Below the pieces are notes generated by a model. That model did not search any database. It was given only the letters and a program-made list of their open reading frames with translations, and was not told the origin of the DNA. Source: an uncultured Clostridia bacterium (GTDB taxonomy: Bacteria > Bacillota > Clostridia > Oscillospirales > Acutalibacteraceae). From it: a stretch of DNA of 64,000 nucleotides. The position numbers were made by a program, and so were the translations under genes. Positions 1 through 64,000 of this stretch are shown in pieces (positions within the stretch are counted from its first letter, which is position 1; each line of letters starts with the position of its first letter). The stretch is taken from assembly GCA_905235625.1 (NCBI GenBank), contig CAJOLX010000016.1, forward strand, positions 1-64,000. The letters are read 5' to 3'.

Positions 1-824
1 GTTACGGGAGCGCCGCCCAGGCTCGATATGGGGTCGTTGGCTTCGCTGCCGTTCATGCTCTCAAAGCCGAAGCCTGCTCCGAACTCAATGCCCTTGACCG
101 CGGGCACCGAAAACAGGGCGTGAGAAAGCATTCCCTCAACAGTGTCAAACCACGGCTCTCCGAGCCCTGCGGGTATGCCCGTAACGGCTGTTTCAAGCTC
201 TCCGCCTACGCTGTCGCCTTTTGCGGCGGCTGACTCTATGACGCTCTTCATCTTTTCCTCGACATCTTTGTCGAGAACGGGGAAAGCGCTGTCGGAGAGT
301 CCGTCCGTTTCGGGAGAAACGGGGTCAAATCGTCTGTCTTTAACAGAGCCTATCGCGGAAATATGAGTTGCGACAGTTATGCCCTTGCTCTCGAGAGCGC
401 TCTGACAAACGGCTCCCGCCGCAACGAGCGCGGCGGTAACCCTGCCGCTGAAATGCCCTCCGCCTCTGTAATCCTGAAAGCCGCGGTATTTTATCTGCGC
501 CGTTAAATCGGCGTGGCCGGGTCTCGCGGTCAGCTTTACGCTGTCATAATCCGACGACCTCACGTCTTCATTCGGTATGATAATGCAAAGCGGAGTGCCC
601 GTTGTGCGGGAATTGAAAACTCCGCTGACTATTTCGTAATTATCCTTTTCGCGCCTTGCGGTGGATATTTTGCCCGCGGGTCTTCTCAGAGCGAGCTTTT
701 TCTCAATATATTCGTCGCTTATTTTTATGCCGGGGGCGAGACCGTCTATAACGCAGCCTATCGCCTTGCCGTGGCTTTCGCCGAAAATGGTGACGCAAAC
801 GCTGTTTCCAAACGTGTTTTTCAA
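1..824 (-). CDS. aroC: Chorismate synthase, C-terminus beyond window edge
   Basis: Converts 5-enolpyruvylshikimate 3-phosphate to chorismate using reduced FMN, the last common step of aromatic amino acid synthesis. I start it at a TTG codon (822-824) preceded by GGGGAGG at 831-837; this gives the N-terminus MKNTFGNSVC followed by the family signature FGESHG near residue 15. RRPAGKIST near residue 50 and GHFSGR further on also match the family. About 274 of the usual 360 or so codons are present and the frame stays open to the left edge, so the gene is cut by the window. It lies 21 nt behind the chorismate mutase-AroB gene and probably shares its attenuated transcript. Confidence 0.95.
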   Translation of the reverse strand, partial: MKNTFGNSVCVTIFGESHGKAIGCVIDGLAPGIKISDEYIEKKLALRRPAGKISTARREKDNYEIVSGVFNSRTTGTPLCIIIPNEDVRSSDYDSVKLTARPGHADLTAQIKYRGFQDYRGGGHFSGRVTAALVAAGAVCQSALESKGITVATHISAIGSVKDRRFDPVSPETDGLSDSAFPVLDKDVEEKMKSVIESAAAKGDSVGGELETAVTGIPAGLGEPWFDTVEGMLSHALFSVPAVKGIEFGAGFGFESMNGSEANDPISSLGGAPV

Positions 825-845
825 GTCTTTACCTCCCCTGTGGGC

Positions 846-2135
846 TTATTTTCTGATTATCTCCGCTCTTTCCGAAAGCTCTTCGTTTGTCATTTCTTTT
901 ATTTCGCAGGTGCCTATTTCGCTGCAGATAACTGCGCTCACTTTGCCCGACGAGCCTTTTTTATCGTGGCTGAGGGCTCTCGCGAGCGCCTCTTTGTCAA
1001 ACGAAACGGAAACGGGCAAATTGAGCATTTTAAGCACGGGCAGCAGCCTTTCCCTCACGCTGTCAGAACACATCGGTATCATGCCGAGAGCAACGCACTC
1101 GCCGTGATAAAGCCCGTTTAAATTCTCTTCGCTCTCAACGGCGTGGCCTATCGTGTGGCCGAAATTTAGAATTTTTCTTATGCCCTGCTCCTTTTCGTCC
1201 TGCTCAACGACTCTCTTCTTAAAGAGCAGCGACCTTCTGATAACGGTTTCTATTTCATCGCGGGCTCTGCCGCTTTCAAATATTTCAAACATAACGGGGT
1301 CCGAAATCAGAGCGGCCTTGAGCGCCTCGGCAAGTCCGTTTGAAATTTGCCTTTCAGGCAGAGTCAGCAGGGTGTCGGCATCCGAAATGACCGCCTTCGG
1401 CTGATAAAACGCGCCGACCGTATTTTTAAAAGTATCAAGGTTAACGGCTGTTTTGCCGCCTATTGAGGAATCGACCTGGGAGAGGACGGTGGTGGGAACG
1501 TTGTAAAAATCTATCCCTCTCATATAGGCGGAAGCGGCAAAGCCCGCCAAATCTCCCACAACTCCGCCGCCGACAGCCGTTACGCAGTCTTTTCTCGAAA
1601 AGCCTTTTTCGAGCATGAACGAGAGCAAAGCCTGCCACGTTTCGGGGCTTTTGCTTCTCTCGCCCTGCGGCACCGTGTAAATATAGGGCTCGGCGCACTG
1701 TGAAGCGACTGTTTCGGCGTAAATTGCCGGTACGCCGCTGTCGGTCACTATGAGCGCCTTGCGGTTAAGATCAAGTATCTCTCCCGCTCTTTTGAGAGAG
1801 CCTCTCTCAATGGTTATGTCGTAAGGCTTCTCTCCGGCGTTTACGGTGATTATGGTCTTATCCCTCGCGGTGATAAGGTCTCTTTGATATTTTTTTGACT
1901 GAGTGATGGCGCTTTTTATGAATTCGCCGAAATAAGGCCTTATCTCGTCGTCGCTTATTCTTTCGCAGCTTTTTTCAACTATTTCGCTCTCTCTGCCCGC
2001 GTCCACAACGGGAATGTTGTTGCGGGCTTTGTAGGCGGCAATGTCCTTTACCGCCTGCATGCGCTTTTCAAAAGCGGCGGCAATTTCGTCATCGCACTCG
2101 TTTATTACGGCTCTCGCCCTTTGAAGCTCGTCCAT
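846..2135 (-). CDS. aroB: Fused chorismate mutase / 3-dehydroquinate synthase
   Basis: A 429-residue bifunctional protein. Residues 1-88 look like an all-helical AroQ-type chorismate mutase (EKRMQAVKDIAAYK near 23-36, then DAGRESEIVE), which makes prephenate from chorismate. Residues from about 92 are a full-length 3-dehydroquinate synthase: GGGVVGD at 189-195 (NAD binding), AEALK near 269-273, GHTIGH near 326-331 and YHGE near 343-346 (metal and substrate ligands). The start ATG has GAGGTG 5 nt upstream. The fusion joins an early shikimate step to the first step of the Phe/Tyr branch, which fits the Tyr/Phe leader peptide upstream. AroC follows. The AroB assignment is secure; the mutase domain is assigned from pattern only. 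Confidence 0.93.
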   Translation of the reverse strand: MDELQRARAVINECDDEIAAAFEKRMQAVKDIAAYKARNNIPVVDAGRESEIVEKSCERISDDEIRPYFGEFIKSAITQSKKYQRDLITARDKTIITVNAGEKPYDITIERGSLKRAGEILDLNRKALIVTDSGVPAIYAETVASQCAEPYIYTVPQGERSKSPETWQALLSFMLEKGFSRKDCVTAVGGGVVGDLAGFAASAYMRGIDFYNVPTTVLSQVDSSIGGKTAVNLDTFKNTVGAFYQPKAVISDADTLLTLPERQISNGLAEALKAALISDPVMFEIFESGRARDEIETVIRRSLLFKKRVVEQDEKEQGIRKILNFGHTIGHAVESEENLNGLYHGECVALGMIPMCSDSVRERLLPVLKMLNLPVSVSFDKEALARALSHDKKGSSGKVSAVICSEIGTCEIKEMTNEELSERAEIIRK

Positions 2136-2149
2136 TTGATCACCTCAAA

Positions 2150-2195
2150 ATATCAAAAAATTCCACCGCAGGCATAGCAAAAGCTGCGATGGAAT
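2150..2195 (-). terminator. Attenuator terminator before the aroQ-aroB gene
   Basis: On the minus strand a 12-bp stem (2184-2195 with 2160-2171, one G-U pair) closes a 12-nt loop and runs into a U tract (2155-2160). It ends just upstream of the ribosome site of the aroQ-aroB gene, so it sits inside the 5' untranslated leader and not at an operon end. Its ascending arm (2186-2194) can instead pair over 9 bp with 2241-2249 inside the leader peptide codons, which would form an antiterminator. Confidence 0.85.
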
Positions 2196-2213
2196 AGTGC
2201 ATTAAAGTTGCTG

Positions 2214-2291
2214 TTAAAAAGAAGCAAACCCATTGCGCGGCTCCATCGCCGATATAAAGTAATAATAGTAGTAGTTATTACAAAAATACAT
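2214..2291 (-). CDS. Tyr/Phe-rich attenuator leader peptide (25 aa)
   Basis: A short ORF, ATG at 2289-2291 and TAA at 2214-2216, with AAAGGA about 9 nt upstream. Of 25 residues six are Tyr and four Phe; five Tyr codons are consecutive (residues 7-11: TAC TAC TAT TAT TAC) with Phe on either side (residues 3 and 12). It lies between a strong promoter and the terminator directly before the aroQ-aroB-aroC operon. That is the textbook arrangement of ribosome-mediated attenuation: slow translation of Tyr codons when charged tRNA-Tyr is scarce would leave 2241-2249 free to pair with 2186-2194 and prevent the terminator. The role is inferred from layout; the ORF and structures are directly visible. 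Confidence 0.85.
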   Translation of the reverse strand: MYFCNNYYYYYFISAMEPRNGFASF

Positions 2292-2322
2292 GGTTTTGCT
2301 TCCTTTCTTAATATTTCAAGTT

Positions 2323-2351
2323 ATTTTATTACATAAGGGAAGATTTGTCAA
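2323..2351 (-). promoter_or_regulatory. Sigma-A promoter of the leader peptide / aro operon
   Basis: TTGACA (2346-2351), 17-nt spacer, TAAAAT (2323-2328) on the minus strand. Transcription would start near 2316, about 25 nt before the leader peptide ATG. Confidence 0.85.
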
Positions 2352-2360
2352 CAGTTTATC

Positions 2361-3242
2361 TCACTTTTTCCCTTTCATTTCCAGAAGTTCACGATAGCTG
2401 ATAAGCTCAATATCGTTATTTTTGAAAAATTCGTGCGTCTTTTCGTCCTTCATGAGCAGATATTCCCAATATCTTCTCTCCCACGAACCGGTTATGTTTT
2501 TCATTTCGTCGGTATCGAGAGCGGGATGAATGAACGTTTCGGTAATACCCTCGGGGATTTTGCCGTGAAATTCAAGAAAAGCGTCTCTGAACTCCTCATA
2601 GGTTTCTTTGTGCTTGAGCGCCTCGACCTGATCGGTAAGTATGAGATAATCGGGCGTCGGCACTCTGTAAATCTTGCTCAGGAATTTGCTTATATGGCAA
2701 AACAGCTTGTAGAGCCAAAGCGAAACCTCGTCCGGGCAGAATTCGTCCTTTGGTGTGGTGCACATGCGGAAGGGATATTTTTTCTTTTTGCAGATTTTAA
2801 AAACCTTCGGCAGCATGAGATATTTGCCGTTCATGCCGTAAAGCGAGCCCATGTGGTTATCAAGCTGAACGGGCTTCATGCCGAGCTTTTCAGCCATTTC
2901 TATCTGAGCGTAAATTTCTTTTTCGGTTTCGGCATAGGTGCAGTGCGCCTCGAAATCTTCGTTTTCGGGCCACATTCTGCCGCTCTCATTTTTAAGAGTT
3001 TTGCCGTCGGTAAGAGGACCCCACGGCCACCTTTCCTGCCATTCGTTGGTCATGGTGAGATGAACGCCCATTGCGTATTGCGGATTTTCAACGCTGAATT
3101 TCACAGCTTCCTCCGCCTTGGGGCAGGGCATCATTATGGTGGATGATTTTAAACAGCCGGACCTGAAAAGGTCAAAAACAGCTTCGTTCGCGCTGTCGCA
3201 AAGCCCGCAGTCATCGGCGTTGATAATCAGATATCTTTTCAT
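2361..3242 (-). CDS. YdjC/ChbG-family carbohydrate deacetylase
   Basis: Probable cytoplasmic metal-dependent deacetylase acting on an acetylated or diacetylated amino sugar. The protein opens with INADDCGL, the metal-binding DD of the YdjC/ChbG family, followed by VHLTMTNEW (His ligand) and DNHMGS (His ligand), and ends with HPALD. It is 293 residues, normal for the family. I place the start at the ATG at 3240-3242 because GGGAG precedes it; the frame extends 10 codons further upstream without a ribosome site. The true substrate cannot be read from the sequence. Confidence 0.85.
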   Translation of the reverse strand: MKRYLIINADDCGLCDSANEAVFDLFRSGCLKSSTIMMPCPKAEEAVKFSVENPQYAMGVHLTMTNEWQERWPWGPLTDGKTLKNESGRMWPENEDFEAHCTYAETEKEIYAQIEMAEKLGMKPVQLDNHMGSLYGMNGKYLMLPKVFKICKKKKYPFRMCTTPKDEFCPDEVSLWLYKLFCHISKFLSKIYRVPTPDYLILTDQVEALKHKETYEEFRDAFLEFHGKIPEGITETFIHPALDTDEMKNITGSWERRYWEYLLMKDEKTHEFFKNNDIELISYRELLEMKGKK

Positions 3243-3326
3243 TATTTTCTCCCTCGCGCTTATAGCGCACATCTTTAAAATTGCTGCCGAAGGATTTTTT
3301 ATCCCGGCAATATTTCCAATATTGTT

Positions 3327-3355
3327 ATTTTACGCCGACAGCCCGAAGATGTCAA
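3327..3355 (-). promoter_or_regulatory. Promoter of the YdjC/ChbG gene
   Basis: TTGACA (3350-3355), 17-nt spacer and TAAAAT (3327-3332) on the minus strand. This leaves an untranslated leader of roughly 75 nt before the ATG at 3242. Confidence 0.8.
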
Positions 3356-3484
3356 CTTTATAGGTAAAGTACCGAGTTTTTTGATTAATTTTATAAAATA
3401 ATCGAAATATTTTGGTTATTTTAACGGTATTTTCCTGCTTGAAAATTAAGAAAATGCAATTTCGACAGATTGCACAAATTAATA

Positions 3485-3513
3485 TTGACATTTGAGAAAT
3501 TTTCGTGTATAAT
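3485..3513 (+). promoter_or_regulatory. Consensus sigma-A promoter of the sigma-factor gene
   Basis: A perfect TTGACA (3485-3490), 17-nt spacer, TATAAT (3508-3513), with the start codon 28 nt downstream. Confidence 0.9.
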
Positions 3514-3540
3514 GATACTAATTTTATGAAGGAGCAGTTT

Positions 3541-4140
3541 ATGCTTGAGGAAACCCGCAAAGGCGAAATAGACAGTGAGCTTGTAAAGCGAGCCAACGAA
3601 GGCGACGACAAGGCGATGTCCGAGCTGATAGTCAAAATATCCCCCGCAGCCGTCGCAAAAGGCAAAAAGCTTTCAAGCGGTAATTTCAGAGCGTCGCCCG
3701 AGGATCTTGCCCAGGAGGGCATGATAGGCTTTCTCTACGCCGTAAGAAACTTTGACCCTTCAAGAGGCGTGCCCTTTGAGGCTTTCGCCGACAGATGCAT
3801 TGAAAACCGCATAAAGGCGTTTCTGCGCGCGTCGTCCGGCTCGGGCAACGAAGCTCTTTCGAGCGCCCTTAACATTATCGACGACGACCAAACGGGCGAA
3901 GAGCTCAGAGACCCCGTTAACGGCATAGGCAGGCGCGAGGAAGAAATCGACGTGAAGGCTTTTGTTGAAGACAATATGTCGGAGCTTGAGCAAAAGGTTA
4001 TTTCCCTTCGCCTTGACGGCATGACTTATTCCGAAATCGCCGATGAGCTCGGCTGCACCGAAAAAGCGGTTGACAACGCAATTCAGCGCATCAGAAAGAA
4101 ATATCGCGAAAAGAAAAATCAAGCAGGTAAACGCGATTAA
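3541..4140 (+). CDS. sigH: SigH/Spo0H-like RNA polymerase sigma factor
   Basis: A 199-residue sigma-70 family protein. Region 2 is clear near residues 50-90 (DLAQEGMIGF, then FDPSRGVPFEAFADRCIENRI) and region 4 with its helix-turn-helix near 150-190 (LEQKVISLRLDGMTYSEIADEL, shortened here). The order, spacing and residues resemble B. subtilis Spo0H, the sigma factor of the transition to stationary phase, competence and sporulation. I chose the ATG at 3541 because AAGGAG lies 4-9 nt upstream; an in-frame ATG 12 codons earlier has no ribosome site. It is monocistronic from a perfect promoter. SigH is the best fit, but a related stress sigma factor is possible. Confidence 0.85.
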   Translation: MLEETRKGEIDSELVKRANEGDDKAMSELIVKISPAAVAKGKKLSSGNFRASPEDLAQEGMIGFLYAVRNFDPSRGVPFEAFADRCIENRIKAFLRASSGSGNEALSSALNIIDDDQTGEELRDPVNGIGRREEEIDVKAFVEDNMSELEQKVISLRLDGMTYSEIADELGCTEKAVDNAIQRIRKKYREKKNQAGKRD

Positions 4141-4164
4141 GCCAACACTTTCGCGTTTCAGATA

Positions 4165-4229
4165 TGCCCACGTAGCTTAAAGAGAGCATTGTAAAGACAA
4201 AGGTGACGGTGCGATTCCGTCCAAGGGCA
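4165..4229 (+). ncRNA. tRNA-like element in the leader of a zinc-ribbon gene
   Basis: A 65-nt stretch with tRNA-like arms: a 5-bp acceptor-like stem (TGCCC 4165-4169 with GGGCA 4225-4229), a D-arm-like GTAGCTTAAAGAGAGC, and a perfect T-arm-like hairpin (GACGG, loop TGCGATT, CCGTC). The D loop is short, the anticodon-like hairpin has no 7-nt loop, and no CCA follows, so it is not a normal tRNA. It lies 25 nt upstream of the ATG of the zinc-ribbon gene. It could be a decayed tRNA or a regulatory tRNA mimic; no function is assigned. Confidence 0.4.
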
Positions 4230-4253
4230 AAAAATTTTAAGCGAGGTAACATC

Positions 4254-4538
4254 ATGTACGAAGACAAAACTCTCATCTGCAAGGATTGCGGAAACGAATT
4301 CGTTTTCACCGCCGGTGAACAGGAATTCTACGCTGAAAAGGGTTTCGTAAACGAGCCCCAGCGTTGCAAAGCTTGCCGCGACGCGCGCAAGAACGCCAGT
4401 CGTGGAGAGCGCGAATGGTTTGAAGCAACCTGCGATTCCTGCGGTGGAGTTGCAAAAGTTCCCTTTAAGCCGCGCGAGGACAGACCCGTTTATTGCAGCG
4501 AGTGCTTTGCAAAGCTTCAGCAGCAGGACGAGAACTGA
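4254..4538 (+). CDS. Small double zinc-ribbon protein
   Basis: A 94-residue protein with eight cysteines in two four-Cys sets: C9-x2-C12 with C38-x2-C41, and C60-x2-C63 with C81-x2-C84. The first set and its surroundings (CGNEFVFT, EQEFYAEKGF, PQRCKACR) match the short probable zinc-ribbon (zf-trcl) proteins common in Clostridia; the second set resembles their CxxC partner domain. The start is the ATG at 4254 after GAGGT. It probably binds zinc and perhaps nucleic acid, but no function is known to me. A strong terminator follows, and a tRNA-like element precedes it. Confidence 0.85.
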   Translation: MYEDKTLICKDCGNEFVFTAGEQEFYAEKGFVNEPQRCKACRDARKNASRGEREWFEATCDSCGGVAKVPFKPREDRPVYCSECFAKLQQQDEN

Positions 4539-4555
4539 TCTGAGATGAAAAAGAG

Positions 4556-4589
4556 ACCGCCCCAAATTATTGCGGGGCGGTTTTCTTTT
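4556..4589 (+). terminator. Strong intrinsic terminator, probably bidirectional
   Basis: An 8-bp GC-rich stem (ACCGCCCC 4556-4563 with GGGGCGGT 4574-4581) followed by TTTTCTTTT. On the opposite strand the stem is followed by CTCTTTTT, so it can also end the converging phosphoesterase gene. Confidence 0.85.
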
Positions 4590-4598
4590 GCCTGATTT

Positions 4599-6236
4599 TT
4601 AAAACAGCAGCGTTATGAGCCAAACTATGAGCGCTATTATGCCTGCGGCAGCGCCGAGAAGAACGAGCAGCGCGAGAATGATGAGAAGCAAAACGAGAGG
4701 GCCCTTTTTGCTCTGCTTAACGGTGTCTTCATATTTCTTCTCTTTCGGCTGCTCTTCGGGAGCGGGATTATCGTCGCCGTAGAGCGGATAAACGGGCAAA
4801 ACGGCATGGTCATCGCAAAAGCCGTCTTTCCAGAGAAGAGGCTCAACGAGGCTTCTCACACTTTCGGCGCCCTTTATGAATTTGCCTATGGGCAACCGTA
4901 TCGTTTTCAAAAAGCCGTCAACAACGTTTAAAAATCCGCAAGTCAGCTTGTACTCTCTCGTGTCGGGAGTGTAGGGAGAGTCGCCGCAGTAAAGATTTTT
5001 GACAAGCTCAACTATGAAATCGACAACCTTGTTATCCTTTATATCCTCAATATCCTTCTTTGAAAGTCCGCTCTCTTTTTTGCACACTCTCCAAATCTTC
5101 TTAAAAGTGAGCTTGTTTAAGAATTTGCCGACGGGCTTTATTATCGCCTTGTGCTTATAGACCTTTTCGGAAGGAATTGAAAACGCGGGAGTCATCTCGG
5201 CGAGCTTGTCAATATCGTAGCCCATTGCCCAAATGACTTCTCTCACCATGCCGAAGAAGAAGCCTTCCATGTATTTATCAAAGGATTTTCCGCCCGTGTC
5301 AACGCCCGGCACGTCGGTAATCGTTACCGTTTCGACCTCTATTCGCGCGTTTTTCGGGTCAAAGGTCACGTTTCTGTAATTCGGCGGGCAGCCAATGAGA
5401 GCGCTGCACGAAATGTCATAAAACGTGTTGCCTTTTGCGGTTTTAACGCTGCTTACGTTGTGAATGTGGGTGTGACCCGTCAGCATGCAGTTAAGCCCCG
5501 AATCCGCAAAAATTTCTCTCGTGGTCTCGTGATTTTTTTGCATATCCCCCGCGCCGATTATTGAATAAAACGGCGAGGGCGAAATCATGGGGTGATGAGT
5601 CATCGCTATCACGTATTGGTCGTTTTTGCGCGCGTCTTCAAGCTGCTCCGCTATCCACTTCATGCAGGAATCGGAATATCCCGAGCCTCTTTCGCCCTCG
5701 GGCTTTCCGTTAGTGTCGTCATTGAGGGCAAAAAGCCTGTATCCGGGCGCGAGCTGAGCAACGTAAGACATTGACTCCTCATGAGTTGATATGGCGTCGG
5801 ACGGCCCGAAATCCCAATACATTTTCCAAAGCTCGTGCCTGTCGGAAACGGCGGGCACTCCTATTTTTTCGTCGCCCTTGAAGCCAATGCCCATTCCGTC
5901 ATTCTGATAATCGTGAGTGGCGGTGATAACGTAAACCTTTTTGCCTTTTTCACGCAGCTTGTACAGCAGCTTGATTATGCCCTCGTGAGAATTGTATTCG
6001 CCGTTTCTCGTCGTGTCGCCCGCAAGCACGACTATATCGGTCGAATTATCCTCGCAAAGCATATCGAAACCTTTTTCAATTACGAGGTCGCTGTCTTTAA
6101 TGACCTGCTGGCTCTTCGCTTCGTCGCGCTCGTATGCCTTGCCTTCCGTTCCGTTTTCTCTCGCGTAATAATGAACGTCGGTGATAAACTGTATTTTTAA
6201 GGGTTCGTTTTTTGCTCCGATAATTTCTGCGGACAT
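4599..6236 (-). CDS. Metallophosphoesterase with C-terminal membrane anchor
   Basis: A 545-residue protein with a calcineurin-like phosphoesterase domain in its first 300 residues: TDVH at 19-22, LAGDTTRNGE (GDxxRNG block), ATHDYQ in place of GNHD, MTHHP, and GHTHIHN. The C-terminal end has a hydrophobic segment of about 30 residues after a Lys-rich stretch, predicting a tail anchor with the catalytic domain cytoplasmic. The ATG at 6236 is chosen because AGGAG lies 8 nt upstream; the open frame runs 25 codons further without a ribosome site. The GNHD-to-THDY change is unusual. Substrate unknown. A TATAAT-type promoter lies upstream. Confidence 0.8.
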   Translation of the reverse strand: MSAEIIGAKNEPLKIQFITDVHYYARENGTEGKAYERDEAKSQQVIKDSDLVIEKGFDMLCEDNSTDIVVLAGDTTRNGEYNSHEGIIKLLYKLREKGKKVYVITATHDYQNDGMGIGFKGDEKIGVPAVSDRHELWKMYWDFGPSDAISTHEESMSYVAQLAPGYRLFALNDDTNGKPEGERGSGYSDSCMKWIAEQLEDARKNDQYVIAMTHHPMISPSPFYSIIGAGDMQKNHETTREIFADSGLNCMLTGHTHIHNVSSVKTAKGNTFYDISCSALIGCPPNYRNVTFDPKNARIEVETVTITDVPGVDTGGKSFDKYMEGFFFGMVREVIWAMGYDIDKLAEMTPAFSIPSEKVYKHKAIIKPVGKFLNKLTFKKIWRVCKKESGLSKKDIEDIKDNKVVDFIVELVKNLYCGDSPYTPDTREYKLTCGFLNVVDGFLKTIRLPIGKFIKGAESVRSLVEPLLWKDGFCDDHAVLPVYPLYGDDNPAPEEQPKEKKYEDTVKQSKKGPLVLLLIILALLVLLGAAAGIIALIVWLITLLF

Positions 6237-6282
6237 ATTCAAAGCTCCTGACTTTAAAAATTCGGGTAATCGCTTTAAGATA

Positions 6283-6311
6283 ATTATAATACCGCGGCTC
6301 AAAAAAAGCAA
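6283..6311 (-). promoter_or_regulatory. Possible promoter of the phosphoesterase gene
   Basis: A perfect TATAAT (6283-6288) on the minus strand with a weak -35 (TTGCTT, 6306-6311) at 17 nt spacing. Confidence 0.55.
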
Positions 6312-6348
6312 TATTTATCACAGGAGGGTCAAAAAGGCGATTTATATA

Positions 6349-6377
6349 TTGAAAAAATGCGGATACGGATATATAAT
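6349..6377 (+). promoter_or_regulatory. Promoter of the GDPD gene
   Basis: TTGAAA (6349-6354), 17-nt spacer and TATAAT (6372-6377), 33 nt before the ATG. Confidence 0.8.
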
Positions 6378-6410
6378 GAACTAAAATAAAAGAGAAACAG
6401 CGGTGATAAA

Positions 6411-7082
6411 ATGGCGGCAAAATTCATTAGCGGCAAAGGGCTTGAAAATCTGACGGTAACGGCTCATTCGGGCTGTATGGGCTTGCCCGACAACTCTGTT
6501 GAGTCTATGGAAGCGGGAGTTAAAGCCGGCGCGCAAATGGTTGAGATTGACTTAAGCTTCGACTCTCTCGGTTTGCCCGTGCTCTCGCACGACAAAGTGA
6601 AAGAGGGCGAAAAATACTGCCCGCTGAGCGACGTTTTTGAGTTTCTCGCCTCTCACCCCGGCATAAAGGCAAACGTTGACGTAAAAGACACGTCGCACCT
6701 TGAAACAGTGCCGGGTCTCGCGAAGGAATATTCGGTTGCCGACCGCATATTTTTCACGGGCATATGCGAAAAGGACGTGGCGGCGGCAAAAGAAAAAGCT
6801 CCCGAAATCCCTTACTATCTCAACGCTTCGTGCAGCCGAATTTTCGGCATAAAGAAAACGGTTAAGAAAGCTCGCGAATTGGGAGCGATAGGCATAAATA
6901 CCAATTACAGAGGCCTGAGCAAACGCCTTGTGACAGAAGCGCACGAAGAGGGTCTGCTCGTTTCCGTCTGGACCGTTAACAGCGTTAGAACCGCGAAATT
7001 CGCGCTCGAGAGAAAGCCCGATAACATCACCTCGCGCTGCCCCGACTTGATTTTTGACACTGTCAAAAAATACGTTCGCTGA
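6411..7082 (+). CDS. Glycerophosphodiester phosphodiesterase family protein
   Basis: A 223-residue TIM-barrel enzyme expected to split glycerophosphodiesters into glycerol 3-phosphate and an alcohol. The family pattern is present in order: AHSG with His where HRG is usual, DNSVESM in place of the PENT block, GAQMVEIDL (metal Glu/Asp), LSHD (second His), NVDVKD, and VWTVN near the C-terminus. There is no signal peptide, so it is cytoplasmic. It is transcribed alone from its own promoter and shares a bidirectional terminator with the converging rplU operon. The ribosome site (GGTGA) is modest. Confidence 0.85.
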   Translation: MAAKFISGKGLENLTVTAHSGCMGLPDNSVESMEAGVKAGAQMVEIDLSFDSLGLPVLSHDKVKEGEKYCPLSDVFEFLASHPGIKANVDVKDTSHLETVPGLAKEYSVADRIFFTGICEKDVAAAKEKAPEIPYYLNASCSRIFGIKKTVKKARELGAIGINTNYRGLSKRLVTEAHEEGLLVSVWTVNSVRTAKFALERKPDNITSRCPDLIFDTVKKYVR

Positions 7083-7103
7083 AAATCAAAATACGCTGAA
7101 AAC

Positions 7104-7145
7104 AAAAAAAAGCGGCAGAGAAGAAATCCTCTGCCGTAATTTTTT
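7104..7145. terminator. Bidirectional terminator between the GDPD gene and rpmA
   Basis: An 8-bp stem (CGGCAGAG 7113-7120 with CTCTGCCG 7129-7136) has an A run of eight on its left and TAATTTTTT on its right, giving a U tract in both directions. Confidence 0.85.
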
Positions 7146-7150
7146 GCATT

Positions 7151-7435
7151 TTACTGCTCTGCTGCGTAAACGCTGACCTTTTTGCGGTCTTTGCCCATGC
7201 GCTCAAACTTAACGTTGCCGTCTATAAGAGCATAAAGGGTATCGTCCGAGCCGATGCCTACGTTGTTGCCGGGATGAATTTTAGTGCCTCTCTGTCTTAC
7301 AAGCACGTTGCCGGCAAGCACAAACTGACCGTCCGCTCTCTTGGCGCCGAGTCTCTTAGATTCGGAATCACGGCCGTTACGGGTTGAACCCATACCTTTT
7401 TTATGAGCGAAGAGCTGAAGATTAATTTTAATCAT
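7151..7435 (-). CDS. rpmA: Ribosomal protein L27 with cleavable N-terminal extension
   Basis: Large-subunit ribosomal protein L27, 94 residues. The chain starts [14 protein letters not shown]; the LQLF/AHKKG junction is the Firmicute type in which the first nine or so residues are removed by the Prp protease before L27 can function at the peptidyl-transferase centre. The prp gene lies directly upstream and its last 8 bases overlap this start, so substrate and protease are co-expressed. The ribosome site is GGAGGTG 6 nt upstream. Confidence 0.97.
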
Positions 7436-7751
7436 TCTTTACACCTCCGAGAATAATTCTTACAAATTGCGGATATTGCTTTGAAATGCCGCTCAGATGA
7501 CGGCTCAGGCCCTTGAGCACCGCTTCGCTTGACGGGTCGCTTTCGTTAAGATAAAGGCGGATATATCCGTCTTCAACTATGACGCTCGCATCCGCTCCGA
7601 TAACGTCGGTAACGGTATTCGCCGCCATAATCGACGCCGATGAAATGCCGGCGCACACTATGTCTTCGCCCTTGTCGGCAAAGCCGCTGTGACCTTTTAT
7701 TTCAAAGCCTCTTATGATGTTGTCTTCCGAAAAAAACTTTACGGTAGTCAT
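7428..7751 (-). CDS. prp: Ribosomal-processing cysteine protease Prp
   Basis: A 107-residue cysteine protease of the YsxB/Prp family that cleaves the N-terminal extension of L27. The catalytic His and Cys sit in the conserved segment [19 protein letters not shown] near residues 20-38. It lies between rplU and rpmA, its usual place in Firmicutes, with 9 nt after rplU and an 8-nt overlap with rpmA, implying translational coupling. Confidence 0.95.
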
Positions 7752-7760
7752 CGCGAAAAT

Positions 7761-8072
7761 TTACGCGTTGATGGCTGAGATCTCTACCTTGGTGTAGGGC
7801 TGTCTGTGACCCATCTTGCGCTTCTCGTTTTTCTTGGGCTTGTAGGTCATAACGGTGATCTTCTTGCCCTTGCCGTTTTTGATGACTTTGGCGCTTACGC
7901 TTGCTCCGTCAACATAAGGAGCGCCCACGTTTATGCCGTCGTCGGTGCCTACCGCGATAACCTTGTCAAAGGTGTATTCGCTCTCTGCTTCGGCATCAAG
8001 CTTCTCAATGTAGATAACGTCGCCCGCTTCTACCTTGTACTGCTTGCCGCCGGTTTCGATAACTGCGTACAT
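7761..8072 (-). CDS. rplU: Ribosomal protein L21
   Basis: Large-subunit ribosomal protein L21, 103 residues, beginning [18 protein letters not shown] and ending with the conserved [17 protein letters not shown] block. The ATG at 8072 is chosen from the family N-terminus; AAAGGA lies about 12 nt upstream. It is the first gene of the rplU-prp-rpmA operon. Confidence 0.97.
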
Positions 8073-8163
8073 TAGAATTACCATTCCTTTATTAAGATTC
8101 GCTGCCACAGGGCTTGCCTTTAAGCAATTTTGGGCATAACTCACCCGCCCCTGACAAGCGGCA
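8073..8163 (-). promoter_or_regulatory. Probable L21 ribosomal-protein leader RNA
   Basis: About 90 nt of untranslated RNA precedes rplU. It can form a closing stem (CAGGG with CCCTG, flanked by TGCC with GGCA) around an inner GGGCGGG...GCCC hairpin. L21 leaders are known autoregulatory elements in Firmicutes; assignment here rests on position and foldability only. Confidence 0.5.
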
Positions 8164-8169
8164 ATGCAC

Positions 8170-8198
8170 ATTATAGCACCTAAATTGCGCTATGTCAA
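8170..8198 (-). promoter_or_regulatory. Consensus promoter of the rplU operon
   Basis: A perfect TTGACA (8193-8198), 17-nt spacer and TATAAT (8170-8175) on the minus strand. Confidence 0.9.
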
Positions 8199-8311
8199 AT
8201 ATTTTTTGCCGAACTTTGTTTTTGCCGTTTAAATATATTGAATATATTATATTACATTGGTATATACATATTCGGGCTCATATGAGCAAAAGCCGTGAGA
8301 TAATGACAAAA

Positions 8312-9169
8312 TCAGTCGGCAACGTTCCTTCTGACCTTCTCCGCCGTTATGGTGTTGCGCATGAGCATGGATATGGTCATGGGCCCAACGCCGCCCGGCA
8401 CGGGAGTTATCATTGAAGCCTTCTTTTCGCACTCGTCAAAAATGCAGTCTCCGCAGAGCTTGCCGTTTTCGTCTCTGTTAATGCCCACGTCAATCACAAC
8501 GGCGCCCTCTTTGACCATATCGCCCGTGACGAAACGGGGTTTGCCGACGGACGCCACAAGTATATCCGCCCTGCTCGTCACGTCTTTTAAGTTTTCGGTC
8601 TTTGAGTGGCAGAGGGTAACGGTGGCGTTTCTGTTTGTCATAAGCAGCGACATGGGTTTCCCCACTATTTCGCTTCTGCCGATTATAACGCAGCTCTTGC
8701 CCTCTATTTCAACGCCGTAACAGTCAAGCAGAGTTTCAACGCCCGCGGGAGTGCAGGGGCGCATCACGTTGTCGCCGCGCACGAGCTTGCCCACGTTAAA
8801 CGGATGGAAACAGTCAACGTCCTTGGAGGGGTCTATTCTTTCGAGCACCGCCCTTGAGTTGATTTGCCCCGGAACGGGCATCTGGCAGAGAATTCCGCTG
8901 ACGGCGTCGTCGGCGTTAAGCTCGTCTATCAGAGAGAGCAATTCTTCCGTTTCGGTTTCCTCCGGCAAAGCGTATTCTCTCGAAATAATGCCGATTTCTT
9001 CGCAAGCTTTTTTCTTGTTGTTTACGTAAACTCTTGACGCCGGGTCGTTGCCCACGATTATAACGCAAAGGCAGGGATAAACGCCTTTTGAATTAAGCTC
9101 GCTCACTTCTGTTTTCATCTGAGCGATAATTTCATTCCGCACCTTTTTGCCGTCAATTATCACTGCCAT
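8312..9169 (-). CDS. folD: FolD methylenetetrahydrofolate dehydrogenase/cyclohydrolase
   Basis: A 285-residue bifunctional enzyme that interconverts 5,10-methylene- and 10-formyl-tetrahydrofolate. Signatures present: VGNDPASRVYVNNKKKAC with the catalytic Lys, QMPVPGQIN, the DVDCFHP block, and the NADP-binding GRSEIVGKP and PVPGGVGPMT segments. I start it at the ATG at 9169, 9 nt after AGAGG; an upstream TTG and ATG lie too close to that site. The start overlaps the tail of the upstream lgt reading frame, suggesting coupling. A second one-carbon enzyme gene (5-FTHF cyclo-ligase) lies at 19898-20458. Confidence 0.95.
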   Translation of the reverse strand: MAVIIDGKKVRNEIIAQMKTEVSELNSKGVYPCLCVIIVGNDPASRVYVNNKKKACEEIGIISREYALPEETETEELLSLIDELNADDAVSGILCQMPVPGQINSRAVLERIDPSKDVDCFHPFNVGKLVRGDNVMRPCTPAGVETLLDCYGVEIEGKSCVIIGRSEIVGKPMSLLMTNRNATVTLCHSKTENLKDVTSRADILVASVGKPRFVTGDMVKEGAVVIDVGINRDENGKLCGDCIFDECEKKASMITPVPGGVGPMTISMLMRNTITAEKVRRNVAD

Positions 9170-9470
9170 TGTCATCAACCTCTGCTGCTTCCCCGCTGTC
9201 GGGGGTATTGTCTTCGCCCGAAAACAGTTCTGTCATATCGCCGTTTTCGCTTTCGCCGTCTTCATCCGCTTTTTCCTCTTCCGGCGCGTCTTCTTCGGCC
9301 GCGGCTTCGCCGTCGCCCGACGCCTTCTTTTTAAGCTCCTGCTCAAGGAAAAAGTCTATTCCGTCTATCGGCTTCGGATTTTCGGTGTATTTGCGCGTGA
9401 AATAAATGAGCAGCGCAAGGCTCACAACGGCGATTATTATTGAAAGAAGCTGGCTTGTACGTATGCCGGT
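9153..9470 (-). pseudogene. Displaced C-terminal part of lgt (last membrane helix and acidic tail)
   Basis: This frame, shifted relative to the main lgt frame, encodes TGIRTSQLLSIIIAVVSLALL (shortened in meaning: the conserved IRxSQ motif and last membrane helix expected at the end of Lgt), then an acidic, Glu/Asp/Ala-rich tail to the stop at 9153. No start codon with a ribosome site serves it. It is best read as the true C-terminus of lgt separated by an indel near 9466-9474. Confidence 0.7.
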
Positions 9471-10236
9471 AAAGGCTGTCGGTTCTGAGGCCTTCGACAA
9501 CGGCTCTTTCCGTGCCGTACCACACGCCGTACCACAATATCATCTGGCCGCTGAATTTTCTGAACTTGCGGCAAACGAGATAAAGCACGAGCACGCCGAG
9601 AAGGCACCATATCGATTCATAAAGAAACGTGGGGTGAACGTATCCGGCGGGGTTTATATCAATCCCCCTCGCGGTTATCTCGTCATAATGCGAGTAAAGA
9701 TATTCCATGGTCTTTTTGCTGAACATTCCCCAGGGAAGGTCGGTGTTCGTGCCGAACGCCTCCTGGTTAACGAAATTGCCCCAGCGGCCTATTCCCTGCC
9801 CCACGAGGAAGGATATGGCGCAGCAGTCAAGGAGGTTGAGAAAATTCATCTTTCTGACCCTGCAAACTATGAACGCGCCTATGAGACCGCCTATGAGACC
9901 GCCGTAAATGGCAAGCCCGCCTTCCCAGATTTTAACTATGTCGCCCGGGTGAGCGGAGTAATAATCCCACGTTGACAAAACGTAATAAAGCCTCGCGCCT
10001 ATCATGCCGAGAATGGTGCCGTAAATGAGCACGTCCACCATTTTGTCAAGGCTCATCTTCCAGGTGTAGGCTATTCTGCCGCCGAGAAGCACGGCAAGCA
10101 AAAATCCGAACGCTATTATCGCGCCGTACATATGAATGGTTATGGTGTGGCCGAAAATATGAAAGCCTGCAAGTATGGACGGCACGTTGAAGCTGTGTTC
10201 AAGGCCTTTAAAATAGACCTGAGTAAAATCGGACAT
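9343..10236 (-). CDS. lgt: Prolipoprotein diacylglyceryl transferase, frame broken near the C-terminus
   Basis: Lgt transfers diacylglycerol from phosphatidylglycerol to the lipobox Cys of prolipoproteins in the membrane. The family features are clear: HMYGAIIAFGF, the ARLYYV segment, GGLAIYGGLIGG, the signature GQGIGRWGNFVNQEAFG, and VEGLRTDSLY near residue 255. After DSLY (about 9470) the frame yields an unrelated 40-residue tail, while the expected last helix continues in another frame (9153-9470). A whole-gene frameshift, an assembly error, or less likely recoding would explain this. The ribosome site AAGGAGG is 5 nt before the ATG and overlaps the end of ymfH. Confidence 0.85.
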   Translation of the reverse strand: MSDFTQVYFKGLEHSFNVPSILAGFHIFGHTITIHMYGAIIAFGFLLAVLLGGRIAYTWKMSLDKMVDVLIYGTILGMIGARLYYVLSTWDYYSAHPGDIVKIWEGGLAIYGGLIGGLIGAFIVCRVRKMNFLNLLDCCAISFLVGQGIGRWGNFVNQEAFGTNTDLPWGMFSKKTMEYLYSHYDEITARGIDINPAGYVHPTFLYESIWCLLGVLVLYLVCRKFRKFSGQMILWYGVWYGTERAVVEGLRTDSLYRHTYKPASFNNNRRCEPCAAHLFHAQIHRKSEADRRNRLFP

Positions 10237-10246
10237 TATATCCTCC

Positions 10247-11518
10247 TTATTCGGCGGGTGAAATTACGGACAGCGCCGATTTCTTTACGTTGATGCTCTT
10301 GAGCCTCTTGTTGACTCTCGCGAGCGTAAGCTTTCTGAGAGCCTTTATTTCGTCAAACGGTTTGTCGCCCGCGAAATAAAGCGAGGTGAGCAGATTTGCC
10401 ATGCTCTCTATATCGTCGTATTCTCTTACGCTTCTGCCGTAAAGCTTGCGCTTTGACCTTTCAAAATCTTCTTTGGATATTCCCTCTTTTTGAGCTCTCG
10501 TGATTTCTTCCTTTATCATCTTTGAAAGCTTCTCGGGGTTTTCGCTCGGGCCGCCTATCATATAGGCGCTGTAGCCGTAGCCGGAAAACAGCGAGCCCGA
10601 AAAATCCATGGTGGTGAGCCCTTCGTCAAGCGCTTTCTTGAAGAAGGGTGAATTTTTGCCGAAAAGCACGTCCATAACTATTTCGGAGGCGTATTCGTCG
10701 TCAATTTTAAGCAGAGGCTTTTCGAGCTCATCTCTGAAGCCGAGCAAAAACTGCGTTGAAGCCACCGAAAGATGCTTCTCCGCATACTTCTCTTTTGAAG
10801 CGGGAGTTTTGGGGTCGAACTTTCTCTCCGGCACCGCTTTCTTTTTGCGGATAATGCTCTTGTCGATGATGCCGAAAATCTCGTCGGGGTCAACCTTGCC
10901 CACGAGAGTTATGCACATATTGGAGGGATTGTAAAACGTTTCGTAAAGCTCATAGAGCAGCTTGTCGTCTATCTTGGCGATGGACTCCTGCGTGCCTGCT
11001 ATGTCTATTCTCACCGGATGCTCGGCATAAAGCATTTTGAGAAGGTTAAACATAACCTCCCAGTCCGGCAAATCCTGATACATTCTGATTTCCTGCCCGA
11101 TTATGCCCTGCTCCTTCTGCACCGTTTCCGCAGTGAAGTAGGGATTTTGAACGAAATCGAGCAGATATTTGAGAGACTCCTGGACGTTGCTGCTCCCCTT
11201 AAAGAGATAAGCCGTGCGGTCAAAGCTCGTGTAAGCGTTTGCGTAAGCTCCCGTTCTCTGGAAAAGCTCAAAAGCGTCAAGCTCTTCGCTCTCAAAAAGC
11301 TTGTGCTCAAGGAAATGAGCGGTGCCCTCGGGAATTGACTTGAACGAGCCGTTTTCCTGCTTAACGAAAGTGTCTATCGAGCCGTAGTTTACGGTGAAAA
11401 TAGCGTAAACGGAGTCGATATTCTCTTTGGGCATTATTCTTATTTCGAGCCCCGATGAATGCGTGGCGGTATAGACTTCCTCGCCGAGGGCTTCGTCCGT
11501 ATATTTGTTGATTTTCAT
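10247..11518 (-). CDS. ymfH: M16-family zinc peptidase, YmfH-like
   Basis: A 423-residue insulinase-family peptidase with the inverted zinc motif HFLEH in GTAHFLEHKLFE near residue 68-72 and the downstream Glu expected in EQGIIGQE. It is the catalytic partner in the YmfF/YmfH pair seen in Firmicutes, where these genes are annotated as associated with modification of elongation factor P. It directly follows ymfF (stop TAA and start ATG adjoin) and precedes lgt. The role is inferred from family and pairing. Confidence 0.85.
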   Translation of the reverse strand: MKINKYTDEALGEEVYTATHSSGLEIRIMPKENIDSVYAIFTVNYGSIDTFVKQENGSFKSIPEGTAHFLEHKLFESEELDAFELFQRTGAYANAYTSFDRTAYLFKGSSNVQESLKYLLDFVQNPYFTAETVQKEQGIIGQEIRMYQDLPDWEVMFNLLKMLYAEHPVRIDIAGTQESIAKIDDKLLYELYETFYNPSNMCITLVGKVDPDEIFGIIDKSIIRKKKAVPERKFDPKTPASKEKYAEKHLSVASTQFLLGFRDELEKPLLKIDDEYASEIVMDVLFGKNSPFFKKALDEGLTTMDFSGSLFSGYGYSAYMIGGPSENPEKLSKMIKEEITRAQKEGISKEDFERSKRKLYGRSVREYDDIESMANLLTSLYFAGDKPFDEIKALRKLTLARVNKRLKSINVKKSALSVISPAE

Positions 11519-12787
11519 TTACGCATCCACCTCTCCGGGCTCCGCGAAGAGCATAAATATTTTGTCAAGCACCATGGTTGACGCCGCGGCGCATATTTCT
11601 TCTTTTGTGATGTTTTCAATGCCCGCCGCCATATCCTCGGGCGAAAGCACTTCTTTTTCGAGAATCTGCGAGGCGTAGAAAGAGCAGATAACGTCGGGTG
11701 AAACGAGAGTGAGCGATTCTTTTATTGACTTCTTTGACGCCGAAAGTGTTTCGTCGTCAAATCTGCCCGCTCTCACCTCATTAAGCTGCTTTATGATGCC
11801 TGCCGATACGGGCTTCTCCTTGTCGGAATCTATTCCGCTCTGCACGACTACTATGCCCTTGCTCGCGATAAGGCGCGCGCTGCAGTAATAAGCGAGGCTC
11901 TGCTTTTCTCTGATATTCGTGAAAAGCTTTGAATAAGTGCCGCCGCCGAAAATATCCGCCATAACCGCTTCCGCATAGTAATTGTCTTTTGAATTTTCCA
12001 TGCCGGTGCGGTAGCCGATAACGAGCTTGCCCTGGTTCGCGAGCATCTTTTCCTCGTGCCTCTGGAACCTCTGGGGCTTCTTTAAGAAAATCGTTTCTAT
12101 TTCGCAGGGCTGCCTGTCGATTTTTTTGAGCTTCGTCTTAAAGATTTTGGTTATCTCTTTGTCGTCAACGCTGCCGACAGCCGTTATCTGGATTATCGCA
12201 GTCGAAAGCAGTCTCTTCCACGCGGCGTAAACCTCGTTCATCTTGACCTTTTCGACCTCTTCTATCGTGCCCTTTTCGGGCTTGCCGTAGGGCTCGTTTT
12301 CGCACATATATTCAATGCACTTTTTGTAAGCGTAAACCCTCTTGTCGTCAAGCTCCTCGCGGATTTCCTCTATCGTGAGTCGCTTTTCTCTCGCGAGGTT
12401 GTCGGCGCCGAAGCTGTTGCCGCTCACGTTCGGGCTGAATATAAGGCTCGTCAAAAGCGAAACGAATTCTTTGGTGAGCGCTTCTCCGTCAAGAGCGAAC
12501 CTGTCGTCAAGGCAGCTTCCGTGAAGAGAAAGCACCTGAGCGTCGCCTATTTTGGAAACGCTCGCCGAAACGCTCGCGCCGTAAAGCTCGGCAAGGCGGT
12601 TGTTAAATTCGATGAAATCGGGGTAGGCTTTGCAGGAGCGTCTGAGCAGCTTTATGAGCAAAGCGTTCGCGGCGGCTTTTTCATCCATGGGCAAAGCCAT
12701 GGCAACGTTGATTTCCGCCGTTTTGTACTTGTCCGTTTTAACGCTGACAAGTCTTACTCCCGGCGCTATTTCGGTAATTTTGAACAT
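11519..12787 (-). CDS. ymfF: M16-family peptidase-like partner, YmfF-like, lacking the zinc motif
   Basis: A 422-residue protein with the two-lobed M16 peptidase layout but no HxxEH motif in the N-terminal lobe (the region reads ALLIKLLRRSC). The C-terminal part carries AVMADIFGGGTYSKLFTNIREKQSLAYYCSAR, described here in two parts: the GGG loop and the REKQSLAYY segment typical of the non-catalytic M16 half. It adjoins the catalytic ymfH, so the two probably form a heterodimer. AGGAAG precedes the ATG. It follows lysA by 26 nt and is likely in the same transcript. Confidence 0.82.
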   Translation of the reverse strand: MFKITEIAPGVRLVSVKTDKYKTAEINVAMALPMDEKAAANALLIKLLRRSCKAYPDFIEFNNRLAELYGASVSASVSKIGDAQVLSLHGSCLDDRFALDGEALTKEFVSLLTSLIFSPNVSGNSFGADNLAREKRLTIEEIREELDDKRVYAYKKCIEYMCENEPYGKPEKGTIEEVEKVKMNEVYAAWKRLLSTAIIQITAVGSVDDKEITKIFKTKLKKIDRQPCEIETIFLKKPQRFQRHEEKMLANQGKLVIGYRTGMENSKDNYYAEAVMADIFGGGTYSKLFTNIREKQSLAYYCSARLIASKGIVVVQSGIDSDKEKPVSAGIIKQLNEVRAGRFDDETLSASKKSIKESLTLVSPDVICSFYASQILEKEVLSPEDMAAGIENITKEEICAAASTMVLDKIFMLFAEPGEVDA

Positions 12788-12813
12788 AACGTCACTTCCT
12801 GTCTTTTTTGAAA

Positions 12814-14112
12814 TCAGACATCACATTCTATGAGCTGATCGTATGTTTCTCTCTTTATTACCTCTCTCGCCTTACCGTTCTTAACAAAAATAACGGGGAG
12901 TCGGGGGATTCTGTTGTAATTTGACGCCATTGAGTAGTTGTAAGCTCCGGTTGAAAGCACGGCGAGTATGTCGCCGGGCTCAACGGGCTGAAGCCTCGTC
13001 CATTCCTGAATGAGGTCGCCGCTCTCGCAGCACTTGCCCGCAACGGTAACGGTCCAGTCGCGCTTTTCGGAGGCTTTGTTTGCGCAGATAACCTCGTAAG
13101 CGGACTGATACAGAGCGTATCTCGGGTTGTCGCCCATGCCGCCGTCAACCGATACGTAGGTGCGAACATCGGGAATATCCTTAACGCAGCCGACTGTGTA
13201 AAGAGTGATGCCCGCCGCGCCCACTATTGACCTGCCGGGCTCAATGAGAATGAACGGGCATTTGATGCCGAGCTCCTCGGAATAGCTGTTGACAGCCGTC
13301 GAAACCTTGCGCATATAGTCGCTGTAAGCTCTGGGGCGGTCGTTCTTTTGATACTTTATGCCGAAGCCGCCGCCGAGGTTGAGCTCGCGAAGCTCAAATC
13401 CGGTTTCGTCCTTAACCTGCTTAAAGAGGTCGAGCATAACGGTTGCGGCAAGCTCAAACGGGTCAAGGTCAAAAATCTGAGAGCCGATGTGGCAGTGAAG
13501 ACCCTTGAGGTCGATGCACTTCATTGATATGGCTTCCTTGACAGCGTCGAGCGCTTCGCCCGTTTCAAGAGCAAAGCCGAACTTTGAATCTATCTGACCC
13601 GTCTTTATGAAAGAATGGGTGTGAGCGTCTATGCCGGGCTTTATTCTGAGCATAACGCCTATCTTCTTGCCCTTTTCCTCCGCTATTGTGTCAAGCGTTT
13701 CAAGCTCGGTGAGATTGTCAACGATAACTCTGCCCACGCCGTTTTCAACCGCCATAACGAGCTCGTCATAGGTTTTGTTGTTGCCGTGGAAAACGATATT
13801 CTCGGTGGGGAAGCCTACCGAAAGGGCGGTGTAAAGCTCGCCGCCGGAAACAACGTCCACGCCTATGCCTTCCTGCATGCATATCCGCATCATTTCCTTG
13901 CAGCAAAACGCTTTGGAAGCGTAAACGACAAGGCCGTTGCCTGCGTATTCGTCATTAATGGATTTTTTGAATTCGTTAATGTTTTTTCTTATCTCGTTTT
14001 CGTCATACGCGTAGAGCGGTGAACCGTATTTTTTCACGAGCTCTACGGTATCGTAGCTGCCGATGGTAAGATGGCCTCTTTCATTTGCGGAAATGCAATC
14101 GGATACGTACAT
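12814..14112 (-). CDS. lysA: Diaminopimelate decarboxylase
   Basis: PLP-dependent decarboxylation of meso-diaminopimelate to lysine. The 432-residue protein has the PLP Lys in VVYASKAFCCKE, the HCHIGSQI block, the glycine-rich LGGGFGIKY phosphate site, EPGRSIV, and CCESGD with the active-site Cys. The ATG at 14112 is preceded by GAGGTG at 8 nt. Length and motifs are complete. It heads a run of genes toward ymfF, ymfH, lgt and folD and follows ysxC closely. Confidence 0.95.
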   Translation of the reverse strand: MYVSDCISANERGHLTIGSYDTVELVKKYGSPLYAYDENEIRKNINEFKKSINDEYAGNGLVVYASKAFCCKEMMRICMQEGIGVDVVSGGELYTALSVGFPTENIVFHGNNKTYDELVMAVENGVGRVIVDNLTELETLDTIAEEKGKKIGVMLRIKPGIDAHTHSFIKTGQIDSKFGFALETGEALDAVKEAISMKCIDLKGLHCHIGSQIFDLDPFELAATVMLDLFKQVKDETGFELRELNLGGGFGIKYQKNDRPRAYSDYMRKVSTAVNSYSEELGIKCPFILIEPGRSIVGAAGITLYTVGCVKDIPDVRTYVSVDGGMGDNPRYALYQSAYEVICANKASEKRDWTVTVAGKCCESGDLIQEWTRLQPVEPGDILAVLSTGAYNYSMASNYNRIPRLPVIFVKNGKAREVIKRETYDQLIECDV

Positions 14113-14132
14113 TTTCAAAACACCTCAATAGT

Positions 14133-14714
14133 TTATTTTTCAATTTCTTTTTCAATTAGTTTTTTGAGCTCCTCAACGCCCTGTCCCGTGGCGGAGGAAA
14201 ACTCAACAGACTGAGCGGCGTATTCGCCGAGCTCGTCTTTAAACGCCTGCCTTCGCTCTTCGCTCTGAGCTTTGTTTAGCTTGTCGCATTTGGTGAAGGC
14301 TATGACGAACGGTATGCCCGTTTCTTTGAGAAAATCGAGCATGGTGTAATCATCCCGGGTCGGCGGATGCCTGAAATCGAGTAGCTGAACGACGAGGGCG
14401 ATGTTTCTGCCCGAGCCGAAATAGCCCTCCATAAGCTCCGACCAGCGTTTAAGCTCGCCCTTGTCTCTTTTGGCGTAGCCGTAGCCGGGCAGGTCAACGA
14501 AATAAACTCCGTCGCCCTTAAAGAAATTCACCGTTATCGTCTTGCCCGGGGTCGAGCTGACTCTCGCAAGGCTTTTGCGGTTAAAAAGCTTGTTGATGAG
14601 TGAAGATTTGCCGACGTTTGACTTGCCTGCGAATACTATCTCGGGCTTGCCGGACGGCGGAAGCTGAGCGAAAGTGCCGTAGGCTCTTTCAAACTCCGTT
14701 GTGTCAAATCTCAT
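14133..14714 (-). CDS. ysxC: Ribosome biogenesis GTPase YsxC/EngB
   Basis: A 193-residue TrmE-Era-type GTPase needed for assembly of the large ribosomal subunit. G motifs are intact: G1 GKSNVGKSS, G2 TPGKT, G3 DLPGYG, G4 TKCD and G5 SSATGQG. Its ATG overlaps the lon stop codon (ATGA), the same lonA-ysxC order as in B. subtilis. Confidence 0.95.
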   Translation of the reverse strand: MRFDTTEFERAYGTFAQLPPSGKPEIVFAGKSNVGKSSLINKLFNRKSLARVSSTPGKTITVNFFKGDGVYFVDLPGYGYAKRDKGELKRWSELMEGYFGSGRNIALVVQLLDFRHPPTRDDYTMLDFLKETGIPFVIAFTKCDKLNKAQSEERRQAFKDELGEYAAQSVEFSSATGQGVEELKKLIEKEIEK

Positions 14715-17059
14715 ATTTTACCGGCCTTTCCGTCAAAGCCCTCAACCGCTTCTCTCCAAACCTGGTCAACGGTTTTAACGGGCAAAAACTTAATTTCGCT
14801 TTTGACCTTTGAATCAACCTCGTCAAGGTCGGAAATGTTGCCGTAAGGGATGATGACTTCTTTCATTCCGGCTCTGTAAGCCGCCATGGATTTTTCTTTA
14901 AGGCCGCCTATGGGAAGCACTCTGCCTCTGAGCGTTATCTCGCCCGTCATCGCGACGTCGTTTTTTACCTTCTTGCCCGTCAGAGCGGACACAAGAGAAG
15001 TGGCTATCGTTACGCCCGCCGAGGGCCCGTCTTTGGGAGTGGCTCCCTCGGGCACGTGAATGTGAATATCGTTCTGTTTATAGAAATCGCCGTTTATCTG
15101 CAGCTCGTCCGCTTTTGACCTTATGTAGCTGACGGCGGTTTTGGCGCTCTCTCTCATAACGTCGCCCAAAGAGCCGGTGAGCTCGAGCTTGCCCGTGCCG
15201 CCGAGAACGGCGGATTCTATTTCGAGCATCTCGCCGCCCACGCTCGTCCACGCGAGGCCGTTTGCAACGCCCACCTCGCTGTCGAGTTTACAGTCGTCTT
15301 CTTTGAACTTTCTGGAGCCGAGCAGCTGCTCGAGATTTTCGGGCTTAACGGTGATTTTCTCATTTTCGCCGTCAATGACCTTTACGGCGCATTTTCGGCA
15401 AACGGCGGCTATCTGCTGCTCCAAAGCTCTCACGCCCGCCTCTCTCGTGTAGCCGTCGATTATCTCTCTTATCGCCTTGTCGGTTATTCTGAGCTGAGAG
15501 GATTTCAGACCGTGGCGTTTTATCTGCTTCGGGATAAGATGCTTTTTGGCGATGTTGAATTTTTCCTCCGCCGTGTAGCTGCCGAGCTCTATGATCTCCA
15601 TTCTGTCCTGCAGCGGGGCGGGAATATCGGAGCGCACGTTCGCCGTGGTGATAAACAGCACCCTGCTCAGGTCAAACGGAAGGTCAACGTAGTGGTCGGT
15701 AAATTCAAAATTCTGCTCCGGGTCGAGCACCTCAAGCAGCGCCGAGGTGGGGTCGCCCTTGTAATCGGAGGAGAGCTTGTCGACCTCGTCAAGAAGAATG
15801 AGGGGATTTGCCGCGCCCGCTTTTTGTAAAGCGTCGATTATTCTGCCCGGCATTGAGCCGAGGTAAGTGCGCCTGTGGCCTCTGATTTCCGCTTCGTCAC
15901 GCACGCCGCCGAGAGCGACTCTCACGTATTTTCTGCCGGTAGCCTCCGCAACTGACTTCGCGATTGAGGTTTTGCCGACTCCCGGAGGGCCTACAAGGCA
16001 AAGTATCTGCCCTTTGATATCGGGCGCTATTGAAGAAACGGCAAGATACTCGATTATTCTTTCTTTTACTTTTTCAAGACCGTAATGGTCTCTGTCAAGT
16101 ATTTTGCGGGCTCTCGAGGTGTCGGAATATTCTTTTGAGTATTTGCCCCACGGCAGCTCAATGCAGGTTTCAAGATAGTTTCTCGAAACGGAAGCGTCGG
16201 GCGAAGAAGCGGTCATCACTTCAAGCCTTGAGCATTCCTTGAGCAGCTTTTCTTTGACGGCATCGGGCGCGTCAAGAGCGTTTATCTTCTCTCTGAGAGA
16301 CGCCGTTTCAGCCTCGGGAGAGTAGCCGTTAAGCTCGTCGGATATGATTTTTATCTGCTCCTGCAGGTAATAATCCCTCTGGTTTTTATCCATTTTTTCA
16401 TGGACTTTTTCTTCAATATCAGCCTCGAGCGACAAAAGATAAGCTTCTTCCGACAGCAGCACGTTCACATCCTCAAGCCTCTGCACGGGGTCGAGGGTTT
16501 CGAGCACCGCCTGCCTGTCTTCAAGCTCCAGCATAATGCTGCCCGCTATAGTGTCGGCAAGCTTGCCGGGGTCTTTAAGCTCAACGATATCGGTGAAAAT
16601 ATCGTCCGATATTCTCGGCGCGAATTCGGCGTAATCCGCAAAGGAATCCTTCGCGGCGCGAACGAGGGCTGTGGAATACTCAAGCTCATCGTCCCTGACG
16701 GCTTTGGGTCTGAGCGGCATGACTTCGCCTTCGAGATATTTGCCGTTATCGGTGAGTGAGCGAATTCTGCCTCTGCAGATGCCCGTTACGGAAATGTGGA
16801 CAATCTGACCGTTTTTGCCGGGAATTCTGATAATCTGGTCTACCGTTGCAAGCACACCGTATTTGTAAATATCCTCGTAAGCGGGAGTTTCAATTGAAAC
16901 GCTCTTCTGAGCGACGAGAAAAATTCTCTTTCCTTCATCCGAAGCGGCGTTGACGGCGGCAACGGATTTCTTTCTGCCTACGTCAAAATGAAGCCTCTGC
17001 TCCGGGAACACCACGAGGCCGCGCAGGGCGACAACGGGCATTGTCAATGATTCTGCCAT
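14711..17059 (-). CDS. lon: ATP-dependent protease Lon
   Basis: A 782-residue cytoplasmic AAA+ serine protease. In order: N-terminal substrate-binding domain ([10 protein letters not shown]), coiled region, AAA+ module with Walker [10 protein letters not shown] and Walker [10 protein letters not shown], and the protease domain with the catalytic dyad Ser680 (PKDGPSAG) and Lys723 (GGLKEK). Full length. The promoter lies at 17132-17160, and ysxC is translationally coupled downstream. No HAIR/CIRCE-type repressor site was seen. Confidence 0.97.
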
Positions 17060-17131
17060 AATATATCCTTTCGTTTAAAAGCTCCCCAAAAAAGAGCGGG
17101 AAATCAAAATTTGAAATTTCACGGTTATTGT

Positions 17132-17160
17132 ATAATAAAATATAAAACTCTATTTGTCAA
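17132..17160 (-). promoter_or_regulatory. Promoter of lon-ysxC
   Basis: TTGACA (17155-17160), 17-nt spacer and TATTAT (17132-17137) on the minus strand, about 70 nt before the ATG. Confidence 0.8.
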
Positions 17161-17202
17161 CAGATTAAATATAAATTTTTATTTAAGAGAGTTTCGGGCG
17201 GC

Positions 17203-17240
17203 AAAAAAGCAGGGCGTGAAAACCGGCTTTCACTCCCTGC
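17203..17240 (-). terminator. Terminator after the U32 hydrolase gene
   Basis: On the minus strand GCAGGG-GTGAAA pairs with TTTCAC-CCCTGC (17209-17240, one mismatch and a bulge), followed by TTTTTT (17203-17208). It separates this operon from the lon promoter. Confidence 0.8.
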
Positions 17241-17268
17241 AGGGCTTTGATTTATTCGGATTTTAAAG

Positions 17269-18510
17269 TTACGGCTCTTCTCTCTTTTTGCGCAGATAAG
17301 CTCCTTCCGGCAAAGGAACCGGGCAGTCAAACGACAGCTCCATCATCGGGTGCGGAGCGTTGTCGATTTCTTCGCCTTCGCCGTTTTTGAGATTTTGAAC
17401 CTTCACCGGCACGGGCGCTTTGCCCTTGAGCATGCACTCGAGCTCGTCGCCTTCAAAAAATCTGTTGCGCTGAGAAGCGAAAACTCTGCCGTCCTTCCAG
17501 CCCGTCGTTACCGCCGCAACGTCCCACTGCCTTATGTATCCGCCGCCGTAATAAATTTCGGCGCTCTCGGAGGGGGAAGTGAAGAAAAATCCGGTGCAGT
17601 ACTGACGGTTGCTGATTTTATAAACTTCCTGCTTTATCCACTCTTCGCACTCGTAATCGGGCGAAAAACCGCTTTTCACAAAACCGTCAAGAGCGCTTCT
17701 GTAAGCGTTGACGGCGGCGGCGGTGTAGTAAGCGGACTTTGCTCTGCCCTCGATTTTAAAGCTGTTTACTCCTGCGCCGTAAAGCTCGGGGATGTGCTCT
17801 ATCATGCACATGTCGCGCGAGTTGAGAACGTAAGAGCCGCTTTCGTCCTCTTCAATGGGGAAATACTCACCCGGCCTTTTTTCTTCGAGCAGAGCGTAAT
17901 TCCACCTGCAGGGCTGAGCGCAGTCTCCGCGGTTTGAATCCCTGCCGGTCATGTAGTTTGAAAGAAGGCATCTGCCGCTGAACGACACGCACATAGCTCC
18001 GTGCACGAAGCACTCTATTTCAAGCTCTTTTGGCGATTTCGCCCTTATTTCGGCTATTTCGTCAAGCGACAGCTCTCTCGCGGTGACCACTCTTTTTGCT
18101 CCCATGTCGTAAAAGGCGCGGGCGCTTGCGTAGTTTGTGATGCCCGCCTGAGTGGAGATGTGAATTTCCGTATCCGGCAGACGTTTTTTTACTTTCGTCA
18201 GCACTCCCACGTCTGTAACGATGAGAGCGTCAACTCCGCTGCCGCCGGCAAAATCGAGAAAAGAATCGAGAGACTCTATCTCGGAATTTCTCGGCAGAGT
18301 GTTGCAGGCAAGATAAACTCTCACGCCGTTTTCGTGGGCGAATTTGCACGCCTCGGAGAGAGAATCCCCGCCGAAGGAAGCGGCTGCGGTTCTCATGCCG
18401 AATCTGTCCGCGCCGAGGTAAACGGCATGAGCGCCGTATTTAACGGCGCATTCAAGCCTTTCCGCGTCGCCTGCGGGGGCGAGTATTTCCGGCACGGGGT
18501 ATTTCTGCAT
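17269..18510 (-). CDS. trhP: U32-family protein, probable tRNA U34 hydroxylation enzyme TrhP
   Basis: A 413-residue U32 'peptidase' family protein with the signature ECFVHGAMCVSFSGRCLLS and the following GRDSNRGDCAQPCRW, whose cysteines are typical of the tRNA-hydroxylating members that bind an Fe-S cluster. TrhP proteins start 5-hydroxyuridine formation at tRNA position 34. Position also fits: it directly follows mltG, as B. subtilis yrrN and yrrO (trhP1 and trhP2) follow yrrL (mltG). The methyltransferase gene yrrM found between them in Bacillus is missing here. The exact reaction is an inference from family and context. Confidence 0.8.
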   Translation of the reverse strand: MQKYPVPEILAPAGDAERLECAVKYGAHAVYLGADRFGMRTAAASFGGDSLSEACKFAHENGVRVYLACNTLPRNSEIESLDSFLDFAGGSGVDALIVTDVGVLTKVKKRLPDTEIHISTQAGITNYASARAFYDMGAKRVVTARELSLDEIAEIRAKSPKELEIECFVHGAMCVSFSGRCLLSNYMTGRDSNRGDCAQPCRWNYALLEEKRPGEYFPIEEDESGSYVLNSRDMCMIEHIPELYGAGVNSFKIEGRAKSAYYTAAAVNAYRSALDGFVKSGFSPDYECEEWIKQEVYKISNRQYCTGFFFTSPSESAEIYYGGGYIRQWDVAAVTTGWKDGRVFASQRNRFFEGDELECMLKGKAPVPVKVQNLKNGEGEEIDNAPHPMMELSFDCPVPLPEGAYLRKKREEP

Positions 18511-18527
18511 TCTTATTCCTCCGCCGC

Positions 18528-19898
18528 TCAGCTGTTGTTTACTCTGAGCACAAGGTTTGCGTTTCTGTCATGCTCCGCCTGTGTTTCGGCAAGATAAATC
18601 TTACCGTTTTTATCGTGGCGGAAGAAATAATAATTCGTATCGTTCGGGAAAAGCGCGGCTCTTATGGCGTCGTCGCCCGGGTTGCATATCGGCCCCGGAG
18701 GAAGCCCCTGATTGGTGTAGGTGTTGTAGCGCTGGGCGTAGGAGGTAGCCTGCGCGGACGACACGTTGGGAGCAATGAAATTGTTGATGTAAGTGGTGGT
18801 GGAGTCGCACCCGAGAGTGGGCCACGAGATAGAGTGGCTCAAGCGATTGTGTATAACGGAAGAAATGTCCGCCATCTGCTCGGTGTTTGCCGCCTCTCTC
18901 TGAATTATAGAGGCGATTATGATGAGCTCGTCCTTCGTGTAGCCGAGCTTGTCCGCCTGCTCCTGATATTCGTCCGTCCACTCAACCTCAAACTCGTCAA
19001 GGAATTTTCTCAAAACGCTGTTGGGGTCGCTGTCAACGTAAAATTCATAGGTGTTGGGGTAAAGATAGCCCTCGAGCTTGAAGGTGCGGTTGGGATTGTT
19101 GCCTATTTCGTCAATGAAATCATATTCAAAATCCGTGCCCGAAACGGAGCCGAGAAGCCTGGACTTGCTGCAGACTCCGAATTTCTCGAGCCTGTCGAAT
19201 ATCTGATAAATCGACCAGCCCTCGGGAATGGAAACGTAAACGGTGTCTTTACCCGTCTGCTCCTCACGGAAATCGTGCAGATAGGTTTCAAGCCCTTCGT
19301 TTTTTTCGAGATAGTAAACGCCGCTTAAATAAACGGGCTCTTGCACGTTTGACTTGCCGTGATTTTTGATTGCGAAAAAGAGATTGTAATAAGTTTTGCA
19401 AAACAGCCTTTGCTGAATGAGGCCGTTATCGGCTAAAATATCTATTATTTCATCGGTAGTAGCCTCGTTCGGAATGTTTACCGTCACCGTTTCGTCGCTT
19501 CTTCTGAAAGCAAAAATATCCTCAACGCAGGAAATGGCGTAAGCGGTTATGAGCCCCGTAAGGATGAGAAAAACGGCGAGGAACAGCGCAAAGGAGCCCG
19601 AGCCTTTTTTCTTCTTTTTCTTGCCGGAAGTTTGCGTATTCACCTGCGTTCGCACGGGCTTGACGTTTGAAAAATATATCTCTCCCCTGTTTTCCGGATG
19701 GCTCTCGTCATAATCCGGCGTCTGGGGGTCCTTGTCGTCAAAATGCACTTCAAACTTCTGCTTTGAAGGCGCGCCGAATTCGGGCACGGACGGCTCGCGC
19801 GAGCTGAGAAGCTCGTCAAGCTCATCCGGGCTCATATAGTCCTCATCCGAAATCGTGACCTTGAACGGCTGTGTGTTTTTTTCACGATCGTCCGGCAT
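18528..19898 (-). CDS. mltG: Endolytic murein transglycosylase MltG
   Basis: A membrane-anchored lytic transglycosylase thought to end growing glycan strands. The 456-residue protein has a cytoplasmic, acidic N-terminus of about 90 residues, a Lys-rich turn and one membrane helix near 100-125, then the YceG fold with the LysM-like segment (VYVSIPEGWSIYQI) and the catalytic Glu in ASIIQREA. The ATG at 19898 follows AGGAGG and overlaps the stop of the preceding gene. The long cytoplasmic extension is common in Clostridia. It is followed 17 nt later by the U32 gene. Confidence 0.93.
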   Translation of the reverse strand: MPDDREKNTQPFKVTISDEDYMSPDELDELLSSREPSVPEFGAPSKQKFEVHFDDKDPQTPDYDESHPENRGEIYFSNVKPVRTQVNTQTSGKKKKKKGSGSFALFLAVFLILTGLITAYAISCVEDIFAFRRSDETVTVNIPNEATTDEIIDILADNGLIQQRLFCKTYYNLFFAIKNHGKSNVQEPVYLSGVYYLEKNEGLETYLHDFREEQTGKDTVYVSIPEGWSIYQIFDRLEKFGVCSKSRLLGSVSGTDFEYDFIDEIGNNPNRTFKLEGYLYPNTYEFYVDSDPNSVLRKFLDEFEVEWTDEYQEQADKLGYTKDELIIIASIIQREAANTEQMADISSVIHNRLSHSISWPTLGCDSTTTYINNFIAPNVSSAQATSYAQRYNTYTNQGLPPGPICNPGDDAIRAALFPNDTNYYFFRHDKNGKIYLAETQAEHDRNANLVLRVNNS

Positions 19899-20458
19899 CA
19901 GCAATACCTCCTGTAAATTTCCTTTTCCGTGACCACGCAGTCAACGGGAACGTCTCCGCTCTCGCGCGGAATGTCTTCAAAACGCAGTTTTTCAAAACAG
20001 AGAGCGGCGGAGAAAATTCCGCTTTGCTCTTCAAAAAATCTGTCATAGTAACCGCCGCCGTAGCCGAGCCTGTAAAATTCGTAATCGGCGCAGAGCGCGG
20101 GAGTTATGCAAAAGCAGTTTTCAAAATTTCGGGCGGCTTTTTCGCTTTTGGGCTCCATTATGCCGAAACTGCCTTTTTCGAGCTCGTCAAAGGAGCGGAA
20201 AACGCGAAACTCCATGCTTTTGCCGAGAGTGACCGGAGCGGCGACCGTTTTGCCGCTTTTGAGAGCGTCGGCAATGACCGGCGTTACGTCGATTTCGTCG
20301 CCCGTCGGGATATAAGAGAGCAGAAGAGCGGCGTTTTTGTATTCGGGCATCGAGAGCAAAAACTCGCATATTTTGCCCTGCGCCGCCGCGCGCTCTTCGG
20401 GGCTGATACCCGCTCTCGAAGAAATGCATATTTTTCTGAGCGAAGCCTTATCCGTCAC
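19898..20458 (-). CDS. 5-formyltetrahydrofolate cyclo-ligase
   Basis: ATP-dependent conversion of 5-formyl- to 5,10-methenyl-tetrahydrofolate, 186 residues. Motifs: SYIPTGDEIDVTP and the glycine-rich RLGYGGGYYDRF near residue 130-141, which binds ATP phosphate. The start codon is GTG, overlapping the previous stop (GTGA), and its own stop overlaps the mltG start (TGATG), so three genes are translationally coupled. Confidence 0.93.
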   Translation of the reverse strand: MTDKASLRKICISSRAGISPEERAAAQGKICEFLLSMPEYKNAALLLSYIPTGDEIDVTPVIADALKSGKTVAAPVTLGKSMEFRVFRSFDELEKGSFGIMEPKSEKAARNFENCFCITPALCADYEFYRLGYGGGYYDRFFEEQSGIFSAALCFEKLRFEDIPRESGDVPVDCVVTEKEIYRRYC

Positions 20459-20994
20459 GGTATCTGCAAGGTCGCGGCAAGCTCGCCGGCGGCCTTTTCC
20501 CCTTTGAAATATTTAACGATTTCGAGCCCGAAAAGCACGGCGCTTCCCATGCCCTTCGCGGTTATTATATTGCCGCTCGTAACGGCGTATTTATCGCTCA
20601 AAACGGCGTCCTTAAGCTCGTCTTCAAAGCCGGGGAAGCATACGGCTTCTTTGCCCGAAAGCAGGCCTTTTCTGCCCAAAATCATGGGAGCCGCGCAGAT
20701 GGCGCAAATCGCTTTGCCCTGCGACGAGCAGAAATCTATCGCGTCGTTTACGGTTTGGCTTTCGAGCAGATTGAGAGTGCCGGGCATTCCGCCGGGCAGA
20801 ATAACTCCGTCAAGCCCCGTGAAGGTCGCCTCCTCCGCGAGCATGTCGCAGGTTATCTCAACGCCGTGAGAGCCCTTTATTTTGCGCCCGCTCACGCCGA
20901 CGGAGCAAATATCTATGCCGCCCCGCCTTATCACGTCGAGCGAAGCGATGGCTTCGGTTTCTTCAAATCCGGGAGCAAAAAATATATAAAGCAT
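20455..20994 (-). CDS. DJ-1/PfpI-family protein
   Basis: A 179-residue class I glutamine amidotransferase-like protein of the DJ-1 type. It has PGFEETEA near residue 8-15 with the conserved Glu, LPGGMPGT, and the nucleophile elbow AICAICAAP with the likely active Cys at 100. Family members detoxify glyoxals or act as chaperones and deglycases; which applies here cannot be told. It lies 16 nt after the kinase gene and overlaps the next gene by 4 nt. Confidence 0.88.
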   Translation of the reverse strand: MLYIFFAPGFEETEAIASLDVIRRGGIDICSVGVSGRKIKGSHGVEITCDMLAEEATFTGLDGVILPGGMPGTLNLLESQTVNDAIDFCSSQGKAICAICAAPMILGRKGLLSGKEAVCFPGFEDELKDAVLSDKYAVTSGNIITAKGMGSAVLFGLEIVKYFKGEKAAGELAATLQIP

Positions 20995-21010
20995 GGCGTT
21001 CCCCTTCGAA

Positions 21011-21664
21011 TTAAATAAGATTTTCGAGAGCCGAGAGAATTTTGCCGTTTATTTCCTTTGCCGAAAGCGGCTCGGAATTTTCGGCGCATTCTATTCTCAC
21101 CCAGCCGAGCTTGCGGCAGGAATAATCGGCTGCCTCGCGGCACTTCATGAGATAATCGGTGTTTTTCTCGTGAATGTCCTTTTTGCTTTCGTCGCCCTCA
21201 TAGCGTGAGGTCATCAGCTTTTGCGACACCTCAACGGGCATGTCGAGATAAATAACGGCGTCCGGCCTCGGAATGCCGAGCTTCACGTATTCAAAATCTT
21301 CGAGCCATTCAAGATAAGCGTTCCATTCTTCGCGCGGAGTTTTGGTGAGCTGATGATAGGCGTTTGAGGTTGTGTATCTGTCCGCCAGAATTATTTTGCC
21401 GTCAAGGTAATCGTTTTTCCAATAGCAGTTGTAGCTTACGAACCTGTCAACGGCGTAAAACGAAGACGCGGCGTAGGCGTTTACGTCCTCGGGCTTGTCG
21501 CCGAATCTGCCTGCGAGATATTGCTTTACGAGAATGCAGGCGTCGTCGTCGTAATTCGGCAGCTTTATGAAGGTTACCTCTTTGCCGCGCTTTTTAAGTT
21601 CGTCGCCGAGAAGCTTTTCCTGAGTGGATTTTCCGCTGCCGTCAAGCCCCTCTATAACAAACAA
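21011..21664 (-). CDS. Thymidylate kinase-like nucleotide kinase
   Basis: A 217-residue P-loop kinase with Walker A GLDGSGKST at the N-terminus, the DRY-type motif ILADRYTTSN, and YLDMPVEVSQK. It probably phosphorylates dTMP, but this branch differs from standard Tmk in its central part, so a related deoxynucleoside kinase is possible. The start is odd: the only upstream in-frame start is TTG (21662-21664) with no good ribosome site, and the promoter at 21679-21707 predicts an untranslated leader of only about 10 nt. Confidence 0.8.
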   Translation of the reverse strand: MFVIEGLDGSGKSTQEKLLGDELKKRGKEVTFIKLPNYDDDACILVKQYLAGRFGDKPEDVNAYAASSFYAVDRFVSYNCYWKNDYLDGKIILADRYTTSNAYHQLTKTPREEWNAYLEWLEDFEYVKLGIPRPDAVIYLDMPVEVSQKLMTSRYEGDESKKDIHEKNTDYLMKCREAADYSCRKLGWVRIECAENSEPLSAKEINGKILSALENLI

Positions 21665-21678
21665 AAAGTTCTCATAGT

Positions 21679-21707
21679 ATTATAACAGAACATATTGTGG
21701 TATTCAA
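21679..21707 (-). promoter_or_regulatory. Promoter of the kinase/DJ-1/cyclo-ligase/mltG/U32 operon
   Basis: TTGAAT (21702-21707), 17-nt spacer and TATAAT (21679-21684) on the minus strand. It would produce a nearly leaderless message. Confidence 0.8.
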
Positions 21708-21794
21708 GCATTAAATACACTGTATTTTATGTTTTTGTTATAAAAAAGTGTTAAGAAATTATTAAAATTTCGTTCGCCGCCCCGCTCATTATCC

Positions 21795-21823
21795 TTGACA
21801 AAGCACCGCCTATGCAATAAAAT
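21795..21823 (+). promoter_or_regulatory. Promoter of proS
   Basis: TTGACA (21795-21800), 17-nt spacer and TAAAAT (21818-21823). The leader of about 50 nt is too short for a T-box. Confidence 0.85.
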
Positions 21824-21881
21824 ATTATGGGATTTTAAAAAATTCAGCGACAAACTATCAAGAAAAAGGATTGATTCCGAC

Positions 21882-23606
21882 ATGAAAATTGACAAGCTCG
21901 TAGGCGAAAGGTTTAAGGAAAAACCTTCCGACTGCGTAATAGACAGCCACGCTCTGATGGTAAGAGGCGGCTACATGAAGGGCGTTGCAAACGGCATTTA
22001 TTCCTCCTATATGCCCCTTCGCCGCATTACGAGAAAAATTGAAAACATCATCAGAGAAGAGATGGACTCCATTGACGGCCAGGAGGTTCAGTTCCCCGTC
22101 GTTATGCCCGCGTCACTGTGGTCTGAAAGCGGCAGATACGAGAGCATCGGCAGCGAAATGGCAAGATTCAGCGACAGAAACGGCTCCCCGATGGTGCTCG
22201 GCATGACGCACGAAGAAGCCGCCGTTCATCTCGTGAGGGAATATGCCAACAGCTACACGAAATATCCCTTCATGATTTATCAGATTCAAACCAAATTCCG
22301 CGACGAAGGCAGGCCGAGAGCGGGCCTTATCAGAGTGCGCGAATTCACAATGAAGGACGCTTATTCCTTCCACACCTCGCAGGAAGACCTTGAGGAATAT
22401 TACGCAAGGTGCTACGACGCTTACAATAAAATCTTTGCCCGCTGCGGCATTCCCGAGGTAGTTACCGTTAAATCCGATTCCGGCATGATGGGCGGCAGCG
22501 TTTCGCACGAATACATGCTGCTCACCCCCGTAGGCGAGGATTCGATAGCCATTTGCTCAGAATGCGATTACAGAGCGAATATGGAAGCCGCGGAGTCAAT
22601 AATCGAAAACGACTGCTCCGGCGAGGACGCTCCTCTCGAAGAAGTGTTTACGCCCGGCATTCACACCATTGAGGATATATGCGAATTTCTCTCCACTCCC
22701 CTCGAGCAAAGCTGCAAGGCGGTCGTTTACCAGAAAAATATGACCGATGAATACGTGATAGTTTTCATAAGAGGCGACCTTGACGTTAACGAAACGAAGC
22801 TTACGAATTATCTCGGCGAAAACGTTCATCCGGGCGAAATAACCGAGGGCTGCGGGCTTTACGCCGGCTACATCGGCCCCTGCGGCATCGACAGTGAAAA
22901 ATTCACCGTGCTTTACGACCTCTCGCTCAAAGGCACTCACAACCTTTCATGCGGAGCAAACAAGCCCGAATATCACCTCAAAGGCCTCAAAATCTCAAGA
23001 GACGTGGGCGAGGTGGAATACGTTGACCTCGCGAAGATAATCGAAGGCGGCATTTGCCCCAAGTGCGGCAAGCACTCGATTTCCATTTCAAGAGGCATCG
23101 AAGTAGGCAATATCTTCCAGCTCGGCACCAAATACACAAAGTCAATGGGCATGCAGTATCTTGACGCCGAGGGCAACCTGCAATATCCCATTATGGGCTG
23201 CTACGGCATAGGCGTAGGCAGGCTCGCCGCAAGCGTTTGCGAGGCTCATCACGACGAATACGGCCCCATATGGCCCATGAGCATAGCTCCGTGGCAGGTG
23301 GAAATCTGCTGCCTGAGAGCTGACGACGAGGAGTGCAAGGGCGTTGCCGACGAGCTCTATGACAAGATGAACGAGGCAAATATCGAAGTGCTCTATGACG
23401 ACAGAAACATAAGGCCCGGCGCCATGTTCTCGGACGCTGACCTTATCGGCGTGCCCGTAAGAGTTACGGTAAGCCCGCGCAATCTTAAAGAAGGCGTTTG
23501 CGAGATTACCACCAGAGATAAGCTCGTAAACGAGAAAATACCCACTGAAAACGTGTTGGAATTCGTAAACAACCTTGTTGCCGAAAGGCTCAAAGCCTCG
23601 AGGTAA
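21882..23606 (+). CDS. proS: Prolyl-tRNA synthetase
   Basis: Charges tRNA-Pro; class II synthetase of 574 residues. Motif 1 (PLRRITRKIENIIREEMD), motif 2 (TKFRDEGRPRAGLIRVREF) and motif 3 (GCYGIGVGRLAAS) are present, with an editing-type insertion between motifs 2 and 3, so this is the long bacterial form. The ATG at 21882 follows AAGGA; earlier in-frame codons overlap the promoter. The lipase gene begins 23 nt after the stop and may share the transcript. Confidence 0.96.
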   Translation: MKIDKLVGERFKEKPSDCVIDSHALMVRGGYMKGVANGIYSSYMPLRRITRKIENIIREEMDSIDGQEVQFPVVMPASLWSESGRYESIGSEMARFSDRNGSPMVLGMTHEEAAVHLVREYANSYTKYPFMIYQIQTKFRDEGRPRAGLIRVREFTMKDAYSFHTSQEDLEEYYARCYDAYNKIFARCGIPEVVTVKSDSGMMGGSVSHEYMLLTPVGEDSIAICSECDYRANMEAAESIIENDCSGEDAPLEEVFTPGIHTIEDICEFLSTPLEQSCKAVVYQKNMTDEYVIVFIRGDLDVNETKLTNYLGENVHPGEITEGCGLYAGYIGPCGIDSEKFTVLYDLSLKGTHNLSCGANKPEYHLKGLKISRDVGEVEYVDLAKIIEGGICPKCGKHSISISRGIEVGNIFQLGTKYTKSMGMQYLDAEGNLQYPIMGCYGIGVGRLAASVCEAHHDEYGPIWPMSIAPWQVEICCLRADDEECKGVADELYDKMNEANIEVLYDDRNIRPGAMFSDADLIGVPVRVTVSPRNLKEGVCEITTRDKLVNEKIPTENVLEFVNNLVAERLKASR

Positions 23607-23629
23607 ATAAAATAAAAGGGGTGCAAGAC

Positions 23630-24922
23630 ATGAAACGTTTTTTAAAAGCCGCAAGCGTTATTCTCTCCGCACTCATAGTATTCTCAAGCCTCGGAATTGC
23701 CGTTTATTCGAGCGCGGAAACGGCGAATGCTCCCGCGCAGTATAAAAACGAATATCCTTACGTCTTCGTTCACGGCCTTAACGGCTGGGGCGGAGGAGAA
23801 GGCATTAACGGCATAGTTCCCTATTGGGGAGCTACCACGGGTGATTTGACGGAATATTTGAGAAGCGAAGGTTACGAATGCTACTCCGCGTCGGTAGGGC
23901 CCATTTCTTCCGCCTGGGACAGAGCGTGCGAGCTTTACGCTCAGCTCACCGGCACAGTCGTCGATTACGGCGAGGCGCATTCTCTCGCTCACAATCACCG
24001 CCGCTACGGGCGCAGCTACGACGAGCCTCTGTTTGAAGGCTGGGGCGAAAGAAACTCCGACGGAAACATCAAAAAAATCAATCTCATAGGCCACTCCTTC
24101 GGCGGCACTACGGCGAGAATGCTCGCTTATCTGCTCACCTACGGCTGCGAGGATGAAGTGAACGCGAGCGGCGAAAACGTGTCGCCTCTTTTCACCGGGG
24201 GCAAGGAATATCTCGTTTGCAGCGTCACAACAATAGCCACTCCGCATAACAGCGCAACGACCTATAAGTTCGTTCGGGACACCGGTCTTTACGAATTATT
24301 CAGAGTTTTCAGCGCCGCTTACTGCTGCACTCTCGGAAGGAGCTTGTTTAACGGCAGGCTCGTCGATTTCCACCTCGAGCAGTTCGGCATAACCAACACG
24401 CCGGGCGAGCGCGACAGCGACGAATATTTCTCATCGCTCATCAATTTCCTCAAAAATTCCGACGACACGTGCGAATACGACCTCACTCCCGACGGCACCG
24501 CGAAGCTCAACGGAATGATTGAAACGAGCCCGAATATTTATTATTTCTCCTACGCGTTTGACGCAACTCACGATACAGGGCTTGCCGGGCTCAGGCTGCC
24601 GGATATTACCGGCAATCCGATTATAGCTCCTCTGGGGCTTTGGATTTGCCTTTATCCGGAATATGCCGACAAAACCACCGGGCAGGTTTATGACGAGAGC
24701 TGGCGCGCGAACGACCTGCTTTGCAACACGATTTCCGAAACCTATCCGTTTGACGAGGAGCACGTTGATTATGACTTTTCGGAAGAGCCCGAAACGGGAA
24801 TCTGGAACGTGATGCCCGTTCAGAAGGGCGACCACGGCCAGGCGATAGGGCTTTTGAGCAGCAAGGATAAGACGAGAGGATTTTTCCTTGAGCTTTCGGA
24901 AGCGCTCAACGAATTAAGCTGA
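23630..24922 (+). CDS. Secreted lipase-like alpha/beta hydrolase
   Basis: A 430-residue exported hydrolase: signal peptide of about 30 residues (MKRFLKAASVILSALIVF then AETANA), VFVHGLNGWGG oxyanion segment, nucleophile elbow GHSFGG near residue 155, probable Asp in WRANDLLCNT and His in KGDHGQAIG. The layout, including the metal-site-like region and WGE segments, resembles the I.5 bacterial lipases of Staphylococcus and Geobacillus. I start at the ATG at 23630 with AAGGGG upstream; a GTG three codons earlier is also in frame. A strong terminator follows. Confidence 0.85.
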   Translation: MKRFLKAASVILSALIVFSSLGIAVYSSAETANAPAQYKNEYPYVFVHGLNGWGGGEGINGIVPYWGATTGDLTEYLRSEGYECYSASVGPISSAWDRACELYAQLTGTVVDYGEAHSLAHNHRRYGRSYDEPLFEGWGERNSDGNIKKINLIGHSFGGTTARMLAYLLTYGCEDEVNASGENVSPLFTGGKEYLVCSVTTIATPHNSATTYKFVRDTGLYELFRVFSAAYCCTLGRSLFNGRLVDFHLEQFGITNTPGERDSDEYFSSLINFLKNSDDTCEYDLTPDGTAKLNGMIETSPNIYYFSYAFDATHDTGLAGLRLPDITGNPIIAPLGLWICLYPEYADKTTGQVYDESWRANDLLCNTISETYPFDEEHVDYDFSEEPETGIWNVMPVQKGDHGQAIGLLSSKDKTRGFFLELSEALNELS

Positions 24923-24942
24923 CCTAAAGCGAATAAAAGAAA

Positions 24943-24978
24943 CGGGGCGTGAGCTTTTCGGCTCGCGCCCCGCTTTTT
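24943..24978. terminator. Strong bidirectional terminator
   Basis: A 12-bp stem (24943-24954 with 24961-24972) with a 6-nt TTTTCG loop, followed by CTTTTT on the plus strand and TTTCTTTT on the minus strand; it can end both the lipase and the converging anti-sigma-like gene. Confidence 0.9.
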
Positions 24979-25011
24979 ATGCCGGGATATTAAAGTTCGG
25001 TTTTGCCGCCG

Positions 25012-25962
25012 TCATGGAACGTAAACGTTTCCGCCGACGTTCATCTGACAGGCTTTGTAATTGAAGCTGTCGGGCTGGGAAATCGGCGAATACGCTTTGT
25101 CATCCGGAGAAATTATGACCTCGGCGTTTCCGTAATAAACGTAAACGAGCTCCTCTCCCTTATGGGCTTTGAGATAATCGGAATAATCTTTGAACCACGG
25201 CGCTCCGAATGAGGGGGAAGAATATATTTTGCCGTCTTCTTTCCACAGGGTGACTATCGAAACGACCCTGTCGCCGTCGTAAACGATATAATCTCTGAAG
25301 TTGCTGTGATAAACGAGGGCGCCGTCGAAGTCTATATTGAGATGACCGTAGCCTTTGTCGGCTATTTTCGGGTTTGACATCGCCACGCCGCTTGACTTGA
25401 GGCTTCTTAATATGCTCGCTTCGTTCTCTTCAAGATAAGCTCTGCCCTCTTCGTCCGTGAGAAGCTCGCCGTCAATCGCGATATTGATAAACGCCGAATC
25501 GCCGCGCGTTGCGTCATGCTCTCCGCCGATAATATCGCCGCCGTAAGCATCTCCTCCGATATTTCCTCCGATATTTCCTCCGGATTTGCCTCCCGACCCG
25601 TCGGGCAAAGTGAGGGAAGCGTTACTTCTTGCGCCGCCTTCGCCGCCGTTATATTCCGGCGGCATACTTTCCTCCGTGAGTTCCTCTTCGGTTTCGTCAA
25701 TCACTGAAAATGACACTTCGCCGCTCTGCTCTTTATCCGTTTCGGCGAGAACGCTTTCCGAAAGAGAAGAATTATTGCCGGGGTCGCTCTTTCTTATTTC
25801 TCCCGCGTTTTTGCCGAATATCACCGCCGCCGCGATAACCGCAAGGGCAAAAGCAGCCGCGGGCGCCGTTTTCAAAACGAGCGACTTTCTTTTCTCTCTT
25901 TTTTTCTCGTATTCGTTTCTTTCTTCTATTACTTCGTTAAATATTTCATCATGAGTCTTCAT
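25012..25962 (-). CDS. Putative membrane partner (anti-sigma-like) of the ECF sigma factor
   Basis: A 316-residue protein not recognised by family. It has a charged cytoplasmic N-terminus of about 35 residues (Glu/Arg/Lys-rich), one membrane helix near 36-53, an acidic and then Gly-rich linker with repeated GGN/GGD units near 120-150, and an extracellular C-terminal domain of about 160 residues. Its start overlaps the end of the ECF sigma gene, the usual place of an anti-sigma factor. The ATG at 25962 is chosen because AAAGGA lies 11 nt upstream. The regulatory role is an inference from context. Confidence 0.65.
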   Translation of the reverse strand: MKTHDEIFNEVIEERNEYEKKREKRKSLVLKTAPAAAFALAVIAAAVIFGKNAGEIRKSDPGNNSSLSESVLAETDKEQSGEVSFSVIDETEEELTEESMPPEYNGGEGGARSNASLTLPDGSGGKSGGNIGGNIGGDAYGGDIIGGEHDATRGDSAFINIAIDGELLTDEEGRAYLEENEASILRSLKSSGVAMSNPKIADKGYGHLNIDFDGALVYHSNFRDYIVYDGDRVVSIVTLWKEDGKIYSSPSFGAPWFKDYSDYLKAHKGEELVYVYYGNAEVIISPDDKAYSPISQPDSFNYKACQMNVGGNVYVP

Positions 25963-26500
25963 AAGTAAAACCATCCTTTGCAAGCTGTTCTCTGAGCGCC
26001 GCCTTCGCGCGGTGAATCAAAGACTGCGTCGCCGAGAGGCTTTTGCCCATAACCTCCGACGCCTGCTTTGCCGTCATATCCTCGAAATAAACGAGCCAAA
26101 GCGCCTGCCTGTAATCTCTGCCGAGCTTTTTCATGCTCTGCCTTACCGCTCTTGCGTTTTCTTTTTTGATATACTCGTTTTCGAGATTTAATTCGTCCGC
26201 GCTCTCGCCGGATAAATCCTCCGCGGAAAGCGCGCGGCGGTTTTTTCTCAGATAATCAACGGCCTTGTTTCTGCCTATCGTGTAAAGCCACGTTTTAAAG
26301 GAAGCTTTGCCGCTGTAGCGCGGCTTTTTGACGGCAAGCTTTACCATCGTTTCCTGCGCTATATCCGCGGCAGTTTCAATATCGTCAACGTAATTTGAAA
26401 GAAAAAGCGTGAGACCGTCAAAGTAATCGTTTATAATCTCCGCCATTCCTTTGTCGTCGCCGCCGAGATATTTTTCGTAGCTTTTGCCGCCGCTGTCCAT
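25949..26500 (-). CDS. ECF-type RNA polymerase sigma factor
   Basis: A 183-residue extracytoplasmic-function sigma factor. Region 2 is near residues 25-85 (DIAQETMVKLAV, FKTWLYTIGRNKAVDYLRK) and region 4 near 125-175 (ALWLVYFEDMTAKQASEVMGKS, then LIHRAKAALREQL). No region 3. The ATG at 26500 follows GGAGG; upstream in-frame codons have no ribosome site. It overlaps the membrane-protein gene behind it by 14 nt, implying a sigma/anti-sigma pair responding to an envelope signal. Confidence 0.9.
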   Translation of the reverse strand: MDSGGKSYEKYLGGDDKGMAEIINDYFDGLTLFLSNYVDDIETAADIAQETMVKLAVKKPRYSGKASFKTWLYTIGRNKAVDYLRKNRRALSAEDLSGESADELNLENEYIKKENARAVRQSMKKLGRDYRQALWLVYFEDMTAKQASEVMGKSLSATQSLIHRAKAALREQLAKDGFTYEDS

Positions 26501-26618
26501 CGCATCGCCTCCAAACGTGAAAAGAATTCTTTTCACTTCTTATACGCAAAAACGCCCGTCATGCGTTCGCAAAAGATGAATATTTTTTCTTTACCGCTGT
26601 GATTTTATCATAAAACGG

Positions 26619-26647
26619 TTGACATCTCCATAAATATATGAAAAAAT
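26619..26647 (+). promoter_or_regulatory. Possible promoter of the GH3 gene
   Basis: TTGACA (26619-26624) with a poor -10 (AAAAAT, 26642-26647) at 17 nt; the -10 mismatch suggests weak or activated transcription. Confidence 0.35.
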
Positions 26648-26678
26648 CAAACTAAATTAAAACAGGGAAGTGTATCGC

Positions 26679-28754
26679 ATGGATAAATCGTCGGCAAGAA
26701 AAAAAGCCAAAGAAATCGTTTCTCAAATGACAACCGACGAAAGGCTCTCTCAGCTCGTTTACAATTCGCCTGCCGTTGAGCGGCTCGGAATAAACGAATA
26801 TAACTGGTGGAACGAAGCGCTGCACGGCGTTGCAAGAGCCGGCACGGCAACGGTTTTTCCTCAGGCAATCGGCCTTGCGGCAACCTTTGACCCCGAGCTT
26901 CTTGAAAAAATCGCGGACGCTATATCCACCGAGGGCAGAGCGAAATACAACAAGAGCGTTCAGTTTGGCGACAGAGATATTTTCAAGGGCCTCACCTACT
27001 GGTCGCCTAACATAAATATTTTCAGAGACCCTCGCTGGGGCAGAGGCCACGAAACCTACGGCGAAGACCCGTGCCTCACCTCCGTTATGGGCAAGGCGTT
27101 CATTAAAGGCATTCAGGGAGACGGCGAATTTTACAAAGCCGCCGCCTGCTCAAAGCATTTTGCCGTTCATTCGGGCCCCGAAGCGCTTCGCCACGGCTTC
27201 AACGCCGAAGCGAGCAAAAAAGATATGGCGGAAACCTATCTGCCCGCGTTTGAAAAGACCGTTAAATCGGGCGTCGCGGGCGTTATGGGGGCTTACAACA
27301 GGTTAAACGGCGTGCCATGCAACGCCGACGGCGAAATGATACAAAACCTCCTTCGCTCTCAGTGGGGCTTTGACGGCTATTTCGTGTCCGACTGCGGCGC
27401 GATAAGCGACATTTATGAAAATCATCATTACACCGATTCGCCTGCGGAAGCTGCCGCGGCGGCGTTCAACGCCGGGTGCGATTTAAACTGCGGCGATTAT
27501 TTCAAATATCTTTACGAGGCTTACGAAAAAGACCTCGTTGACGAAGACAGAATAACAGAAGCGTGCGAAACTCTCTTCACGATAAGGGCGCTTTTGGGCG
27601 AATTTGAAGAAACGAACCCTTACGCCGATATTTCTTACCTCGAGGTGGATTCTCCCGAGCACAAGGCGCTCAATTTGAAGGCGGCGCAAAGCTCACTCGT
27701 ATTGCTTAAAAACGAAAACAGCTTCCTTCCTCTTGACAAAAACGCAAAGCTCTCAATAGGCGTTATCGGGCCGAATTCCATGTCCGTCACCGCTCTCGAA
27801 GGTAATTACGAGGGCAGAGCGAGCGAATACGTGACCGTCGCGGACGGAATAAGGCGGGTTTTCAAAAATTCCGAAATACGCGTAGCGCAGGGCAGCGGAT
27901 ACGCGAGCGAAAACACCAACGACTGGGACGGCTTTAAAAATCTGCTTTCGGACGCTCAGGCGGTCGCGAGCGTGAGCGACGTTTGCGTGCTTTGCCTCGG
28001 GCTTGACCGAAACTATGAGGGCGAAGGTGAAACGGGCGACAAGAGCGGCATCGACCTGCCTCTCACTCAGAAAAAAATGGCAAAAGCCGTTTGCGAGCTT
28101 TGCGAAAACGTTATCTTGCTCATGCTCTGCGGCAGCAGCCTTGACCCCGGCGACGAGATTATCGAAAAAGCGAAAGCAATAATTTACGCATGGTATCCGG
28201 GCGCTCAGGGCGGCCTTGCGGCGGCTCAGGCAATAGCGGGCGAATTTTCACCCTGCGGCAAAATGCCGATAACGCTTTACGGAGGCGACACGGCTCTGCC
28301 GGATTTCACCGATTATTCAATGAAAAACCGCACCTACAGATTTTTTGACCGCCCCGTTATCCGCCCCTTCGGCTTCGGTCTCTCCTACTCAAAGACGGAA
28401 TTTGTTGACGCTGCCGTATGCGAAAACTGCGAGGACGAAATCAGGCTCAAGGTAACCGTCAAAAACAGCGGCGAATACGACTTGAGAGAAAAAATACAGG
28501 TTTACGGCAAATTCACCGACTCAAGAACCGAAACGCCGATTTATCAGCTTTGCGGCATAAAAGCGGTCGATATCAAAGCGGGCGAAACGGTCACGGCGGA
28601 AGTTTCGGCGGATAAATACTGGCTCAAAGCAGTGCTCGAGAGCGGCGAAAGAATGGAGCCCGACGGCGAGGTCACGCTGTTTGTCGGCTCGTCGCTGCCG
28701 GATGAGCAAAGTATCGCTCTCGGAGCGCCTAACCCAATTGAAATAAAGATTTAA
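26679..28754 (+). CDS. Glycoside hydrolase family 3 enzyme (beta-xylosidase/glucosidase type)
   Basis: A 691-residue cytoplasmic GH3 enzyme (no signal peptide). Features: NWWNEALHGVARAG near the N-terminus, PNINIFRDPRWGRGHETYGEDP, KHFAVHSGPE, the nucleophile Asp in GYFVSDCGA, the second alpha/beta domain starting LVLLKNENSFLPL, and a C-terminal fibronectin-III-like domain (RPFGFGLSYSKTEF). The early residues resemble beta-xylosidases more than beta-glucosidases. The ATG at 26679 follows AGGGAAG. With the GH43 and GH2 genes it suggests use of plant oligosaccharides imported into the cell. Confidence 0.92.
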   Translation: MDKSSARKKAKEIVSQMTTDERLSQLVYNSPAVERLGINEYNWWNEALHGVARAGTATVFPQAIGLAATFDPELLEKIADAISTEGRAKYNKSVQFGDRDIFKGLTYWSPNINIFRDPRWGRGHETYGEDPCLTSVMGKAFIKGIQGDGEFYKAAACSKHFAVHSGPEALRHGFNAEASKKDMAETYLPAFEKTVKSGVAGVMGAYNRLNGVPCNADGEMIQNLLRSQWGFDGYFVSDCGAISDIYENHHYTDSPAEAAAAAFNAGCDLNCGDYFKYLYEAYEKDLVDEDRITEACETLFTIRALLGEFEETNPYADISYLEVDSPEHKALNLKAAQSSLVLLKNENSFLPLDKNAKLSIGVIGPNSMSVTALEGNYEGRASEYVTVADGIRRVFKNSEIRVAQGSGYASENTNDWDGFKNLLSDAQAVASVSDVCVLCLGLDRNYEGEGETGDKSGIDLPLTQKKMAKAVCELCENVILLMLCGSSLDPGDEIIEKAKAIIYAWYPGAQGGLAAAQAIAGEFSPCGKMPITLYGGDTALPDFTDYSMKNRTYRFFDRPVIRPFGFGLSYSKTEFVDAAVCENCEDEIRLKVTVKNSGEYDLREKIQVYGKFTDSRTETPIYQLCGIKAVDIKAGETVTAEVSADKYWLKAVLESGERMEPDGEVTLFVGSSLPDEQSIALGAPNPIEIKI

Positions 28755-28766
28755 AACAAAACGAAA

Positions 28767-28799
28767 ACAGCACCGGTTTTTAATCGGTGCTGTCTTTTT
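28767..28799. terminator. Terminator after the GH3 gene, probably bidirectional
   Basis: A 9-bp stem (ACAGCACCG 28767-28775 with CGGTGCTGT 28785-28793) followed by CTTTTT on the plus strand and TTTTCGTTTTG on the minus strand. It may also end the converging orphan RNA. Confidence 0.85.
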
Positions 28800-28832
28800 G
28801 TCAGTTAAGAGTCATTTCGTTTGATATATGTG

Positions 28833-29105
28833 AAAAAACCTCAATCAAACATTGGAATCACAATCTTTCACTGTTTTTGATATTCAATTGTCCGTGACCC
28901 CTCGCAGCCGTCAGCTTATTTTTCTGTCCTTGTAAGGACCGCCCGGCTCCGCTCGGGATACGCCGGCTTATTATCTCTCAAGCTGGACGGCTGCGAGACC
29001 AACGAAAGCATCAAACATCGGTACCGCCGCCTTTCCTTTTTAAAATTTCTGCCTATAGTCGGTATATCTAATGAGAGGTATTTGGTTTTCTTCCCTCTCT
29101 TCGAC
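28833..29105 (-). ncRNA. Orphan structured RNA of unknown family
   Basis: About 270 nt without a credible ORF, between the GH3 and GH43 terminators, with its own promoter on the minus strand. The RNA can form a 5' stem (GUCG with CGAC) around a GAGAGG/CCUCUC hairpin, a long stem of about 17 bp (28980-28997 with 28901-28917), and inside it two compact hairpins (28942-28957 and 28926-28939). The motif ATCAAACAT-Y-GG occurs on the plus strand on both sides of the long stem (near 28843 and 29010). The 3' end is either the U tract near 28833 or the terminator at 28767-28799. It does not match RNase P, tmRNA, SRP or T-box features that I know; the raiA motif is one family worth testing. Confidence 0.65.
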
Positions 29106-29108
29106 TAT

Positions 29109-29137
29109 ATACTATCATATGTTATGCACATTGTCAA
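29109..29137 (-). promoter_or_regulatory. Promoter of the orphan RNA
   Basis: TTGACA (29132-29137), 17-nt spacer and TAGTAT (29109-29114) on the minus strand; no start codon with a ribosome site follows. Confidence 0.75.
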
Positions 29138-29192
29138 GAAGTTTTTCACATTTTTATCTTAAATCTGTGAAATTTATCTATTTTTTGCCTGA

Positions 29193-29243
29193 AAAAAGCA
29201 AAATCGGGGCCGCAAAACCGCTTTTCGGCATCGCAGCCCCGAT
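29193..29243 (-). terminator. Terminator after the GH43 gene
   Basis: On the minus strand ATCGGGGC (29236-29243) pairs with GCCCCGAT (29213-29220), with an inner hairpin, then TTTGCTTTTTT (29193-29212). It isolates the orphan RNA from the GH43 operon. Confidence 0.8.
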
Positions 29244-29246
29244 ATT

Positions 29247-30188
29247 TCAGATTGAATTTTGCTTTCTCAGCGCCTTGATAACGCCGTTTTCAACGCTCAT
29301 AAGGCAAATTCTGGCGTTTCTTCTGTCGCCCGAAAGGCCGTCTTCCTCGGCGTTTCTCGCGTGATAAACGGCATACCATTTGCCGCCGTGCTTTATCATG
29401 GAATGATGGCCTGCGCCTTCCTCCCATTCGTTGCTGAAAAGCACGGGAGAATATGTCTCCGGGTCGGGATACTTCTCGAATTTTACCTTCGTTAAGTCTT
29501 TTTCATCCGTTTTCGCTCTCGCGTAGCCGATGAAGTAGTTTTCGTTTTCGTAGCAGGAGCCGCTGTACATAAGATATTGCCAGCCGCCCTCTCTGAAATA
29601 AAACGCTCCTTCAACGGTGTGCCAGTGAACTCCCGGCTCGTAGCGGTCGCGCCTGAAAATCTCTTCGTCAAGGGTCGGCACTATCGCCTTTACCGGCTCT
29701 CCCCTTACGGTAAACGGGTCGAGCAGCCTGTCAACTGCAATGTAAGTGCCGGGCCTTTCGGAATGAAACTCGTTGGTTGAGTAAAATATGAACAGCCCTT
29801 CCTCGTTGCTTACAACGTGGGAATCTATGGAAAACGGATGCAGGAGCTGCCTCGCGTTTTTGAACGGCCCGAGAGGATTGTCGGCGCATGAAACGTGCAT
29901 CGTCTGCCTGTGGCCGCCCTCGTCGGGAGTGTCGCCGTAAAACTCAAACGAGCAATACATGCAGTAAACGCCGTCGATTTTTATGACGCTCGGCGCCCAG
30001 AAATCGTAAACGCCGGGGTAGGTAAACACTTTGCCTTCAAACTTCCAGCCCGATAAAAGGCTGTCGGAGGAATAAGCGTAAACGCCGTCGTGACCGGTCG
30101 TATAGATATAAAACCTGCCGCCGTCTTCAAATATGAACGGGTCCGCCTGACCTATGTAGTTTTCTTTGTCGATTTCAAGCAGCTGCAT
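29247..30188 (-). CDS. Glycoside hydrolase family 43 enzyme
   Basis: A 313-residue five-bladed beta-propeller glycosidase. The catalytic base Asp is in QADPFIF near residue 16, WAPSV marks the second blade, the pKa-setting Asp is in SIDSHVV, and the acid Glu is in HTVEGAFYF. GH43 enzymes cut arabinose or xylose linkages; the exact substrate is not readable. No signal peptide, so it acts inside the cell. It is the last gene of the phosphoesterase-Dabb-GH43 operon, 3 nt after the Dabb gene. Confidence 0.92.
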   Translation of the reverse strand: MQLLEIDKENYIGQADPFIFEDGGRFYIYTTGHDGVYAYSSDSLLSGWKFEGKVFTYPGVYDFWAPSVIKIDGVYCMYCSFEFYGDTPDEGGHRQTMHVSCADNPLGPFKNARQLLHPFSIDSHVVSNEEGLFIFYSTNEFHSERPGTYIAVDRLLDPFTVRGEPVKAIVPTLDEEIFRRDRYEPGVHWHTVEGAFYFREGGWQYLMYSGSCYENENYFIGYARAKTDEKDLTKVKFEKYPDPETYSPVLFSNEWEEGAGHHSMIKHGGKWYAVYHARNAEEDGLSGDRRNARICLMSVENGVIKALRKQNSI

Positions 30189-30191
30189 ATT

Positions 30192-30476
30192 TTAAATCTC
30201 GTAGTCCACCGCAACGCTCGTTTCTCTTATGCTGTGCATATAGGGCTTAACCACGCGGCAATGAAATTCGTCGTTCTGATAATTTTCGAGCTCCTCAAGG
30301 GAGTCGACCGTCACCTGCAATATAACGTCATAAGACCTGTCAGAGCCGAGCAGATCTCTGCCCACCTCAATGTCTCTTATCTGAGGCACCATGCCTTTCA
30401 TTGATTCAAGCATTTCCACCGCTTTTTCGGCGTCGTCTCTGTTTCTGAGTTTAAAACAAACTATGTGCTTTATCAT
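30192..30476 (-). CDS. Dabb (stress-responsive A/B barrel) domain protein
   Basis: A 94-residue ferredoxin-like dimeric barrel protein beginning MIKHIVCFKL, with the typical His near the N-terminus and the central VGRDLLGSDRSYDVIL segment, ending near a conserved HxxIRE-like block. Family members have varied or unknown roles. It begins 2 nt after the phosphoesterase stop and ends 3 nt before the GH43 gene, so it is part of that operon. Confidence 0.88.
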   Translation of the reverse strand: MIKHIVCFKLRNRDDAEKAVEMLESMKGMVPQIRDIEVGRDLLGSDRSYDVILQVTVDSLEELENYQNDEFHCRVVKPYMHSIRETSVAVDYEI

Positions 30477-30477
30477 A

Positions 30478-31677
30478 TTATTTTGCTCCTAAAAAGTCGA
30501 GTATCGTGCCGAAAATCGCAAACGCTTTGCCTAAAGCGAGCAAAAGATTGCCGAGCGTTTCATACATTCCCGCCGTGAATGCGCTCACGCCTATTTTTTC
30601 GGCATAATCGGGATATTCGAGCGCAAGGGCGTTAACGGTTATCACTTCTCTGCTGTATGAAGAAGTGCTCTCATCAATCTCTATGAGAGTGCAGCCCTGG
30701 TTGAGCTTTGAGGAATATGAATTATAGGTAATGGCGGGGCTGTTGATGATGTGAACGCCGTTTGCGACAACGTCGTAGGAATTCACGTGGTCGTGGCCCA
30801 CAAACACAGCCTGAACGTCGCCCTTTTCAGCGAGAGCGTCAATCTGGCCGTAGTTGTAATAGCCGGGGCAGGGAGGCTCGTTTAAGAAGCCGCTGAATCT
30901 GTTGAGCTTCGGCACGAAAGTGTAGTTGTTGCCGTAAAAGCTTCTGCCGAGCTCGCCGAGATTGACAGCGGAGCGGTAGTAAACGTTGTCATAAACCTCG
31001 CCCGGCACTATGTGCTGAAAAGCGATTGAGGGCACGTAATCTCCGGTTTCTTCCTTAAGACCGTCTCTCTTGTCTTTGTACCACTGAATTTGCTCCTCGT
31101 CCACGCAGTCGTAGCCGACCTCTTCGCCGTCTTCGTTAAAGGCGTAGTTGCCGGAGTCAAACATATAAAGGCCGTAAGCTATTTTGCTGCCGTCGGAAGA
31201 ATAAACGGGCAAAAAGTGAGTGCCGACCTTGGAGCTTTCGGGATTATCCTCGTCAACGCCGAGGAAATATTCTCCGCCGTAAGTCTTATACATCTCAAAA
31301 AGCTCCGGCTTTTCAACGCCCTGCTGATGGTCGTGATTGCCGAAAACCATTGTGAAATAAGTGCCGGTGTTCACGTAGGGGCTGACGAGCTCTTCTATCG
31401 CCTGAGCCTTGGTTTCGCCGCTGCCGACGCTGTTGTCGCCGCCGAGCACCACGAGGTCGGGCTGATATTTTTCAATTACGAGATAGATGAAATCAAACAT
31501 TCTCTCGTCCGCGGGGAAGCCGTCCTGACAGTCCGTTATGTGCAGAATGGTGAACTTGCCGTCTTCGCCGAACTGAAGCGTTTTTGCTTCCTCTTCGCCC
31601 GAATCGGCGGCAAACGCGCAGACGCACAGCGAAAGGCACATTATAATCGCCATTATGAGTGAAATTGCCTTTTTCAT
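30478..31677 (-). CDS. Secreted metallophosphoesterase
   Basis: A 399-residue exported calcineurin-like phosphoesterase: signal peptide of about 24 residues (MKKAISLIMAIIMCLSLCVCAFA), ITDCQD (Cys where His is usual in the DxH motif), LGGDNS, FGNHDHQQG, QHIVPGE and GHDHVNSY. The C-terminus has a mildly hydrophobic segment. It starts at the ATG at 31677 after GGAGGA and is the first gene of the operon with Dabb and GH43. Organic phosphate scavenging at the cell surface is plausible but not proven. Confidence 0.85.
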   Translation of the reverse strand: MKKAISLIMAIIMCLSLCVCAFAADSGEEEAKTLQFGEDGKFTILHITDCQDGFPADERMFDFIYLVIEKYQPDLVVLGGDNSVGSGETKAQAIEELVSPYVNTGTYFTMVFGNHDHQQGVEKPELFEMYKTYGGEYFLGVDEDNPESSKVGTHFLPVYSSDGSKIAYGLYMFDSGNYAFNEDGEEVGYDCVDEEQIQWYKDKRDGLKEETGDYVPSIAFQHIVPGEVYDNVYYRSAVNLGELGRSFYGNNYTFVPKLNRFSGFLNEPPCPGYYNYGQIDALAEKGDVQAVFVGHDHVNSYDVVANGVHIINSPAITYNSYSSKLNQGCTLIEIDESTSSYSREVITVNALALEYPDYAEKIGVSAFTAGMYETLGNLLLALGKAFAIFGTILDFLGAK

Positions 31678-31710
31678 AATCATTCCTCCGTTAAGATTTA
31701 TTTTAAACCC

Positions 31711-31739
31711 ATTTTAAAACAATCGCGGGGCGTTGTCAA
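31711..31739 (-). promoter_or_regulatory. Promoter of the phosphoesterase-Dabb-GH43 operon
   Basis: TTGACA (31734-31739), 17-nt spacer and TAAAAT (31711-31716) on the minus strand. Confidence 0.85.
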
Positions 31740-31816
31740 TAAACAAGCGGCCGTTTTTGCCGATATTTAACTGTTTGACGCTGTTCGGCGCGTCCATATT
31801 TTAGCTAATTTAACTA

Positions 31817-31845
31817 TTTACCCGTTTATTCGTTTTTGGTATAAT
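31817..31845 (+). promoter_or_regulatory. Promoter of the E2-like acyltransferase gene
   Basis: TTTACC (31817-31822), 17-nt spacer and TATAAT (31840-31845). Confidence 0.7.
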
Positions 31846-31915
31846 TTTGTGGTACGGCGCGCAAAACAAAGCCGTATCGCGCCTTACTCCAAACTCAGTT
31901 AAAGGATGATGAAAA

Positions 31916-32836
31916 ATGGGTATGAGACCTACCAAAAAAACGCATTTCGACATTCAGAGAAAAATAGTTGCCAATATGACCACGACAGCATGGAAAACCG
32001 TGCCTCATATAGGATACAGTTACGAGCCCGACGTAACGGAATTTATGAAAGAGGCAAAAAAGCTGAATGAATCGGGCAAATTCTCCTCAAAGATAACCGT
32101 AAACACCATTATGCTCAAAGCAATTTCCGAGGGGCTCAAGGCAGCTCCCGCGCTCAACGCTCACATTCAGTTTGACCCGAAGCGCGTTCGCGGCGAGATA
32201 ACTCAATATGACAATATAGACGTTTCGATGACCTGGGAGCTTCCGTCGGAGCAGATGATGACGATAAATCTCAAGGATATCGGCGAAAAATCCCTTCAGG
32301 AGCTCAACGATTACATAAAAGACACGGCTCGCAGAATTGAAAACACAAACCTCACCGAGGCGATGTATTCCGTATCTTTTTCCGACACTATCGAAGCGCT
32401 CAAGAAGGGCAAAATAGGCACCGCAGTCAACAGGCTCATCGGCGCGAAAACAGGCAAATACAAAATAAAAACTCTCAAAGGTCAGGCTAAGAAAGATTAT
32501 GAAGCCATACCGGAGAGCGACAGGCTCACAAAAGAAGACCTCGTGCAGGGCACCGTTTGCGTTTCAAACATCGGCTCCACAACGAGAGGCATTTCCGGCA
32601 GAGTGACTCTGCTTGCCCTCGTGCCGCCTCAGGTTTTCGTTATGTGCATGGGCGCTATTCAAAAGACGCCTGTCGTAAGGCAGGATGAAAACGGCAACGA
32701 CATTATCGTCGTCGGTCAAAGGCTGCCCATCTGCTGCGTTTTTGACCACCGAGCGGTCGATTTTGACGAGGTCGTGCCTTTCCTTAACAGAATGGAAGAA
32801 ATATTCAGCCATCCCGAGGAAATGTACAACTGGTAA
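31916..32836 (+). CDS. Standalone 2-oxoacid dehydrogenase E2-like acyltransferase
   Basis: A 306-residue protein resembling only the catalytic (chloramphenicol acetyltransferase-like) core of E2 subunits. It starts MGMRPTKKTHFDIQRKIVANM, akin to the RkaIAxxM entry to the E2 core, and ends with the catalytic block FDHRAVDFDEVVPFL, where Phe replaces the Gly of DHRxxDG. There is no lipoyl or E1/E3-binding domain, and no E1 or E3 gene nearby. It is monocistronic with its own promoter and terminator. It may be an acyltransferase for another thiol substrate; the substrate is unknown. Confidence 0.82.
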   Translation: MGMRPTKKTHFDIQRKIVANMTTTAWKTVPHIGYSYEPDVTEFMKEAKKLNESGKFSSKITVNTIMLKAISEGLKAAPALNAHIQFDPKRVRGEITQYDNIDVSMTWELPSEQMMTINLKDIGEKSLQELNDYIKDTARRIENTNLTEAMYSVSFSDTIEALKKGKIGTAVNRLIGAKTGKYKIKTLKGQAKKDYEAIPESDRLTKEDLVQGTVCVSNIGSTTRGISGRVTLLALVPPQVFVMCMGAIQKTPVVRQDENGNDIIVVGQRLPICCVFDHRAVDFDEVVPFLNRMEEIFSHPEEMYNW

Positions 32837-32854
32837 AAGTTGTGAATTATTTAA

Positions 32855-32884
32855 GGCAGGCGCATTGAGCGTCTGCCCTTTTTT
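32855..32884 (+). terminator. Terminator after the E2-like gene
   Basis: A 9-bp stem (32855-32863 with 32869-32877, one G-T pair), loop ATTGA, followed by CTTTTTT. Confidence 0.85.
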
Positions 32885-33807
32885 CACATTATTTTATCCC
32901 TCATTATTGCTCCCGTTTCCTTTATCAGCTTAAGCCACGGCAAAACGGCTCTTTCATCAAAGGCGTAGGCGATATTCGTTTGATTGAAGGTTTCAAAGCT
33001 GAGGTCGCCGTCGTAACCCGCCTGCTTCAAAGAGCGGCAAAATCTGTTCCAATCCACCGTGCCGGCGCAAGGAGCCATGTGCTGGTCGGATGAGCCGCCG
33101 TTATCGTGAATATGAAGGCACTTTATCCTTTTGCCGAGCTTCGGCGCGTAAACCTCAAAATCCTGATGAAGCAGGTTCAGATGTCCCGTGTCAAGGCAGA
33201 GCCCGAAAGCCTCTTTGCCCGCCTTTTCGTTGAGAACGTCGATGTATTCCGCCGCTTCGTCGGGATAGGAGCAAACGCCCTGATACCTCACTCCCCTGTA
33301 AGTTGTGAAAAGATTTTCAAGGCAAACCGTCACGTCCGTTTTGACGAGAACGGGGATAAGCGAGGAATAGAGCTTCAGGTTGAGCTCTCTTATCTCCTCA
33401 GCCGAATGAACGTAGTTATCGAGAGCGCGGGAAATGCCGTGAATAACGAGATGTTTGCAGCCTATGGAGCCGCAATATTCTATATTCCTCTTGTAAACCT
33501 CTATTGCGTAGTCAAGAAAATCGGGGTCATCCTGTGAATAAGCGGGAAAAGGAGCGTGAGCCTGAGAAACGAAAAGCCCGCTCTTTTTTATGAGCTCAAG
33601 CTCGGCGGCGTAATTCTCCGTCACCTCGTCAAGGCTTTTTTCAAAAATACATTTTCCCCTGTAGGTTTTTTCCCTGATATCGGACGAATGCCAGGCGTGG
33701 TCGAGGTTCCAGTCAACGCCGTCAAACCCCGCCTCGGCTATGAGCGAATAGCCCTTTTCAAACCCGAATCGGTCAACAACGTCTCCCGTTTGAACGCAAA
33801 GCTTCAT
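32884..33807 (-). CDS. Sugar phosphate isomerase/epimerase-like TIM barrel protein
   Basis: A 307-residue xylose isomerase-like TIM barrel (AP endonuclease 2 superfamily). Metal-site residues fit the family: AHAPF, HLVIHG, CLENLF (Glu), LDTGHLN (Asp, His), LHIHDNGG and SFETF (Glu). These proteins include hydroxypyruvate isomerases, tagatose epimerases and inosose dehydratases; no specific reaction can be assigned. AGGAAG precedes the ATG. It converges on the E2-like gene, its stop touching that terminator. Confidence 0.85.
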   Translation of the reverse strand: MKLCVQTGDVVDRFGFEKGYSLIAEAGFDGVDWNLDHAWHSSDIREKTYRGKCIFEKSLDEVTENYAAELELIKKSGLFVSQAHAPFPAYSQDDPDFLDYAIEVYKRNIEYCGSIGCKHLVIHGISRALDNYVHSAEEIRELNLKLYSSLIPVLVKTDVTVCLENLFTTYRGVRYQGVCSYPDEAAEYIDVLNEKAGKEAFGLCLDTGHLNLLHQDFEVYAPKLGKRIKCLHIHDNGGSSDQHMAPCAGTVDWNRFCRSLKQAGYDGDLSFETFNQTNIAYAFDERAVLPWLKLIKETGAIMRDKIM

Positions 33808-33834
33808 AAATCTGCGCTTCCTTTCGATTATATG

Positions 33835-33863
33835 TTGAATTTTGTTTCTCTATTTGATAAAAT
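33835..33863 (+). promoter_or_regulatory. Promoter of the Cys-rich protein/hisK pair
   Basis: TTGAAT (33835-33840), 17-nt spacer and TAAAAT (33858-33863). Transcription would start about 9 nt before the ATG at 33879. Confidence 0.75.
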
Positions 33864-33878
33864 CATAGCGGTGATTTT

Positions 33879-34370
33879 ATGAACGAAAAATCATACGGGC
33901 ATTTTTACGCCCGGCTTTACGGATTATTTGAAAACGAAACTCCCCTTAAATCGGACTGCGGAGCCGTTTGCGGCAAAGCCTGCTGCAGCGGCGACGGCAA
34001 AACGGGCATGCTGCTGTTTCCGGGTGAAAAGACTTCGCTTACCGTTTTTGAAAGCGAAGGCAGAAGATACGCCGTCTGCCCCGGAACGTGCAATAGGAGC
34101 GAGAGGCCGCTTTCGTGCAGAATATTCCCCTTTTTTCCGGTAATCGACGCCGAGGGAGAAGTCTGCGTAACGATTGACCCGAGAGGCGCAGGAATTTGCC
34201 CTCTCGTGAGAAACGCGCCCGATATCGCTTTCAACACCGCATTTTTAAGGCGGGTGCTCACCGCGGGCAAGGCGCTCGCAAGGCATGAAGAATGCCGCAA
34301 TCTCATGATTGAAATAACCGAAGAAATAAACGACACGCTTATTCTCTCCGATATGCTGGAGGTAAAATGA
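33879..34370 (+). CDS. Cysteine-rich protein, possibly YkgJ-like metal cluster family
   Basis: A 163-residue protein with ten cysteines in the first 110 residues, arranged as CGAVCGKACC, a Cys pair in CPGTC, SCRIFPFFP and GICPLV. The CxxxCxxxCC entry and the C-R-x-F-P segment recall the YkgJ family of putative zinc- or iron-binding proteins, but the match is loose and no function is known. The message is almost leaderless, with GGTGA in the short leader. Its stop overlaps the start of the histidinol phosphatase gene. Confidence 0.7.
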   Translation: MNEKSYGHFYARLYGLFENETPLKSDCGAVCGKACCSGDGKTGMLLFPGEKTSLTVFESEGRRYAVCPGTCNRSERPLSCRIFPFFPVIDAEGEVCVTIDPRGAGICPLVRNAPDIAFNTAFLRRVLTAGKALARHEECRNLMIEITEEINDTLILSDMLEVK

Positions 34371-35176
34371 TGAAATTTAAAGAGAATTTTCACACCCACA
34401 CAAAATATTGCGACGGCAGAAACACGCCGGAGGAAATGGCTGACTCCGCCGTATCAAAGGGCTTTTCCGCTCTCGGCTTTTCGGGCCACTCTTATCTTGA
34501 TTTCGAATGCCCCTGGTGCATGTCTGTCGAAAACACGGCAAAATATATTGAGCATATAAACTCCCTTAAAGAAAAGTATGCGGGCAGGCTCAATATTTAC
34601 TGCGGCACGGAGCACGACGTTCTGAGCCCCGGCATAAACAAGAGCGATTATGATTTCACCATAGGCTCGGTTCACTATATTGAGATGAACGGCGAGCATC
34701 TTTCGGTCGACTGCAGCGCGGAGTGCCAGCTCGCGGATGCGGAAAAATATTTTTCGGGCTCCATGATAGACTATGCCCGCGCTTATTTTGAAGCCGCGGG
34801 GGATATTCTCAAAATAACTGACGCCGACATTATCGGCCATTTTGACCTCGTTACCAAATTCAACGAAGGGAACGCGCTTTTTGACACTGCCGACAAAAGA
34901 TATATCGAGGCGTGGCAGGAGGCGGCTCTCAAGCTCATTCCTTACGGCAAGCCGTTTGAAATAAACACGGGCGCTATTGCGAGAGGCAAGAGGATAACTC
35001 CTTACCCTGCCCTCGACATAGCGGATTTCATTGACGCTCACGGAGGATTTTTCGTTGTGACCTCCGACTGTCACGACGCTCCCATGCTGGACTGCAGCTT
35101 TGACGAGGTGAGCGAAATTTATTCAAAATACAACGTCGTTTCCTTCGAGGAAATACTCAAAAATCAGAGCGCGTAA
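34370..35176 (+). CDS. hisK: PHP-family histidinol-phosphatase
   Basis: A PHP-domain phosphoesterase of about 268 residues expected to make histidinol from histidinol phosphate. Motifs: NFHTHTKYCDG at the N-terminus, GFSGHSYLDF, CGTEHDV, IGSVHYI, IIGHFDLV and VTSDCHDA, which supply the trinuclear metal ligands. Two ATGs follow GGAGGT (34367 and 34370); I choose the second because its spacing is 7 nt. It overlaps the upstream Cys-rich gene. No other his genes are in the window. Its last 13 bases overlap the converging methyltransferase gene. Confidence 0.88.
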   Translation: MKFKENFHTHTKYCDGRNTPEEMADSAVSKGFSALGFSGHSYLDFECPWCMSVENTAKYIEHINSLKEKYAGRLNIYCGTEHDVLSPGINKSDYDFTIGSVHYIEMNGEHLSVDCSAECQLADAEKYFSGSMIDYARAYFEAAGDILKITDADIIGHFDLVTKFNEGNALFDTADKRYIEAWQEAALKLIPYGKPFEINTGAIARGKRITPYPALDIADFIDAHGGFFVVTSDCHDAPMLDCSFDEVSEIYSKYNVVSFEEILKNQSA

Positions 35177-36207
35177 AGGTTCATATCCCAGCAGGGAACG
35201 TGCGGATGCCGCCTGATTTCAAGCTTATAATCGGGATTAAGTTTTTTAACGAGCAGAGGTATTTCAAAAATATCTCTGCTTTTGTGATACAGGGCGATAT
35301 TAAGCTTCGGCTTTTTCTCCGACAGAGTTTTTGCGGCGCCCGTAAGCATCGGGATTTCTTCGCCCTCAACGTCCGCTTTCAGGTAGGTTACTTCTTCGTC
35401 TTTAAGCAAATCGTCGAGCGAAACGCATTCCGCCTCGGAGCCCGAGCCGCCTACCGACGCTCCCCTTCCCCTGCCGCCGAACGAAACGATTTTGCCTCGG
35501 TCTGACGAAACGGCGGCGTTATAAGCAACGAAATTTTCGAGCGAAGCGCACGAGGCGCAAAGCTTCAAGTAGCTTTTGGGATTGGGCTCTACGGCGATTA
35601 TTCGGGAATATTTGCCGTTAACGGCGTTTAAAAATTCTCTCACCGTGTCGCCGTTGTAAGCGCCTATATCGGCGTAAACTTCGTTTTCCGAAAGGTTAAG
35701 CACCGAGAATTTTTCGCTCGCGGGAGAAGTTGCGGCAAACAAAACGTTCAAATCTCCCGTCAAAAGAAAATTAACGCACATTTCGTAAACTCTCGCCGAC
35801 TCCCCCGAAAAAAGAGAATAAGCTTCGTTAAGGCTGTCATAATTTTTGAACGCGAAATCCATATTGAAAATCTCGTCGCCGCAAACGGGAACGGAAGGCG
35901 CGACGAGCCTGTATCTTTTGCCGAGATCAGTTATATGCTCAATGACCTCGGGCCTGCCCGAGCCGAAAGCGAGGCAGAGAATAAAATCCCCGCTGAACTC
36001 GCCGAGTTTTTTCACTTCAAAGCCTCTGAAAATCTGCCCTCTCACGAAATCATCGCTCGCGGTAACTCCCGCAACGGGTATGCCGAGGCGGTAAAGCTCG
36101 TCAAGAATTCTGTCCGCTCCGTTGCCCATTCCGTAAAGTACAACGGGCAGGCCGCTTCGCTTTATCGTTTGCCACGAGGTTGTTTCGGGCAATCTGAGGC
36201 TCGCCAT
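35164..36207 (-). CDS. FkbM-family methyltransferase
   Basis: A 347-residue protein. The C-terminal half is an SAM-dependent FkbM methyltransferase: motif I YADIGAYNGDTVREF, AVEPNPKSY (acidic motif II), and LKADVEGEE. The N-terminal 110 residues hold a nucleotide-binding-like segment VVLYGMGNGADRI of the kind found in some sugar-modifying enzymes. The usual role is methylation of glycans or natural products; the substrate is unknown. Start ATG at 36207 follows GGGGAG. Confidence 0.85.
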   Translation of the reverse strand: MASLRLPETTSWQTIKRSGLPVVLYGMGNGADRILDELYRLGIPVAGVTASDDFVRGQIFRGFEVKKLGEFSGDFILCLAFGSGRPEVIEHITDLGKRYRLVAPSVPVCGDEIFNMDFAFKNYDSLNEAYSLFSGESARVYEMCVNFLLTGDLNVLFAATSPASEKFSVLNLSENEVYADIGAYNGDTVREFLNAVNGKYSRIIAVEPNPKSYLKLCASCASLENFVAYNAAVSSDRGKIVSFGGRGRGASVGGSGSEAECVSLDDLLKDEEVTYLKADVEGEEIPMLTGAAKTLSEKKPKLNIALYHKSRDIFEIPLLVKKLNPDYKLEIRRHPHVPCWDMNLYAL

Positions 36208-36282
36208 AATCTCACTCTCCCCGCTCATACTACCACATTTGCATCGGGGTTTTCAAGATTCTTTAAAAATAACGCGTAACTG

Positions 36283-36311
36283 TTGAATTTTTATCATAAA
36301 AGTGTTATCAT
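36283..36311 (+). promoter_or_regulatory. Promoter of the SGNH-EIIC-ceramidase-ftsW-barstar operon
   Basis: TTGAAT (36283-36288), 17-nt spacer and TATCAT (36306-36311). The leader holds a GC-rich hairpin (36325-36343) followed by ATTTTT, which could pause or attenuate transcription. Confidence 0.65.
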
Positions 36312-36369
36312 TTTACGGAATGCAGGCGCCGCGCTGCGACGCCGCAATTTTTAAATCGGTGGTGCTTTT

Positions 36370-36984
36370 ATGAAATTTCTTTTTCAGGGCGATTCAATAA
36401 CGGACGCCGACAGAGACAGAAGCGATCCGCACAATCTCGGAAACGGCTATCCCAAATACGCCGCGGAATACTTGAAGGAAGAATATCCCGACGAGGATTT
36501 TGAATTCATCAATCTCGGCATCAGCGGAGATCAGACCGAAGACCTTGTCGAGAGGCTTGAAAGCGACTTTGTCGCGATAGATCCGGACGTTGTGTCAATA
36601 CTCATCGGCGTAAACGACACGTGGCACTGCGCCGACAGCCGCAATTATCTGCCTCATTCCGTGTTTGAGCAAAACTACCGCAAGGTGCTTGACGCTCTTA
36701 AAAGCAAAACTCACGCCAAAATCATCATCATAGAGCAATATCTTCTCCCCGCCGATGACAAGGATTTCATGAGAGAAGATTTAAACCCCAAAATAGACAT
36801 AACGAGAAAGCTTGCAAGAGAATACGCCGACGTGTTCGTGCCTCTTGACGGCATGCTTGCAAAGGCGTGCCTTGAGCATCCGTCGCTCCACTGGTCCGCC
36901 GACGGCGTTCATCCGAACGAAAACGGCTCAAAGTTTATAGGCAGAGCTCTTGCCGACGCTTTCGGTGAATTAAAAGGAGAATAA
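36370..36984 (+). CDS. SGNH/GDSL-family hydrolase
   Basis: A 204-residue cytoplasmic esterase-like hydrolase with all four blocks: GDSITDAD (Ser nucleophile near residue 8), LGISGDQTEDL (Gly), IGVNDTW (Asn) and DGVHPN (Asp, His). Probably a carbohydrate or acyl esterase. It is the first gene of a five-gene run; the EIIC-like gene starts 3 nt after its stop. Confidence 0.88.
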   Translation: MKFLFQGDSITDADRDRSDPHNLGNGYPKYAAEYLKEEYPDEDFEFINLGISGDQTEDLVERLESDFVAIDPDVVSILIGVNDTWHCADSRNYLPHSVFEQNYRKVLDALKSKTHAKIIIIEQYLLPADDKDFMREDLNPKIDITRKLAREYADVFVPLDGMLAKACLEHPSLHWSADGVHPNENGSKFIGRALADAFGELKGE

Positions 36985-36987
36985 GCC

Positions 36988-38061
36988 TTGGATAAAGTTA
37001 AGAAAGCTCTGAAATACGTTTTTATTGACGGACTTTCGGGCATGGCTATGGGCCTTTTCGGCACGCTGATAATAGGCACGATACTTGAGCAGATAGCTTC
37101 GTTCATACCGGGCGTTGTCGGCTCTTATCTCACCTATGCCGCCCTCGTGGCAAAATCGCTCACGGGCGCGGGCATCGGCGCGGGCATGGCTCACAAATAC
37201 AAAAGCTCGCCTCTCGTGACCGCCTCGGCTTGCGTTGCCGGCATGGTCGGCGCTTTCTCGGCAAAGCTCATCGCGGGCAGCGTGGCAATTGACGCCGGCA
37301 TGCTCTATTCAGGGCCCGGCGACCCGCTCGGCGCTTTCATAGCGGCATTTTTCGCCATTCAGATCGGCAGGCTCATAAGCGGCAAAACAAAGCTTGACAT
37401 TTTGCTCACCCCCGCTCTTTCGATAATCGCGGGCTCCGCCGCGGGGCTTTTGATAGGCCCTCCCGCGGGCGTCATATCCGCAAAGCTCGGCGAGCTCATT
37501 CAGTGGGGCACCGACAAGCAGCCCGTTCTCATGGGCATAATCGTGAGCGTGGTTATGGGCATATGCCTCACTTTGCCGATAAGCAGCGCGGCTCTCGGCA
37601 TAATTCTCGGGCTTTCGGGCCTTGCGGGCGGCGCGGCTGTGGTAGGCTGCTGCTGCAATATGATAGGCTTTGCCGTGATAAGCTACCGTGAAAACAAGCT
37701 CGGCGGTTTTTTTGCTCAGGGAATAGGCACCTCAATGCTTCAGATGCCCAATATCCTGCTTCATCCGCAGATATGGATTCCGCCCATAGTCGCAAGCGCG
37801 ATTCTCGGCCCCGTTTCAACAAAGGTGCTCGGAATGACCTGCTACGCCGCAGGCGCCGGAATGGGCACGAGCGGCCTCGTGGGTCAATTTATGACCTTCG
37901 CTTCAATGGCGGATGCCGGAGTTGACACGAAAGTCATAATCATCGAAATAGTCGTTATGCATTTTATTGCGCCGGCTCTCATAAGCCTCGGCATATCGGA
38001 GCTCATGCGCAAGAAAAATATAATACACTTTGGGGACATGAAACTTGACGACATAAGCTGA
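36988..38061 (+). CDS. PTS EIIC-like membrane protein (PTS_EIIC_2 / PfoR-like)
   Basis: A 357-residue polytopic membrane protein with about ten hydrophobic segments and many Gly residues (GAGIGAGMAHKYKSSP, SAAGLLIGPPAGV, AAGAGMGTSGLVGQF). It resembles the EIIC-type family that includes the Clostridium PfoR regulator, and lacks EIIA or EIIB domains; none are nearby. It could be a sugar permease or a membrane sensor. The start is TTG (36988) with AAAGGAG upstream. Confidence 0.8.
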   Translation: MDKVKKALKYVFIDGLSGMAMGLFGTLIIGTILEQIASFIPGVVGSYLTYAALVAKSLTGAGIGAGMAHKYKSSPLVTASACVAGMVGAFSAKLIAGSVAIDAGMLYSGPGDPLGAFIAAFFAIQIGRLISGKTKLDILLTPALSIIAGSAAGLLIGPPAGVISAKLGELIQWGTDKQPVLMGIIVSVVMGICLTLPISSAALGIILGLSGLAGGAAVVGCCCNMIGFAVISYRENKLGGFFAQGIGTSMLQMPNILLHPQIWIPPIVASAILGPVSTKVLGMTCYAAGAGMGTSGLVGQFMTFASMADAGVDTKVIIIEIVVMHFIAPALISLGISELMRKKNIIHFGDMKLDDIS

Positions 38062-38074
38062 AAGGAGCAAAACC

Positions 38075-39679
38075 ATGAAGAAAAAAGTAACGGCGATAAT
38101 TCTTACTGTCGCGATCATTATCTCCGCTTTCAGTGTCAGCGCTTACGCTAACACCGACGTTACGGACCCCACTCAGCAAAAGCTTTATTCCTTTGCGGAT
38201 AAGCTCGTAAACAGCCTCATCGGCGGCATTGCTTCTCTCATAGTCACGCCGAACTGGCAGCTTAAGAAAGACTACGTTACCGAGAATTTCTATCCCGGCC
38301 TTACGCCCGAGGAATTTGAAGACGAGGCAGCGGAAGGCGCCCGCTGGAGCGTCGGCTACGCAAACGCTTCCATTCTCACCGGCAAAGAAGTGGGCGGCGG
38401 AGACTATTACGTGGGCGGCAGCCTTACCGTTACCAAAAAGCTCGCTACCGAGCAGTATGACGACCAGAAGGTAAGAACCGTTGCGATTTCCGACGGCAGA
38501 GGCATAAGCATTTTTGCTTCCATTGACTGCTTCGGCATGGCAAATACCGACGTCAGAAACATCAGAGAAATATTTGCAAAATACGCCGAAGAGCAGGGAC
38601 TTAACATCACGAGCATTAACATTGCCGCTCTTCATCAGCATTCCTGCGTTGACACCTTCGGCCTTAACGGCAACCTCGTTGAGGCGCTCTTCACCTCTTC
38701 CTTCAAAAACCTTTTCCGCATTAAGACCAAGAGCGGTCAGAACCCGGAATATATGGAAAACCTCTACAACGTGACCGTTGACTCCATGAAGAGAGCGGTT
38801 GACGATATGAAGGAAGGCAAGCTCTATTACGGCACTGTCGATATTTCCGACTACATCAGAGACAAGCGTCTTCCGACGGTGTTTGACGGCAACATGAACC
38901 GCTTCAGATTCGTGCCCGACGACGAAGAAGCCGCCGAAACCTGGATTTGCAACTGCGGCCTTCACTGCGTGGGCAACGGCGCCGCCAACACCGAGCTTAC
39001 GGGCGACTATCCCTACTACATGGAAAAGCACGTTAACGAAGAACACGGCGCAAACTTCTTCTATATCCAGGGCGCCGAGCTCGCTATTTCCGACCAGAAG
39101 GAACTTATTGAAGCCGACCCCGAAGACGTTGAGAAATACGGCGGAAGATACGCCGACTTGATCAAATACGGCGAAGTGCTTGCCGAAAAGCTTGACGAAA
39201 TAGACAACGAAGTTGAGGTTGAGCCCATTTTCAACATCGCGTTCACCGAAACGTGGGTCAAGGTTGAAAACAACATCCTCGTGCTTGCCGCAAAAGGCGG
39301 CCTGCTGCTCAACAACGTTGCGAGAACGGGCCTCGGAAAATATGAAATAGTTACCGAGGTCGGCTACGCCGAAATAGGCAAGGATATAGCCATAGCGATA
39401 ATTCCCGGCGAGCTTGCCCCCGAAATAGCTTTCGGCGGCGCGGAAACTGCCGAAACCTCGTGGTACGGCGAAGACTGGGAGCATGAATCATTCCAAGAGC
39501 TCTCGGGCGACAAGAAGCTTATAGTATTCGGCATCACCAACGACCAGATAGGTTATCTCGTAACCGCCAACAACTGGCACACTATCTTCACCGAAAACGA
39601 AGAGGCTGTGTCCGCAGGCAGATACGCGGGCGAATCCATAACCGTCGCTTACACCGAGCTTTTCAAAAAGTATAACTGA
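38075..39679 (+). CDS. Secreted neutral ceramidase-like protein
   Basis: A 534-residue exported protein with a 25-residue signal peptide (cleavage after SAYA). Segments recall the N-terminal domain of neutral/alkaline ceramidases: WSVGYANASI, IDCFGM, IAALHQHSC (metal His pair), GLHCVGNG, GDYPYYMEKHV, FFYIQGAE, and FGITNDQIGYLV. Most known ceramidases are larger, so this may be a related amidase acting on other lipids or glycans. It lies between EIIC-like and FtsW/RodA genes in one operon. Confidence 0.72.
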   Translation: MKKKVTAIILTVAIIISAFSVSAYANTDVTDPTQQKLYSFADKLVNSLIGGIASLIVTPNWQLKKDYVTENFYPGLTPEEFEDEAAEGARWSVGYANASILTGKEVGGGDYYVGGSLTVTKKLATEQYDDQKVRTVAISDGRGISIFASIDCFGMANTDVRNIREIFAKYAEEQGLNITSINIAALHQHSCVDTFGLNGNLVEALFTSSFKNLFRIKTKSGQNPEYMENLYNVTVDSMKRAVDDMKEGKLYYGTVDISDYIRDKRLPTVFDGNMNRFRFVPDDEEAAETWICNCGLHCVGNGAANTELTGDYPYYMEKHVNEEHGANFFYIQGAELAISDQKELIEADPEDVEKYGGRYADLIKYGEVLAEKLDEIDNEVEVEPIFNIAFTETWVKVENNILVLAAKGGLLLNNVARTGLGKYEIVTEVGYAEIGKDIAIAIIPGELAPEIAFGGAETAETSWYGEDWEHESFQELSGDKKLIVFGITNDQIGYLVTANNWHTIFTENEEAVSAGRYAGESITVAYTELFKKYN

Positions 39680-39713
39680 TAAATCAAATTTTTCGTAAAG
39701 GTAAACTTCCGAA

Positions 39714-40913
39714 ATGATAAACAAGCTGAAAACGGCAATCAGAGGCACGGATTTCATACTGTACGTTACGTGCATACTGACCTCTGCGTTCGGGTGCCTG
39801 ATGGTAAGCTCCGCCACAAGGAACGACGCCATAAAAAACGGGCTCCTGCTTGACAGAGAGTGCCTCGTGATGATAGCTGCCGCAGGCATCGGAATAGCGC
39901 TCTGCCTGCTGATATCCTTCTTTGATTACAACTCAATAGTCAGAATGTGGATATTCGTTGCGGGAGTGTGCCTTGCCCTGCTCGGCGCGCTGTTTATCTG
40001 GGGCGAAGCCCCGGCGGACAGGCCCGAAGCGAAATGCTGGCTGCCGATAATCGAAACCGGCTCTCTGACAGTTTATTTTCAGCCGTCGGAGCTTGCAAAA
40101 GCGGGATTTCTGGTGACCTTCGCGGCTCACCTCAATCACGTGAGGCAGGATATAAATTCGCTCAAAAACATTCTGCTCTTAACGCTCCACGCGTTCGTGC
40201 CGATAGGCATCATAATCCTTACCGACGACCTCGGCTCAGCCATAGTTTTTGCCTTTATGTTTATCGGCATGATGTTTATGGCAGGCCTTCAGCTCAGATA
40301 CTTCGCTGTTGCCGTCGGCGCGGTCATAGCCGCCGCTCCCCTGCTCTGGACGAAGTTTCTTTCTTCCTTTCACAGGCAGAGAATACTTGCGATTTACTAT
40401 CCCTCGGCGCTCAGCGAGAGCGTTTACGAGGCGAGAATTTATCAGCAGCAGAGAGCGGTCAACGCCATTGGCTCGGGCGGATTTTTCGGCGACGGGCTTT
40501 TCAAGGGAACCTACACTCAGTCCCCCTCCGGAATACCCGTTAACGAAAGCGACATGGTCTTTTCCGTCGTCGGCGAGGAGCTCGGCTTCATAGGCGCCTT
40601 TCTTCTGCTCGCCGTGCTCACCTTTATTTGCTTGAGAATTATGTTAACGGGCAAAAAATCGGCAACCTTTTCGGGCTCGATAATCTGCTACGGCGCTGCG
40701 TTTATGATAGCCTCGCAGGTCGTCATGAACGTGGGCATGTGCCTTAAGCTGCTGCCCTGCATCGGCATCACTCTGCCCTTCATAAGCGCGGGCGGCTCGT
40801 CAAACCTTTGCATCTATCTAGCGATAGGTCTTGTCATGAGCGTGAGCAGATTCAGCAAAAACGCTTCTCCCGCCGGCATAGGCTACGGAAGCATCGCCAC
40901 TCCTTTTGACTGA
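39714..40913 (+). CDS. FtsW/RodA/SpoVE-family glycosyltransferase
   Basis: A 399-residue membrane protein of the SEDS family that polymerises lipid II into glycan strands. Family segments are present: FQPSELAKAGF, DLGSAIVF with the catalytic Asp in TDDLGS, FHRQRILA, GSGGFFGDGLFKGT, ESDMVFSVVGEELGF and GITLPFISAGGSS. No class b PBP partner is adjacent, so whether it serves elongation, division or sporulation is unclear. Confidence 0.88.
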   Translation: MINKLKTAIRGTDFILYVTCILTSAFGCLMVSSATRNDAIKNGLLLDRECLVMIAAAGIGIALCLLISFFDYNSIVRMWIFVAGVCLALLGALFIWGEAPADRPEAKCWLPIIETGSLTVYFQPSELAKAGFLVTFAAHLNHVRQDINSLKNILLLTLHAFVPIGIIILTDDLGSAIVFAFMFIGMMFMAGLQLRYFAVAVGAVIAAAPLLWTKFLSSFHRQRILAIYYPSALSESVYEARIYQQQRAVNAIGSGGFFGDGLFKGTYTQSPSGIPVNESDMVFSVVGEELGFIGAFLLLAVLTFICLRIMLTGKKSATFSGSIICYGAAFMIASQVVMNVGMCLKLLPCIGITLPFISAGGSSNLCIYLAIGLVMSVSRFSKNASPAGIGYGSIATPFD

Positions 40914-40924
40914 CAGGAGGCAGA

Positions 40925-41194
40925 ATGAAAAAGATAACGTTAGACGGCAGAAAGGCCGACAGCAGAAAAGACTTTCATCTTTACGTTAAAAAGAAGCTTT
41001 CTCTGCCCGAATATTACGGCTGCAACCTCGACGCTCTTGCCGATTGCCTCGGAGATATAAGCGAAGAAACTCAAATAACTCTGACGCATTTTGACGAATT
41101 TCAGGCAAAACTCGGAGCTTATCACAAAGGCTTCATAAGAGTGTTTGAGGATATGGCAAAAGAAAACCCCAACATAAAATTCAAGTGTAAATAA
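40925..41194 (+). CDS. Barstar-family protein
   Basis: An 89-residue barstar-like protein: MKKITLDGRKADSRKDFH, then LSLPEYYGCNLDALADCL with the conserved Tyr-Tyr-Gly-x-Asn-LDAL, which in barstar meets the ribonuclease barnase. No barnase-like RNase is in the window. It may be an immunity protein without its cognate toxin or a housekeeping RNase inhibitor. It ends within a 17-bp tandem repeat and is the last gene before a terminator. Confidence 0.9.
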   Translation: MKKITLDGRKADSRKDFHLYVKKKLSLPEYYGCNLDALADCLGDISEETQITLTHFDEFQAKLGAYHKGFIRVFEDMAKENPNIKFKCK

Positions 41195-41215
41195 AATTCA
41201 AGTGTAAATAAAATT
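41174..41215 (+). repeat. 17-bp tandem repeat across the barstar stop codon
   Basis: The unit ATAAAATTCAAGTGTAA occurs at 41174-41190 and 41191-41207, with a partial third copy to 41215. The first copy holds the last five codons; the second duplicates them after the stop. Confidence 0.85.
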
Positions 41216-41217
41216 GA

Positions 41218-41248
41218 GGCTGCCCTCCTGCGAGGGCAGCCCCTTTTT
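41218..41248 (+). terminator. Terminator of the five-gene operon
   Basis: A 10-bp perfect stem (41218-41227 with 41232-41241) with loop CTGC, followed by CCTTTTT. Confidence 0.9.
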
Positions 41249-41260
41249 ACGTTATTTTAT

Positions 41261-42877
41261 TTACTTCTTCGTGTTAAACAAACCTCTTATAACCGCATTG
41301 CTTGTTGACCTCATAACGGAGGAGAGGGCATTGGTGGCAGCCCTTTTGCCTATGGTCGAAGCCGATGAGGTTTTGCCGCCGACAACGGTATTCACCATAT
41401 TGGTGCTGAGCGACCTTGCGACGGACGAAGCGGCGCTGTTTGCCGCTTTCTGAGCCGTCTTTGAAAAATCGTAGCCGGAAGAGCCTTTTTTGTAGTTGGT
41501 TTTCGCCTTCTGCTTTTCTTTCTCTTTTTCAGCCTGCTGCGCGGCTTTTTCCTCTTCGAGCGCCTGAGCCTCGGCTTCCTGCTGCTCCTTGAGCACGCGC
41601 TCCGCTTCGCATATTATCTCATATGCGGATTCGGCGTCCACGGTTTCTCTGTATTTAAGCTCAAATTCGTCGGATCTTATGAGCCTGTTTATGCTTTCGC
41701 TGTCCGCAGCGCCCATAAGGCTCTGAGGGGGAAGAATTCTCACCTTTTCAACTACCGAAGGCACGCCCTTTTCGTCAAGGAAGCTGACGAGAGCTTCGCC
41801 GGTGCCGAGAGCCATGAGCTCCGTTTCGGTGTCAAACTCCGGATTGGTTCTGAACGCTTTTGCCGTAGCCTTGAGCGCCTTTTGCTCCGCGGGAGTATAA
41901 GCTCTCAAGCCGTGCTGAATTCTGTTTGAAAGCTGTGCGAGCACTTCATCCGGAATATCGGAGGGCGACTGAGTGACGAAATATACGCCGACTCCCTTTG
42001 AGCGGATGAGTTTAACGAGCTGAGTGATTTTTGCAAGCAGCGACTTTGACGTGCCGTTAAAGAGCATGTGCGCCTCGTCAAAGAAGAATATCATTCTCGG
42101 CTTTTCGAGGTCGCCCACCTCGGGCAACTTCTCAAAAAGCTCGTTTAGCATCCAGAGCAGGAAGGTCGAATAAACGGTGGGGCTGTTTGAGAGCTTTTCG
42201 CTCGAAAGAATGTTTATGTAGCCCCTGCCGTCGATGTCGGTGCGCATCCAGTCTCTTATGTCGAGCATCGGCTCGCCGAAAAGCTCTTCGCCTCCCTCGT
42301 CTTCAAAAGCGAGCAGAGCGCGCTGAATTGCGCCTACGCTGGCGGTCGATACGTTGCCGTACAGGGTGGAGAATTCCGCCCTGTTTTCGCCCACAAACTG
42401 CAGCATTTTGCGCAGGTCTTTGAGGTCGAGAATGGGCAGCTCGTGCTCGTCCGCCACTTTAAACACAACGTTGAGCACGCCCGTCTGAACGTCGGAAAGG
42501 TCAAGCAGCTTTCCGAGCAGAGTGGGGCCCATATCCGAAACGGTCACTCTCACGGGGTGGCCTTTTTCGCCGAAAACGTCCCAAAATCTCGTGGGGTATG
42601 ATTTGTATTCAAAGCCTTCTATACCGAATCGGGCGATGCGCTTTTGCATATCCTCGGTGTCGTTGCCGGGCTTGCACATGCCCGAAAGGTCGCCCTTTAT
42701 ATCGCTGAAAAATACGGGAACGCCCATGTCGGAGAAAGATTCCGCAATAACCTTCATCGTGATGGTTTTGCCCGTGCCGGTAGCGCCCGCTATAATGCCG
42801 TGGCGGTTTGCCATTTGCGGCAGAATATAACAATTTTTATCGGACTGAGCAACCCATATTTTTTTGTCTGAATACAT
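41261..42877 (-). CDS. HerA-like helicase/ATPase (DUF853, YjgR-like)
   Basis: A 538-residue FtsK/HerA-superfamily ATPase with Walker A GATGTGKT near residue 31-38 and Walker B MIFFFDEAHM near 260-270, followed by a Gln sensor in FVTQSP. The final 120 residues are a Glu/Ala/Lys-rich coiled coil and a basic tail, resembling YjgR-type proteins. Its biological role is not established. It has its own TTTACA/TAAAAT promoter. Confidence 0.85.
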   Translation of the reverse strand: MYSDKKIWVAQSDKNCYILPQMANRHGIIAGATGTGKTITMKVIAESFSDMGVPVFFSDIKGDLSGMCKPGNDTEDMQKRIARFGIEGFEYKSYPTRFWDVFGEKGHPVRVTVSDMGPTLLGKLLDLSDVQTGVLNVVFKVADEHELPILDLKDLRKMLQFVGENRAEFSTLYGNVSTASVGAIQRALLAFEDEGGEELFGEPMLDIRDWMRTDIDGRGYINILSSEKLSNSPTVYSTFLLWMLNELFEKLPEVGDLEKPRMIFFFDEAHMLFNGTSKSLLAKITQLVKLIRSKGVGVYFVTQSPSDIPDEVLAQLSNRIQHGLRAYTPAEQKALKATAKAFRTNPEFDTETELMALGTGEALVSFLDEKGVPSVVEKVRILPPQSLMGAADSESINRLIRSDEFELKYRETVDAESAYEIICEAERVLKEQQEAEAQALEEEKAAQQAEKEKEKQKAKTNYKKGSSGYDFSKTAQKAANSAASSVARSLSTNMVNTVVGGKTSSASTIGKRAATNALSSVMRSTSNAVIRGLFNTKK

Positions 42878-42907
42878 TCGTTCGTCCTCCTGCAGTTTTA
42901 TATATTG

Positions 42908-42936
42908 ATTTTAACACATTTCGTTATTTATGTAAA
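42908..42936 (-). promoter_or_regulatory. Promoter of the HerA-like gene
   Basis: TTTACA (42931-42936), 17-nt spacer and TAAAAT (42908-42913) on the minus strand. Confidence 0.75.
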
Positions 42937-42940
42937 GCGG

Positions 42941-43822
42941 TCAGCCCTTGTCGTCTATCGTGCCGGCAAAGCCGTTGCCGAGCACCTCGTTTGCCTCGCT
43001 CACTATTATGAAAGTTTCGCTGTCGATTGATTTTACCGTTTTGATTATTGCGCTTATTTCATTTTTTCTCGCAACGCAGATAAGCATATTTTTGTCTTCT
43101 CCGCTGTAAGCGCCCACGGCAGGCACAATAGTAACGCCTCTTCTTGAAGAAGAAATCATGGCGTTTGAAACCTCCTGCGCCTTTGAGGTGAAAATCATGA
43201 GCATTTTGCCGTTGCCCATGCCGTAAAGCAGAGCGTCCATAACCGTTGTGCTCACATAAGCCACGATTATCGCGTAAAGACCGCTGCTCACGCTCTTGAA
43301 AACCATCATATTCGCTATGACTATCGCAGCGTCCGCTATGAGCACGACTCTGCCGACGGATATGTGAGGCCAATGCTTATGCACGAGCCTGCCGATTATA
43401 TCGGTGCCGCCCGAGGTTGCGCCTGTTGTCATTATTATTCCGAGTCCGCTGCCCTGAAGAAGGCCGCAAAGGAGCGAGGCTATGATTTTATCCTCGGTGT
43501 AAGTGGGCAGCACGTTGTTAAACAGCCACGACGTTCCGTCAAGCGCAAGGGCGAGAATACCCGTCACCACTATGGTGCGTATGAACGCTTTTTTGCCGAT
43601 GTGCCGCCACATCAGCAGCAGAAGAGGCAGGTTCAGCGCGAAAGTAACCGCGCCTATCTGCCAGCCGAAAAGATTGTGAAAAATTACGCCCGCGCCGGTC
43701 ATTCCGCTTTGCGCTATTGAATTGGGCAAAGCGAAGCCGTTTGCCGCCGTTGCGTAAAGAATGCACCCCAGAACCCAGATAAACCCCGTTTTGATTACAT
43801 CAAAAGCCTTTTTATCTGTCAT
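42941..43822 (-). CDS. YitT-family membrane protein
   Basis: A 293-residue membrane protein with about six hydrophobic segments (NGFALPNSIAQSGMTGAGVI, GATSGGTDIIGRL) and a C-terminal soluble DUF2179-type domain (LIFTSKAQEVSNAMI-like segment, VPAVGAYSGEDKNMLICVARKNE). This is the YitT/DUF161 layout. Function unknown; transport is suspected. Its start overlaps the mrnC stop by 11 nt. Confidence 0.88.
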   Translation of the reverse strand: MTDKKAFDVIKTGFIWVLGCILYATAANGFALPNSIAQSGMTGAGVIFHNLFGWQIGAVTFALNLPLLLLMWRHIGKKAFIRTIVVTGILALALDGTSWLFNNVLPTYTEDKIIASLLCGLLQGSGLGIIMTTGATSGGTDIIGRLVHKHWPHISVGRVVLIADAAIVIANMMVFKSVSSGLYAIIVAYVSTTVMDALLYGMGNGKMLMIFTSKAQEVSNAMISSSRRGVTIVPAVGAYSGEDKNMLICVARKNEISAIIKTVKSIDSETFIIVSEANEVLGNGFAGTIDDKG

Positions 43823-44204
43823 TTTCTGCCTCCGTAATTATTTCGAAAAGACTGTTCACTCTCTCTGTTTCGCCCTTGAGCCACAGCCACCCGAGCAGGC
43901 ACTCAAAGCCCGTGGCGTAATGATAATCGCCGACGCTTTGATTTTTCGGATGACCTGCGGGATTGGCGTTTCTGCCGCGTTTGAAGATTTCCGCTTCCTC
44001 CTGCGTAAGACTCGGCAAAAGAGCTTTTATTGCCTCGGCCTGCGCGCCGGCGCAAACCTGCTTAACGGCGAGCGAGTGAAGCTCTTTAACGGGCCTTTGA
44101 GCTTCCTTCACGAGCCTGCTTCTCACAAGCATGTCGTAAACGGAATCCCCTACAAAGGCGAGAGAGAGAGGGCTCAGCCTGTCTGTTTCATCTGTTTTAG
44201 CCAT
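43812..44204 (-). CDS. mrnC: Mini-ribonuclease III
   Basis: A 130-residue catalytic-only RNase III-type enzyme that matures 23S rRNA in Firmicutes. LAFVGDSVYDMLVRSRL holds the conserved Asp region, NQSVGDYHYATGFECLLGWLWL the second acidic site. There is no dsRNA-binding domain, as expected. It follows obg by 9 nt. Confidence 0.93.
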   Translation of the reverse strand: MAKTDETDRLSPLSLAFVGDSVYDMLVRSRLVKEAQRPVKELHSLAVKQVCAGAQAEAIKALLPSLTQEEAEIFKRGRNANPAGHPKNQSVGDYHYATGFECLLGWLWLKGETERVNSLFEIITEAENDR

Positions 44205-44213
44205 AGGAACACC

Positions 44214-47335
<3,122 letters not shown>

Positions 47336-47373
47336 GGTATCACCACCCTTCTTTTGCGAAATAATCCATTGTA

Positions 47374-47402
47374 ATATTAGCATTGAATTTTTGACTTGTC
47401 AA
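47374..47402 (-). promoter_or_regulatory. Promoter of uvrC
   Basis: TTGACA (47397-47402), 17-nt spacer and TAATAT (47374-47379) on the minus strand. No LexA/DinR-type box was recognised around it. Confidence 0.75.
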
Positions 47403-47535
47403 ATAAACTTATTTGTCCTGTATTATAATGTAAAGGTTTCTCTGAAAATTGGGACATTTTATTTATTTTGTCTAATGAAATTAACTCTGCCGGGTGATAA
47501 AATATATTTTACTATTTTAAACGGAGGAAACGATT

Positions 47536-49194
47536 TTGGCAAAGAAAAACAAGTTTGCGATAGACCCCGTATTCGTAGAGGAGATAAACAAGCTCCACAC
47601 TCTTAAAGAAATCATCACTTACGGCACCGAGAAGGGGCAGGACAAGCTCCAGTTCGTTTTTCTCGATAAGGATAAACAGGAAGACCGCCGTTCATTTAAT
47701 CAGACCTGGGACGAAATAACCGCTCTGGGCACTTACTATTATCTTCACGGCATCACCAAGGGCAAGAAGACAGCTATCATAGCCGAAAATTCATACGAAT
47801 GGATAGTCGCCTACTACGCGGGCCTTATCGGCGGCGTTATAGTTGTGCCCATGGATATGAAGCTCACCGACGAAGAGCTTGTCAGCCAGCTCGTAAGATG
47901 CGAGTGCGACGCTCTCGTTTACACGGCAAAAACGAGCCACACGGCGGATGCCGTTAAGCAGGACCCTGCCTGTAAAATCACTCTTTACGTTGACATTAAA
48001 GACTTCCCCGAATGCAAAGAGGAAGGCAGAGCCGCCATTAAAGCCGGCGACACGCGCTGCGTTGACGCCGAGGTTAAGCCCGAAGACCTTGCCTGCATAG
48101 TTTATACCTCCGGCACCACGGGCCTGAGCAAAGGCGTTATGCTCACTCACAAAAACGTGACGAGTGACGTTGTGGCGTCCTGCTCCGTTCAAAAAGGCGA
48201 GCACGCTATAGGCTTTTTGCCGCTTAACCACACCTTCTGCTGGGTCGGCGCTCTTTTCTCGGGATATCTGCTTGCCGAGTGGGGCTACATCTGCGACAGC
48301 CTGAAGGATATACAAAAAGATATTCAAAAATATCATCCGCAGAATTTCTCCGCGGTGCCCCTCGTTGTTAACACGATGTATGACAAAATTTGGCGCACCG
48401 CCCGCAAGACCGGCAAAGAGGACGCTCTCAAGAAGGGCCTCAAAATCAGCAAGGCTCTGCTCAAGGTCGGCATTGACGCAAGGCGCAAGCTCTTTAAGAC
48501 CATTATTGACAATCTCGGCGGAGAGCTCGAGTTCATAATAGTCGGCGGCGCAAACCTTGACCCGAAATACGAAAACGGCATGAACGATTTCGGCATTCAG
48601 ATAATCAACGGCTACGGCATGACCGAATGCTCGCCCGCGGTTACGGTTAACCTCAGAGGCGACTACAAGCTCGGCTCCGTGGGCAAGCCCATACCGTGCA
48701 ACGAGATAAAGATAGTTGACCCCGACGAATTCGGCGTGGGCGAAATTTACGTTAAGGGCGACAACGTCATGAAGGGTTACTACAACGACCCCGAAGCCAC
48801 CGCGGCGGTGTTTGACGGCGAATGGCTCAAAACTGGCGACTACGGCAGAATTGACGAAGACGGTTTCCTCTTCTTCGTAGGCAGAAAGAAAAATCTCATC
48901 ATTCTCGCAAACGGCAAAAACGTTTCCCCCGAAGAGCTTGAAGATAAGCTCGTTTGCATAGACTATGTGCAGGAAGTGCTCGTTTATCAGGAGGATGAAA
49001 ACATCACTGCCGAATTCTTCCTTGACGAAAATGAATATCCCGACGCGAGAGAAAGGCTCAAGGGCGACGTTCAAAAGATAAACGAAACTCTGCCGCAGTT
49101 TAAGAGAATAACCAAGAGAAAGATTCGCGACGAGGAATTCCCCAAAACCACCACCATGAAGATAGTGCGCGACAGAAGCGCCTATGAAAATTAA
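47536..49194 (+). CDS. AMP-forming acyl-CoA synthetase
   Basis: A 552-residue adenylate-forming enzyme that activates a fatty acid to acyl-CoA or a related thioester. Signatures: YTSGTTGLSKG (phosphate loop), GYGMTECSP, TGDYGRIDEDG, GRKKNLII and the C-terminal catalytic Lys in TTTMKIVR. It resembles long-chain acyl-CoA ligases. The start is TTG (47536) with GGAGG 8 nt upstream. It is transcribed alone. Confidence 0.9.
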   Translation: MAKKNKFAIDPVFVEEINKLHTLKEIITYGTEKGQDKLQFVFLDKDKQEDRRSFNQTWDEITALGTYYYLHGITKGKKTAIIAENSYEWIVAYYAGLIGGVIVVPMDMKLTDEELVSQLVRCECDALVYTAKTSHTADAVKQDPACKITLYVDIKDFPECKEEGRAAIKAGDTRCVDAEVKPEDLACIVYTSGTTGLSKGVMLTHKNVTSDVVASCSVQKGEHAIGFLPLNHTFCWVGALFSGYLLAEWGYICDSLKDIQKDIQKYHPQNFSAVPLVVNTMYDKIWRTARKTGKEDALKKGLKISKALLKVGIDARRKLFKTIIDNLGGELEFIIVGGANLDPKYENGMNDFGIQIINGYGMTECSPAVTVNLRGDYKLGSVGKPIPCNEIKIVDPDEFGVGEIYVKGDNVMKGYYNDPEATAAVFDGEWLKTGDYGRIDEDGFLFFVGRKKNLIILANGKNVSPEELEDKLVCIDYVQEVLVYQEDENITAEFFLDENEYPDARERLKGDVQKINETLPQFKRITKRKIRDEEFPKTTTMKIVRDRSAYEN

Positions 49195-49211
49195 AACGCA
49201 GAATAAAGGGC

Positions 49212-49240
49212 TTGACTTTATTGCCCTTTTCTGATATAAT
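49212..49240 (+). promoter_or_regulatory. Promoter of rpsF-ssb-rpsR
   Basis: TTGACT (49212-49217), 17-nt spacer and TATAAT (49235-49240). Confidence 0.85.
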
Positions 49241-49333
49241 TCGCAATTGCCGCACATTGATTGCGGCGCGGACTAAATTTACTTTAATCCTTGCCACGCA
49301 AGTGGCCATAGACCGGAAGGAGGTGCTTTAAGG
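49241..49333 (+). promoter_or_regulatory. Possible S6:S18-type leader of the rpsF operon
   Basis: About 90 nt of leader with a perfect GCCGCA/TGCGGC hairpin (49249-49254 with 49262-49267) and further pairing before GGAAGGAGG. S6:S18-binding leaders are known before rpsF; here only position and foldability support it. Confidence 0.4.
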
Positions 49334-49624
49334 ATGTCAGCTAAAAAGTATGAGACCATGGCGGTTTACTCCGTAGCTCAGGGCGAGGAAGCCACTGCAG
49401 CTCTCGTTGAGAAATTCAAGGCCATGATCGAGGCTAACGGCACTCTCGAGAGCATTGATGAGTGGGGTAAGCGCAAGCTTGCATATCTCATCAACGACGA
49501 GCCCGAGGGATACTACGCAATTTACAATTACAGTGCCGAGCCCGAGTTCCCCGCTGAACTTGACCGTGTGTTCAACATCACCGATGGCGTGCTTCGTTCG
49601 CTCACCATCAGCAAAAATGACTAA
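49334..49624 (+). CDS. rpsF: Ribosomal protein S6
   Basis: Small-subunit protein S6, 96 residues, with the KYETMAVYSV start, GKRKLAYLINDEPEGYYAIYNY core and VLRSLTISK end. GGAGG precedes the ATG. The order rpsF-ssb-rpsR is standard in Firmicutes. Confidence 0.97.
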   Translation: MSAKKYETMAVYSVAQGEEATAALVEKFKAMIEANGTLESIDEWGKRKLAYLINDEPEGYYAIYNYSAEPEFPAELDRVFNITDGVLRSLTISKND

Positions 49625-49636
49625 GGAGGCGCAATT

Positions 49637-50074
49637 ATGCTTAATTGTGCAGCAATCGTAGGCAGGCTCGTCAATGACCCCGAGCTTCGCAAAACCGCCT
49701 CCGACGTTTCCGTATGCTCATTCACGGTTGCGGTTGACAGAAGTTTTGTTCGCCAGGGCGAAGAGCGCCAGGCAGATTTCATCGACGTAGTCGCATGGAG
49801 AAATAACGCCGAGTTCATCAGCAAATATTTCTCAAAAGGTCAGCTCATTGCCATTGACGGCTCTATTCAGACCAGAAACTACGAAGACAAAAACGGCAAC
49901 AAAAGAAAAAGCACAGAGATAGTCGTCAACAACGCTCATTTCTGCGGGCCGAAATCGGATTCCGGCTCTGCGGGCAGAAGCGAAGGCGCGGCGATTTATC
50001 AGCCCGCCCCCTCTTTCTCCACCGCGGATGAGGGCGACTTTAAAGAGATACCCGAGGACGATCTTCCGTTCTGA
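49637..50074 (+). CDS. ssb: Single-stranded DNA-binding protein
   Basis: A 145-residue SSB with an OB fold (AAIVGRLVNDPELR, DFIDVVAWRNNAEFISKY, KGQLIAIDGSIQTRNYED) and the acidic C-terminal tip EDDLPF that binds partner proteins. The linker is shorter than in E. coli SSB. AAGGAGG lies before the ATG. Confidence 0.97.
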   Translation: MLNCAAIVGRLVNDPELRKTASDVSVCSFTVAVDRSFVRQGEERQADFIDVVAWRNNAEFISKYFSKGQLIAIDGSIQTRNYEDKNGNKRKSTEIVVNNAHFCGPKSDSGSAGRSEGAAIYQPAPSFSTADEGDFKEIPEDDLPF

Positions 50075-50108
50075 TATCTCGCAAAGACTCATAAAGGAGG
50101 TTTAATCC

Positions 50109-50354
50109 ATGGCTTATGACAGATCAAACGGCAGACCCAACAAAAAGGGCCGCAGGAAGGTTTGCGCATTTTGCGTTGATAAAGTAGAATATATCGACTA
50201 TAAAGATGTTAACAAGCTCTCAAAGTTCACTTCCGAAAGAGCTAAAATCCTTCCCCGCCGCGTAACCGGCACCTGCGCTAAGCATCAGCGTGAGCTGACC
50301 ACCGCTATCAAGCGCGCCCGTCAGGTTGCTCTTATGCCTTATATCAGCGACTGA
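50109..50354 (+). CDS. rpsR: Ribosomal protein S18
   Basis: Small-subunit protein S18, 81 residues; [19 protein letters not shown] and [17 protein letters not shown] are conserved. The CxxC pair and later Cys suggest the zinc-binding form. AAAGGAGG precedes the ATG. Confidence 0.97.
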
Positions 50355-50370
50355 TATTTTTCAAAATTCA

Positions 50371-50418
50371 ACCGCGCTCCCGGGTTTCTTAAAGAAACTT
50401 CGGCGGCGCGGTTTTTTT
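50371..50418 (+). terminator. Terminator after rpsR
   Basis: ACCGCGC (50371-50377) pairs with GCGCGGT (50406-50412), with an inner hairpin, followed by TTTTTTT. Confidence 0.85.
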
Positions 50419-50487
50419 GCACCCTCGGCGAGGATATAGCAAACGGTGTAAGCCCCTTATTGTAATATACTCGCCGAAGACCCATAT

Positions 50488-50525
50488 CAAGCAAAAGCCG
50501 CCCGGAGTGAACCGAGCGGCTTAAA
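50488..50525 (-). terminator. Terminator after the CHAP protein gene
   Basis: On the minus strand AGCCGC (50516-50521) pairs with GCGGCT (50496-50501) with a further inner stem, followed by TTTGCTT. Confidence 0.75.
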
Positions 50526-50548
50526 AATTATTACTGCCTTGCTCTTAT

Positions 50549-53359
50549 TTACAGGGTTTCCTTGACGGATTGTGAAATTACGGGCAGGGAACCAAAGATC
50601 TGACGGAAGAATGCAATCAATCGAGCGAAGAACCCGTTGCTGACCTTTACGGTTTCCGTTGCGCTCTGCGCCAGCACGCTGCCGTCGGCGCCGATCAGCT
50701 TCACCTGTACGGTGTAATCACTTGTCGCCTGCTTAACGGTATAGGTTTCACCCGTACCCTTGTCGCTTCCGTTGATAAACCAGTGAATTGCCGAGCCGGC
50801 AGGCGCGTCGGTCGTGATCGCCGTGAAAGTCATTGTGGTTTTGTAGTCCACGGATTTGTTTGCGGTATAATTCCGGATCGTCACGGTCGGCTGTGCGGCG
50901 GGCGGCGTTTCGACCTTCTTCCACACGGCGTAAAGCGTGGTATTCGCCGTCAGATTAAAGCTTGCGCCGGGCTGATACTGTGCCGCTGTTGCGCTTGCTT
51001 TCGTCGCCCAACCGAGGAAGGCGTAGCCGCTGCGTGTGGGCTTTGCGCTTGACAGCGTGATATTTCCGTTGCCCGTCTGCGCTGCCGGTGCGCCCGTGCC
51101 GCCGTTGGCGTTGTAGGTCAGCGTGTAGGCGGTCGTAGTGTCAATCTTTTTCCACACGGCGTAAAGCGTTGTATTCGCTGTCAGGTTATAGCTTGCGCCC
51201 GGCTGATACTGCGCCGTAGTTGCGCTTGCATTAGTCGTCCAGCCGAGGAAGGTGTAGCCGCTGCGGGTGGGCTTTGCGCTTGACAGCGTGATACTGCCGT
51301 TGCCTGTTTGTGATGAGGGTACACCACTTCCGCCGTTGGCGTTGTAGGTCAGCGTGTAGGTGGTCGGGACATTCTGTGTCCACTGCGCATAGAGCGTTAC
51401 AGCCGCATTCGCCGTGTAGCTCGCGCCCGCGGAGTAGCTCGTGCCCGTGCCGTTCGCTTTGGTATTCCAGTTTTTGAACGTATAACCGCTGCGTGTGGGC
51501 TTGGTGCTGCTGAGCGTCAGCGTCTGCCCGTAGGTCTTCGTCTGATTTGCAGGCACACCGCTGCCACCATTAGCATCATATTTCACAATGTAAGTATTCG
51601 CTGTCCATTCAGGATAAAGATTAATCGTTTTATTACCAGTTGAAATATCAACGCCGAGTTTCTTTGCTATCTGATAACCTTGTATATTTTCTTCTGATTC
51701 ACTCAATCTATATCCCGAACCGTCAGGTTTTGTATTCCAGTAGCCGGTTGCTGTATAACCTGTTCTTCCAAGATATGTACTGGCGCCATCATAAGAATAA
51801 TCTGGTAAGCCATAAGTAACAGTATCTGCATATCCGACAGGTGCAGTCTTGACAATTACATTTTTATCTGCACTTACAGTATTTGCCGAACCTGAAAAAG
51901 CCTTGTCTGCATAATTACTGTAATAATTGATAGTCAACTTATATGACGGATCATTTATGGTAACAGATTTTTTGTCGCTCCAGATTAAATTATCGCCTAT
52001 AGCAGCAACAATGTATATAGAGTAAGTGCCTTTGGGCAGTATTAACGATTTCGTAGTTCCAACATCACCTATCAAAGTATACCTTGATCCATCACTATTA
52101 TAAATATGTAAGTCGTGTCGGGAAGCCATTGTGTTTTTTGTATATTTAATTGTTGTGTTTGTGGTGCTCGTTCCTGCAGTCACCGTTACCACCGGTTTAG
52201 CGGTACAAGTTGAGCAGGATGACAAGTAAGTTGTTTCACTCGTATTGTAAGTTTCTCCACATACAGTGCATTTATAACACTTATAATGAGGATGAGCGGC
52301 CCAATAGTACTGGTATGCTCCTTTAACATGCGTGTGTGAACTACAGGTAGAGCACGATGAAACATAAGTTGTTTCGGTTGTGTTAAACACTTTTCCACAA
52401 ACCGTGCACTTATAGCATTTGTAGTGAGGATGAGCGGCCCAATAGTACTGGTATGCTCCTTTAGTATGAGTGGTGCATGGAGTGGAGGACCTCACTTCAA
52501 ATGACCATTTGGTACTTAGAGTCGTTACGCTCTTGTTTGCGCTTATGCTCCGTATTTGAATATAAAAAGTTCCCTCTTTATTCAATTGAAAGGAGCATGT
52601 CCTGTCCGTAGTCGTATTTGACATTGCTTCAATATAACCATCTGAATTCAATAGATACGCTGCATAATATGTTGTATTATTCGACTGAGCCCAAGAAACA
52701 GACACCGTTTCCCCAACATAATAAGATGATTGCAAACCGTTGATTGCCGTGACAGCACTCGGAGTCGGCGTGGAAGAAGAGTATTTTGGCCTTACAACCC
52801 AAACTGTTTTTTCGTAACCATTCTGCGTATTTCTTGTTCTAACTTTAACTCCGGCATCTGTATTGCCGCCCACAGTGTATATTTTACCACTAGATACTTT
52901 ATATACTATTTCAACATGTTCTGTTCCGGAAGCGTTTGAATTATTCCAATTAATAAAGACAAGATCCCCTACTTTTGCATCCGTAAACCCCGCATCGCTA
53001 TAAGAGCCGGTCTTCTTATATATTTGAGTACCACCCGCATTAATCACAGCGGTTTTCAAATTTTCTTGATTTGCATTCCATGGAACAGCAGAACCTTGAC
53101 CTGCAAGTTTTGCACAGTCAGAAACAAAAGCGGAACACCAATTGTCTTCATAACCAAAAGTGCTATTTGTCAGTCCGCCTTGAGCAACAGCGACATTAAC
53201 TATATCTGTAGCACCATTTCCTGTCAAAGTATAACTGGTTTTAAATTTCCCACTTTTTGAACTAACAGCTAAGGCTGTTGTACTTCCGTAAATAACAATT
53301 CCAGAAACCATCATCAGCGTTAGCATCACTGACAAAACTTTCTTTTCAATTGTCTTCAT
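50549..53359 (-). CDS. Secreted modular surface protein with CHAP domain and Listeria-Bacteroides-type repeats
   Basis: A 936-residue exported protein. In order: signal peptide (1-32); CHAP amidase domain about 50-195 with catalytic Cys75 (NWCSAF) and His148 (TEHVEIVY), predicted to cut peptidoglycan peptides; an Ig-like segment about 205-300; two tandem copies of a 45-residue Cys/His unit (KGAYQYYWAAHPHYKCYKC, then TVCG and SSCSTC); a second Ig-like segment; one divergent and three clear Listeria-Bacteroides repeats (YxANGGSG...PTRSGYTFxGW...LYAxW); and a C-terminal Ig-like domain. The ATG at 53359 follows GGAGGAG. No LPxTG motif was seen. The DNA for the N-terminal two thirds is clearly more AT-rich than the repeat region and than neighbouring genes, suggesting transfer or mosaic assembly. 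A complex RNA leader precedes it. Confidence 0.88.
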   Translation of the reverse strand: MKTIEKKVLSVMLTLMMVSGIVIYGSTTALAVSSKSGKFKTSYTLTGNGATDIVNVAVAQGGLTNSTFGYEDNWCSAFVSDCAKLAGQGSAVPWNANQENLKTAVINAGGTQIYKKTGSYSDAGFTDAKVGDLVFINWNNSNASGTEHVEIVYKVSSGKIYTVGGNTDAGVKVRTRNTQNGYEKTVWVVRPKYSSSTPTPSAVTAINGLQSSYYVGETVSVSWAQSNNTTYYAAYLLNSDGYIEAMSNTTTDRTCSFQLNKEGTFYIQIRSISANKSVTTLSTKWSFEVRSSTPCTTHTKGAYQYYWAAHPHYKCYKCTVCGKVFNTTETTYVSSCSTCSSHTHVKGAYQYYWAAHPHYKCYKCTVCGETYNTSETTYLSSCSTCTAKPVVTVTAGTSTTNTTIKYTKNTMASRHDLHIYNSDGSRYTLIGDVGTTKSLILPKGTYSIYIVAAIGDNLIWSDKKSVTINDPSYKLTINYYSNYADKAFSGSANTVSADKNVIVKTAPVGYADTVTYGLPDYSYDGASTYLGRTGYTATGYWNTKPDGSGYRLSESEENIQGYQIAKKLGVDISTGNKTINLYPEWTANTYIVKYDANGGSGVPANQTKTYGQTLTLSSTKPTRSGYTFKNWNTKANGTGTSYSAGASYTANAAVTLYAQWTQNVPTTYTLTYNANGGSGVPSSQTGNGSITLSSAKPTRSGYTFLGWTTNASATTAQYQPGASYNLTANTTLYAVWKKIDTTTAYTLTYNANGGTGAPAAQTGNGNITLSSAKPTRSGYAFLGWATKASATAAQYQPGASFNLTANTTLYAVWKKVETPPAAQPTVTIRNYTANKSVDYKTTMTFTAITTDAPAGSAIHWFINGSDKGTGETYTVKQATSDYTVQVKLIGADGSVLAQSATETVKVSNGFFARLIAFFRQIFGSLPVISQSVKETL

Positions 53360-53375
53360 TCTACAAAACTCCTCC

Positions 53376-53544
53376 AAAAATAAAAAGTGCGCAGCCGAAG
53401 CTACGCACGAAAAACGCATAGCTCCGTTTGCTGCGACACAATTTCAGATTAACCAATTACGGTATGCTGAATAGAGCATGCATTTTTACCGAGAGATAAA
53501 AATACATACCGCAATAATTGGCTAATCATATAAAATTGTGTCGC
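53376..53544 (-). promoter_or_regulatory. Structured leader RNA with antiterminator and terminator
   Basis: From the predicted start (near 53544) the RNA folds into a long hairpin: P1 12 bp (53533-53544 with 53433-53444), P2 with CGGTATG/CATACCG, CCAATTA/TAATTGG and GATTAR/YTAATC segments (53505-53527 with 53447-53466). Next comes a 9-bp antiterminator option (53415-53423 with 53399-53407) that competes with a terminator stem (53400-53408 with 53387-53395, UUCG loop) followed by a U-rich tract (53376-53386). The ribosome site GGAGG (53371-53375) follows at once. This is the layout of a transcription attenuator or riboswitch; the signal is unknown. Confidence 0.75.
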
Positions 53545-53550
53545 AACAGC

Positions 53551-53579
53551 AATATAACACAGAACGGAAAATATGTCAA
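53551..53579 (-). promoter_or_regulatory. Promoter of the CHAP protein gene
   Basis: TTGACA (53574-53579), 17-nt spacer and TATATT (53551-53556) on the minus strand. Confidence 0.85.
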
Positions 53580-53869
53580 CTTTTTGATAAAGGATTTAAC
53601 TTTATATTGCATTTTGCGATGGTCAATCCGAGAATAATATTTTGCGATAGCAATCCCTTCGTCGTCGCAAGCTGCGTATCGCTCGTTTCCGCGCCTATCA
53701 AAAGCTTGTTCGCGCGAAAACTCACTCGCTCCGCTGCTCCTCCTCTCCCCAAAAAGTCCCCGATTTTTTATTGTTAATTCCAACTGTGAATTTTGCTTCG
53801 GTTTTCGTTTTGAAATTCGCCTCGACGGCCCGCTCTTTTTGAACTTTTTGCAACTTTAACACTTTTAAC
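53580..53869. other. Intergenic region with a GC-rich block
   Basis: Between the divergent promoters of the CHAP and MgtC genes. The block 53660-53770 is GC-rich with CTC/GCT-type repeats and short open frames on both strands, none with a ribosome site. I see no gene here; it may be an old repeat or gene remnant. Confidence 0.5.
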
Positions 53870-53898
53870 TTGCATTTTCGGCTTAATTAGAGTATCAT
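53870..53898 (+). promoter_or_regulatory. Promoter of the MgtC-like gene
   Basis: TTGCAT (53870-53875), 17-nt spacer and TATCAT (53893-53898). Confidence 0.6.
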
Positions 53899-53936
53899 AA
53901 AATATTATAACAAAACGCAGTATTGGAGGAATTGAA

Positions 53937-54671
53937 ATGCCGGACTTGCATCATTTTCTTGAGCAGATAAGCGTTATGGAATACGTGTTTTTCCTTTTGA
54001 GAATACTTCTCGCATGCGTTTGCGGCGCCGCAATCGGTTATGAGAGAAGCAGGCGTTCAAAGAGCGCCGGCATACGCACCCATATCATAGTTTGCTGCGC
54101 GGCGGCGCTTATAATGATCGTTTCAAAATACGGCTTTGTGGATCTCACCTTGAGCAACGGTCAAGCGCTCAGCGGCACGAGAGGCGCAGACCCCGCGCGT
54201 ATTGCGGCGCAGGTGGTCAGCGGCATCAGCTTTTTGGGCGCGGGCATAATAGTTAAGCACGGCAGCTCCGTCAAGGGTCTTACCACCGCGGCGGGCATCT
54301 GGGCGACAGCCGGCATCGGCCTCGCTATAGGCGCCGGAATGTACGTTTTGGGCGTATTCACGATGATAGTGATTTCAATCATACAGTTTGTAATGCACAA
54401 AATAAAAATAGACTCCGAAGGCCTTACCGACACGAGCGTTGATTTTAACGTGACGAAAGACCCGGAATTTAACAAGCAATTTCTTGACCGGGTGGCAAAA
54501 TGGAACGCCCACCTTGAAGAGATTGAAATCACCGACGACACCAACGGCACTCAGCGCTACCGCGCGATAATCAAAACCTCGTCCGCCGTTTCCGCCGAAG
54601 AAATGATACGCTACTTCGCGTCGGATGAAAGAATCACGAGATACAGCGTATTGCCCGACCTTGCAAACTAA
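53937..54671 (+). CDS. MgtC/SapB-family membrane protein
   Basis: A 244-residue protein with four to five membrane segments and the family signatures CGAAIGYERSRRSKSAGIRTH, GISFLGAGIIVKHGSSVKGLTTAAGIWATAGIGLAIGAG (given in part: the FLGAG and GLTTAA cores), plus a C-terminal ACT-like soluble domain of about 80 residues. Roles in magnesium homeostasis are proposed for the family. GGAGG precedes the ATG. The repeat element at 54682 starts 11 nt after its stop. Confidence 0.88.
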   Translation: MPDLHHFLEQISVMEYVFFLLRILLACVCGAAIGYERSRRSKSAGIRTHIIVCCAAALIMIVSKYGFVDLTLSNGQALSGTRGADPARIAAQVVSGISFLGAGIIVKHGSSVKGLTTAAGIWATAGIGLAIGAGMYVLGVFTMIVISIIQFVMHKIKIDSEGLTDTSVDFNVTKDPEFNKQFLDRVAKWNAHLEEIEITDDTNGTQRYRAIIKTSSAVSAEEMIRYFASDERITRYSVLPDLAN

Positions 54672-54681
54672 TTTCACCTAT

Positions 54682-54813
54682 GGACTTCCGTATTAAGCGA
54701 AGAATAAAAAAGTTATAATAAATTAAGCAGAGCGTAGAGTTTAAATCTACGCTCTGCTATTATTTATTTATCCATAAATTTTTCGCTTTGTTCTTCGCTT
54801 AAGACGTAAGTCC
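54682..54813. repeat. MITE-like element, complete copy
   Basis: 132 bp bounded by inverted repeats of about 27 bp (GGACTTCCGTATTAAGCGAA at 54682-54701, and its near complement ending at 54813). In the centre is a 13-bp perfect hairpin (54726-54738 with 54746-54758) followed by an AT-rich tract, a terminator-like structure. It has no ORF. One end is repeated at 59484-59509. No clear target duplication was seen. Confidence 0.75.
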
Positions 54814-54829
54814 TCGATATTCCCATGTG

Positions 54830-56995
54830 TTATTTTTTCTTTATGGTCTTTATATATCCCTCCGCAAGGGAGGTAAAGCTCTCGGGCATGCCGATGCGTT
54901 TTGCGAGGTTCACGGCGGTGCCGATTTTAACAGCGCCGACGGGCTTTGCGAGGGGAGAAAAAACGATATCCAGCTTATTGCCGAAGCGGGCTTTGATAAT
55001 CGCTTTCGCCTCCTCATTTTCGAGCAGGTCGCCTATTTTATCGTCAAGGCCGAAAGAGTCTTCGCCGTCGTCCGCCGATGACCAATCCCTCACGTAGGAG
55101 CCTTCGCCTTCGGGCAGAGAATAGCTTTTGTCTTCGCCGTCAATGCCGATAACTGTGAGGCTTTCGCTCTCCTCCCCTGCGCTCACGGTGTAAACGTTTT
55201 CGCCGTCTTTAACGGGCACGGTGAATTCAAACACGGTTTCGCCGCTCGAAACGAGCTCGCCGCCGTCATAGATAAGCTTCACGGGCGAAAGGTTTGAATA
55301 AACCTTTATAACGGTTTCGCCTTTTCGGCGGTTCACAAAGCCGGACGAGCAAACGTGCAGAGTGGGTTCGGCGCTCCAAAGGGCTTTGTAAAGATAAAAG
55401 GCGTCTTTCTTTCTCTTGCGGTCGTAGCTTACGAGGCCCTTGTTGTTGATGCCGCTCGTGCCGCCCTCGCGCCTTGAAGCGGAGCCGAAATCAAAGGCGT
55501 TCCAGACGAACGAGCCCCAAATCCAATCGCGGGAATTTATTTCTTTGATATATTTTTCGTGGAATACGCACTGATATTCTTCGGTATAGTCGCCCTGCCT
55601 CGGCTTTTCGGAATGAAGGCCGTAAACGGCGTCCGCTCCGTATTCCGAAATGCACAGCTTCTTCTCGGGATTAAAAGCGTGCCAGGAATCGAGCCACTTG
55701 CCGAAGGCGTCGCAGGAATCGGCATACCAGCCGAAATAATGATTGTAGCCGAGGATGTCGGTAATGCCGCTCAGCGACGACGAAACGGGCAGGGCGGAGA
55801 CCTGAGCGCAGGTCGTGAGGCGGCGGGTGTCAACCGCTTTCGCGAGAGCGTTAAGCTCTCTCATGGCCGAGTCAAGCTCGCGGGAATCCTTGCCGGCGAG
55901 GGTAATCTCGTTTTCAATGCCCCAGCAGAAAATGGCGGAGTGATTGTAATTTTGCTTTATCATTTCGAGCAGCTGCTGCTTCGCGTTTTGCTGCTTTTTA
56001 GGCGAAAAGCGTGAAATCACGGGGATTTCCGCCCAGACGAGCACGCCGTTTTTGTCGCACAGGTCATAAAAATATTTTGCCTGCGGATAGTGAGCAAGGC
56101 GAAGAGCGTTTGCTCCGCTCTCAAGAATCAGAGCCATATCCTCGTCATGCTCTTTTTCGGTTATCGCATTGCCAATTCCGGCTCTGTCCTGATGCCTGCA
56201 AAGACCCTGCAGCTTAATATGTTTGCCGTTTAAGAAAGCGCCCTTTTCGGGGCCAACGGCGAATGACCTGAAACCCACCTTAATGTCAAGATTATCCGAA
56301 ACGGAGCCGTCGGGCAAAATGATCTGAGCCGTCAAGGTGTAAAGATAAGGGTCCTGCCTGCCGTTCCAAAGATGAGGGCGGCGGCAATCGATATAGGTTT
56401 CGCTTTGCGAAATATCAACGGTTTCGCTCGCGTAAACCCTGCCGTTAGGATATTTCAGCTTATAGCTTATCACAGCGCCCGGCACGGCGCCGTCAACGAG
56501 CGCTTTTATGCCGAGATACCATTTGCCGTCCTTTTCAAACGGAGTGACGTAAACGCCGTCGGACGAATAATCGGAGGATGAAAAGCGGCATTCGCCCGTG
56601 ACGATGAGATTCACGTTTCTGTAAATTCCGCCGTAAAAGGTGAAGTCCGCCGTTTCGGGATAAACGTCCTCAAGCGAGCTGTTTGAAACGTTGACGGTCA
56701 GCACGCTGTCGTGCCTTACGCTGTCGGTAATATCATATCTGAAAGCGGTGTATCCGCCCTTGTGAACGCCGAGATTTATGCAGTTTATCTGAGCCTCGCA
56801 AACGGAATTCACGCCCTCAAATTCGAGCATAACTCTGCCCTCGGGAATAGCTTCAATGTATTTTTCATAGCTGCACATTCCTCTGAAATAGCCCTTCTGA
56901 GCGTCGGCATTCCAGGTGTGCGGCAGGTTTACGGTTTCGCTCTGCAAGCCGTTTGTGAATTTCCAGCCCTCGTTTATATTTATGATTTTTCTCAT
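54830..56995 (-). CDS. Glycoside hydrolase family 2 beta-galactosidase-like enzyme
   Basis: A 721-residue GH2 enzyme: N-terminal sugar-binding domain (VNLPHTWN, GYTAFRYDITD), immunoglobulin-like domain, and TIM barrel with the acid/base Glu in WGIENEIT and nucleophile Glu in CISEYGAD. The RHQDRAGIGNAI and LRLAHYP blocks are typical of beta-galactosidases and beta-glucuronidases. It has extra C-terminal domains and no signal peptide. The ATG follows GGAGGAAA. The repeat element lies 16 nt behind its stop. Confidence 0.9.
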   Translation of the reverse strand: MRKIININEGWKFTNGLQSETVNLPHTWNADAQKGYFRGMCSYEKYIEAIPEGRVMLEFEGVNSVCEAQINCINLGVHKGGYTAFRYDITDSVRHDSVLTVNVSNSSLEDVYPETADFTFYGGIYRNVNLIVTGECRFSSSDYSSDGVYVTPFEKDGKWYLGIKALVDGAVPGAVISYKLKYPNGRVYASETVDISQSETYIDCRRPHLWNGRQDPYLYTLTAQIILPDGSVSDNLDIKVGFRSFAVGPEKGAFLNGKHIKLQGLCRHQDRAGIGNAITEKEHDEDMALILESGANALRLAHYPQAKYFYDLCDKNGVLVWAEIPVISRFSPKKQQNAKQQLLEMIKQNYNHSAIFCWGIENEITLAGKDSRELDSAMRELNALAKAVDTRRLTTCAQVSALPVSSSLSGITDILGYNHYFGWYADSCDAFGKWLDSWHAFNPEKKLCISEYGADAVYGLHSEKPRQGDYTEEYQCVFHEKYIKEINSRDWIWGSFVWNAFDFGSASRREGGTSGINNKGLVSYDRKRKKDAFYLYKALWSAEPTLHVCSSGFVNRRKGETVIKVYSNLSPVKLIYDGGELVSSGETVFEFTVPVKDGENVYTVSAGEESESLTVIGIDGEDKSYSLPEGEGSYVRDWSSADDGEDSFGLDDKIGDLLENEEAKAIIKARFGNKLDIVFSPLAKPVGAVKIGTAVNLAKRIGMPESFTSLAEGYIKTIKKK

Positions 56996-57039
56996 TTTAT
57001 TTTCCTCCGCCGGGAATTTTCGCTTAATATTTCCCGATT

Positions 57040-57068
57040 ATTATATCACAAGGCGGGGCGGACATAAA
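57040..57068 (-). promoter_or_regulatory. Possible promoter of the GH2 gene
   Basis: A perfect TATAAT (57040-57045) with a weak -35 TTTATG (57063-57068) at 17 nt on the minus strand. Confidence 0.5.
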
Positions 57069-57081
57069 GAATTATTTTAAA

Positions 57082-57110
57082 TTGACAAAAGGTCAAAGCA
57101 AAACTATAAT
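57082..57110 (+). promoter_or_regulatory. Consensus promoter of the two-component system
   Basis: A perfect TTGACA (57082-57087), 17-nt spacer and TATAAT (57105-57110). Confidence 0.9.
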
Positions 57111-57145
57111 ATTATATAATAAAGGATGGAATCGGGGTGAACGGA

Positions 57146-58417
57146 ATGGATGATTTGCTCGGCGCATTGTATCTGCCGCTTGTAATCATAGTGGGCGGAT
57201 ATTTTGTGCTTGCGCTCGACACTCACGTTGCGAGAAACAACAAAGACCTGTTTTTCGCCATATTCTCGCTGTCGCTCGCGATAATAATCGCCGACTTCGG
57301 GGATAAAGTGTTTTCTCAGCTCGATTTTTACACCGTGGAGCGCGTAATTCTGAACGTTTTGTGCCTGAGCCTTCGCCCGATTATAGCTCTTTTGCTCATA
57401 AGGCTCGTTATCAAACAGTCTAAGGCTTATCTGTTTTTATCATCGCTTGCCGTGCTTAACGTCATCCTGTCTTCCACGGCGTTCGCAAACGGATTTGTCT
57501 TTATGATAGACGAAACGAACACCCTCGTTTACGGCCCGTTCGGATTTTTCTCAACGGCGCTCACGGCGCTTTATCTCGTTATACTCGTCATTTTTTCGTT
57601 CAGACGGTTCAACAGCAAGAGGAGCCACTCCGGCATTATCGTTATATATTCCGCCGCCGTCGTGCTCATAGCCGCGGTTATCAGCATGAAAGACCCGAGC
57701 TTCAGCACGGTGGCAAATTCGGTTATACCCGTTGCCGCGCTGCTCTATTATTTCTATATGCACATCCATTACGTTAACAAAACGTTTATGGAGCAGGAGG
57801 AAAGAATGCAGCTGCAGCAGGTCGCCCTTCACGTTTCTCAGCTTCAGCCTCATTTTTTGTATAACACGCTTAACACGATATATTTCCTTTGCGAAAAGGA
57901 CCCCGAAAAGGCGCAGGAGGCAATCAGCAGATTTTCGGATTATCTGAGGCAAAACCTCGACTCGCTCACAAAATATGAGCTGATACCGTTTTCGGAGGAG
58001 CTCGAGCACACCGACACTTACCTTTGGATAGAGCAGCTTCGCTTTGACGACAGGCTCGAGGTGGTTTATGACGTGCAGTGCCTCGACTTTAAGCTGCCCG
58101 TGCTCACTCTGCAGCCGATAGTTGAAAACGCGGTTAAACACGGCATCTGCGCGAGGGAAAACGGCGGCTGCGTTACGATAAGCTCAAGAGAATACGGCGA
58201 CAGATATGAAATAACCATAGCGGATAACGGCGTGGGCTTTGACACGAGCGCCGCGCCCGACACCTCAATGACCCACAACGGCATCAAAAACGTTGAAGGC
58301 AGGCTCAAGGGCATGTGCTCCGGCTCTCTCGAAATAACGAGCGTGCCCGGCGAAGGAACTCAGGCGGTAATAAAAATACCGAAGCCCGGAGAAACCCGAA
58401 AAATCAAGCTCAGATAA
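57146..58417 (+). CDS. LytS/YehU-type sensor histidine kinase
   Basis: A 423-residue membrane kinase: about six membrane helices in the first 220 residues, a short coiled coil (FMEQEERMQLQQVAL), then the His_kinase domain with phospho-acceptor His in QLQPHFLYNTLN, N box PIVENAVKHG and G box ADNGVGFD. It is of the type that usually pairs with LytTR regulators. The ATG at 57146 is 5 nt after GGTGA; a GTG three codons earlier is also possible. The response regulator gene follows 11 nt later. Confidence 0.9.
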   Translation: MDDLLGALYLPLVIIVGGYFVLALDTHVARNNKDLFFAIFSLSLAIIIADFGDKVFSQLDFYTVERVILNVLCLSLRPIIALLLIRLVIKQSKAYLFLSSLAVLNVILSSTAFANGFVFMIDETNTLVYGPFGFFSTALTALYLVILVIFSFRRFNSKRSHSGIIVIYSAAVVLIAAVISMKDPSFSTVANSVIPVAALLYYFYMHIHYVNKTFMEQEERMQLQQVALHVSQLQPHFLYNTLNTIYFLCEKDPEKAQEAISRFSDYLRQNLDSLTKYELIPFSEELEHTDTYLWIEQLRFDDRLEVVYDVQCLDFKLPVLTLQPIVENAVKHGICARENGGCVTISSREYGDRYEITIADNGVGFDTSAAPDTSMTHNGIKNVEGRLKGMCSGSLEITSVPGEGTQAVIKIPKPGETRKIKLR

Positions 58418-58428
58418 AGGAGAATTTT

Positions 58429-59199
58429 ATGAAGGTCATAGCAGTTGACGACGAAAAAATGGCTCTTGAAAACCTTGTTTCCGCCATAAATAAATATGAC
58501 CCCAACATAGAGGTTACGCCGTTTAAGGACCCGAAATCGGCAATTGAATTTGTCAAAGAGGGCCCGTGCGACGCGGCTTTTCTCGACGTGCAGATGTTCG
58601 GAATGTCCGGCGTGGAGCTCGCTCAAACTCTCAAAGAGCTGCAGCCCGACATCAACATAATATTCACAACGGGATATTCCGAATATATGAAAGAAGCGTT
58701 TGAAATGCACGCGAGCGGATATCTGCTCAAACCCATCACCGTTGACAAGGTTAGGGCGGAGCTCGAAAATCTGCGCGCTCCCCGCTCCAAAAAGCAGACG
58801 AGAGTCAAGGCGCAATGCTTCGGCAACTTTGAGCTTTTCATCGACGGCAGCATCGTGAAATTCACTTACGCCAAAACGAAAGAGCTGTTTGCCTATCTCG
58901 TTGACAGGCGCGGAGCGGGCTGCACAACGAGCGAAATAATGAGCGTGCTGTGGGAAGACGACGAGCATGATTCATATCTCAGAAACATCAGAAAAGACCT
59001 GCTCGACACCTTCGCGAAAAACGGCTGCAACGACGTGATAATAAACAACTGGGGCAAGCTGAGCATCAAAACCGACGCGATAGAATGCGATTATTACAAC
59101 TACCTGCGCGACCGCTCAAGCGAAAACTATCAGGGCGAATATATGGCGCAGTATTCCTGGAGCGAGCTGACCAACGCTTACCTTTACGGGCTGAAATAA
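58429..59199 (+). CDS. Response regulator with SARP/BTAD-like winged-helix output
   Basis: A 256-residue regulator. The receiver domain is complete: acidic pair Asp7-Asp8, phospho-acceptor Asp53 (FLDVQMFGMSG), Thr in IIFTTGYS and Lys in YLLKPIT. The C-terminal 130 residues start CFGNFELFIDG and contain KTKELFAYLVDRRGAGCTTSEI, the wHTH type found in SARP/BTAD transcriptional activators, in place of the LytTR domain expected with this kinase class. The ATG at 58429 follows AAAGGAG. It overlaps nothing and ends its operon. Confidence 0.9.
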   Translation: MKVIAVDDEKMALENLVSAINKYDPNIEVTPFKDPKSAIEFVKEGPCDAAFLDVQMFGMSGVELAQTLKELQPDINIIFTTGYSEYMKEAFEMHASGYLLKPITVDKVRAELENLRAPRSKKQTRVKAQCFGNFELFIDGSIVKFTYAKTKELFAYLVDRRGAGCTTSEIMSVLWEDDEHDSYLRNIRKDLLDTFAKNGCNDVIINNWGKLSIKTDAIECDYYNYLRDRSSENYQGEYMAQYSWSELTNAYLYGLK

Positions 59200-59427
59200 T
59201 AAGAGCGATGAACGAGGCGAAAGCCCTTAAATTCGCCGCAGGCGATATAAATTTTATGCGAGAGCATCCTTATGAATTTGGCTTACCACTTTGCAAGGGT
59301 TTTCGTATTAAGATGAAGACGGCGTTTTCTCCGCTCGCAGACAGTATCGCCGATACGGCAAGAGCGGAAAAACGTCGAAAAACGAAAATACAAATGTACG
59401 AGTTATATATTTCGGAGCATAATAATA
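59200..59427. other. Intergenic region, possible left part of a repeat element
   Basis: No supported gene. A short plus-strand frame from 59206 has no ribosome site. TTTTCGTATTAAGATGAAGA near 59299-59318 is a degenerate match to the inverted repeat of the 54682 element, so the second copy may reach back to here. Confidence 0.4.
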
Positions 59428-59509
59428 CAGGGTGCGAGCTTTATTGTTCGCACCCTGCTTACTTATTTAAACAAAATTTTCGTTTTGTTCTTCGCTTAAT
59501 ACGGAAGTC
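59428..59509. repeat. MITE-like element, second partial or diverged copy
   Basis: A 10-bp hairpin (59428-59437 with 59448-59457), an AT-rich tract, then TTTGTTCTTCGCTTAATACG (59484-59503) running to 59509, the near-exact right end of the 54682 element. The hairpin bases differ from the first copy but pairing is kept. The end overlaps the stop codon of the next gene. Confidence 0.7.
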
Positions 59510-60278
59510 ACAAAGAAAGCATATATTCCCATGATTCTTCGGTGGATTTAAACGGGTCATCATCCACCCAGTCATTATCCTGCTCGTAAACTATATAGGG
59601 TATTCCGAGCTCGCAGCAAACGTCGTAGCATTCTTTCAAATTGACAATGCCCTTGCCGAGCGAAACGAAATGTCTCTCTTTGTTTTCGTCAATGATATAG
59701 TCTTTGAAGTGGACCACCTTCACTCTGCCCTTCATCTTTTTGAGCAGCTCGGCGGGGTCAACGCCGGCATAATGAATCCAGGCGACGTCGGGAATGAAAT
59801 TGAAGGTTTCGGGGTCGGTCTCTTCAAGAAGCAGATCCATCATCGAGCAAGCCATGTCGTCGAGTCTGTTGAATTCAAAAGAATGGTTGTGATAATTGAA
59901 GGTCATGCCGTTCTTTTTAAGCTCGGCGCCTATTTTGCCGGTGTCGGAAATGAAGCTTCTCACTCTGCTGCTGTTGCCTCTGCCCGAATCGGGAGCGGAA
60001 CCGATGCCCATTGCGTCGCATCCGATAGTCTTATGCTCGGCAATCATTGCGTCAAGGTCGGTGAGCATTCTGTCAATTCCCTTATGAGTAACGCAAACGC
60101 TCATGCCGTGCTTTTGCAAAATCTCTGCCTGAATATCGGCGGGGATATCGCCTATAGCGGATATCTGAACGTCGGTAACGCCCATTTTTTCAAGTCTTTC
60201 AAGAGTTTTGTCAAAATCCTCAGCGTTTTGAATGTAATCTCTCAACGTGTAAAGCTGAATTCCCATTTTCGGCTTCAT
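59508..60278 (-). CDS. Sugar phosphate isomerase/epimerase-like TIM barrel protein
   Basis: A 256-residue xylose isomerase-like barrel starting MKPKMGIQLYTLRD. Metal-site residues fit the family: YHNHSFEF, PDVAWIHYAG, VHFKDY and YVIYEQD-like Glu (IVYEQDNDW). Related proteins include inosose dehydratases and IolE-like enzymes, but no reaction can be assigned. I use the ATG at 60278 with GAGGTG upstream; a GTG three codons earlier is in frame. Its stop lies inside the end of the repeat element, so the insertion may have replaced the original C-terminus. Confidence 0.83.
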   Translation of the reverse strand: MKPKMGIQLYTLRDYIQNAEDFDKTLERLEKMGVTDVQISAIGDIPADIQAEILQKHGMSVCVTHKGIDRMLTDLDAMIAEHKTIGCDAMGIGSAPDSGRGNSSRVRSFISDTGKIGAELKKNGMTFNYHNHSFEFNRLDDMACSMMDLLLEETDPETFNFIPDVAWIHYAGVDPAELLKKMKGRVKVVHFKDYIIDENKERHFVSLGKGIVNLKECYDVCCELGIPYIVYEQDNDWVDDDPFKSTEESWEYMLSL

Positions 60279-60346
60279 TTCGTGCACCTCGTTTTAAATT
60301 TAATTATTTATTCAGTCCGCAAAAGCTGCGGTTACGTAGCTTGATT

Positions 60347-61165
60347 TCAGGCGGCCGTATTCAGGTAATAGCGTATCAGGCGAAGATTATTATCAAGGCT
60401 GAGCGACACTTTTTCAATGGGCTCTATCGCAATCACAGGCTCCGTTTTTGAGCCGAGGCCGAGCTGTTTTAGCTTTTTGAGCACGGTTTTCGCTATGAGC
60501 TTGTTGCCCTCGCCGTTTGGATGAATGGTGTCGGCTGCAATGAGGTCTTTATCGGAGGCGGCGAAAGCCGCGGCAACGTCGACTATTTCATAAGAGCCGG
60601 GGTTATCTTTAAGATACCTGCGTATCGCGGAATTAAGAGCGTCAACGCCCTTTTGATAAATGCCCGAAATCCATGCGGCTTTCCAGGGGTTGTAAACCGT
60701 TTGCATGAGTATAACGGCGTCGGGATTAAGCTCTTTTATGGCGGGGATTATCTTGCCGAGGTCGTCATAAATGCCGTCTGCCGTTTTATTCACCTCATCC
60801 AAATTGCCGAAAACAATGGTGACAAGCATCCATAAAAGATTGCTTCTCAAAAAGTTGTTGCCGCCTATTGAAACGCTGATGATATCGGCCTTTTTTATTT
60901 CGCTTTTCATCTCGCTGCTGCTGTTTATCAGCAAAAGCAAATCAGACGTTGTGATGCCGTCAATGCCGAGGTTGCGGTAATTGTAGCCGTTGGTGTTGGC
61001 AACCATTCTGCCGTAGCACGCTTCGCCCGGATTGGCTATTCCTTCGCCGTAAGCAATGGAATCGCCGATGACAAGGTAATTGAGCTTTTTTGAAGCGGCA
61101 AAAGCGACGGTGCACATGCCGAAAATCATAACGAGAGATAAAATAAGAGCTGCAATTCTTTTCAC
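60347..61165 (-). CDS. Secreted SGNH/GDSL-family lipase or esterase
   Basis: A 272-residue exported hydrolase: signal peptide of about 23 residues (MKRIAALILSLVMIFGMC start, AFA end), GDSIAYGEG (Ser nucleophile), GIDGITTSD (Gly), SIGGNNFL (Asn) and DTIHPNGEG (Asp, His). It is transcribed alone from a TATAAT-type promoter. Confidence 0.88.
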   Translation of the reverse strand: MKRIAALILSLVMIFGMCTVAFAASKKLNYLVIGDSIAYGEGIANPGEACYGRMVANTNGYNYRNLGIDGITTSDLLLLINSSSEMKSEIKKADIISVSIGGNNFLRSNLLWMLVTIVFGNLDEVNKTADGIYDDLGKIIPAIKELNPDAVILMQTVYNPWKAAWISGIYQKGVDALNSAIRRYLKDNPGSYEIVDVAAAFAASDKDLIAADTIHPNGEGNKLIAKTVLKKLKQLGLGSKTEPVIAIEPIEKVSLSLDNNLRLIRYYLNTAA

Positions 61166-61202
61166 GAAACTGTCCTCCGCGGTAAAAATTCTTATTTATT
61201 TT

Positions 61203-61231
61203 ATTATATTAAAACCTTAATATGTTGTCAA
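61203..61231 (-). promoter_or_regulatory. Consensus promoter of the SGNH lipase gene
   Basis: TTGACA (61226-61231), 17-nt spacer and TATAAT (61203-61208) on the minus strand. Confidence 0.9.
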
Positions 61232-61270
61232 GTTTAAAAGTCGCCGCATTTTGCCCGGAGCGGTTTTATA

Positions 61271-61299
61271 TTGACTGTTTCGGCGCAATGATGTATAAT
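61271..61299 (+). promoter_or_regulatory. Promoter of the CorA gene
   Basis: TTGACT (61271-61276), 17-nt spacer and TATAAT (61294-61299). Confidence 0.85.
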
Positions 61300-61333
61300 T
61301 CCTCATAAATCAAATATACAAGGCGGAATAGAG

Positions 61334-62272
61334 ATGTTTTTAAAGTTCACCGAAAATTCCATTGAAAAAATCAAAATAGATGAAATCGACTCAAATTCAC
61401 TTTGCGCGGGCTATATCGGCGCCGATGAGCTTGCGCAGGTGAGGGAGCGTTTCGGCTTCCCGACGGCTTTGGCCGAAAGCGCCTCAAGAATGAAAGGCAA
61501 TTTCCGCTCGGGCGTTGAGGTTTACGACGGCTGCACTTTTACGGAGCTTCGGGTGGTAAACACGCTCGACCCCGACGCAAAAGACGACCTCATGGCTATT
61601 TACATAAGCAAAAATCTGCTCATTTTGGTGGACGTTGAAGACCTTGACGGCTCAACGAAATCAAAATATATTGCTTCTTTGGAAAAGCACAATCTCGCAA
61701 CGGTAACGCTCGAAAAGCTGATAGTTTCGTTTCTCGATTCTCTCGTCAGCTCCGACACCATTTTTCTCGAAGACACGAGCAACGTGATAGCCGACATGGA
61801 GGAAGAGCTGCTCGAGAAAGAAAGCGACGCGAATTTCAGCCGCAGAATACTCGAAATGAAAAAGACTCTGCTCAAAATCCACAATTATTATGAGCAGCTT
61901 ATCGACATAACGGAAGCTCTCAGCGACAATGAAAACGATATTTTCCCCACAGACGAGCTGATGTACGTTACAAACCTTCAAAACAAGATCATCCGCCTGA
62001 GAGAAGATACGGACTCACTGAGCAGGTCGCTCGACCATCTGCAGGACGCTTACACTTCAATGCTCGATTTAAAGCTTAATAATCACATGAAGGTGTTCAC
62101 CGTTATTACGACCGTATTTTTCCCGCTCACTATCATAGTCGGCTGGTACGGCATGAACTTTGTGTCAATGCCGGAATTCACCTGGAAATACGGCTATCTT
62201 TACGTGATACTTCTCTCGGTCGTCGTTATCGTGCCGCTGATAATTTACGGCAAAAAGAAAAACTGGTTTTAA
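61334..62272 (+). CDS. corA: CorA-family magnesium/divalent cation channel
   Basis: A 312-residue CorA protein: cytoplasmic alpha/beta domain, long helical stalk (about 130-240, with LREDTDSLSRSLDHLQDAY), two C-terminal membrane helices and the selectivity motif YGMNF between them, ending in a Lys-rich tail (YGKKKNWF). Pentameric Mg2+ uptake is expected. It is transcribed alone. MgtC at 53937 is a second gene with a possible magnesium link. Confidence 0.92.
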   Translation: MFLKFTENSIEKIKIDEIDSNSLCAGYIGADELAQVRERFGFPTALAESASRMKGNFRSGVEVYDGCTFTELRVVNTLDPDAKDDLMAIYISKNLLILVDVEDLDGSTKSKYIASLEKHNLATVTLEKLIVSFLDSLVSSDTIFLEDTSNVIADMEEELLEKESDANFSRRILEMKKTLLKIHNYYEQLIDITEALSDNENDIFPTDELMYVTNLQNKIIRLREDTDSLSRSLDHLQDAYTSMLDLKLNNHMKVFTVITTVFFPLTIIVGWYGMNFVSMPEFTWKYGYLYVILLSVVVIVPLIIYGKKKNWF

Positions 62273-62283
62273 ACTTAACGTGC

Positions 62284-62330
62284 AAAAAAACACCCGGCGC
62301 GGGCTCTTAAGCTCTTCGCCGGGTGTTTTG
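62284..62330. terminator. Bidirectional terminator between corA and hppA
   Basis: AAACACCCGGC (62288-62297) pairs with GCCGGGTGTTT (62318-62328) around an inner hairpin; the plus strand continues TTTTG and the minus strand TTTTTTTGC. Confidence 0.85.
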
Positions 62331-62339
62331 TCATTTAAA

Positions 62340-64000
62340 TTATCCGAAAAGTGAAATCTTAACCACGAGAGCCGCGAATACGATGGATACCATCGAAAGC
62401 AGCTTGATAAGAATGTTGATTGAGGGGCCGGAAGTATCCTTGAAGGGGTCGCCGACAGTGTCGCCGACGACAGCCGCCTTGTGATTTTCGGAGCCCTTGC
62501 CGCCGAAGTTACCCGCCTCAATGTATTTCTTCGCGTTATCCCAAGCTCCGCCGGAGTTTGACATAAACACTGCCATGAGGAAGCCCGAAGCGGTTGCGCC
62601 CGCAAGCATGCCGACAACGCCGGAAGGCCCGAGCAAAATGCCTACGATTATGGGCACTATAACTGCCACTATGGTGGGCACTATCATTTCGTGAAGGCTG
62701 GATCTCGTGCAAAGGTCAACGCACTTTGCGTAATCCGCCTCAGCTTTGCCCTCCATAAGGCCCGTTATCTCTTTGAACTGACGGCGAACTTCCTTAACAA
62801 CGCTCTGAGCGGCTCTGCCCACGGAATTCATGGTGAGAGCGGCAAACACGAAGGGAAGGCATGCGCCGATGAACAAACCGATAAGCACTACGGGGTTGTT
62901 TATAGCAAGGTTTGAAATCTTTTCGCTGCCGCCGGGAATGGTTTCAATCTTATCAATGTAAGACGCCATAAGAGCGAGCGCCGTAAGAGCGGCGGAGCCG
63001 ATGGCGAAGCCCTTGCCGGTTGCTGCGGTGGTGTTGCCGAGGGAATCGAGAGCGTCCGTTCTCTCTCTAACGCTCTTGTCAAGGCCTGCCATTTCGGCGA
63101 TGCCTCCGGCGTTATCGGCAACGGGGCCGTAAGCGTCGGTAGCAAGAGTGATGCCGAGAGTTGAAAGCATGCCGACCGCGGCGAGCGCTATGCCGTAAAG
63201 GCCCTTTGACGCGCTTTCCGCGCCGCCCGAAACGATGTAAGAAACGAGCACGCAGGCGGAAACTATAACGATGGGAATAAGCGTTGAAAGCATACCCACA
63301 GAAAGGCCGCCGATAATGACGGTTGCCGTGCCCGTTTCACTGGTCTTGGCAAGATTTTGTGTGGGCTTGTAGCTGTCGGACGTATAATATTCTGTGGATC
63401 TGCCGATGAGCACGCCCGAAATAAGGCCTGCGAGCACCGCGAAATAAACGGTCCACTGCTCTGCAAGGAAGAAACGCGAAAGCGGCAGAGCAATAATCGC
63501 AATAAGAATTGCGGAGAAGTTTGTGCCTCTTGAGAGCGCGCCGAGAAGCTGCTTCTGAGAAGCGCCCTCTTTGGTCTTTACAAAGAACGTGCCGAGCACC
63601 GAGCAAAGCACGCCGAGAGCGGCAATGCAAAGGGGCAGAGCCATGGCTTTAAACGAATGATAAGCGGCTATGCCGAGCGCAAGGGAAGAAATTACGGAGC
63701 CGACGTAGCTCTCATAAAGGTCTGCGCCCATGCCCGCAACGTCGCCTACGTTATCGCCCACGTTATCGGCAATAACAGCGGGGTTTCTGGGGTCATCCTC
63801 GGGAATGCCTGCCTCAACCTTGCCCACAAGGTCCGCTCCGACGTCGGCGGCTTTGGTGAAAATACCGCCGCCAACACGGGCAAACAGAGCCATTGAAGAA
63901 GCGCCCATGCCGAAGGTAAGCATCGCGGCGGTAACTTCTTCATCGGGAAGCTTAAACACAAACTTCAGCAGGAAAAGCCAAAGAGTGATGTCAAGAAGGC
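62340..64000 (-). CDS. hppA: Membrane-bound ion-translocating pyrophosphatase, N-terminus beyond window edge
   Basis: A multi-spanning pyrophosphatase that couples PPi hydrolysis to H+ or Na+ pumping. The visible 553 codons include DVGADLVGKVEAGIPEDDPRNPAVIADNVGDNVGD (named in parts: DVGADLVGKVE and the DNVGDNVGD site), ATDAYGPVADNAGGIAEM, and the C-terminal VGDTVGDPFKDTSGPS. The segment GNTTAATGKGF has Ala where K+-independent enzymes have Lys, so I infer the K+-dependent type, which can be H+- or Na+-pumping. The frame is open to the right edge; about 130 N-terminal residues are missing. Confidence 0.95.
   Translation of the reverse strand, partial: LLDITLWLFLLKFVFKLPDEEVTAAMLTFGMGASSMALFARVGGGIFTKAADVGADLVGKVEAGIPEDDPRNPAVIADNVGDNVGDVAGMGADLYESYVGSVISSLALGIAAYHSFKAMALPLCIAALGVLCSVLGTFFVKTKEGASQKQLLGALSRGTNFSAILIAIIALPLSRFFLAEQWTVYFAVLAGLISGVLIGRSTEYYTSDSYKPTQNLAKTSETGTATVIIGGLSVGMLSTLIPIVIVSACVLVSYIVSGGAESASKGLYGIALAAVGMLSTLGITLATDAYGPVADNAGGIAEMAGLDKSVRERTDALDSLGNTTAATGKGFAIGSAALTALALMASYIDKIETIPGGSEKISNLAINNPVVLIGLFIGACLPFVFAALTMNSVGRAAQSVVKEVRRQFKEITGLMEGKAEADYAKCVDLCTRSSLHEMIVPTIVAVIVPIIVGILLGPSGVVGMLAGATASGFLMAVFMSNSGGAWDNAKKYIEAGNFGGKGSENHKAAVVGDTVGDPFKDTSGPSINILIKLLSMVSIVFAALVVKISLFG

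Follow-up and report, generated by a model that had tools for sequence, protein, structure and literature searches.

A probable tyrosine-codon attenuator before a fused chorismate mutase::3-dehydroquinate synthase gene in an uncultured clostridium

The window, which is the whole 64,000-nucleotide stretch of DNA that was analysed, carries near its start a short leader on the minus strand, in front of a shikimate pathway gene. We consider it very probable that this leader is a ribosome-mediated transcription attenuator. The elements of an attenuator are present in order, leaders of the same kind occur in related genomes, and the two strands that would form the antiterminator change together among relatives of the window's type.

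Anatomy of the leader

Reading the minus strand from 2351 to 2135, one meets a sigma-70-type promoter, then a ribosome site and a 25-codon ORF, and finally an intrinsic terminator just ahead of the first gene. The promoter (TTGACA-17-TAAAAT, 2323..2351) has its -35 box at 2351-2346 and its -10 box at 2328-2323, with 11/12 matches to the consensus. Using the strict pattern TTGAC(A/T), 15–19 nt, TA(A/T/C)(A/T)AT, a promoter was found upstream in 6/10 fused-gene relatives checked. Some 10 nt upstream of this promoter lies the end of a YdjC-like gene (PF04794, 2361-3272, minus strand). The ribosome-binding site AAGGAAG, read from the sequence, lies at 2299..2305, and the leader ORF at 2214..2291 translates as MYFCNNYYYYYFISAMEPRNGFASF. 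Its control codons are five consecutive Tyr codons (codons 7–11, 2259..2273) followed by Phe. The 2.06-Mb, 93-contig assembly was scanned for runs of five TAY codons, and the run at 2273-2259 is the only one in the genome.

The antiterminator strand is located within the leader ORF at 2241..2249, where it spans Ala-Met-Glu codons (GCGATGGAG). It is complementary over 9 bp (8 Watson-Crick and one G-U) to the terminator 5' arm at 2186..2194, which is common to the terminator and the antiterminator pairing and with which it co-varies in relatives. The duplex of 2249-2241 with 2194-2186 has an energy of -15.1 kcal/mol, matched by 9/1000 shuffles. The terminator hairpin at 2160..2195 (-17.5 kcal/mol) is followed by a U-rich tract at 2159-2152; folded as 2196-2160 it reaches -17.7 kcal/mol, and 3/1000 shuffles were as low. 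An automated terminator scan of the window reported no terminator, probably because it accepts loops of up to 8 and the leader hairpin has a loop of 9. The 191-nt leader as a whole has a folding z of -4.7, which 0/200 shuffles reach. All the elements that the earlier note had named (the promoter, the ribosome site, the 25-codon ORF with its run of five Tyr codons flanked by Phe, the terminator and the 9-bp alternative pairing) are placed by sequence and folding on the minus strand where the note had them, with the ORF at 2291-2214.

A classical attenuator combines a short ORF holding a run of end-product codons, an intrinsic terminator, and an antiterminator that competes for the 5' arm of the terminator. 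By its sequence the leader has the short ORF, the ribosome site and the codon run, Tyr being an end product if the operon includes tyrA, as gene order in the relative UBA1236 and on contig C12 suggests. The intrinsic terminator lies between the ORF and the first gene.

From this arrangement we infer the following course of events. To judge by the -10 box, transcription would start near 2316, with a ribosome translating the leader ORF as it follows RNA polymerase. If charged tRNA-Tyr (perhaps tRNA-Phe too) runs short, the ribosome would stall at codons 7–11 and leave GCGAUGGAG free. Free GCGAUGGAG could then capture the terminator 5' arm once it is made, and polymerase would read through into CM::aroB, aroC and presumably aroE::aroK-aroQ-aroA-tyrA-aroF. 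When Tyr is plentiful, the ribosome would cross the antiterminator strand to the stop codon and the terminator would form.

Operon, relatives and the amino acid sensed

The first gene (846..2135, minus strand) encodes a 429-aa protein in which a type II chorismate mutase is fused to 3-dehydroquinate synthase (CM_2, E 2.5e-15; DHQ_synthase, 7.1e-45; DHQS_C, 3e-31). Behind it is aroC (3..824, minus strand), which encodes chorismate synthase and is cut by the contig end. The genes had been described as aroQ-aroB-aroC; the leader does precede them and aroC does follow, but a single fused ORF, 2135-846, stands for aroQ and aroB. On contig C12, the end carries an aroC-like C-terminus, then aroE::aroK, dehydroquinase, aroA (named by reading), tyrA and DAHP synthase. 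No sequence overlap was found between the window's contig and C12, so a single operon is inferred; gene order suggests that the CM::aroB-aroC operon continues to tyrA and aroF. In UBA1236, the nearest relative among the best 80 of 574 matches (fused protein 69% identical), the fused gene is followed in one run by aroC, aroE::aroK, type II dehydroquinase, aroA, tyrA and DAHP synthase, all confirmed by Pfam except aroC, and a leader of the window's kind stands in front.

The window's fused gene has no prephenate dehydratase. The genome has one further chorismate mutase match, a PheA with mutase and dehydratase domains; its gene starts 30 nt after a transporter gene, which leaves no room for a leader directly before it. 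Chorismate mutase is fused to 3-dehydroquinate synthase, as in the window, in 21 loci among L032-L101 (from the best 80 of 574 matches). Many relatives hold pheA then aroB at the same place, which suggests that the dehydratase domain was lost and the genes were fused.

With the fused protein, 80 loci were found, the best 80 of 574 matches. The region upstream of the operon was scanned for ORFs in 75/80 loci; L040, L069, L078, L102 and L108, with <200 nt upstream, were left out. A ribosome site and an ORF with at least 5 Tyr/Phe in 10 residues were present in 34/75 of these best-matching relatives, compared with 15/1500 dinucleotide shuffles and 15/2453 other windows of the same loci. Raising the threshold to 6 of 10 gave 23/75 relatives, 0/1500 shuffles and 2/2453 other windows. 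The Tyr/Phe-rich leader ORFs that the earlier note had proposed to look for in relatives are thus kept in 34/75 at the threshold used. In most leader loci among these matches the leader precedes pheA-aroB, not the fused gene. Where the genes are separate, it stands before pheA itself or before a gene ahead of pheA, for an aminotransferase or DAHP synthase; Pfam confirmed PheA in the window's genome and L060, and elsewhere it was assigned by tblastn, length and synteny. Among 20 further family members, clear leaders were found in L161, L168, L177 and L180 and a weak candidate in L172; in some of the 20 the stretch examined ends in the tail of the upstream operon gene, so that a leader farther up would be missed.

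An operon kept without Tyr codons had been named as a result that would count against an attenuator. Among the 21 fused-gene loci of the best 80 matches, 12 show a leader ORF containing Tyr with a terminator-like hairpin behind it (weak in L033, L037 and L057), while 9/21 have no such leader within the stretch examined, including L040, whose operon runs off the contig. L043:1-366 has a fused gene and a similar-looking promoter, with no recognisable Tyr/Phe ORF, and possibly carries a decayed leader. In Sarcina sp. DSM 11001 (L062:2440-2625), a Tyr/Phe leader, MTAVRVFNPAYGYYFYFYVSESKRVL, and a terminator-like hairpin are found upstream of pheA.

The ratio Tyr/(Tyr+Phe) is 0.66 in the 13 leaders before the fused gene and 0.41 in the 36 before pheA (leaders before aminotransferase or DAHP synthase genes excluded), with p 1.7e-5, a value that overstates the bias because the peptides are related. 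After crude collapse of lineages to 5 and 9 groups, p was 0.02. A rival reading accepts attenuation but takes Phe, or slower translation in general, as what the leader responds to. Phe residues do flank the window's Tyr run, and the Phe-Tyr-Phe leader AroR of Corynebacterium glutamicum is described in PMC11802643 as responding to Phe but not to Tyr. Against this, the window has five consecutive Tyr codons, the 13 fused-gene leaders pooled contain 49 Tyr and 28 Phe (yet Phe equals or exceeds Tyr in four), and the operon of the nearest relative among the best 80 of 574 matches carries tyrA. We regard a signal other than Tyr as unlikely, though it is the alternative to be taken most seriously.

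Terminators and competing arms across relatives

A terminator-like hairpin of -11 kcal/mol or lower was present in 36/38 leader-bearing regions and in 107/380 shuffles of those regions. Regions with no detected leader had such a hairpin in 17/38 cases, and their shuffles in 80/380. In this comparison the leader-bearing set was listed by hand, loci of the window's own genus were excluded, and L062 was counted as leaderless despite having a leader.

Leaders were sorted into classes A to D by eye, with the sequences already seen. Leaders of the window-type class have, downstream of the aromatic run and still within the ORF, a strand resembling GCGAUGGA, and the terminator 5' arm matches it. The arm pairs are GCGAUGGA/UCCAUCGC (window), GUGAUGGA/UCCACCAC (L064, L071) and GCGGACCG/CGGUCCGC (L177). 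When ten window-type sequences were placed by hand, 70/80 pair cells could pair. Both arms are jointly replaced in L064/L071 and in L177, and 8/10 of the sequences have A-C at pair position 4. The leader and terminator strands of this class thus change together, the covariation that the earlier note had expected if the pairing is real.

The arms were also compared by swapping them among sequences. The mean pairing of own arms was matched by 40/5000 permutations in class A (12 sequences), 18/5000 in class B (8 sequences) and 0/5000 in A+B+D (26 sequences). The swap test failed for class D (2090/5000 permutations) and class C (3374/5000), and a sequence's own terminator arm was its single best partner in only 2/12 (A), 2/8 (B) and 4/26 (A+B+D). 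An antiterminator test was run on 46/50 leader regions, leaving out L032, L035, L038 and L064, where the elements lie too close. By antiterminator-side fold energy, the window fell below 100/100 shuffles, and 18/46 regions reached 5/100 or better. By paired arm bases, 26/100 shuffles reached the window and only 5/46 regions reached 5/100 or better. At the level of sequence, then, a competing antiterminator with compensatory change is found for the window-type leaders, and the class A and B permutations agree; in classes C and D the signal is weak or absent. The Tyr/Phe attenuator put forward in the earlier note is supported by the relatives, the terminators and the joint changes of the arms, with the refinement that it is one of several leader designs.

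An unanchored search for the arm pattern covered 394 genomes of the order and yielded 15 matches, spread over 14 genomes, and 4 with a backward control. CCACCGC, an obligatory part of the pattern, is absent from the window itself. The matches look protein-coding by eye, and this search counts neither for nor against the switch.

A second class of leader before pheA, found in the window's genus and in Ruminococcus, has a conserved RF(F/Y)AGF-like stretch whose RNA is much like CGCUUUUUUGCGGGC (L059, L063, L068, L070, L094, L104, L110, L121-L123, L126-L128, L133 and L161). The arm-pairing tests found no simple antiterminator in this class. A shared RFxAGF stretch in some of its leaders would suit a TnaC-like peptide that arrests the ribosome on sensing a free ligand, the codon run being incidental. 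We think this most improbable for the window, since window-type peptides diverge widely, their recurring features being the aromatic run and, in the majority, AM(D/E)-like codons that make up the RNA pairing strand. It is equally hard to credit a chance short ORF beside an ordinary terminator that serves, for example, the YdjC-like gene: that gene ends close upstream on the same strand and hairpins of terminator strength occur in 17/38 leaderless regions too, but the promoter sits between it and the leader ORF, and the leaders of relatives, the covariation and the shuffle controls disagree.

Equilibrium folding did not reproduce a switch in the window: the terminator was formed at every ribosome position and the antiterminator share was 0.00. 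A few relatives (e.g. L038 and L070) showed a substantial antiterminator share with the ribosome at the aromatic run. Since the terminator is favoured everywhere at equilibrium in the window, antitermination by the proposed attenuator would have to be kinetic, occurring during transcription.

In textbook attenuators the antiterminator strand is hidden under the ribosome once this has reached the stop codon, and the ribosome footprint extends about 17 nt upstream. The stop codon follows the start of the antiterminator strand by 33 nt in the window, L168 and L177, by 27–30 nt in L050 and L099, by 18 nt in L032, L060 and L076, and by 9 nt in L064. With 33 nt against a footprint of about 17 nt, the window agrees less well with the textbook geometry, which does not speak against the mechanism as a whole. 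A ribosome parked at the window's stop codon would not reach far enough to cover the antiterminator strand, although it may block the inner antiterminator helix.

A further stem involves the leader's ribosome site. Its 5' strand at 2296..2307 (minus strand) includes that site, and its 3' strand at 2216..2227, beside the leader stop codon, pairs with 2307-2296. The duplex has an energy of -21.6 kcal/mol, which 0/1000 shuffles reach. Among 12 class A regions the stem was significant in the window (0/500 shuffles), L168 (0/500) and L177 (1/500), and not in the other 9/12 (63 to 334 of 500 shuffles). The L168 stem is in the same place as the window's with other letters, and that of L177 differs somewhat, its 3' strand overlapping the antiterminator strand. 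The three regions with the stem are the three with the 33-nt spacing, a link made post hoc with n=3. In a leader free of ribosomes the stem could mask the ribosome site, and we suggest that it may close the leader once a ribosome has passed.

A wider proposal is offered tentatively, as somewhat less than probable. Oscillospiraceae-type Clostridia may have a new family of Tyr-sensing attenuators, retuned from Phe to Tyr where pheA lost its dehydratase and was fused as CM::AroB, so that one leader governs the shikimate pathway and tyrA. In a distant-stop sub-type (the window and L168), the ribosome-site stem would perform the shut-off that in textbook cases is given by the ribosome at the stop codon.

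Relation to known leaders

Codon-run attenuation by ribosome stalling is well known in E. coli, and in pheL-type and other proteobacterial amino acid attenuators the terminator and antiterminator have a common arm. T-box leaders work by binding tRNA directly. Searches with Rfam amino acid leader families found no match at the gathering score in the window or in 20 related loci. The T-box family (RF00230) had no match in the window at the gathering score, nor in 2120-2365 at E up to 5. The leader itself gave only weak Rfam matches to unrelated families (E 1 to 3.5), and tRNAs were matched elsewhere.

Like the window, the aroR leader of C. glutamicum (Neshat et al. 2014, via PMC11802643 and PMC4046766) is described as a short Phe/Tyr leader peptide upstream of a shikimate operon with ribosome-mediated attenuation; unlike it, aroR is actinobacterial, has Phe-Tyr-Phe only, and precedes a DAHP synthase gene, aroF, as its first gene. 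This comparison is by description only. E. coli pheL-pheA (for pheL, PMC11802643) shares the control-codon run and a downstream chorismate mutase gene, with Phe codons instead of Tyr. In the uORFC-13-1 motif, aroF is preceded by a Phe-containing uORF and a terminator; as described in PMC8632094, the motif is confined to Acholeplasma and environmental sequences, its U run gives at least one Phe, and no Tyr run is described. T-box leaders of Firmicute aromatic genes (PMC2494555) resemble the proposed window leader in sensing tRNA charging and switching a terminator. His-leader attenuators of Firmicutes (PMC2965389 and PMC9413887) have codon-run leader peptides and terminators as well, with His codons and histidine genes in place of the window's; PMC9413887 includes antiterminators and five Eubacteriales species. 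The earlier note called such attenuation an unusual regulatory solution in a Firmicute. As far as these texts go, that holds for the amino acid, the operon and the lineage but not for the mechanism, because leader-peptide attenuation by His codons was already known in Firmicutes.

A literature search, with subscription literature mostly outside its coverage, recognised no Clostridia paper on attenuation by a Tyr or Phe leader of shikimate or pheA operons. The class of mechanism is old and rarely described in this bacterial branch; for Oscillospiraceae-type Clostridia, a leader dominated by Tyr before a shikimate operon looks like a new form of it. If the attenuator is real, it would carry codon-run attenuation into the aromatic biosynthesis of a large clostridial group, of which animal gut metagenomes have supplied many members; Tyr would be the main residue sensed, beside T-boxes in the same genome. 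The leader families found also provide material for asking how codon content tracks operon content.

In the window's genome, trpE (G000:C4:5156-6921; L187, L190) lies 23 nt behind a T-box match with E 1.7e-13, below the Rfam cut-off. With this putative T-box beside the Tyr-run leader, the aromatic pathway of this genome seems to use two kinds of sensor for tRNA charging.
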